Below, piece by piece: positions 1 through 37,992 of a stretch of DNA of 37,992 nucleotides; position 1 is the stretch's first letter, and each line of letters begins with the position of its first letter. The stretch spans positions 1-37,992 of the forward strand of contig JAITTF010000329.1 in NCBI GenBank assembly GCA_031287215.1, read 5' to 3'. A model generated the notes under the pieces. The model had not been told where the DNA came from and did not search any database. It saw nothing but the letters and a program-made list of their open reading frames with translations. This stretch comes from Bacteroidales bacterium (lineage in GTDB: Bacteria > Bacteroidota > Bacteroidia > Bacteroidales > WCHB1-69). Both the position numbers and the translations under genes were made by a program.

Positions 1-15
1 TAGAATCGTTTCGGT

Positions 16-624
16 GTCTAAATGACAATCAAAATTTCTACTATTGTAGATAGGAGACTACCAGATGTGGCACCAGGTTTGTCTAAATGACAATCAAAAT
101 TTCTACTATTGTAGATGTGCCAACTCTTGTCCAGGATGTTATTCGTCTAAATGACAATCAAAATTTCTACTATTGTAGATATCTTGGTGGTTTTTGGCCT
201 TTAATTGTCTAAATGACAATCAAAATTTCTACTATTGTAGATATATTATTTACCTGTTCTCTCCATTCCTCGTCTAAATGACAATCAAAATTTCTACTAT
301 TGTAGATATATCAACTGTATATATCTCCGTTAATGTCTAAATGACAATCAAAATTTCTACTATTGTAGATGTTAATATGTTACTTCCAACGTTGAAGGGT
401 CTAAATGACAATCAAAATTTCTACTATTGTAGATAAAACTTAGGTCAAACTTCGAATAGCGGGGTCTAAATGACAATCAAAATTTCTACTATTGTAGATG
501 CGATAACCCTCCCCTTGGCTGAACGGTCTAAATGACAATCAAAATTTCTACTATTGTAGATTATTGTATTCATGTTGTCCTCTAATTTGTCTAAATGACA
601 ATCAAAATTTCTACTATTGTAGAT
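16..624 (+). CRISPR. Type V-A (Cas12a-type) CRISPR array, 10 full repeats and 9 complete spacers in the window, plus a truncated spacer at 1-15
   Basis: 36-nt repeat GTCTAAATGACAATCAAAATTTCTACTATTGTAGAT at 16, 81, 145, 207, 272, 335, 399, 464, 526 and 589, all identical; spacers 26-29 nt; repeat 3' end AATTTCTACTATTGTAGAT is the Cas12a crRNA handle (TCTAC-TATT-GTAGA hairpin), which sets + orientation. Confidence 0.98.
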
Positions 625-717
625 CTATTCTTATTTATAATTAACGGTTTGTTGATCATTTTCTTCATCCAAATTAAATGAACGAAAAAATAAGAAGATA
701 CAGTTGTAAAAAAACTT

Positions 718-1686
718 TTAAAGTGATTTGTCCATCAGAATATCCCTACACTCTTCAACAGTAGTAGCTCGCATGAGTTTGATTTTTTTCTCTTTGAAAA
801 AGGGAATCGCTTTAAAATAACCTGCGTAATGACAACGCATCTCTAAAACAGCCTTTTTCTCTCCCTTTATCTCAGCAGTTTCTTGTAAATGTCGTAAACA
901 CATGGCGACTCGTTGTTCGTATGAATAATCGTGATTTTCTCTTTGATAAAAAACATTTTTTATCTCTTCAAAGATCCATGGATTGCCGATTGCCGCCCTA
1001 CCTACCATGATACCGTCCACATGATAGCGCTGATAATAGTCTATTGCTTTAGTACCCGAATCGATATCGCCATTCCCGATCACCGGAATTTGGAGTCGTG
1101 GGTTCTCTTTGGTTTGTCCTATTAAAGTCCAATCTGCATGTCCGCTGTACATCTGTGAGCGTGTTCGTCCATGAATCGTGATTGCCTGAATGCCTACATC
1201 CTGTAACTGTTCAGCTACTGTAATAATGGGTTTATTGTGCTCTTCCCATCCCAATCGTGTTTTTACCGTAACCGGAATTTTTACACTAGCTACAACCGCT
1301 TGAGTGAGCGAAATCATCAGCGGAATGTTTTTTAGAATGGCAGACCCTGCCCCTTTAGAGACAATTTTTTTTACCGGACAACCCCAATTAATGTCAATAA
1401 AATCAGGATTGGCTTCTGCTGCTTTTTCCGCTGCCTGGCGTAAAGTGATTTCATCATGTCCGAAAATTTGAATTCCAAATGGACGTTGATGTTCGGAAAA
1501 TAGCATTTTTTGTAGGGAAGCATCAATATCTCTAATCAGGGCATCAGAAGAGATAAACTCCGAAATGACTATATCAGCACCCAGCTCTTTACATATATTG
1601 CGATACACCTCATCAGTAACACCTTCCATAGGTGCTAAATAGAGTGGAAAAGGAAAGTTGGAGAGGATCTCTTGGTACCGATTCAT
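718..1686 (-). CDS. dusB: tRNA-dihydrouridine synthase (Dus family)
   Basis: LAPMEGVTDEVYRNICKELGADIVISEFIS, DINWGCPVKKIVSKGAGSAIL, VTVKTRLGW, IHGRTRSQMYSGHADW, GNGDI, MVGRAAIGNPWIF. Start trimmed from the ORF track to ATG at 1686 (MNRYQEILSNFPFPLYLAPMEG), because the longer ORF overlaps gldM. Confidence 0.93.
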   Translation of the reverse strand: MNRYQEILSNFPFPLYLAPMEGVTDEVYRNICKELGADIVISEFISSDALIRDIDASLQKMLFSEHQRPFGIQIFGHDEITLRQAAEKAAEANPDFIDINWGCPVKKIVSKGAGSAILKNIPLMISLTQAVVASVKIPVTVKTRLGWEEHNKPIITVAEQLQDVGIQAITIHGRTRSQMYSGHADWTLIGQTKENPRLQIPVIGNGDIDSGTKAIDYYQRYHVDGIMVGRAAIGNPWIFEEIKNVFYQRENHDYSYEQRVAMCLRHLQETAEIKGEKKAVLEMRCHYAGYFKAIPFFKEKKIKLMRATTVEECRDILMDKSL

Positions 1687-1710
1687 TATTTTGTGTACAA
1701 TATTTATAAT

Positions 1711-1741
1711 TAAAAATCCCAACTTTTTTAATGTTGGGATT
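1711..1741 (-). terminator. Rho-independent terminator downstream of gldM
   Basis: Minus-strand reading AATCCCAAC-ATTAAAAAA-GTTGGGATT followed by TTTAATT: perfect 9-bp stem plus U-rich tail, 27 nt after the gldM stop codon. Confidence 0.85.
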
Positions 1742-1768
1742 ATAGAAAAAGGATGGTCTGGTAAACCA

Positions 1769-3379
1769 TTATTTGATACGAACCGTAATGTTAGGAATAT
1801 TTCTACTTCCTGCTGATGAAGATACTTTGATATCTTCAAACCAAATTGTAGTCCCCGGAGCAGCACTATTGATTTTTCTAACAAGTTCATCAGAAAATCT
1901 ACCGCCTGAAATTGCCATTGCAGGCTCCTCCATACCTCTAACTTGGAAAATAACGCGGAATGAAATTACCGTCCATTTTAAGTCATATACAAAATCTTGT
2001 CCCATAGTAGCAATAAGTTGCGGAGTAGCAACCAATTCTGCTTTATTTCTCTTACCACCGGTAATATTACCTCCAATAGACACTTGAGGAGATGGAACCT
2101 GTTTAACACGAAATTCAGTAGTTCCTAAAGTTTGTGTTTTTCCACCAATTTCTCCTGTAACTGTACAAGTAACCGGTTTTCCCACTTGTGAAGAGGGAAC
2201 TGTAACCATATATTTACCATTGCCAATTTTCGTAGCGGTACATCCCGGAATTGAGAGTGATAATTTTGAAGGGTCAACGGCAGCAGAGATAGAAACCGGA
2301 TTTTCAATGCCGGAATAGAAAACATTCATTTTATCTGCAGCTACGGTAGCTGATGGAGCTAAGACGGTATATTTATCTTTAAAACCGTAAGGTTCGTAGG
2401 TACCGTCAGGTCTTTTTACTTTTATTAAACCTGCATAACGTTGGTCTCCTTCACTACCTGCCGGTAATCTAAGTTTCACAACGCCATCAATACCGTCTAA
2501 ACGGGTAGCCGAACCTAAATCAGCTTCTCTAAGTGTATCAACACCCATTTTATAATATACTTCCGGTGTAGATTTAGAATCGTAAGCAGCTACAATAATG
2601 TCGGCTTCATACGTTTCACCTCTAAAGACCATTCGTGTTTCAGGTATGGTTTTCCCTTTTACTACATCAAATTTAAAGTCATCACCCGAAATGCCGGCAA
2701 TAATCTGTTTCAATACCATGGATTCGGCATTTTTTACTTCACCTTCTATTTTATTCATCAAGGTAACGCACGCAATTAAGATAGAGTGGTCAAAGTTATG
2801 CGTTTCCCAACTCTCTACTTCGCCATCTGAATTATAATATTTACCATCTACATCTAATCCAAGATAGTTTCCAATTTGAGAACTGACTTTGTCAGGTAAA
2901 AGAGCTAAAATTGAACTTTTATAGGTAATCAGTTTAGTCTTCAATTTTTCAGCATTTTTTTCATTGATAAAATACCTTGAAGAGGCACTCCAATCATCTT
3001 TACTTTCTATCTCTTTTGCACTTTTGAGTTGTCCTTCTTTATTAAGGTCGGTTTTATCAGCTTCTTTAAGCAATTCAGACTTCATAGTTTCAATAAAAGA
3101 AATCATTGCTTCACTTTCATTTTTCAATTGTTGCGCTTTTTTAAAGGCATCGCCCACTTTTGCTTCTCCGAAAAGGAGTTGTTGCCTTTCTATAAAGGAG
3201 TAATCAGAAGTGATAGTAGCATCAATGTTTTTGTTGGAATTGACTAAGGTCTCATCTACAACCACAAAAGCGTTAAGAATATCTTTAGATACATTTAATG
3301 CCAACATAGCGGTAAGCACTAAATACATCATTCCAATCATACGTTGTCGCGGGGTTTCCGGACAATTTGTTGCGCCCAT
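1769..3379 (-). CDS. gldM: Gliding motility / type IX secretion protein GldM (PorM)
   Basis: N-terminus MGATNCPETPRQRMIGMMYLVLTAMLALNVSKDILNAFVVVDETL is typical GldM; adjacent to gldL and gldK; 536 aa. Confidence 0.95.
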   Translation of the reverse strand: MGATNCPETPRQRMIGMMYLVLTAMLALNVSKDILNAFVVVDETLVNSNKNIDATITSDYSFIERQQLLFGEAKVGDAFKKAQQLKNESEAMISFIETMKSELLKEADKTDLNKEGQLKSAKEIESKDDWSASSRYFINEKNAEKLKTKLITYKSSILALLPDKVSSQIGNYLGLDVDGKYYNSDGEVESWETHNFDHSILIACVTLMNKIEGEVKNAESMVLKQIIAGISGDDFKFDVVKGKTIPETRMVFRGETYEADIIVAAYDSKSTPEVYYKMGVDTLREADLGSATRLDGIDGVVKLRLPAGSEGDQRYAGLIKVKRPDGTYEPYGFKDKYTVLAPSATVAADKMNVFYSGIENPVSISAAVDPSKLSLSIPGCTATKIGNGKYMVTVPSSQVGKPVTCTVTGEIGGKTQTLGTTEFRVKQVPSPQVSIGGNITGGKRNKAELVATPQLIATMGQDFVYDLKWTVISFRVIFQVRGMEEPAMAISGGRFSDELVRKINSAAPGTTIWFEDIKVSSSAGSRNIPNITVRIK

Positions 3380-3420
3380 ACTCTTTCCTTTTTTAAATTA
3401 AGTTTTTTATTCTTGATTAA

Positions 3421-4302
3421 TTATGCCTTAGTGCTAAGACTCATTGCTGCAACCATATTACCATAAACATTGCTTAATTGTGCAATATTCTTGCTCAATT
3501 TATCTACCTCTTCTTTGTATTTAGCAGTATTTTCCGCAGATGATTTGAGGTTTTCTTCAATATTTTTGAAGTTTTCGATCATCATCTGAGAATTTTTGCT
3601 TTGCATTTCATACATCGTATTGATAGAAGAGAGATTTTGATTTAATTTAACCAATTCATCACTATAAGAAGGACCTGCAGTTTTCATCAAATCAGTAGTT
3701 TTCTGGTAAACAGCTGCGAGGTCTTCAACTGCTTCACTGGCTTTCTTAACGTTGAACATATATTCTTCTGTAAAATTGTGGTCATTTGACAACAGATCAG
3801 AAGTTTTGTCATATTGTAAAGATAAATTGCGAACAGATTCAGCAGCTTTAGCAAGACTCGACGTATAACTATCTGTAACAACAGCTGCATCAGAGGTTGC
3901 GGATAATTTTTGAGCATTTTCGCTAAGATTGCGCATGCCAGTAGCCAAACTCTCGATCAATTCAGGACCAATTTTAGCTTCTGTAAGCATTTGATCTAAT
4001 TGTTGTGTTGGGCTTCCCGAAGCAACTGCTTTTCTAACTTTTGTTGCTACCGGTTGGTCATCTCCTAATGCTAATTCAGGATAAATTAATTCCCATTTGT
4101 AGTTTACATGTAGTGGTTCAAAAGCTGAAAAGAAGAAAATGATAGCTTCTGTTGCCATTCCAGCTGTTAACATAACGCCAGCAAGGTTCCAGTGTTGAAT
4201 TTTAAATAAAGCGCCGATAATAACTAAAGCAGCTCCCCATCCATACAAGTAGGACATAAATTTTTTATACCCTTTACTTCTTACTAAATTGTAGATTCCC
4301 AT
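3421..4302 (-). CDS. gldL: Gliding motility / type IX secretion protein GldL (PorL)
   Basis: Two N-terminal TM segments (YGWGAALVIIGALFKIQHWNLAGVMLTAGMATEAIIFFFSAFEP) and coiled-coil C-terminus; located between gldK and gldM. Confidence 0.95.
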   Translation of the reverse strand: MGIYNLVRSKGYKKFMSYLYGWGAALVIIGALFKIQHWNLAGVMLTAGMATEAIIFFFSAFEPLHVNYKWELIYPELALGDDQPVATKVRKAVASGSPTQQLDQMLTEAKIGPELIESLATGMRNLSENAQKLSATSDAAVVTDSYTSSLAKAAESVRNLSLQYDKTSDLLSNDHNFTEEYMFNVKKASEAVEDLAAVYQKTTDLMKTAGPSYSDELVKLNQNLSSINTMYEMQSKNSQMMIENFKNIEENLKSSAENTAKYKEEVDKLSKNIAQLSNVYGNMVAAMSLSTKA

Positions 4303-4359
4303 AGCAAGTTTTTTTTGAAAATTAATTATTAGTGATTGTTTTTATTATGCAAAATAATA

Positions 4360-5769
4360 TTAATAGACATGAGATGATTTGCTCATATTATCATTTCTAT
4401 CTCTTCCCATAAATTCTTGAACGCAACGGAACCCTATGTAGGATTTACAAGTATCTTGATATTCAAAATCTCTGGTAGCACATCTTAGGTAGTAGCTTAC
4501 ATCTTTCCAAGAACCACCTCTTACAACTTTTCTCTTCATTTTTTTAGGATCATCACTTTTAGCATAATAAACATATACCGGATTTAAGTCATGAGTAAAA
4601 TTGGGAGAGGATTTATCATAAGCGTCTAAGCACCATTCTGCAACGTTTCCGCTCATGTCGAACAAACCAAAATCATTAGGATGATAATGACCTACGATAC
4701 CCGGATAAACGTATCCATCAGCAGCATAATTACCACGTTGAGGTTTAAAATTGCTTAAAAAGCAACCGTTTTTAGTTGAGGTATAAGGACCTCCCCAAGG
4801 GTATTCAGCACCAGCTAAATCGCCTCTTGCTGCCCATTCCCATTGTGCTTCGGAAGGTAATACAAACTCATTCTCAAGAGCTATCTTGTTTTCATTCAAC
4901 CATGAAGATCTAATGACGGTACGCCAATAACTAAATGCTTTAGCTTGCACCCAGCTAACACCTACAACAGGATAGTTGTCATAACTTGGATTGTCAAAAT
5001 AGCTACGACTCATATTTTCATTATTAGAGTAGGTAAAATCGTGGATCCAGCATAATGTGTCAGGATATATATTAATGACTTCATGTCTAATGAATCTCTC
5101 TAAACCATTGTTAATACTACTGGGACGGTTAGCATAAAGACCACCGATACTACTTCCTTCAGCCTCTTTAGTAGCAGCTCCATAAATTTCAGGATTTTTT
5201 GGGTCTCTGTAATTTCTTAAATCCATCCACCAGTACTCAAAATTGAGAACAGAAGCATTCATTCCCATTGATTTATAATAGTAAAAACGGGTATTAATCT
5301 TAGTAAACATGGGACTAAGAGCATTTTGAACTTCTTCATTATCTGAATTCCAGGGAATAGGTTCTTTCCAGTTAATAATCTTAGGTTCAACGACTTCATC
5401 TCCCTCTTTATTCATTTTGTAATGACCAGACTTTTGAGCACCTTCAATGTTGGCTTCACCTAATAATACGTGAGCAATAGAGTCTTTTACCCAATTTACA
5501 AACTGGCGGTATTCATTATTGGTAATTTCAGTTTCATCCATCCAAAACGCTGTCATAGAAATATTTCGAGATTGGTTGGTTTGCGCAAATGGAATATCCT
5601 GATCCCCTGCCCCCATCAGAAAATGTCCTGCCGGAATATATACCATCCCAAAAGGAGAGTTTTGAGAAGAAATGGGTCGCTTATCAACACCTACTAATTG
5701 TCCTTCATTATTCTTACAAGAATACGCAAACACTACAATAATCAATAATAAAAATGCTGTTTTTTTCAT
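4360..5769 (-). CDS. gldK: Gliding motility / type IX secretion lipoprotein GldK (PorK), formylglycine-generating-enzyme-like fold
   Basis: Lipobox FAYSC; SSQNSPFGMVYIPAGHFLMGAGDQD; FGLFDMSGNVAEWCLDAYD; VVRGGSWKDVSYYLRCATRDF; first gene of gldKLM. Confidence 0.95.
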   Translation of the reverse strand: MKKTAFLLLIIVVFAYSCKNNEGQLVGVDKRPISSQNSPFGMVYIPAGHFLMGAGDQDIPFAQTNQSRNISMTAFWMDETEITNNEYRQFVNWVKDSIAHVLLGEANIEGAQKSGHYKMNKEGDEVVEPKIINWKEPIPWNSDNEEVQNALSPMFTKINTRFYYYKSMGMNASVLNFEYWWMDLRNYRDPKNPEIYGAATKEAEGSSIGGLYANRPSSINNGLERFIRHEVINIYPDTLCWIHDFTYSNNENMSRSYFDNPSYDNYPVVGVSWVQAKAFSYWRTVIRSSWLNENKIALENEFVLPSEAQWEWAARGDLAGAEYPWGGPYTSTKNGCFLSNFKPQRGNYAADGYVYPGIVGHYHPNDFGLFDMSGNVAEWCLDAYDKSSPNFTHDLNPVYVYYAKSDDPKKMKRKVVRGGSWKDVSYYLRCATRDFEYQDTCKSYIGFRCVQEFMGRDRNDNMSKSSHVY

Positions 5770-5930
5770 CGTATATTTTGTTATAAATGTTACTACCTTT
5801 GAAATAATATCTATGTTTTTTATTTTCTTTTTAACTCTAATATCTTAGATTTATTGTGCTTTAGATTAATTTTTCGCTATTTTTTTTGTAAACCAATTCG
5901 CTATTTCTCTTTGTTAGTTTTTTGAGCCTG

Positions 5931-5938
5931 CAAATATA
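5931..5938 (-). promoter_or_regulatory. Candidate Bacteroidota -7 element (TATATTTG) for gldKLM
   Basis: Plus-strand caaatata = minus-strand TATATTTG, fits TAnnTTTG; about 160 nt upstream of the gldK start. Confidence 0.45.
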
Positions 5939-6041
5939 CTATTATTTTTTGTTTATTCCTAACGATGTTCATTTTTTTGTTTTTATTTTTATTTTTTCCT
6001 ATTTTTATTTCTGATAAAAGTGTTTTTATTTTTGTTTATTG

Positions 6042-6049
6042 TACCTTTG
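6042..6049 (+). promoter_or_regulatory. Candidate -7 element (TACCTTTG) for gldB-like gene
   Basis: TACCTTTGCACAC, about 22 nt upstream of the 6071 start. Confidence 0.6.
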
Positions 6050-6070
6050 CACACTTAAATTTTAAACATA

Positions 6071-7132
6071 ATGAGTAAGAAAAAATTGATTATAATAATT
6101 CTCATTTCAGTAATAATTATCAGTATTATAGTGTTATTGATCTATTCTTTTAAGCTATATCATCCTAAAAACGATAGCGCTTTTTATATTCCAAAAAACG
6201 AGATTTCTTCTATTCAAAAAAACGTACAAGTGTCTATATATAGGTATGAAAAAGATCTCTTTTCGGCAGATATCACTAATTTACCTACGGAAATTGAAAA
6301 ATTATCGCACCACTATCCCGAGATTTTGATTGCTAAAGAGGTGTGGAATGATCCTGAAATGGTAGAACAATTACAACTTTACCTCCAAGATCCGATTATT
6401 CAAGGAATCTTTAAAGAAACTCAACAAGTAATCCCTAATGTAGATCTGTTCCAAAATCAATTGTCTGTGGCGTTGATCAGGTATCTTTATTATTTCCCGG
6501 ATGCAACGATTCCTGTATTTTATACGCTCATTCCGGGAATAGACATCAATACTCCCTCTGTATATGGCTTCGATAATGACGTCTTTATTAATATAGATAT
6601 GTATCTTGGCGAAAATTATAAACTTTATGGTCAGTATGGCATGCCCAAATACATTAGTGAAAGATGCAATCAGCGCTATTTGTTGATAGATTGTTTTAAA
6701 AATGTAATAGTTTACCGTCATCTCCCTGAAAAATCTCTGAGTACGCTGTTGGATTATATGATTTTTGAAGGAAAAAAACTCTATTTTACTAAAATGATGC
6801 TCCCCGATACGTTAGATAGAAATATTATAGGTTACAATCAGGATAAATTTGTTTGGGCAGAAAAAAATCAACAAGAGGTTTGGAATTATATCATTGAAAA
6901 AGGCGCTCTATTTTCTCATCATGATAAAGAGTTGAAAATGTATATCAATGAAACGCCTTACACCAAAATCTTTGGCAATCAATCTCCCGGAAGACTTGGA
7001 ACATACATCGGATGGCAAATTGTAAAATCATATATGGAACACAATAAGGACGTTACGATACAAGAGTTACTCAACAACACGAATGCTGATGAAATTTTAA
7101 AATTATCCAAATATAAACCTATTAGAAGGTAA
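6071..7132 (+). CDS. gldB: GldB-like protein
   Basis: GldB-like C-terminal block: MIFEGKKLYFTKMMLPDTLDRNIIGYNQDKFVWAEKNQQEVWNYIIEKGALFSHHDKELKMYINETPYTKIFGNQSPGRLGTYIGWQIVKSYM; divergent neighbour of gldKLM. Confidence 0.8.
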   Translation: MSKKKLIIIILISVIIISIIVLLIYSFKLYHPKNDSAFYIPKNEISSIQKNVQVSIYRYEKDLFSADITNLPTEIEKLSHHYPEILIAKEVWNDPEMVEQLQLYLQDPIIQGIFKETQQVIPNVDLFQNQLSVALIRYLYYFPDATIPVFYTLIPGIDINTPSVYGFDNDVFINIDMYLGENYKLYGQYGMPKYISERCNQRYLLIDCFKNVIVYRHLPEKSLSTLLDYMIFEGKKLYFTKMMLPDTLDRNIIGYNQDKFVWAEKNQQEVWNYIIEKGALFSHHDKELKMYINETPYTKIFGNQSPGRLGTYIGWQIVKSYMEHNKDVTIQELLNNTNADEILKLSKYKPIRR

Positions 7133-7190
7133 TTTTATTGACTTATTATTTTATCAAGTACTAATACTTTCTATTGTTTTTTAGCGTTTG

Positions 7191-7198
7191 TATTTTTG
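7191..7198 (+). promoter_or_regulatory. Candidate -7 element (TATTTTTG) for lytic transglycosylase gene
   Basis: TATTTTTGCTTTATAT just upstream of ATG at 7215. Confidence 0.5.
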
Positions 7199-7214
7199 CT
7201 TTATATATTTTTTT

Positions 7215-8171
7215 ATGATAAACAACATTAAACTTAAAAATAGGTTCTATCTCTTATTAATCTACATAACACTTGTAGAAATAGGTTGTACTACGGCTAT
7301 CGGAAGTGAAAAAGAGAAAAAACAGGAAAACATAACAGCAAATCCGATTCGTGAGAATACTATTGTTTCTCCTCCATTGCCCGATCAAATAACTTTTGCC
7401 GGTGAACAGGTGCCTTTAAATGTATGGTGGGTAAGAGAAAGACTCGATCATGAAATAATCATAGTTGCATATCAACATTCAAGGACACTACAAACTTTGA
7501 AAAGAAGCGCGAGAATGATGCCTACCATAGAAAAAATATTGAGAGAAGAGGGTGTGCCAGAGGATTTTAAATATTTATGTATTGCTGAAAGTAATCTCGA
7601 AAACGTAGTTTCTCCTGCTAAAGCCTCCGGTTATTGGCAATTTTTAGAAGTTCCGGGGAAAAAATATGGCTTAGTGATTAATGATGAAGTAGATGAACGT
7701 TATCATTTGGAAAAAGCTACCCATGCCGCTTGTCAATATTTGAAAAACAGTAGAAAACTCCTGGGTAGCTGGGTATTAGCCGCAGCAGCATACAATATGG
7801 GAGACAACGGCGTATCAAAAGCTATTGCCGACCAAAATACGAAAATTTATTGGGATTTGGCTTTAAATCAGGAGACTTCAAGATACATTTACCGGATATT
7901 AGCCTATAAACAGCTTATCGAAAATCCTCATCTTTATGGCATCAATGTGCTAAACTCTGAGCTTTATCATCAGATACCTTGTAAAGAGGTGAAAGTTACA
8001 GAACCTATCCCTGATTTGAGAGTATATGCTCAAGCACAAGGTATTACTTACCTTGAACTTAAGGTGTTAAATCCTTGGCTCAGGAATACAAAACTGATGA
8101 AGGATGCCGAACTCTTTACCCTTAAAATTCCTGCAAAAAGCAAATATAACTATTATGATTTGTATGAATAA
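7215..8171 (+). CDS. Lytic transglycosylase (SLT/MltD-like) lipoprotein
   Basis: VPEDFKYLCIAESNLENVVSPAKASGYWQF and AAAAYNMGDNGVSKAI are SLT-family motifs; lipobox VEIGC; start trimmed from 7188 (TTG) to ATG 7215 in the same frame. Confidence 0.88.
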   Translation: MINNIKLKNRFYLLLIYITLVEIGCTTAIGSEKEKKQENITANPIRENTIVSPPLPDQITFAGEQVPLNVWWVRERLDHEIIIVAYQHSRTLQTLKRSARMMPTIEKILREEGVPEDFKYLCIAESNLENVVSPAKASGYWQFLEVPGKKYGLVINDEVDERYHLEKATHAACQYLKNSRKLLGSWVLAAAAYNMGDNGVSKAIADQNTKIYWDLALNQETSRYIYRILAYKQLIENPHLYGINVLNSELYHQIPCKEVKVTEPIPDLRVYAQAQGITYLELKVLNPWLRNTKLMKDAELFTLKIPAKSKYNYYDLYE

Positions 8172-8185
8172 TTAGCTTGTCCACG

Positions 8186-9637
8186 ATGAAACAGAGAGAC
8201 TTTGTCATTAACCTTACTATTTTAATCGCTCTAAATCTGATTATTAAACCTTTTTGGATTCTTGGCATCGATGTTGGGGTCCAAAATAGAGTGGGAACGG
8301 CAGATTATGGTCTCTATTTTGCCATCTTCAATTTCACCTATCTATTCAATATGTTGTTGGATATGGGGATAGCCAATTTCAACAACCGTAATATTGCCCG
8401 ACATTCTCATCTGTTAAAAAAACATTTTTCCGGCATTTTTCAACTTAAATTATTTCTCGGAATAGGATACCTCATCGTAACCTTTTTTGTCGGTTTGATG
8501 ATTGGGTACAATCATTTACAACTCAAACTCCTCTTCTGGACAGCCATCAATCAATTTTTGAATGCCTTTATTCTCTATTTACGTTCCAATATCTCCGCAT
8601 TGCAACGGTTTAAAACCGACAGTTTGTTGTCTGTGCTTGATAAATTATTGATGATTGTCATTTGCAGTATATTATTGTGGGGTAATATTACTGAGAAACC
8701 TTTTAAAATAGAGTGGTTTGTCTATTCACAGACCGTGTCTTATGTGATCTCTTTTATCGTTTGCATCAGTATAGTATTGCGCTATTCCGGCTGGGTAAAA
8801 CCTAAAAACAATTGGCTTTTTTCGATCATGATCTTAAAAAAAAGTTTGCCTTTTGCGGTTCTTTATCTACTGATGGCTTTTTATTGTCGAATAGATTCTG
8901 TTATGATAGAGCGACTTTTGCCGGCTTCATTGGCAAATATCCAAACAGGGATTTATGCCTCAGCATTTAGGCTGTTAGACGCATTAGTCATGATTGCCTA
9001 CCTCTTTTCGGTAATCTTATTACCACTATTTTCTAAGATGCTCAAAACTAAAGAGGACATTTTTCCAGTCATCAAAACCTCTTTCTCACTGCTTTTTTTC
9101 TTTTCCGTAACTGCGAGTGTTATTTTAATTTTTTATGCTCATTTTCTTCTTGATTTACTGTATCGGCAGCATGTGGACGAAATTGCGGTTGTCTTTAAAA
9201 TATTAATTCCCTGTGTCATTCCACTTTCATTTACCTATGTTTTTGGCACCTTACTTACTGCTAATGGTAATATGAAATGGTTGAATATCATTTCTCTCAT
9301 AGGCATTGCCGTCAATTTGCTGCTCAATTTCCTCTTAATACCGCGATTCAACGCTGCCGGTGCAGCTATTACCAGTCTGTCGGCTCAAAGTACCGTTGCT
9401 TTCATTCAAGTTTTTATTGTGAATAAAAAGCTAAACTGCTCCCTTTTTCGTTTGCCATGGTTCAATTATGCGATGTATTTACTGTTGTTGGTTATTTCGG
9501 TCTTCATGATGGTCAAATTTACACCTTTACAGCCTATTTATTCTTTAATAATAAGCCTGTTAATAGCTTTAGCACTCGGTTTTATCTTCCGAATTATTTC
9601 AATAAAAAACTTGGTTTTTTCTGAGGAAAAATGTTAA
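8186..9637 (+). CDS. Polysaccharide biosynthesis / Wzx-like flippase (MATE/MVF superfamily), multipass membrane protein
   Basis: Many TM segments; RVGTADYGLYFAIFNFTYLFNMLLDMGIANFNNRNIAR typical of flippases; ATG at 8186 preferred over TTG at 8177. Confidence 0.82.
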   Translation: MKQRDFVINLTILIALNLIIKPFWILGIDVGVQNRVGTADYGLYFAIFNFTYLFNMLLDMGIANFNNRNIARHSHLLKKHFSGIFQLKLFLGIGYLIVTFFVGLMIGYNHLQLKLLFWTAINQFLNAFILYLRSNISALQRFKTDSLLSVLDKLLMIVICSILLWGNITEKPFKIEWFVYSQTVSYVISFIVCISIVLRYSGWVKPKNNWLFSIMILKKSLPFAVLYLLMAFYCRIDSVMIERLLPASLANIQTGIYASAFRLLDALVMIAYLFSVILLPLFSKMLKTKEDIFPVIKTSFSLLFFFSVTASVILIFYAHFLLDLLYRQHVDEIAVVFKILIPCVIPLSFTYVFGTLLTANGNMKWLNIISLIGIAVNLLLNFLLIPRFNAAGAAITSLSAQSTVAFIQVFIVNKKLNCSLFRLPWFNYAMYLLLLVISVFMMVKFTPLQPIYSLIISLLIALALGFIFRIISIKNLVFSEEKC

Positions 9638-9793
9638 ACAAAACAAGTAATAGAGGTTAATTTTTCACCGTTTTTCTATAGAGATCCCCAAAAACAAAAG
9701 AACCTAAAAAATCATGAAATAACACGTTTTTTTATAAAAAAACACGTGCAAAAAAAAAGTTTCAAAAACTTCCTTTTTTTCATTAAAATACTT

Positions 9794-9801
9794 TATTTTT
9801 G
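9794..9801 (+). promoter_or_regulatory. Candidate -7 element (TATTTTTG) for rnfB
   Basis: TATTTTTGCACTAAC about 29 nt upstream of ATG 9830. Confidence 0.55.
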
Positions 9802-9829
9802 CACTAACAAAATTAAAGTATTATATTTT

Positions 9830-10696
9830 ATGCAAAGTATCATTTATGCAGCGGTGATTTTAGGTATTATTGCCCTGATTGCTGCAGTTATTCTCCATTT
9901 TGTTTCGAAAGCATTTCAGGTCATTGAAGACCCCAGAATTGACGATGTTGCTTCCATTTTGCCGGGCGCAAACTGCGGAGGTTGTGGCTTTGCCGGTTGT
10001 AGAAACTTGGCAGAAGCTATCGTTAAAGCTGGTACTTTAGAAGGGTTCGGTTGCCCCGCCGGCGGGAGTAGTGTGAATGAAGGTATCGCACAAGTCTTAG
10101 GACTAAATGCCGTAATGATGAATCCTATCATTGCTGTGGTTAGATGTAACGGATCCCTTGAAAATGCTCCCTCACAATCTTCGTATGATGGTGCCCCTTC
10201 GTGTGCTTTCGCTTCTTCGCTTTATGCAGGTGAAAGTATGTGTAGCTGCGGATGCTTAGGGTACGGAGATTGTATGAAAGTATGCAATTTTGATGCGCTC
10301 TCAATTGACCCTAATACCAAATTGCCGGTAGTGGATAACGAAAAATGTGTGGCTTGTGGTGCTTGTGCTAAAGCTTGCCCCAGATTGCTGATAGAAATGA
10401 GATTTAAAGGTAAAAAAGACCGTAGAATTTTTGTCGCATGTCGTAATATCGATAAAGGGGCTGCCGCTAAGAAAAATTGCCAAGTGGCTTGTATCGGCTG
10501 CGGAAAATGCCTTAAAGTTTGCGAATTTGATGCTATTACGATTGCAAATAATCTTGCCTATATTGATCATACAAAATGTAAACTTTGTAGAAAATGCGTC
10601 TCCGAATGCCCAGCAAACGCTATTTGCGAGTGCAATTTTCCTCCAAAAAAGGACAAAATTGAACTCGCCCAAGAAACTCAATTTGTTAATAATTAA
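9830..10696 (+). CDS. rnfB: Rnf electron transport complex subunit B (ferredoxin-like)
   Basis: LPGANCGGCGFAGCRNLAEAIVKAG plus multiple 4Fe-4S motifs (CVACGACAKACP, CIGCGKCLKVCEFDAI, CKLCRKCVSECP); start trimmed to 9830 because the longer ORF reads through the promoter. Confidence 0.94.
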   Translation: MQSIIYAAVILGIIALIAAVILHFVSKAFQVIEDPRIDDVASILPGANCGGCGFAGCRNLAEAIVKAGTLEGFGCPAGGSSVNEGIAQVLGLNAVMMNPIIAVVRCNGSLENAPSQSSYDGAPSCAFASSLYAGESMCSCGCLGYGDCMKVCNFDALSIDPNTKLPVVDNEKCVACGACAKACPRLLIEMRFKGKKDRRIFVACRNIDKGAAAKKNCQVACIGCGKCLKVCEFDAITIANNLAYIDHTKCKLCRKCVSECPANAICECNFPPKKDKIELAQETQFVNN

Positions 10697-10711
10697 TCAT
10701 CTTATTTTATT

Positions 10712-12040
10712 ATGATTACTTTTAAAAAGGGGGGTGTCCATCCCCAAGAAAATAAAATTACATCTCAAATTGCTATCGAAAACTTTCCGATACCTCAACA
10801 AGTAGTGGTCTTTTTAGGGCAACACCTCGGAGTGCCGGCAGTAGCTAAAGTTAGTAAAGGTGATAAAGTAAAAACCGGACAACTGATTGCTGCCGGAGAA
10901 GCCTTTATCTCAGCTAATATTCATGCTCCCGTTTCCGGAATCGTTACAAAAGTAGATGTTATCCCTGATATCTCCGGCATCAAAAAAGAGGCTATCGTCA
11001 TCGCTACGGAAGGCGACGAATGGGAAGATACCATTGATACCTCTTCAACAATTAATGATAAAATTGAACTCGATAAAGATGAAATTATCGACAGAATTAA
11101 ATCTTGCGGTATCGTAGGTCTTGGTGGTGCCTGTTTCCCTACTCACATCAAATACAAAACCCCTCCGAGAAAACAGGTGGATTATTTGATCATAAATGCT
11201 GCCGAATGTGAACCCTATATTACAGCTGATGACCGAATGATGATCGAACACGGCGAAGAGTGCCTCATCGGTATCGAAGCCCTGCTGATTGCCTCAAAAG
11301 CACCGGTCGTTTACGTGGGTATTGAAAATAATAAAAAAAATGCTATCGCTCACCTGACTCAATTGGCAGACAAAAAGCATCCCAAAATAAAAATTTGTCC
11401 CCTAAAAGTCAAATATCCCCAAGGTGCCGAAAAACAACTCGTTCAAGCGCTTACTAATAGACACGTGCCGGCAGGAAAATTGCCAATTGAGATAGGAGTT
11501 ATTGTGAATAATATTACTACTGCTTTTGCAGTTTATGAAGCCGTCCAAAAAAATAAACCGCTCATAGATACCTATACTACTATTTCCGGAAAAAAAGTTG
11601 CTCATCCTAAAAATTTAAAAATTAGAATCGGTACACCGATCAATGAAGTCTTAAATTTCGTAGGTATTCCGGAAAATACCGGAAAAATTATCTCCGGCGG
11701 TCCCATGATGGGCAAAGCAATCGCAAATATAAATAGTTATGCCACCAAAGGTATGTCAAGCCTTTTGATGATGGATAAAACCGAAAGCCAAAGAGGGGAA
11801 GTCTCTCCTTGTTTGCGCTGCGGAAAATGCGTCTCTGTATGCCCTATGGGTTTAGAACCCCTGCTTTTGCAACCCTTTGGTGAAAAAAAACGCTATGATG
11901 AGTGTGAAGCCAATGGTATTATGAATTGCATCGAATGCGGCTCTTGCCAATTTGAATGCCCTGCAAATCGACCTCTCCTCGATTTTATACGCCTTGGAAA
12001 AGCTAAAACAGGAGAAATGATAAGAAATAGAAAAAGTTAA
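10712..12040 (+). CDS. rnfC: Rnf electron transport complex subunit C
   Basis: FKKGGVHPQENK; GLGGACFPTHIKYK; INAAECEPYITADDRMM; CLRCGKCVSVCPMGLEP; CIECGSCQFECPANRPLLDFIRLGK. Confidence 0.95.
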   Translation: MITFKKGGVHPQENKITSQIAIENFPIPQQVVVFLGQHLGVPAVAKVSKGDKVKTGQLIAAGEAFISANIHAPVSGIVTKVDVIPDISGIKKEAIVIATEGDEWEDTIDTSSTINDKIELDKDEIIDRIKSCGIVGLGGACFPTHIKYKTPPRKQVDYLIINAAECEPYITADDRMMIEHGEECLIGIEALLIASKAPVVYVGIENNKKNAIAHLTQLADKKHPKIKICPLKVKYPQGAEKQLVQALTNRHVPAGKLPIEIGVIVNNITTAFAVYEAVQKNKPLIDTYTTISGKKVAHPKNLKIRIGTPINEVLNFVGIPENTGKIISGGPMMGKAIANINSYATKGMSSLLMMDKTESQRGEVSPCLRCGKCVSVCPMGLEPLLLQPFGEKKRYDECEANGIMNCIECGSCQFECPANRPLLDFIRLGKAKTGEMIRNRKS

Positions 12041-12059
12041 ATTACTAAAATAAGATACT

Positions 12060-14018
12060 GTGTCAGATTTTAATCCACGAAAAAATTTTGAAGAAACCCG
12101 AAAACAAATAGGTTATGTCAATCGTAAAGAGGCTACTCAAGCCGACTATGACCGCGTTGGCTTTATGTCGGGACTGGAAGTTCATCAACAATTATTGACT
12201 AAACGTAAACTCTTTTGTCGCTGTCCTGCCGGCATTTTTCAAAAAGCAGATCAATATGACGCTGAAATTGTAAGGCACATGCGCCCCACTTTGTCGGAAC
12301 TGGGAGAGTACGATGGTACCGCTCTCATGGAATTTAAAACCAGAAAAGAGATTATTTATCGCCTGATGAATAAAAATGCCTGTACCTATGAAGCTGATGA
12401 TACCCCGCCGTTTCCTATTGACCGTGAAGCACTGGAAAAAGCAATCGAGGTATCTCTGGCAAGTAAATTAAGCATCGTGGGTGAAGTACATATTACTCGT
12501 AAACAATATCTCGATGGATCCATCCCAACCGGCTTTCAACGTACCGCTATTATTGGTATTGAAGGTTCTATCCAATTGAAAAACAAAAAAGTAAGGTTGA
12601 TACAACTCAGCCTGGAAGAAGATGCTTGTAGAGAAGTCTCTGACATTGGTCATACTCGTATCTACCGTACAGATAGATTGGGAATGCCCTTGATTGAAAC
12701 GGTTACTTATCCCGAATTTGTTAATCCAGATGAGGTAAAAGAAGGTTGCGACTATATCCGTTTCTTGAATAGAAGTACCGGGAACGTTCGTACCGGTATC
12801 GGTGCCGGTAGAGAAGATGTAAATGTGAGCTGTAAAGGGGGTACTCGTGTAGAAATTAAAGGGGTAGCTCACTCCAAATGGATACCGGAATTGACACACG
12901 TGGAGGTCTTCCGCCAATGGGCTTTGTTGGCTATTCGTGATAAATTATTACAAAGAATCCAACCGGACAATTGGAATTTAGAATTTATTGATTTAAACCC
13001 TGATCAGTTCAATTTTTATTATGATCCAGTGAAAAATGCAGTTAAACGTGGCGAAAAATTATATGCCGTTAATCTGCCCGGTTTTAAAGGTATTCTTTCC
13101 CATTTTACACAACCAGGAAAACCGTTTTATGACGAAATTACGAATAGATTGAAGGTTATAGCTTGTATAGAAAAACCTAATATGGCTACCAGTGAAGACC
13201 TCGAAGATACTATCGGTACCAATGTGTTCGAGAAAATTGGGATGATGTTTAAAGCCGTCGAAAACGATGCCCAAATGATTTTCTGGGCGCCGGAAGCAGA
13301 CGTGGAAACCGCTCTGGATGTAATTGCCGAACGGGCTAAAATGGCGTTCTGCGGTGTGCCGCAAGAAACTCGTAAATCGCTCGAAGGTGGTACTACCATC
13401 TTCGAAAGAGTGCTGCCGGGAGCAGATAGAATGTACCCCGATACTGACTCTGCTCCGATTCCTTTGGAAGCTGATTATATTGAATCTTTGAGAAAAAATG
13501 TGCCCGATGAAGTCGCAGAAAGATACGTTCAACTTAGAAATTGGGATGTTCCGGAAGACTGTTTCAACTATTTGCTAACATATAACTACTTCCCTCTTAT
13601 TGCTAAAACTGCTGCCGAATTGGAGTTGAATCCTAAATATATCGCTACTTTCTTTGGACATCAATTAAAACATTTTCATGGTCAATATAAAAAAATCCCC
13701 TTTGAGATAACAAGAATGTACGATCTTTTCTATTTCCTGAAAAACAGTGGAATAGATTTTGCTATTGCACGTAAAATGTTGAATGTCATGTTTGAACATC
13801 CTAAAATGGACTTTGAATCTATTTTAACAGTTTTAGATTTCAAAAAAAGAGACCAAAAAGAGATCGAAGACCATATCCCTTTTGTTGCGCAAAAATTTGT
13901 CGCTAAACGTCCTAAAATTAATGGTAACGACAAAAAAAATAGCATCATGGGTCAACTTAGAATTATGAGCGAAGGAAATGTAAATCTGTCAACACTGGCA
14001 CAAATTATTAAAAATTAA
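12060..14018 (+). CDS. gatE: Archaeal-type Glu-tRNA(Gln) amidotransferase subunit E
   Basis: VGFMSGLEVHQQLLTKRKLFCRCPAGIF; RHMRPTLSELGEYDGTALMEFK; LEEDACREVSD; GVPQETRKSLEGGTTIFERVLPGADRMYPDTDSAPIPL; about 650 aa (longer than GatB) and next to gatD; GTG start. Confidence 0.92.
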   Translation: MSDFNPRKNFEETRKQIGYVNRKEATQADYDRVGFMSGLEVHQQLLTKRKLFCRCPAGIFQKADQYDAEIVRHMRPTLSELGEYDGTALMEFKTRKEIIYRLMNKNACTYEADDTPPFPIDREALEKAIEVSLASKLSIVGEVHITRKQYLDGSIPTGFQRTAIIGIEGSIQLKNKKVRLIQLSLEEDACREVSDIGHTRIYRTDRLGMPLIETVTYPEFVNPDEVKEGCDYIRFLNRSTGNVRTGIGAGREDVNVSCKGGTRVEIKGVAHSKWIPELTHVEVFRQWALLAIRDKLLQRIQPDNWNLEFIDLNPDQFNFYYDPVKNAVKRGEKLYAVNLPGFKGILSHFTQPGKPFYDEITNRLKVIACIEKPNMATSEDLEDTIGTNVFEKIGMMFKAVENDAQMIFWAPEADVETALDVIAERAKMAFCGVPQETRKSLEGGTTIFERVLPGADRMYPDTDSAPIPLEADYIESLRKNVPDEVAERYVQLRNWDVPEDCFNYLLTYNYFPLIAKTAAELELNPKYIATFFGHQLKHFHGQYKKIPFEITRMYDLFYFLKNSGIDFAIARKMLNVMFEHPKMDFESILTVLDFKKRDQKEIEDHIPFVAQKFVAKRPKINGNDKKNSIMGQLRIMSEGNVNLSTLAQIIKN

Positions 14019-14032
14019 AAACGATTAATCAG

Positions 14033-15418
14033 ATGAGTGAAGAACTATTTCAGGGATATAAAGGAGAAGCATTAGAATTACTGAAAAAATATAGTGTGAG
14101 AGTGTGGGGTAGTGCAGAAGTAGAAACTACACGCGGACACTTCTCAGGTACCGTTTTGCCAAGAGCCGAAAATGATGACCATAAACATATCGTCATGAAA
14201 ATTAGTACCGGATATAATGTCGGTATTGACGTTGATACGGTGTTAAATATGACTGAAACCGGCTATAAAAAAGCTAATTATAAAATACCGGAAAAAGAAT
14301 TTCCTTACACCAAAGGCTTACCTCATGTCAAATTACTGGGAACAGGTGGTACGATCGCTTCGCGATTAGACTACAGAACAGGTGCCGTCATTCCGGCATT
14401 CTCTCCGGGAGAACTCTACGGCGCAGTACCCGAATTGGCGGATATTTGCAACCTGAGTACGGAAAAAATATTTGCCGTCTTTTCGGAAAATATGGGACCG
14501 AAACAGTATATCGCTTTAGCTAAAAAAATTGGCGAAGAGATTGAAAATGGAGTAGAAGGTATCGTCATTGGTCATGGCACAGATACACTACACCATACCG
14601 GATCCGCTCTGACCTTCATGTGCCAGAATCTGCCGGTACCGGTCGTTTTAGTGGGTTCACAACGCTCCTCAGATAGACCAAGCTCAGATGCTGCTCTCAA
14701 TCTGATGCATGCTATGACCGCCGCAGGACATGGAAATATCGCAGAAGTATTAGTCTGTATGTTTGGACCTACTTCCGATGAATATGGTTTCCTCCATAAA
14801 GGAACACGAGTTAGAAAAATGCACTCTTCGTACAGATCTACTTTCCGTACTATTGGAGATACTCCTATTGCGCGGGTTACTCGTCAAGGAGTGCAACCTA
14901 TTAAGGAAATATATAACCACCGCCGCAATGATAAAAAAGTTACGATTATCCCCACTTTTGATGACCGTGTAGCAATGCTTTACTATTATCCGGGAATGAA
15001 ACCCGATATGTTGGACGCTATCGTTGACAATGGTTATAAAGGAATTGTTTGGGTAGGAACCGGTCTTGGCCATATCAATAAAGCAATGTATCCTGCCGTT
15101 GAAAGAGCGCACACCGCCGGTGTCCATCAATTTATGACACTGCAAACCATCTGGGGTTATGTTCAAATGTTTGTCTATGATACCGGGAGAGATATGATGG
15201 CTAAAGGTATTATCCCTTGCGGAAATATGCTGCCCGAAGTAGCTTACATTAAATTAGGATGGGTTTTAGGTCAAACTAATGACCCTGAAGAAGTAAAAAG
15301 ATTGATGCTTATCCCTATTAATGACGAAATTACAGAAAGAGAACCCTATAACGGCTATTTAGTTTATCAAGGTGGATCTCCTGAAGTAGAAGAATTTATC
15401 AAAAAAGTACATAAATAA
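14033..15418 (+). CDS. gatD: Archaeal-type Glu-tRNA(Gln) amidotransferase subunit D (asparaginase-like)
   Basis: KLLGTGGTIASRLDYRTGAVIPAFSPGELYGAVPELADICNL; VIGHGTDTLHHTGSAL; VGSQRSSDRPSSDAALNLMHA; N-terminal GatD-type extension (SAEVETTRGHFSGTVLPRAENDDHKHIVMKISTGYNVGIDVDTV). Confidence 0.94.
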   Translation: MSEELFQGYKGEALELLKKYSVRVWGSAEVETTRGHFSGTVLPRAENDDHKHIVMKISTGYNVGIDVDTVLNMTETGYKKANYKIPEKEFPYTKGLPHVKLLGTGGTIASRLDYRTGAVIPAFSPGELYGAVPELADICNLSTEKIFAVFSENMGPKQYIALAKKIGEEIENGVEGIVIGHGTDTLHHTGSALTFMCQNLPVPVVLVGSQRSSDRPSSDAALNLMHAMTAAGHGNIAEVLVCMFGPTSDEYGFLHKGTRVRKMHSSYRSTFRTIGDTPIARVTRQGVQPIKEIYNHRRNDKKVTIIPTFDDRVAMLYYYPGMKPDMLDAIVDNGYKGIVWVGTGLGHINKAMYPAVERAHTAGVHQFMTLQTIWGYVQMFVYDTGRDMMAKGIIPCGNMLPEVAYIKLGWVLGQTNDPEEVKRLMLIPINDEITEREPYNGYLVYQGGSPEVEEFIKKVHK

Positions 15419-15470
15419 TATTATATCAATAAATTAAAGAATAAAATTAACCTATCAAATAAAATATCTT

Positions 15471-16562
15471 ATGAAAGAAACTGCATTTAGAAAAATCCAT
15501 GAAGAAGCAGGTGGTAAAATGGTTGAATTTGCAGGCTACTATATGCCAGTGCAATATGAAGGATTAACCATCGAACATAATCATGTAAGAGAAAAAGTCG
15601 GCGTTTTCGACGTCTCTCACATGGGCGAATTTACCGTAAAAGGTCCCCAAGCAATCGAATTAATACAATATATTACTACTAATGATGTAGCTGATCTCTA
15701 TCCGGGAAAAGTTCAATACTCCTGTTTCCCCAACGGAAAAGGCGGTATTGTGGACGATCTATTGGTCTATATGCTTGGCGTAAATGATTACCTTTTAGTA
15801 GTAAATGCTGCTAATATCGATAAAGATTGGGCTTGGGTAGTAGAACAAAATAAAAAATTTAACGCCGACATTAAAAATATCTCTGAAGAAATCTCTCAGT
15901 TAGCAGTTCAAGGTCCTTTGGCACTCAAAGCTATGCAAAAATTGACAGACGCCAACGTAATAGATATGAAATATTATACCTGTAAAGTGATTACTTTTGC
16001 CGGTATTCCTGATATTCTATTTGCTACTACTGGTTATACCGGTTCAGGTGGCTGCGAAATTTATATGAAAAATAAAGACACCGAGAAAATCTGGAAATCC
16101 GTTTTTGAAGCAGGTGCTGAGTTCGACGTCAAACCTATTGGATTGGGCGCTCGCGATACCCTGCGCTTAGAGATGGGATATTGCCTCTATGGACACGAAA
16201 TTGATGATACTATTTCCCCTATAGAAGGCGGTTTAAGTTGGATTACTAAATTTGTTGACCATAAAAATTTCTTAGATAAAGATTTCCTTCTTAAACAAAA
16301 AACTGAAGGCGTAAAACGCAAATTAGTAGGCTTTGAAATGATTGATAGAGGTATCCCTCGTATAGATTATCCGGTATGTGATGCTCATGGAAATCCTATC
16401 GGCGTAGTCCGTTCAGGAACCTTTGGTCCTGCTATCAACAAATCTGTAGGTACTTGCCTCATCAAAACAGAAAATGCTAAAATAGGCTCTGAAATCTTTA
16501 TCGAAATTAGAGGCAAATTACTCAAAGCGGTCGTTGCTAAAATGCCGTTTTATAAAAAGTAA
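15471..16562 (+). CDS. gcvT: Aminomethyltransferase, glycine cleavage system T protein
   Basis: MVEFAGYYMPVQYEGLTIEHNHVREKVGVFDVSHMGEF; TTGYTGSGGCEIYMKN; GLGARDTLRLEMGYCLYGHEID. Confidence 0.96.
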   Translation: MKETAFRKIHEEAGGKMVEFAGYYMPVQYEGLTIEHNHVREKVGVFDVSHMGEFTVKGPQAIELIQYITTNDVADLYPGKVQYSCFPNGKGGIVDDLLVYMLGVNDYLLVVNAANIDKDWAWVVEQNKKFNADIKNISEEISQLAVQGPLALKAMQKLTDANVIDMKYYTCKVITFAGIPDILFATTGYTGSGGCEIYMKNKDTEKIWKSVFEAGAEFDVKPIGLGARDTLRLEMGYCLYGHEIDDTISPIEGGLSWITKFVDHKNFLDKDFLLKQKTEGVKRKLVGFEMIDRGIPRIDYPVCDAHGNPIGVVRSGTFGPAINKSVGTCLIKTENAKIGSEIFIEIRGKLLKAVVAKMPFYKK

Positions 16563-16653
16563 TTGTTTAAAATTTTGATTATAACCTGAAAAAATAAATT
16601 CAGATAAAGTTTTTGTGTTGCTTTTTTTCTGTCATTTTGTCAGGCAATCATCT

Positions 16654-16670
16654 TTGGCAAAGTATTTGCT
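16654..16670 (+). promoter_or_regulatory. Sigma-54-like -24/-12 promoter upstream of clpB
   Basis: TTGGCAAAGTATTTGCT matches YTGGCACGrNNNTTGCW at 12 of 14 informative positions with the correct GG-GC spacing; 67 nt upstream of the clpB ATG. Confidence 0.45.
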
Positions 16671-16736
16671 ACAGAGAGGTTGTCGCAGTTGATGTGGCTA
16701 ATTATTAGTATTAACAAAAGAAAAGGAGAAAACAAA

Positions 16737-19334
16737 ATGAATTTAGGCAGTTTTACCATAAAATGCCAAGAAGTGATAGCTCAAGCACAACTCTTGGCAA
16801 TGAATAATAAAAATCAACAATTAGATACCCTGCACATCATGGAATCGATCATGGAAAATGATCAGAATGTTGTGCCGTTTTTAATCAAAAAACAGGGAGC
16901 AGACCCTAAAATGATCCGCCAAATCGTAGAAAAACAGCTGAAAACCTTTTCAAAAGTGGAAGGCGGTCAAGTATATCCCACCAATGGCACCCAAACTGCC
17001 ATTCAGAAAGCAATGCTATTTTGTCAGGAATTGGAAGATGAATTTGTCTCTTTAGAGCATCTTTTTTATGGAATTTTTATGGCTAATGATGGCACTTCTA
17101 AGATCCTGAAAGATGCAGGTCTTACGGAAGAGGGCGTTAAAAAGGCTATTCAAGATTTAAGAAAAGGTAGTAAAGCCAATAGTGCTTCGAGTGAAGATAC
17201 CTATAACGCTTTAAATAAATATGCCACCAATCTGAATGATGCCGCCAGAAAAGGCAAATTAGACCCCGTAATAGGTAGAGATGAGGAAATAAGAAGGGTT
17301 TTGCAAATCCTATCCCGCAGAACGAAGAATAATCCTATCCTCATTGGTGAAGCCGGTGTGGGTAAAACGGCTATTGCAGAAGGATTAGCAGAAAGAATGG
17401 TCAATGGCGATATCCCTGAAAATCTGAAAACAAAACAGATTTACTCTTTAGATATGGGAGCACTGATCGCCGGTGCAAAATATAAAGGAGAATTTGAAGA
17501 GAGACTTAAAAGCGTTATCAATGAGGTGATTGAATCCAATGGCGAAATTATCCTCTTTATAGATGAAATACATACTTTAGTAGGTGCCGGCTCTTCAGGC
17601 GAAGGGGCTATGGATGCCGCCAATATTCTTAAACCTGCATTAGCACGTGGTGAACTCCGTTCTATTGGGGCTACTACTACAGATGAGTATCGAAAATTTT
17701 TTGAAAAAGATAAAGCCCTTGAACGTAGATTTCAACCGGTAAAAATTGAAGAACCTGACAAAATAGACGCTATTTCTATTCTTAGAGGTCTAAAAGAACG
17801 CTACGAAAATCACCACCAAGTACAAATCAGAGATGAAGCTATCATTGCAGCGGTAGAACTATCACAACGTTATATTACCGACCGATTTTTGCCGGATAAA
17901 GCGATTGACTTGATTGATGAAGCTGCCTCTAAATTAAAGTTGGAAATCAATTCCGTGCCGGAAGAGTTAGACGAAATTGAACACAAAATCAGACAGTTAG
18001 AGATTGAAAGAGAAGCCCTCAAAAGAGAAGGTAGCGATGGCAAGGTCTCGATAATCAATGAACAATTGGCAAACCTCTACGAAGAAAGAAATAAACTCTC
18101 TTCTAAGTGGAAATCCGAAAAAGAGGTCGCCGATAAAATTCAGAATAATAAACAGTTGATCGAGAGTTATAAGTTGGAAGCTACTAATGAAGAACGACTT
18201 GGAAACTACGGAAGAGTTGCCGAATTACGCTATGGATTGATCAAAAATGCAGAAAATGAAATCGAACACTTACAAACAGAACTTCTTGAAGCTCAAGGAG
18301 AACATGCCCTTATTGACGAAGAGGTTACTGCCGATGATATTGCAGAAGTTGTAGCTCGTTGGACAGGCATTCCGGTTACTAAAATGATGAAAAGTGAAAA
18401 AATGAAACTCCTTGCTTTGGAAGAAGAACTCCATAAGAGGGTAGTAGGCCAAGATGAGGCTATCTCTGCTATCGCTAATGCCATTAGAAGAAGTAGAGCC
18501 GGTATTCAAGAGAGTAAAAAACCTATTGGTTCTTTTATCTTTATGGGTACTACAGGTGTTGGTAAAACCGAATTAGCAAAAACATTAGCCGAATACCTAT
18601 TTGACACGGAAGATGCTATCATTCGTTTCGATATGAGCGAGTTCCAGGAAGCACACTCTATTTCTCGACTGATAGGTTCGCCTCCGGGTTATATTGGTTT
18701 TGATGAAGGGGGACAATTGACCGAAAAAGTGAGAAGAAAACCCTATTCGGTGATCCTTTTTGATGAAATTGAAAAAGCACATCCCGATATTTTCAATATT
18801 CTGCTGCAAGTTTTAGATGATGGCAGACTGACCGACAATAAAGGACGTACTGCCGATTTTAAAAATGCAATTATTATCATGACTTCCAATTTAGGATCGG
18901 AAATTATCCAAGAAAATTATAGCAATAGAAATGACTATTCGGACGATGAAATATTTGCAAAAACAAAAAGCGAAATTTCCGACTTACTCAAAAGAACGCT
19001 CAAACCTGAATTTTTAAATCGTATTGATGAGATTGTGATGTTTCAACCTCTGTCTAAAAAAGAGATTAAAACAATTATTAAACTTCAAATCAATCAGTTG
19101 AATGATATGCTCGAACAGCAAAATATCAAAGTAGAGTTTTCTAAATATGCCTTAGATCTATTGGCAGATTTAGGTTATGACCCGCTCTATGGTGCACGAC
19201 CCCTTAAAAGAGTGATTCAAAAAGAGGTCCTCAACGAATTATCGAAACGGATTCTCGAAGATGATTTTGATAAAAGTAGGGTGATCACTATCGATTCATT
19301 AGAAGAAGGTAAGTTTACTTTCTATAATAAATAA
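16737..19334 (+). CDS. clpB: ATP-dependent chaperone ClpB
   Basis: Two AAA+ modules ([30 protein letters not shown]), middle domain, N-terminal Clp repeats, [13 protein letters not shown]; start trimmed to ATG 16737 behind AGGAG. Confidence 0.96.
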
Positions 19335-19393
19335 AATCTGTAAACATTCAGTATAGATAGTTTATGTATAATCATATCTATGTAATATATCAT

Positions 19394-19423
19394 AGCCCCC
19401 TTTTCAATTTGAAGGGGACTATT
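19394..19423 (+). terminator. Probable terminator hairpin after clpB
   Basis: AGCCCCCTT-TTCAATTTG-AAGGGGACT (one mismatch) followed by ATTTGTTT. Confidence 0.65.
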
Positions 19424-19467
19424 TGTTTAATTAACTTTAATTGTGTCTCCAATTAAATATTTATTAC

Positions 19468-19475
19468 TACCTTTG
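19468..19475 (+). promoter_or_regulatory. Candidate -7 element (TACCTTTG) for flippase/glycosyltransferase genes
   Basis: ACTACCTTTGCAAAATG, upstream of 19545. Confidence 0.5.
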
Positions 19476-19544
19476 CAAAATGAAAAAGTTTTTTTAAACT
19501 TAATTTCAATATTATTATAAGACCTACCACGAAGAATTAAAACA

Positions 19545-20843
19545 ATGGTTGACAAAATATTAGGGACTTTTTTTTCGCGGATTTTTGTTTCAATTGTGAT
19601 GTTTTGTATCGTGGTTATCAATACAAATACTTTTGGAGCAGAAGGAACTGGAACCATTGCTTTGGTGGTTTTAGCCATGACCATCTTGCAACTTTTTTCC
19701 AATTTCGTAGGAGGAGGAGCTATCGTCTATTTTGTTCCTCGTTATAGTTTTTCTCAAATTGTTTTGCTTACATACGTTTGGAGTCTGTTAAGCAATACAC
19801 TTGGTTTTTTATTACTCTATTTTCTACATTTAATTCCTCAAGGATTTGAGACTATTCTTGTTGCTCTATCTTTCACAAATTCAATTTATTATATCAACAA
19901 TTCGTTAATTCAAGGAAAAGAAAAAATAAAATTATATAATAAAATTCAGATTTTACAGGCAGTAGTATTAATAGTATTGTTTAGTGTTTTTATTTTTATT
20001 GGTAATTTTTTTAATTTTAATCTTGATGTGCTATACTATTTGTTAGCATTATTAATCTCCTATGTAATCCCCGTAATAATCTCTTTGAGTTTTGTGATCA
20101 AAAATATGGATATTTTAAAAAAAGAAGGACTTCAAACATTGATAAAAGAAGCTTTTCAGTTTGGTTTTTGGATTCAAATTGCAAATCTTGCACAACAGCT
20201 TAATTATCGGATTAGTTACTATTTTATTGAATACTATACCGGCAGAAAACCGTTAGGTATATTTGAATTAGGAACTAAATTATCAGAAGTAGTCTGGATC
20301 TTTCCTAAAAGTGTTGCATTAGTGCAATATGCAAGATTGTCAAACTGTGAAGATACTCAATATGCCGCCAGAATAACTACCTCAATATTAAAAATCGTAT
20401 TCTGTTTCACGTTATTAGCTGTACTGATTCTTCTATTAATTCCTTCTCACGCTATTGGTTGGGTTTTTGGAGCTGATTTTATTGAATCCAAAAATATCAT
20501 CTATTCACTTGCACCGGGAATAGTTTTTCTCTCATGCTTAACGATCTTTTCTCACCATTTTTCAGGGTTTGGCAAATATTGGATTAATGCTATCTCTTCA
20601 GTGATAGGATTAATTGTCACTTTAGTTTTAAGTCTCATTCTCCTCCCTCCAACTGTTGCCCAAGGTTATATGAAGACCCTGCAAATGGCAGGTATTATAA
20701 CCAGTGTATCCTATTTCTCAAGTCTGATTTTTAGTTTTATTTTGTTCTTGAAACAACCTGATACTTCTTTTAAAATGCTGTTTATTTACAAAACCGATTT
20801 TCTGTTTTTTAAAAATGAAATTAAAAAACATCTAAATAAATAA
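19545..20843 (+). CDS. Polysaccharide biosynthesis / Wzx-like flippase
   Basis: Multipass membrane protein, N-terminus MVDKILGTFFSRIFVSIVMFCIVVINTNTFGAEGTGTIALVVLAMTILQLFSNFVGGGAIVYFVPR; followed by a glycosyltransferase. Confidence 0.82.
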   Translation: MVDKILGTFFSRIFVSIVMFCIVVINTNTFGAEGTGTIALVVLAMTILQLFSNFVGGGAIVYFVPRYSFSQIVLLTYVWSLLSNTLGFLLLYFLHLIPQGFETILVALSFTNSIYYINNSLIQGKEKIKLYNKIQILQAVVLIVLFSVFIFIGNFFNFNLDVLYYLLALLISYVIPVIISLSFVIKNMDILKKEGLQTLIKEAFQFGFWIQIANLAQQLNYRISYYFIEYYTGRKPLGIFELGTKLSEVVWIFPKSVALVQYARLSNCEDTQYAARITTSILKIVFCFTLLAVLILLLIPSHAIGWVFGADFIESKNIIYSLAPGIVFLSCLTIFSHHFSGFGKYWINAISSVIGLIVTLVLSLILLPPTVAQGYMKTLQMAGIITSVSYFSSLIFSFILFLKQPDTSFKMLFIYKTDFLFFKNEIKKHLNK

Positions 20844-20865
20844 AACAATTCTTCATAAAACATGT

Positions 20866-22008
20866 ATGTACATTCTACACCTCCCTTCTTGGTTCCCTGA
20901 TGCTGAAAATCCTTATAAAGGCAATTTTATTGAAAAACATATTGACGCTATCTCCGATTTCTATCCCTGTATCACACTTCAAGTGGTTGGCATAGAAAAA
21001 GTAACCCGAAAATGCGCAACAGAAGAAAAAGATAATAATATCATTATTAGATATTTTTATAAAAAAAGCCACAATCTTTTCCGTAAAGCCTATAATAAAT
21101 TTTATAAGGAATATCTCTATCATAAAGGTGCTGAAAAAATAGTGGCACAATATGGAAAACCCGAATTGATCCATCTTCATGTTGCATTTCCAGTCGGAAA
21201 AACAGCTTGTAGATGGAGTGAAAAATGGGGTATCCCACTTGTCCTGACCGAACATTGGAGCATTTATCAAGAAAAAAATCGCGATAAATTAGCTCCAGCT
21301 TTAGATAAAAAATTGAGAAAAATATGGAGAAACGTTCAGGCTTTTACAACCGTCTCTCAGGATTTAAAACAACAAATAGAACGACTATATGAAACAAAAT
21401 ATGGTTTTGTTATCCATAATGTAGTGAATACTAATCTCTTTTGTCCTTTTACGCCTAATCATGACAAAAAAACGATCATCCATATCTCTACATTACAAGA
21501 TGAAGTTAAAAATTTCACCGGTATTTTACAAGCTATCGACATGCTACACCAAAAAAGGAATGATTTTGTTTTGAAAGTGATTTATGAACAACCCAATGCA
21601 GCAGCAGAGCAGTATGTAAAAGATCATCATCTATCAGCAATCGTGCAATTTCTGGGTAGTAAACCGGAAGTAGAGGTGGCACAAGAACTACAAAACAGCG
21701 ATTTTTTAGTGCTATTTTCAAATTACGAAAACTTGCCTTGTGTAATTTGTGAAGCTTTTTCTTGCGGAAAACCGGTAGTAGTAACCCCTGTAGGCGGTAT
21801 CCCTGAGATTGTAAATACCGATCGAGGACTATTTGCACAAGTTAAAGATATTGAGGATTTAGCACTCCAACTCAATACCATGTTAGATCATTACAATGAT
21901 TACAATAGTTTCAATATCAGGACTTTCTCCGAAAAACATTTTTCAAGGAAAAAAATCGGAAAAGAGTTTTCTGAGTTTTATAAATTTTTAGTATCTTTGC
22001 ACCCCTGA
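20866..22008 (+). CDS. Glycosyltransferase family 4-like (GT-B)
   Basis: YILHLPSWFPDAENPYKGNFIEKHIDAI; LVLTEHWSIYQ; SDFLVLFSNYENLPCVICEAFSCGKPVVVTPVGGIPEIV. Confidence 0.92.
   Translation: MYILHLPSWFPDAENPYKGNFIEKHIDAISDFYPCITLQVVGIEKVTRKCATEEKDNNIIIRYFYKKSHNLFRKAYNKFYKEYLYHKGAEKIVAQYGKPELIHLHVAFPVGKTACRWSEKWGIPLVLTEHWSIYQEKNRDKLAPALDKKLRKIWRNVQAFTTVSQDLKQQIERLYETKYGFVIHNVVNTNLFCPFTPNHDKKTIIHISTLQDEVKNFTGILQAIDMLHQKRNDFVLKVIYEQPNAAAEQYVKDHHLSAIVQFLGSKPEVEVAQELQNSDFLVLFSNYENLPCVICEAFSCGKPVVVTPVGGIPEIVNTDRGLFAQVKDIEDLALQLNTMLDHYNDYNSFNIRTFSEKHFSRKKIGKEFSEFYKFLVSLHP
21992..21999 (+). promoter_or_regulatory. Candidate -7 element (TATCTTTG) for tRNA-Leu, inside the glycosyltransferase 3' end
   Basis: TATCTTTGCACCCC, 16 nt before the mature tRNA 5' end. 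Confidence 0.65.
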
Positions 22009-22014
22009 ATTTAC

Positions 22015-22096
22015 ACCCGGATGGCGGAATGGTAGACGCGCTAGTTTCAGGGACTGGTGTCCGTAGGACGTGCAAGTTCGAGTCTTGTTCCGGGTA
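22015..22096 (+). tRNA. tRNA-Leu (anticodon CAG)
   Basis: Acceptor ACCCGGA/TCCGGGT fully paired, discriminator A; anticodon arm CTAGT-TTCAGGG-ACTGG; class II variable arm; T arm GCAAG-TTCGAGT-CTTGT; CCA not encoded. Confidence 0.95.
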
Positions 22097-22108
22097 CTTT
22101 ACTAAACC

Positions 22109-22684
22109 ATGAAAAAGTTATTATCCTTCCTAATTATTGTCTTTTGTTTCTCCGTTATAGGTGAATCTCAAAATATTGACACTACAGAACTTTTTTCTCC
22201 TCAATGGATTTCTTATAAAATGAAAGTAAAAGGAAATATCAATAAAGAAAATTATGTTTTCCAACTCTTTTATGTCAATCGAATAGACAGTATTATCTAC
22301 ATCAATTTCCATATTTCAGGCATCGAGATCGGACGATTAACAGCTACACCGGAAGAGGTGATTTTTGTAAATAAAGTGAAGTATGAATATTATCAAGGGG
22401 AATACGATCATCTGATTTCGCGATTAAATTATCCTCTTAATTTTTATACTTTACAAAATTTGATGAATGGCACTCCTAATGAAGAGCTCCTCAACAATCC
22501 ACTCATCACTATTCTTTACGAATATGAAACTGAAAAGGGTACGGTATCATTTTTCAAAAAAATAAATATCGAAATACCTCTTATTCAAATGAATTTTATG
22601 GGAGAGGTTTCTCATCTTAAATTTAATGTACCAGGTCCGACCACTATCAAAATACCGGAAAAATTTACCCCGATAAAGTTCTAA
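22109..22684 (+). CDS. Secreted DUF4292-like protein (LolB-like fold guess)
   Basis: Signal peptide MKKLLSFLIIVFCFSVIGES; beta-rich composition; family recognition tentative; directly followed by queG. Confidence 0.5.
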   Translation: MKKLLSFLIIVFCFSVIGESQNIDTTELFSPQWISYKMKVKGNINKENYVFQLFYVNRIDSIIYINFHISGIEIGRLTATPEEVIFVNKVKYEYYQGEYDHLISRLNYPLNFYTLQNLMNGTPNEELLNNPLITILYEYETEKGTVSFFKKINIEIPLIQMNFMGEVSHLKFNVPGPTTIKIPEKFTPIKF

Positions 22685-23590
22685 ATGACTATCGAACAAG
22701 AAATTAAAGAACGAGCACGCTCTCTTGGCTTTTTTCAATGTGGAATTGCAAAAGCAGAACCATTGGTTGACGAAGAACAGAAAAACAGAGAGATGATTGC
22801 CAAAGGCTATCACGCCTATAAAAGCTACTTGGAAAATAATATTGAAAAACGATTCAATCCGACATTAGTAGTACCGGAAGCAAAAAGTGTCATAGTCTGT
22901 CTTTATAATTATCTAACAAACGTGCATTTAAATAGTGATTATAAAATGGCTAAATATAGCTTCATTACGGATTACCATACTTTAATAAGAGACAAATTGA
23001 CCCTGTTAGCTCATTTTATCCATCAGCAATCTCCTGATACTGCATACAAAATCTCTGTGGACAGTTCTATAGTTACTGAAAAAAATTGGGCAGTGCGCGC
23101 CGGTTTAGGGTTTATTGGCAAAAATTCTCTACTCCAAACTCCTCAAGGCTCCTATTTTCTAATTGGAACCATCACTACGCCCCTCCTATTAACTCCTGAC
23201 ACACCGATAAAAGCAGATTGTGGAGCCTGTAAACGCTGTATGGATGCATGCCCAACACATGCGATCAAAGCTCCCTATCAAATAGATGCCCGCAAATGTA
23301 TCTCTCATCTTAATACAGAAGCAAAAAATTTGGAAAGCTCTGAAGTAGAATATGATTCTAAATGGCTGATTGGTTGCGATATCTGTCAAGAAGTATGCCC
23401 TCACAACGTCAATGCTCCCTTAAGTGAAGATGCTACAAAACACTTAGCTCCTTTTATTCACTTTAAAAATGAAGATTTTAACACACTTTCAGAAGAAGAT
23501 TTTAAACGCTATTTTATCGGAACTTGTTTAGAAAGAAGAAAATACCATCATTTTATGACGAGCATTAAAAATGCAAAAAAACAACTTTAA
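22685..23590 (+). CDS. queG: Epoxyqueuosine reductase QueG
   Basis: KNWAVRAGLGFIGKNSLLQTPQGSYFLIGTITT; DCGACKRCMDACPTHAI; GCDICQEVCPHN. Confidence 0.94.
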   Translation: MTIEQEIKERARSLGFFQCGIAKAEPLVDEEQKNREMIAKGYHAYKSYLENNIEKRFNPTLVVPEAKSVIVCLYNYLTNVHLNSDYKMAKYSFITDYHTLIRDKLTLLAHFIHQQSPDTAYKISVDSSIVTEKNWAVRAGLGFIGKNSLLQTPQGSYFLIGTITTPLLLTPDTPIKADCGACKRCMDACPTHAIKAPYQIDARKCISHLNTEAKNLESSEVEYDSKWLIGCDICQEVCPHNVNAPLSEDATKHLAPFIHFKNEDFNTLSEEDFKRYFIGTCLERRKYHHFMTSIKNAKKQL

Positions 23591-23607
23591 AAAGAGGTCT
23601 TTTTAAA
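23586..23607 (+). terminator. Candidate hairpin overlapping the queG stop codon
   Basis: TTTAAAAAGA-GG-TCTTTTTAAA perfect inverted repeat including the TAA stop; U-run in the right arm. Confidence 0.4.
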
Positions 23608-23652
23608 ATAAAATATTTTTAATACAAGATACAAATAAATAAAATATTTTTG

Positions 23653-23660
23653 TATCTTTG
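23653..23660 (+). promoter_or_regulatory. Candidate -7 element (TATCTTTG) for rpoBC
   Basis: TTTGTATCTTTGCACGC, about 140 nt upstream of the rpoB start. Confidence 0.6.
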
Positions 23661-23801
23661 CACGCTTAAATTGTAATATGTTGAATTAAAAAAGTCCCAC
23701 AGTATAAATAAATAATTAAATAATTTTTTAATAGGTATTAATATATCTCGTTAAAAAGTTATTAAAATATTTTAATATAAACATTTTAAAATAATATAGC
23801 C

Positions 23802-26800
23802 TTGGCAACAAAAAACAATCAAAGATTTAGTTTCGCATCGGTGCAAACAGTTGATTATCCAGACTTTTTGGAAATCCAGTTAAAGTCATTCAACGATTTT
23901 TTTCAGATAGAGACCGACGCTGAGAACAGACATAACGAGGGTTTGTTTAGAGTATTTCAGGAAAACTTTCCTATTGCGGATGCAAGGAACAGTTTTGTGC
24001 TCGAATTTTTGGATTATTACATCGATGGTCCCAGATATTCGATAGAAGAATGCCTTGAAAGAGGATTAACTTATAGCGTTCCTCTGAAAGCAAAAATGAA
24101 ATTATCTTGTAACGATTCAGACCATGAAGATTTTGAAACCGTAATCCAAGATGTATATCTTGGAATGATCCCCTACATGACCCCACAGGGTACTTTTGTG
24201 GTTAATGGTGCTGAAAGGGTTGTCGTTTCTCAGTTACACCGCTCGCCGGGTGTCTTCTTCGGTTCGTCTTTCCACTCTAATGGTTCTCAACTCTATTCCG
24301 CGAGAATTATCCCTTTTAAAGGCTCTTGGATGGAATTTACTACCGATATTAATGGCGTTATGTATGCCTATATTGATAGAAAAAAGAAATTACCGGTTAC
24401 TACGCTCCTTAGAGCTATCGGTTATGAAACCGATAAAGATATTCTCGATATCTTTGACATCGCTCAAGAGGTAAAAGCTTCAAAAGCTAATCTGAAAAAA
24501 TTTATTGGTGAACGACTCGCTGCTCGCGTAGTGAAATCCTGGAATGAAGATTTTGTAGATGAAGAAACAGGTGAAGTAGTGAATATCGAACGTACTGAAG
24601 TACTCATCGAAAGAGAAACCGTTCTGGAAGATAAACATATTAATCTGATTACAGATAAAGATGCCAACATTAAGACTGTCCTATTCCATAAATCTGAAAA
24701 TAAACAGATCGACTACTCTATTATCTTCAATACCCTTCAAAAAGACCCTACCAACTCGGAAAAACAAGCTATTGAATACATCTATCTGCAACTCAGAAAT
24801 ACTGCCGCTCCTGATGAAGAAACTGCGAGAACCGCGCTGGAAAAACTCTTCTTCTCGGAAAAACGTTACGACTTAGGTGAAGTAGGTCGTTACCGTATCA
24901 ATAAAAAATTAAACTTAAATATCCCTATGGAAGTATGCATACTTACTAAAGAGGATATTATCTATATTATACGTCACCTTATTGAATTAATAAATTCAAA
25001 AACTGAGGTTGATGATATTGACCACTTAAGCAATAGACGCGTAAGAACTGTAGGTGAACAACTGTTCAATCAGTTTGGCGTTGGTTTGGCTCGTATGGCT
25101 CGTACTATTCGCGAAAAAATGAATGTTCGCGACAATGAAGTATTTGCCCCTATCGACTTAATTAACGCAAAAACACTTTCTGCCGTTATCAACTCCTTCT
25201 TCGGGACAAATCAGTTGTCTCAATTTATGGATCAAACCAATCCATTGTCTGAAATTACGCATAAAAGAAGAATTTCTGCTTTAGGACCCGGCGGTCTGTC
25301 TCGCGAAAGAGCCGGATTTGAAGTACGTGACGTTCACTATACTCACTATGGGCGTCTCTGTACTATTGAAACTCCTGAAGGCCCCAATATCGGTTTGATC
25401 TCTTCACTCTGCGTATTTGCAAAAATTAACAATCTCGGTTTTATCGAAACTCCTTACCGAAAAGTAGAGAATGGTCGCGTTAAATTTGACAAACCACCGG
25501 TATATCTGAGTGCAGAAGAAGAAGAAAACAAATCTATTGCTCAGGCAACTGCCGAAATGGATAGCTTTGGTATTCTTAGTGAAAAAGTAAAAGCAAGAAA
25601 CCTGGCTGATTATCCTATTCTGGAAAGAGATAAAATTGACTTGATAGATATAGCTCCTAATCAGATCGCTTCTATCGCAGCCTCTTTAATCCCATTCCTT
25701 GAACACGATGATGCTAACAGAGCCTTGATGGGTTCTAACATGATGCGTCAAGCTGTTCCTCTTTTACATCCGGAAGCACCTATCGTGGGTACCGGTCTGG
25801 AAAAACGAGTTGCCCTTGACTCTCGTGCACTCCTTAGAGCTGAACACGAAGGTACCGTTAAATATGTGGACGCAGAAAAAATTATCATTGAATATGATTA
25901 TAGTGAAGTAGAAAAATTAGTTAGTTTTGAATCTAATATTAAAACGTATATCTTACCTAAATTTAGAAGAACTAATCAAAGCTCTTGCGTCAACATGAAA
26001 CCGATCGTCTCTAAAGGACAAGCGGTAAAAGAAGGTGATGTGCTTACAGAAGGTTATGCTACCGCAAACGGAGAATTGGCGTTGGGAAGAAATATGATGG
26101 TTGCCTTCATGCCTTGGAAAGGATATAATTTTGAGGATGCTATCGTCATCTCTGAAAGAGTTGTCAAAGAAGACATCTTTACCTCTATTCATATAGAAGA
26201 ATTTACGCTGGAAGTGAGAGATACTAAACGCGGACAAGAAGAGCTGACTAATGATATTCCAAATGTTTCTACTGAAGCTACTAAAGACTTAGGTGAAGAT
26301 GGTTTGATTAGAGTGGGTGCTGAAGTAAATGAAGGAGATATCCTAATCGGAAAAATTACTCCAAAAGGAGAATCTTACCCTACACCGGAAGAAAAATTAT
26401 TACGTGCTATCTTCGGAGATAAAGCCGGCGATGTGAAAGATGCTTCCCTTAAAGCACCTCCATCCATGAAAGGGGTCGTAGTAGATACCAAATTACTCTC
26501 CCGCTTGATTAAAGATAGAAAAACTAAATCTAAAGATAAAGATATCGTTAAACAAATCGAGGAGAAATATGCTAAGAATCTCATTGAACTGAAAGAATCT
26601 TTGGTGAAAAAACTTTACCAGATTTTAGAAGGTAAAATGGCTTTGAATATTCATGATAATGCTAAAAATATTATCATCCAAAAAGGAACTAAATTTTCAC
26701 AAAAAGAATTAAATAAAGTTGATTTTTCAGTTGTTACCGTCTCTAAATGGACTAACGATGCAAAAGTGAATGAATTAGTGGCAAAAGTAATTAGAAATTA

Positions 26801-27608
26801 CCTCATCAAAGCAAGAGACCTGAATGCCGGTTTAATTCGCGAAAAATTTGATGCTACTATTGGTAGTGAACTTCCAAATGGTATCGTTCAGATGGCTAAA
26901 GTCTATATCGCTAACAAACGTAAACTTAAAGTTGGTGATAAAATGGCTGGTCGTCACGGAAATAAAGGTATCGTTGCAAAGATTGTTAAAGCAGAAGATA
27001 TGCCATTCCTCGAAGATGGTTCTCCTGTTGACATCGTCCTAAACCCTCTTGGTGTACCTTCCCGTATGAACTTAGGACAGATTTACGAAACTGTTTTAGG
27101 TTGGGCAGGAAAAAAATTGGGCAAAACATTCGCTACCCCAATTTTTGATGGTGCTACATTGGAAGAAATTAATGACCTGATGCAACAAGCCGGTCTTCCC
27201 GCTAATGGTAGAGTACAACTCTATAACGGAGAAACAGGTGAAGCCTTCCACCAGAAAATTACTGCCGGTTATATCTATATGATTAAACTGCATCACATGG
27301 TTGACGATAAAATGCACGCCCGTTCCATTGGACCTTACTCTTTGATTACGCAACAACCTCTCGGTGGTAAAGCACAATTTGGTGGTCAACGTTTTGGTGA
27401 AATGGAAGTCTGGGCATTAGAAGCTTTTGGTGCCGCTAATGTACTCCAAGAAATACTTACCGTTAAATCGGACGACGTTATTGGAAGAGCTAAAGCTTAT
27501 GAAGCTATCGTTAAAGGTGATAATATGCCTACTCCGGGATTACCCGAATCTTTCAATGTGTTAGTAAATGAACTGAGAGGACTCGCTTTAGATGTTCATT
27601 TTGATTAA
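23802..27608 (+). CDS. rpoB: DNA-directed RNA polymerase subunit beta
   Basis: 1268 aa; [92 protein letters not shown] start. Confidence 0.99.
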
Positions 27609-27632
27609 TCTTAAAAAAAAATTGATTTTATT

Positions 27633-30600
27633 ATGATTCCAAGAAAAGATAACAATACAAGAAAAGAATTTTCAAGCATAACCGTCAGTCTTGCTTCCCC
27701 GGAGACTATTTTAGAACAATCTCACGGCGAAGTACTCAAACCGGAAACTATTAACTACAGAACCTACAAACCCGAAAGAGAAGGTCTGTTCTGTGAAAAG
27801 ATTTTCGGTCCTACTAAAGATTGGGAATGCCATTGCGGAAAATATAAAAGAATTAGATATAAAGGTATCGTTTGCGACCGTTGCGGTGTAGAAATTACCG
27901 AAAGAAAAGTAAGACGTGAAAGAATGGGACACATCCAACTGACTGTCCCCGTCGCACATATCTGGTTTTTTAAATCTCTACCTAATAAAATTGGTGCCCT
28001 TCTCGGTTATACCTCTAAAGCTATCGACTCTATCATCTATTACGAAAGATATGTAGTCATTCAAGCTGGACTCGCCGAAAGTGATGCCATCAAAGAAAGA
28101 ACTATCCTTACGGAAGAAGAATATTACGATATCTTAGACAAATTACCGGAAAATAGAATGCTCGAAGATAGCGATCCTAATAAATTTATCGCTAAAATGG
28201 GCGCTGAAGCACTCTATGATTTGCTCTACCATATTGATTTGGATGAAGAATCTTTCCAATTGAGAGATAAAGCAAATACCGAAACTTCTCAACAACGTAA
28301 ACATGACATCCTGAAAAGATTACATGTTTTTGAAGCTTTTAGAGATAGTAGAAAAAGAGCCGCTAATCGCCCTGAATGGATGATCCTTAATATTATTCCG
28401 GTGATTCCTCCAGAATTACGCCCTTTAGTACCTCTGGATGGTGGCCGTTTTGCTACCTCTGACCTTAATGATCTCTATCGTAGAGTTATTATTAGAAATA
28501 ACCGCCTTAAAAGATTGATAGAAATTAAAGCTCCTGATGTCATTATGCGTAACGAAAAACGTATGTTACAAGAAGCCGTTGATTCTCTATTTGATAATTC
28601 AAGAAAAGCTAACGCCGTTAAAACTGAATCTAATAGAGCACTTAAATCTTTATCAGACAGCTTAAAAGGTAAACAAGGTCGTTTCCGTCAAAACTTATTA
28701 GGTAAACGTGTTGACTATTCAGGTCGTTCGGTTATCGTGGTAGGTCCTGAACTCAAAATGAATGAGTGCGGATTACCTAAAGATATGGCTGCTGAACTCT
28801 TTAAACCATTTGTTATTAGACAAATATTAGAAAGAGGTATCGTTAAAACAGTTAAATCAGCTAAAAAAATTGTAGATAGAAAAGACCCTGTCGTTTGGGA
28901 AATCTTAGAAAATATTTTAAAAGGTCATCCTGTGATTCTAAACCGTGCTCCTACACTGCACCGTCTTGGTATTCAAGCATTCCAACCTAAATTGGTGGAG
29001 GGAAAAGCCATCCGTTTACACCCTCTCTGCTGTACGGCTTTCAATGCCGACTTTGACGGTGACCAAATGGCAGTTCACGTACCACTGGGTAATGCTGCTG
29101 TCCTCGAAACTCAACTGTTGATGCTCGCTTCTCACAACATCTTAAACCCTGCTAATGGTGCCCCTATTACGGTACCTTCTCAAGATATGGTTTTGGGATT
29201 GTATTATATTACTAAAGAAAAACACACCACCCCTTACGAACCCGTAATTGGTGAAGGGCTTAAATTCTATTCTTCTGAAGAGGTGATTATCGCCTATAAT
29301 GAGAAAAAAGTACACCTTAATGCGGTTATCAAATGTAGAGTTGACCTCAAAGGAGACGGAAAAAAAGAGTTGGTAGAAACTACAGTGGGTAGAGTGCTAT
29401 TTAATCAAGTTGTTCCTGAAGGATTTGGATATATCAATAAATTATTGACCAAAAAATCACTTAGAGATATTATCGGTGATGTATTATACACCTCAGGAAA
29501 TGCTAAAACAGCACAATTCCTTGATGATATCATGGGTTTAGGGTTCCGTATGTCTTTTGAAGGTGGACTTTCATTCAATTTGGATGATGTTATCATTCCT
29601 CAAGAAAAAACACAACTCGTAACAGAAGCAAATGCCCAAGTTGATGAAATTACCATGAATTATAACATGGGATTTATTACCAATACTGAGCGTTATAATC
29701 AGGTTATTGATGTTTGGTCTCATACCAATGCGCGTTTGAGTAGTGTCTTGATTAAACAAATTGGCGAAGACCGCCAAGGTTTTAATCCTGTACACATGAT
29801 GCGTGATTCCGGTGCTCGTGGATCTGCCGAACAGATTCGTCAGCTATCCGGTATGCGTGGTTTGATGGCTAAACCTAGTAAAGCAGGCGCTACCGGTGGT
29901 GAAATTATTGAAAATCCGATTTTGTCTAACTTTAAAGAAGGATTGTCCGTATTAGAGTACTTTATCTCTACTCACGGTGCTCGTAAAGGTTTGGCGGATA
30001 CCGCTTTGAAAACCGCTGACGCCGGATATTTGACCAGACGTTTAGTGGATGTTTCTCACGATGTGATTATCAATGAAGAAGATTGTGGTACCCTTAGAGG
30101 TATGACTATCGGAGCTTTGAAGAAAAATGAAGAGGTCGTTGAAACATTGTTTGACCGTCTCTTAGGACGTGTTACACTACATGATGTTTACCATCCACAA
30201 ACCGGTGAACTTATTGTGAAAGCAGGACAAGAGCTGACAGAGTACTATTGTGATATTATTGAAAAATCTCCAATCGAAGAGGTGGAAATCCGTTCGGTGC
30301 CTACCTGTGAATCTAAACATGGTGTTTGCCAGAAATGTTATGGACGTAGCTTGGCTACCGGTAAGATGGTTCAAATTGGTGAAGCTGTTGGCGTTATCGC
30401 TGCACAATCTATCGGTGAACCTGGTACTCAGCTTACTTTGCGTACATTCCACGTCGGTGGTGTTGCCGGTAATATTGCTGCTAACAGTAAAATTGAAGCT
30501 AAATATGATGGTCTTCTCAATATTGATGAGTTAAGATCCCTCAAAAAAATTGATGATGCTGGAAAAAATTTCTGGAAAGTAATCGGTCGTTCTGCTGAAA

Positions 30601-31901
30601 TGAAAATTATTGACGTTAAAACCGGCGTAGCTTTGACCTCCAGCAATATTCCTTACGGTGCATCTCTGTACTTTAAACAGGGAGATATGATTGCTAAAGG
30701 TAATCTTATCGCCGATTGGGATCCGTTTAATGCTTTGATTCTCTCTGACGTTTCAGGACGTGTTGAGTTTAATGATATTATTGAAGGTATTACTTTCCGT
30801 GTTGAAGTGGATGAGCAAACCAATATTCAAGATAGGGTGATTATTGAAAGTCGTATTAAAACTAAAAACCCGGGCATCTTAGTTTATGATGATGAAGGAA
30901 ATTTAGTCAAGAGTTTCGACATTCCGGTAGGTGCTCGTTTGGCTGTTGAAGAGGGGGCAAAAATAGATTCAGGAGACATCTTAGTTAAAATACCTCGTTC
31001 ATTTGGAAAAGCAGGGGATATTACAGGAGGTCTGCCTCGTGTTACAGAGTTGTTTGAAGCTCGTAACCCGTCAGACCCTGCAGTAGTTGCCGAAATCGAT
31101 GGCGTCGTCTCTTTTGAAAAGAAACTCAAAAGAGGTAATCGTTCGGTTAAAATTACCTCTAAAACCGGTAACGAAAAATCATACCTCATCCCTACTTCTA
31201 AACAGATTTTGGCTCAGGAAAATGACTTCGTAAAAGCTGGTACTCCATTATCTGAAGGTGCTTTAACACCGGCAGACATCCTCTCTATTAAAGGTGCTAT
31301 GAAAGTGCAGGAATATATCGTTAATGAAATCCAGGAAGTGTATCGTTTACAAGGTGTTAAAATAAATGACAAACACTTTGAAGTGATCGTTCGTCAGATG
31401 ATGCGTAAAATGGAAATAGAAGATCCGGGTGATACTAAATTCTTACAAGGTGATTTGGTCAATAAAATTGATTTCCAAGAAGAAAATGATCAAATATGGG
31501 ATAAAAAAGTAGTAACTGAAGCAGGAGACTCTTCCAATTATCAGAAGGGTCAGATTATTAATGCTAAGGTTTTACGCGATGAAAATTCTCTTCTAAAACG
31601 TAAAGCACTAAAATTGGTAGAAGTTAGAGATGCAAGACCGGCAACAGGAAAACCTATTTTACAAGGTATTACCCGTGCCGCCCTGCAAACTCAAAGTTTT
31701 ATTTCCGCTGCTTCTTTCCAAGAAACTACAAAAGTTCTTACAGAAGCCGCAATCAATGCCAAAAGGGATAATTTGATAGGCATGAAAGAAAATGTTATTG
31801 TAGGTCATTTAATACCTGCTGGCACTGGACTTAAAGAATATCAAACCCTTGAAGTCGGATCTATAGAAGAATATGAAATTCTTCAAGCATCCAAATATTA
31901 A
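27633..31901 (+). CDS. rpoC: DNA-directed RNA polymerase subunit beta'
   Basis: 1422 aa; zinc site [20 protein letters not shown]; catalytic [23 protein letters not shown]. Confidence 0.99.
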
Positions 31902-31931
31902 TCAGTTATTCTAATACAAAAAAAAATCAAT

Positions 31932-32228
31932 ATGAAAGAACAACAAAAATTGGATGTCAATTTAACAGATGATGTTGCACAAGGTGTATATTCAAATTTA
32001 GCCATTATTACTCACTCAAATGCGGAATTTATTTTAGACTTTGTAGCTATGATGCCCGGAATACCTAAGGCAAATGTGCGCTCAAGAGTAGTTATGACCC
32101 CTCAAAATACAAAAAGATTCCTTAATGCACTTGCCGAAAATATAAAAAAATATGAAGAGGTAAACGGCATTATTAAAGAAACGGCATTCGAGATACCTAT
32201 TATTGGTAATAATGGTGCTTTAGCTTAA
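31932..32228 (+). CDS. DUF3467 family protein
   Basis: YSNLAIITHSNAEFILDFVAMMPGIPKANVRSRVVMTPQNTKRFLNALAENIKKYE; immediately downstream of rpoC. Confidence 0.85.
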   Translation: MKEQQKLDVNLTDDVAQGVYSNLAIITHSNAEFILDFVAMMPGIPKANVRSRVVMTPQNTKRFLNALAENIKKYEEVNGIIKETAFEIPIIGNNGALA

Positions 32229-32351
32229 TTAAATTGATAAAATCATCATAGAAATGAACATTGTTGAAATTCAATTCAATTCTTGAATCCTATCAGAAGA
32301 AACAAAAATCGAAAAAAATCGTTGTACAACATACGTTCATTGTTTTTAACC

Positions 32352-32389
32352 ACATTCTTCAGCATACAAAATGAAGAATGTTTTTTTTT
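32352..32389 (+). terminator. Rho-independent terminator downstream of rpoC-DUF3467
   Basis: ACATTCTTCA-GCATACAAAA-TGAAGAATGT followed by an uninterrupted T run; perfect 10-bp stem. Confidence 0.9.
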
Positions 32390-32556
32390 GCCATCTTCTT
32401 ATGGAGCTAAAATGTTTCCTTTTTGTTGACAATAGTTATATTAATGAGAAAACGTAAACGAAAGAAACGAATGTTTTTGCCCATTTGAAGATAGAATAGT
32501 ACTAAAAAAATTTGAAAGTAATTTTTGTTTATGTACTACAATTGAAAAAATTTGCG

Positions 32557-32564
32557 TACATTTG
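32557..32564 (+). promoter_or_regulatory. Candidate -7 element (TACATTTG) for the ompH-like gene
   Basis: GCGTACATTTGCAATTC, upstream of 32684. Confidence 0.5.
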
Positions 32565-32683
32565 CAATTCATATTTTAATGAATTAACGATAGTGAAAAT
32601 AAGAAAATAATATCGATACAATATTTTTAAAAAAAAAGAGTTTTATTAGATGAAATAAACATAGAAATTAAAATTTTATTCTT

Positions 32684-33211
32684 ATGAAAAAATATTTTTT
32701 ATTAATAGTTTTTGTAATAACATTGACAATCACCGGATTTGGGCAAAAATATGCCTACATTGACTCTGAATACATTTTAGGCAACATGCCGGAGTACATA
32801 GAAGCCCAAGCAGAACTTGATCGCATTGCTGCCAATTGGCAAAAAGAGATCGAAGTTCGCTTTAAAAGTATTGATTCAATGTATAAAAAGTTTCAGGTTG
32901 AAGCTATTACTTTACCTGAAAAAATGAAAAAAAGTCGCGAAGAATCTATAATCTCTGCTGAAAAAGATGCCAAAGACTTACAGAAAAAACGTTTTGGAAA
33001 AGATGGCGATTTGTTCAAAAAGAGAGAAGAGTTAGTAAAACCTATTCAAGATAGAGTACTAACCGCTATCAACGAATACGCAAAAGATAAAGGATATGCT
33101 TTTGTTTTTGACACTTCAGGAGCCATGACAATCGTATATGCAGATCCAAAATGGGATATTAATGATGCTATTATGCAAAAATTAGGCATTACTGTGAGTA
33201 AAGATGAGTAA
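32684..33211 (+). CDS. OmpH/Skp family periplasmic chaperone
   Basis: Signal peptide; KYAYIDSEYILGNMPEYIEAQAELDRIAANWQKEIEVRFKSIDSMYKKFQ; charged coiled-coil; GYAFVFDTSGAMTIVYADPKWDIND. Confidence 0.93.
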   Translation: MKKYFLLIVFVITLTITGFGQKYAYIDSEYILGNMPEYIEAQAELDRIAANWQKEIEVRFKSIDSMYKKFQVEAITLPEKMKKSREESIISAEKDAKDLQKKRFGKDGDLFKKREELVKPIQDRVLTAINEYAKDKGYAFVFDTSGAMTIVYADPKWDINDAIMQKLGITVSKDE

Positions 33212-33349
33212 ACAAAATAGGGGAAAACTATTATAAATATTCTCCAACAGTCGTTTCCGATATATTGTTTGTATTTATAAAGCTGTTTTATTAATTATAT
33301 TTTTCTAAATTTAATTAATAAAAATGGTTTTTTGTATTGTTTTTATTTG

Positions 33350-33357
33350 TATTTTTG
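33350..33357 (+). promoter_or_regulatory. Candidate -7 element (TATTTTTG) for the LytTR regulator
   Basis: TATTTTTGCGTTTTAT, about 35 nt upstream of ATG 33392. Confidence 0.5.
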
Positions 33358-33391
33358 CGTTTTATATTTTACAAATAATAAATTTAAAATT

Positions 33392-34138
33392 ATGAAATCA
33401 ATTACTGCGGTTTTTTTTATTAAAAACAATTCCATTTTAAAAAAATTAGAAGATTTATTTAACCACTTCTCAACCATAATTATCTTAGAAAAATTCTCTG
33501 ATGAAGTTAGTTGTATGGAAAAATTAGAAAGTCTAAGACCTGACATCTTCTTAATAGAATTAGAAAGTCTAAAAATGGATTTGTCAGATTTTGTTAATTT
33601 AATTTATAAACCTCCTTTTATTATTGGAGTTGGTAAAAACAATGTTGATATAATTAATTATATTGATCGAGGACTTTTTGATTTTTTAGTCGTTGAAAGA
33701 CTTGAATTAGATTATTTTTGTAAAAAGATTAGTAAAATTAAACATATTATAAAATGTTTAAATCTTAATGATTCTCAAATATTTATGGATTCTCGAATAG
33801 AAAATTATAACAAAAAGAGTCTTCCAGATCATATTTTTATTAAAAACAAAGACTCTTCAATAAAAATTAACTATAATGACATTCTTTATCTTAAAAGTAA
33901 TGGAAACTTAACAGATGTATATCTAACTTCAGGCGAAATAATTACCCATAAATCAAACATTAAACAATTTTTCGACCAACTTCCAACTACTTTATTTGCA
34001 AGAATCAACAATTCTACGGTAATTAATTGTAGTAAAGTTAGCAAATATCAGAAAGATACAGTTTGCATCCAACAAGAAATCTTCAATATTTCTCGCGTTT
34101 ATAAAAATAACTTTTTGAAAAAATTGGCTATAAAATAA
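33392..34138 (+). CDS. LytTR-domain transcriptional regulator with degenerate receiver-like N-terminus
   Basis: C-terminal LytTR: FIKNKDSSIKINYNDILYLKSNGNLTDVYLTSGEIITHKSNIKQFFDQLPTTLFARINNSTVINCSKVSKYQKDTV; N-terminus receiver-like (RPDIFLIELESL); start trimmed to ATG 33392. Confidence 0.88.
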   Translation: MKSITAVFFIKNNSILKKLEDLFNHFSTIIILEKFSDEVSCMEKLESLRPDIFLIELESLKMDLSDFVNLIYKPPFIIGVGKNNVDIINYIDRGLFDFLVVERLELDYFCKKISKIKHIIKCLNLNDSQIFMDSRIENYNKKSLPDHIFIKNKDSSIKINYNDILYLKSNGNLTDVYLTSGEIITHKSNIKQFFDQLPTTLFARINNSTVINCSKVSKYQKDTVCIQQEIFNISRVYKNNFLKKLAIK

Positions 34139-34280
34139 CATAAATAGGTTATTCTTTGATTTTTAACAACTTATTTTTTGTCTATTATGCCTGAGATTCT
34201 ATAAACAAAATTGATGTAGAGTATCCAGTATCGTAAAACTAAACTCTATTTTTGGAATTATTTTTAGGAAAAAAGTATGT

Positions 34281-35069
34281 TTAAGGTTCTCCAAATGTTT
34301 TAGACACTTCACATTTTTTCCTCACATTCCCATAATCATCAATCATAAATTGATCGGAAAGATTGAAATTCTCTTTGATCACTTCGGGCTTGAGGATAGA
34401 GGAAGTCTCACCAAAACTAGTTAAAAATCCATCACTTAGTATCATAGAAGTGGGTGCGTATTGCTTAGCTACTGAAAAATCGTGTAAGGAAATAAGAATG
34501 GTAGTCTTTTGTGTTTGATTGAGATGGGTCAAGATCTCCATAATTTCAAATTTGTGGATAATATCTAAATTGCTTAAGGGTTCGTCTAATAAAATAATCG
34601 GAGCCTGTTGCGCAATAGCACATGCTATAAAGGTCCGCTGTAACTCGCCCCCACTGATTTGCGTCAAAGTGTGTTCTTGTAGCTGTGAAAGATGACACAT
34701 CTCTATCGCATCTGCTACGATACGCTCATCTTCGGCATCCGGTACCGACCAATGTGTTTGATAGGGATTACGTCCCATCATGACAATGTCATATACCGAA
34801 AAATCAAAGATTATATCTTGTCTTTGTGATACGTAGGCTATCTTTTGGGAAAGATTTTTAATAGAATAATCCTTAATCTGTTTTTGATCGATAAAAATAG
34901 CTCCCGATTGAGTAGAGAGTAATCCGGCAAGTAGTTTTAATAATGTAGATTTTCCGGACCCATTTAATCCCAATAGAGCACAAAAATCGCCCTTTGGAAT
35001 CGTAAAATTAACATCCCTGAGCACCTCTTTCGTACCATAAGAAAAAGAAAACTTGTCGCAAGAGATCAT
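34281..35069 (-). CDS. ABC transporter ATP-binding protein (FecE/BtuD-like)
   Basis: Walker A GLNGSGKST, signature ISGGELQRTFIACAIAQ, Walker B IILLDEPLSNLD, SLHDFSVAKQYA. Confidence 0.93.
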   Translation of the reverse strand: MISCDKFSFSYGTKEVLRDVNFTIPKGDFCALLGLNGSGKSTLLKLLAGLLSTQSGAIFIDQKQIKDYSIKNLSQKIAYVSQRQDIIFDFSVYDIVMMGRNPYQTHWSVPDAEDERIVADAIEMCHLSQLQEHTLTQISGGELQRTFIACAIAQQAPIILLDEPLSNLDIIHKFEIMEILTHLNQTQKTTILISLHDFSVAKQYAPTSMILSDGFLTSFGETSSILKPEVIKENFNLSDQFMIDDYGNVRKKCEVSKTFGEP

Positions 35070-35094
35070 AATCGTATTGTTCTATTGCACTTTT

Positions 35095-36048
35095 TTAGAT
35101 CTTTTTCGAGATAAGATAAGTGTTCCTGTCATTAGAAGAACGAGCTATCAATTCGCCTAAGAAGCCGGTCATAAATAAGATCAACCCGAAAATCATTGCC
35201 AACAATGCCAAATAGAATAAGGGCTGGTCGGTCACTTGACGATAAGATACAACGTTATGACTGATATTTACCAGTTTTGAAACAATTAACCCAATTGTAA
35301 TGCCTCCACCAAGTAAAAAGAAAAGGGTACCCCAAAGTCCAAAAATGTGCATCGGTTTTTTTCCGTAACGAGTTATAAAAGAGATTGAAATCAGGTCCAG
35401 AAAACCATTGATAAATCTATCCCAACCAAATTTAGTAACCCCATATTTTCGTTTTTGATGAAGTACTACTTTTTCGCCTATCTTGACAAATCCTGCTCTT
35501 TTAGCAATTACCGGAATATAGCGATGCATCTCTCCATAGACTTCTATAGACTTCACTAACTCGTTTTTATAGGATTTTAAACCACAATTAAAGTCATGTA
35601 GCTTGATGCCCGACATTCTTCTGGCTGCCCAATTAAATAATTTTGAAGGGATATTTTTTGCCAACTTAGAGTCATAACGCACTTTTTTCCAACCGGATAC
35701 CATATCACAACCCTCTGTCATGATCATGCTATAGAGTTCGGGTATCTCTTCCGGGCTATCTTGCAAATCGGCATCCATAGTAATAACAACATCACCTTGA
35801 GCTGCTTCAAACCCCACGCTTAGTGCCGCAGATTTCCCATAATTTCTCCTAAATTTAATCCCTTTTACTCCTGAAAAACGTTTTTGAAGTGCTTCAATGA
35901 CACTCCAGGAGTTATCATGTGAACCATCATCTACTAAAATCACTTCATAAGAGAAATTGTTGGTCTGCATCACTCGATCTATCCATTCCACTAATTCGGG
36001 TAATGACTCTTCCTCATTTAAGAGCGGTACAATAACAGAAATATCCAT
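35095..36048 (-). CDS. Glycosyltransferase family 2 with C-terminal TM helices (DPM1/GtrB-like)
   Basis: MDISVIVPLLNEEESLPELVEWI; VDDGSHDNSW; TMDADLQDSPEEIPEL; GMHR-like MHRYIPVIAKRAGF; two C-terminal TM segments. Confidence 0.94.
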   Translation of the reverse strand: MDISVIVPLLNEEESLPELVEWIDRVMQTNNFSYEVILVDDGSHDNSWSVIEALQKRFSGVKGIKFRRNYGKSAALSVGFEAAQGDVVITMDADLQDSPEEIPELYSMIMTEGCDMVSGWKKVRYDSKLAKNIPSKLFNWAARRMSGIKLHDFNCGLKSYKNELVKSIEVYGEMHRYIPVIAKRAGFVKIGEKVVLHQKRKYGVTKFGWDRFINGFLDLISISFITRYGKKPMHIFGLWGTLFFLLGGGITIGLIVSKLVNISHNVVSYRQVTDQPLFYLALLAMIFGLILFMTGFLGELIARSSNDRNTYLISKKI

Positions 36049-36058
36049 AACTATTTAA

Positions 36059-36550
36059 TTAATTTTCAATATCTTGTTGGTTTTCTTCCACTTGTTCTTC
36101 TTCTACAAAGTCTCCATTTTCTTGTTCCTCTTCGACAACGGGAGGTAGTTCGTCTTCCTTAATACGATAAAGATACAATGAAATAAAGAGCGTAAAGAGC
36201 AAACTGTACAATAGCACAGAAAAAGCATCCATCTTGTGGAGTGCATCTTTTTCTATGACTGCATAATGAAACATAAGGTAGCAAATGACAATCAAAAAGG
36301 CAAGAACCGAGATTAAAGCCCCTATTAAAAAGGCTTTAGAAAATGTAATTTTACCTTCACTCAAATCATCCTGATACTCTTTAATACCAAAATAGATGGC
36401 AATGAAGATGATGGCAAATTTCATTACATCTATAATAGGACCCACCGTTAATACATCAAACACCGGCAATCTTGTCAAAAACAAAAGAAATGCCATACCA
36501 ATCCCTAACAGTCCCCCCCATTTTAATACCAATACTGTCTTTTTTTTCAT
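36059..36550 (-). CDS. DUF4199-like membrane protein
   Basis: About four TM segments with FAIIFIAIYFGIKEYQDDLSEGKITFSKAFLIGALISVLAF; just upstream of the GT2 gene. Confidence 0.75.
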   Translation of the reverse strand: MKKKTVLVLKWGGLLGIGMAFLLFLTRLPVFDVLTVGPIIDVMKFAIIFIAIYFGIKEYQDDLSEGKITFSKAFLIGALISVLAFLIVICYLMFHYAVIEKDALHKMDAFSVLLYSLLFTLFISLYLYRIKEDELPPVVEEEQENGDFVEEEQVEENQQDIEN

Positions 36551-36593
36551 TCTAAGAAAAATAACTGAACAAAATTTTATCTTAAGTTAGACT

Positions 36594-37784
36594 TTATTTA
36601 ATGACACCCATCTCTTTACCTACTTTGGTAAAAGCGGCAATACATTTGTCTAAATGCTCTTTTTCGTGAGCAGCAGAAATTTGAACTCTAATTCTTGCTT
36701 GTCCTTTTGGAACTACAGGATAATAGAACCCAGTAACAAAAATGCCTTCATCTTGCAATTTTGCAGCCATATCCTGCGATAATTTAGCATCATAAAGCAT
36801 CACAGCGCAAATAGCGGATTGTGTAGGTTTAATATCAAATCCAAGATCTTTCATCTTGCCGATAAAGTAGTTTACATTGTTGTGTAACTTATCTTGGAAT
36901 TGATTAGTTTCTGAAATTAATTCCAACATTTTAATGCCGGCAGCAGATACCATAGGAGGTATAGAATTGGAAAATAGATAGGGACGTGAACGTTGACGAA
37001 GCATCTCAACAATCTCTTTTTTTCCGGTAGTAAAACCACCAATAGCACCTCCGAAAGCTTTACCAAGTGTGCCGGTAAGAATTTCGACTTTGCCTCTCAG
37101 GTTATATTGTTCGGTAACACCACGACCCGTTGCACCTACTACACCTGCTGAATGAGACTCATCTACCATCACCATTGCATCATATTTTTCTGCTAACGGT
37201 AAAATCTTATCCAAAGGAGCAACATTGCCGTCCATAGAGAATACACCATCCGTAACAATTAATCTAAAACGCTGTGCTTGTGCGTCTTGTAATTGTTTTT
37301 CGAGATCTGCCATATCTGCATTATTATAACGATAGCGTTGTGCTTTGCACAGTCTAACTCCATCAATGATAGAAGCATGGTTGAGAGCATCTGAAATGAT
37401 CGCATCTTCTTCCGTCAAAAGCGGTTCAAAGACCCCCCCATTAGCATCAAAACAAGCGGCATACAAGATCGTATCTTCTGTACCGAAAAATTCTGCTATT
37501 TTTTGTTCTAAAAGTTTATGGATATCTGAACAACCACAGATAAATCTAACAGAAGCCATTCCGTAGCCATGAGTATCTAAAGCCTCTTTAGCTGCGGCAA
37601 TCAACTGAGGATTATTAGCTAATCCCAAATAGTTGTTGGCGCAAAAATTTAATACTTTATTCCCATTAGCAAGTCTAATTTCCCCACCTTGAGGAGAAAC
37701 GATAATGCGTTCGTTTTTGTATAATCCGGCTTCCTTGATGTCGGTTATCTCTTTTTCTAAAAATGATTGAAAATTTGTGTACAT
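36594..37784 (-). CDS. kbl: Glycine C-acetyltransferase (2-amino-3-ketobutyrate CoA ligase)
   Basis: NFCANNYLGLANNPQLIAAAKEALDTHGYGMASVRFICG; VDESHSAGVVGATGRG; GTLGKAFGGAIGGFTTG. Confidence 0.95.
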   Translation of the reverse strand: MYTNFQSFLEKEITDIKEAGLYKNERIIVSPQGGEIRLANGNKVLNFCANNYLGLANNPQLIAAAKEALDTHGYGMASVRFICGCSDIHKLLEQKIAEFFGTEDTILYAACFDANGGVFEPLLTEEDAIISDALNHASIIDGVRLCKAQRYRYNNADMADLEKQLQDAQAQRFRLIVTDGVFSMDGNVAPLDKILPLAEKYDAMVMVDESHSAGVVGATGRGVTEQYNLRGKVEILTGTLGKAFGGAIGGFTTGKKEIVEMLRQRSRPYLFSNSIPPMVSAAGIKMLELISETNQFQDKLHNNVNYFIGKMKDLGFDIKPTQSAICAVMLYDAKLSQDMAAKLQDEGIFVTGFYYPVVPKGQARIRVQISAAHEKEHLDKCIAAFTKVGKEMGVIK

Positions 37785-37826
37785 AATATTGTATTTTATT
37801 CTATTTATTTACTTTAATTCAACCTG

Positions 37827-37834
37827 CAAAGGTA
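37827..37834 (-). promoter_or_regulatory. Candidate -7 element (TACCTTTG) for kbl
   Basis: Plus-strand caaaggta, about 43 nt upstream of the kbl start. Confidence 0.6.
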
Positions 37835-37923
37835 CAAAAAAAATAGAATACAGATTGTTCTTATTTTTTGAGTAAATGTCATATTTCCCCACGTTGTGGA
37901 TGTGGGTGGGTTGATTTTGCACG

Positions 37924-37931
37924 CAAAGATA
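37924..37931 (-). promoter_or_regulatory. Second upstream minus-strand -7-like element (TATCTTTG)
   Basis: Plus-strand caaagata; 140 nt upstream of kbl, with a GC-rich hairpin just downstream. Confidence 0.4.
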
Positions 37932-37992
37932 AATATTTATTTTTAAAAATTAAGAGGTGCCGATTAAAAAAAAATTGTATATTTGTGCCTCA

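Follow-up and report, generated by a model that had tools for sequence, protein, structure and literature searches.

The window, i.e. the whole stretch of DNA that was analysed (37,992 nucleotides), carries two adjacent genes on the same strand:

12060 to 14018, forward strand: gatE, subunit E of a Glu-tRNA(Gln) amidotransferase, 652 amino acids, GTG start (TIGR00134, PF02934, PDB 2d6f/1zq1, AlphaFold/Foldseek)
14019 to 14032, no strand: gap of 14 nucleotides between gatE and gatD (ORF coordinates)
14033 to 15418, forward strand: gatD, subunit D of a Glu-tRNA(Gln) amidotransferase, amidase/asparaginase-like, 461 amino acids, ATG start (TIGR02153, PF18195, PF00710, PF17763, PDB 2d6f_A/1zq1_A)

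The earlier note had read these frames as a GatE-GatD pair, 14 nucleotides apart, on a Bacteroidota chromosome. This assignment was correct; both frames are full-length, and curated models and PDB matches agreed. GatE matched the gatE_arch model TIGR00134 with 399 bits (cut-off 319.55; E 3e-119; residues 29-641) and contained the Pfam domain GatB_N (PF02934). A second model, NF003107, was matched with 449.4 bits, slightly below its cut-off of 456. The closest relatives in the PDB were GatE from Methanothermobacter (2d6f) and Pyrococcus (1zq1). GatD scored 494.7 bits against TIGR02153 gatD_arch (cut-off 324), was also matched by TIGR00519 and comprised the Pfam domains GatD_N (PF18195, 41.7 versus 25.7 bits), Asparaginase (PF00710) and Asparaginase_C (PF17763). 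In the PDB, 2d6f_A (E 1e-114) and 1zq1_A (E 2e-110) were closest with asparaginases far behind. The catalytic core of GatD is homologous to type I L-asparaginases; GatD differs from them by the GatD_N domain, by a much higher gatD_arch score and by adjoining gatE.

The two genes probably form an operon. The pair was found again in dozens of independent genomes from gut, marine and sediment bacteria, cultured isolates included, and thus represents neither chance nor contamination. In most bacterial loci gatD lies directly 3' of gatE. It was the only conserved neighbour of gatE across the bacterial loci, and none hinted at another pathway. Here, rnfB and rnfC (9746-12040) are followed by gatE and not by rnfD/G/E/A, i.e. 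the usual order of the rnf operon is broken; rnfC 5' of gatE was confined to the same genus.

The GatE protein (652 amino acids) is divided as follows:

residues about 36-300 and 431-470: cradle domain
residues about 301-430: AspRS-like insertion
residues about 471-652: helical/tail domain

The AlphaFold model of GatE (pLDDT 82.4) had its best Foldseek matches in 2d6f_D and 1zq1_C (E 1e-38); thus, the predicted fold is that of archaeal GatE. The AspRS-like insertion and the tail domain were both kept at archaeal length. The motifs GLExH, EED, RxDxN and RxExK, which we take to be the catalytic ATP/Mg-site motifs, were invariant in the alignment of bacterial and archaeal GatE. The catalytic Thr, Thr, Asp and Lys of GatD (101/177/178/254 in Methanothermobacter) occurred in nearly every one of 95 bacterial proteins and in 31/31 archaeal ones. 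They are retained in the GatD of the host genome, in which all tested catalytic residues of GatDE are intact. Between two Labilibaculum genomes dN/dS was 0.072 for GatE and 0.037 for GatD; both proteins are under purifying selection. Conservation was uneven along GatE. The identity of the cradle domain was 75% within one bacterial subfamily (A) and 81% within another (B, both described below), and 41-42% to archaea. The helical/tail domain, which in archaeal GatE contacts the tRNA, was 37% identical within subfamily A and 15% between subfamily A and archaea, and the archaeal C-terminal RGxADGK-type motif was replaced by SxGNxxL in subfamily A. This suggests that in bacterial GatE the chemistry was conserved and the tRNA contacts were changed.

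We then asked with which tRNA-charging enzymes GatDE coexists. The host genome is a Bacteroidales-related bin of 2.44 Mb (88.7% complete). It encodes a complete GlnRS of 542 amino acids (TIGR00440, 748 bits, cut-off 425.8) as well as GluRS, AsnRS and AspRS; a search for GatB with PF02934 in this 88.7% complete genome returned GatE as the sole match. In 41 relatives 23 matches for GatE were obtained at E 0.001. One of them (G037) was GatB, leaving 22 GatE-positive genomes, 21 of which have GlnRS. In the rest of the phylum, 34 genomes were followed where PF02934 matches suggested GatE. GatE was present in 30 of these, 27 of them with GlnRS. The GatE-positive bacterial genomes behind named records had GlnRS in 27 of 28 cases. 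The three sets overlap slightly. GlnRS and GluRS were separated by extent of the match and frame length, with confirmation by a curated model for the host genome only. The counts are based on draft genomes, in which absences can be assembly gaps because one of them (G005) misses GlnRS, GatE and GatB together. Marinifilum flexuosum DSM 21950, Labilibaculum euxinus, Labilibaculum sp. K2S and Perlabentimonas gracilis all have GatE, GlnRS and GluRS and no GatB. At the position equivalent to R358 of Thermus GluRS, arginine was present in GatE-positive and GatE-negative genomes and also in genomes without GlnRS, so this marker does not discriminate. The host genome contains a second, bacterial-type GluRS of 485 amino acids (G000:C317:516-1970, L098), directly followed by a tRNA-Glu(CTC) (C317:2025-2096, L089). 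Among the 41 relatives no other had an equally clear extra copy; the second GluRS could be a true second copy or binned contamination.

The tRNAs were of the bacterial type. Both host tRNA-Gln genes have U1-A72 and A73, and all tRNA-Gln(TTG) read from relatives had U1-A72, GatE present or not. Some tRNA-Gln(TTG) were 97% identical between GatE-positive and GatE-negative genomes, and no difference at 1-72 or 73 was found between the two groups. Among 30 tRNA loci read in the host genome, U1-A72 was limited to tRNA-Gln and tRNA-Asn (the pair in tRNA-Asn was assigned by eye). Archaeal GatDE uses A1-U72 and the D-loop of tRNA-Gln (PMC9499178). Inspection of the tRNA-Gln identity elements, as suggested in the earlier note, thus did not uncover the archaeal signal. 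Because this element is absent, a functional bacterial GatDE must read something else. The discriminator base 73 of tRNA-Gln is A in the host genome (G000:C282:165-236 and G000:C29:45185-45256) and likewise in GatE-negative relatives; G73 is listed for bacterial tRNA-Gln identity (PMC9976931).

What does GatDE do in a cell which has GlnRS? We consider the chances about evenly balanced that the pair is a genuine bacterial GatDE which provides a second or a repair route to Gln-tRNA. Of the explanations considered this is the most likely one because the cell has GlnRS and GatB was not detected in the host genome. Judged from the family, GatD would hydrolyse glutamine (or asparagine), and the ammonia would be channelled to GatE. 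With ATP, GatE would activate the side-chain carboxylate of mis-acylated glutamyl-tRNA by phosphorylation and then amidate it. Glu-tRNA(Gln) originating from misacylation by GluRS would be converted to Gln-tRNA(Gln), the most economical role since GlnRS is present. Instead of the archaeal A1-U72 signal, GatDE would now recognize a bacterial U1-A72 tRNA. Tentatively, and with a chance which we put somewhat short of even, this may be generalized: an old, bacteria-specific GatDE in several phyla would read U1-A72 tRNAs and, in parallel to GlnRS, provide a second route by tRNA-dependent amidation.

Another substrate is conceivable because the tail domain is only 15% identical to that of archaea and the RGxADGK-type motif is replaced. 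Thus, GatDE may have moved to a different amide-forming task, acting on a carboxylate other than that of a tRNA or on a tRNA outside translation, with nothing but the catalytic chemistry kept. The coexistence with GlnRS and the divergence of tail and insertion domains next to a highly conserved catalytic core fit such a move. So does the patchy distribution: several relatives at 96-99% completeness lack the pair, hence it is dispensable. However, all GatE domains, including the tail, were retained in length, the predicted fold matches that of a GatE solved with tRNA, and beyond gatD no conserved neighbours point to another pathway. We consider this possible, but rather unlikely.

Less probable still is that GatDE amidates Asp-tRNA(Asn), either alone or in addition to Glu-tRNA(Gln), for tRNA-dependent asparagine synthesis. 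That tRNA-Asn shares U1-A72 exclusively with tRNA-Gln among the tRNAs read would agree with this, as would the requirement of bacterial GatCAB for U1-A72 on tRNA-Asn (PMC4206432) and the many GatE-positive genomes without GatB. Yet AsnRS is encoded in the host genome and matches of AsnRS size were present in nearly all relatives; furthermore, archaeal GatDE is described as a Glu-tRNA(Gln) enzyme (PMC9499178).

That GatDE was acquired instead of GlnRS and, as is the case in archaea, provides most of the Gln-tRNA(Gln) had been proposed in the earlier note, and the family identity of GatE and GatD would be in line with it. The complete GlnRS in the same genome and in nearly all other GatE-positive bacteria contradicts this. 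Further, four GatE-positive genomes in which GlnRS was undetected (G032 among the relatives, G328, G354 and G292 in the rest of the phylum) all carry GatB; G292 showed just one synthetase fragment and counts only tentatively. A single GatE-positive assembly from goat reticulum, the exception among the named records (G452), showed neither GlnRS nor GatB, yet at 1.4 Mb this bin is probably incomplete. For the host genome replacement of GlnRS is refuted unless its GlnRS is inactive, and in general we regard it as highly improbable. The combination which the earlier note had named as speaking against its proposal was encountered in part: the GlnRS route is present, the loss of catalytic residues in GatDE is not. 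In G328 and G354 (GatE loci L177 and L184) two amidotransferases exist side by side with GlnRS undetected.

The origin of the bacterial GatDE was examined in a GatE tree rooted with GatB (24 archaeal and 44 bacterial rows). Archaeal GatE formed one group and bacterial GatE another (94% SH-aLRT). Thus, in the comparison with archaeal homologues which had been called for, bacterial GatE was placed beside and not inside the archaeal group sampled. Subfamily A comprises Bacteroidales, Marinifilaceae, Tenuifilaceae and further bins, among them some labelled Cloacimonadota, Zixibacteria and Aminicenantes, subfamily B other Bacteroidota lineages; the two also occur in bins of Cloacimonadota, Zixibacteria, Aminicenantes and Calditrichota. 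Bins of Archangium sp. and Planctomycetota with GatE may be misbinned. One strongly diverged bacterial GatE (L196, G386; 37% identical to the host GatE) lay outside both subfamilies. The query of the contig scan was a chimera of a Methanothermobacter N-terminal and a host C-terminal part, designed to draw archaeal and bacterial matches; identities to it are not meaningful and were recomputed from the proteins. In a plasmid collection we found GatB matches and only one GatE-like stretch, on an archaeal megaplasmid (Natrinema thermotolerans, CP031304.1; L136, about 3001-3966). There, a frame of 481 amino acids without an annotated gene was 56% identical to Methanothermobacter GatE over 321 amino acids, possibly a degraded second GatE.

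Within the family the distances of GatE and GluRS correlated (r 0.49, permutation p 0.0004); this points to predominantly vertical inheritance, with losses. On the weakly resolved GluRS tree the presence of GatE changed at least nine times. By these sequence data the host genome did not acquire GatDE locally. Reviews describe GatDE as archaeal (PMC9499178, PMC8007984), which would favour recent acquisition from archaea or contaminating archaeal or other foreign DNA without a stable role; but the occurrence throughout the host genus and widely in its family, in cultured isolates and in more than one phylum, the purifying selection, the separate branch at an identity of about 30-35% to archaeal GatE and the correlation with GluRS refute this, and we view it as the least probable explanation of all. 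A deep, ancient transfer is still conceivable because the archaeal side of the tree was made up of a single phylum plus Pyrococcus plus one fragment from a haloarchaeon; the sample did not extend to Thermoproteota, Asgard or DPANN archaea.

Taken as a genuine GatDE, the pair shares with the archaeal enzymes from Methanothermobacter (2d6f) and Pyrococcus (1zq1) the subunits, the domain order, the catalytic residues, the overall predicted fold and, judged from the family, the chemistry. In contrast, the bacterial GatE is on its own branch with a tail domain of about 15% identity, the host tRNA-Gln has U1-A72 instead of A1-U72, and GatDE would not be the sole route to Gln-tRNA in a host with GlnRS. 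With bacterial GatCAB it has in common the cradle domain, which is homologous to GatB, and a host in which tRNA-Gln and tRNA-Asn carry the U1-A72 pair required by GatCAB. Unlike GatCAB, GatDE operates without GatA and GatC, the amidase subunit is the asparaginase-type GatD and GatE carries the AspRS-like insertion.

According to a 2022 paper the present-day occurrence of GatDE is limited to archaea (PMC9499178); the same is stated in PMC8007984. The former uses GatDE to exemplify a translation enzyme exclusive to archaea, which co-evolved with tRNA-Gln and thereby prevented archaea from taking up GlnRS. In one paper it is stated that no bacterium is known with both routes to Gln-tRNA. A table from 2013 lists COG2511 in at least 20 bacterial groups, taken to reflect lumping of GatB and GatE. 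In the open-access papers searched we found no report of a bacterial GatDE. Databases may already annotate such proteins, and subscription papers were outside this search; therefore, the bare observation is only moderately new.

Since bacterial GatDE occurs in cells with GlnRS and a U1-A72 tRNA-Gln, the two systems can coexist. If true, the use of GatDE as a second route would contradict both the restriction of GatDE to archaea and the statement that the two routes to Gln-tRNA are never combined in a bacterium. The question becomes testable in culturable bacteria such as Marinifilum, Labilibaculum and Perlabentimonas. Bacterial GatDE could reveal a quality-control route for Glu-tRNA(Gln) or an amidotransferase with a new specificity. 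It is also relevant to the question whether the common ancestor had GatDE.
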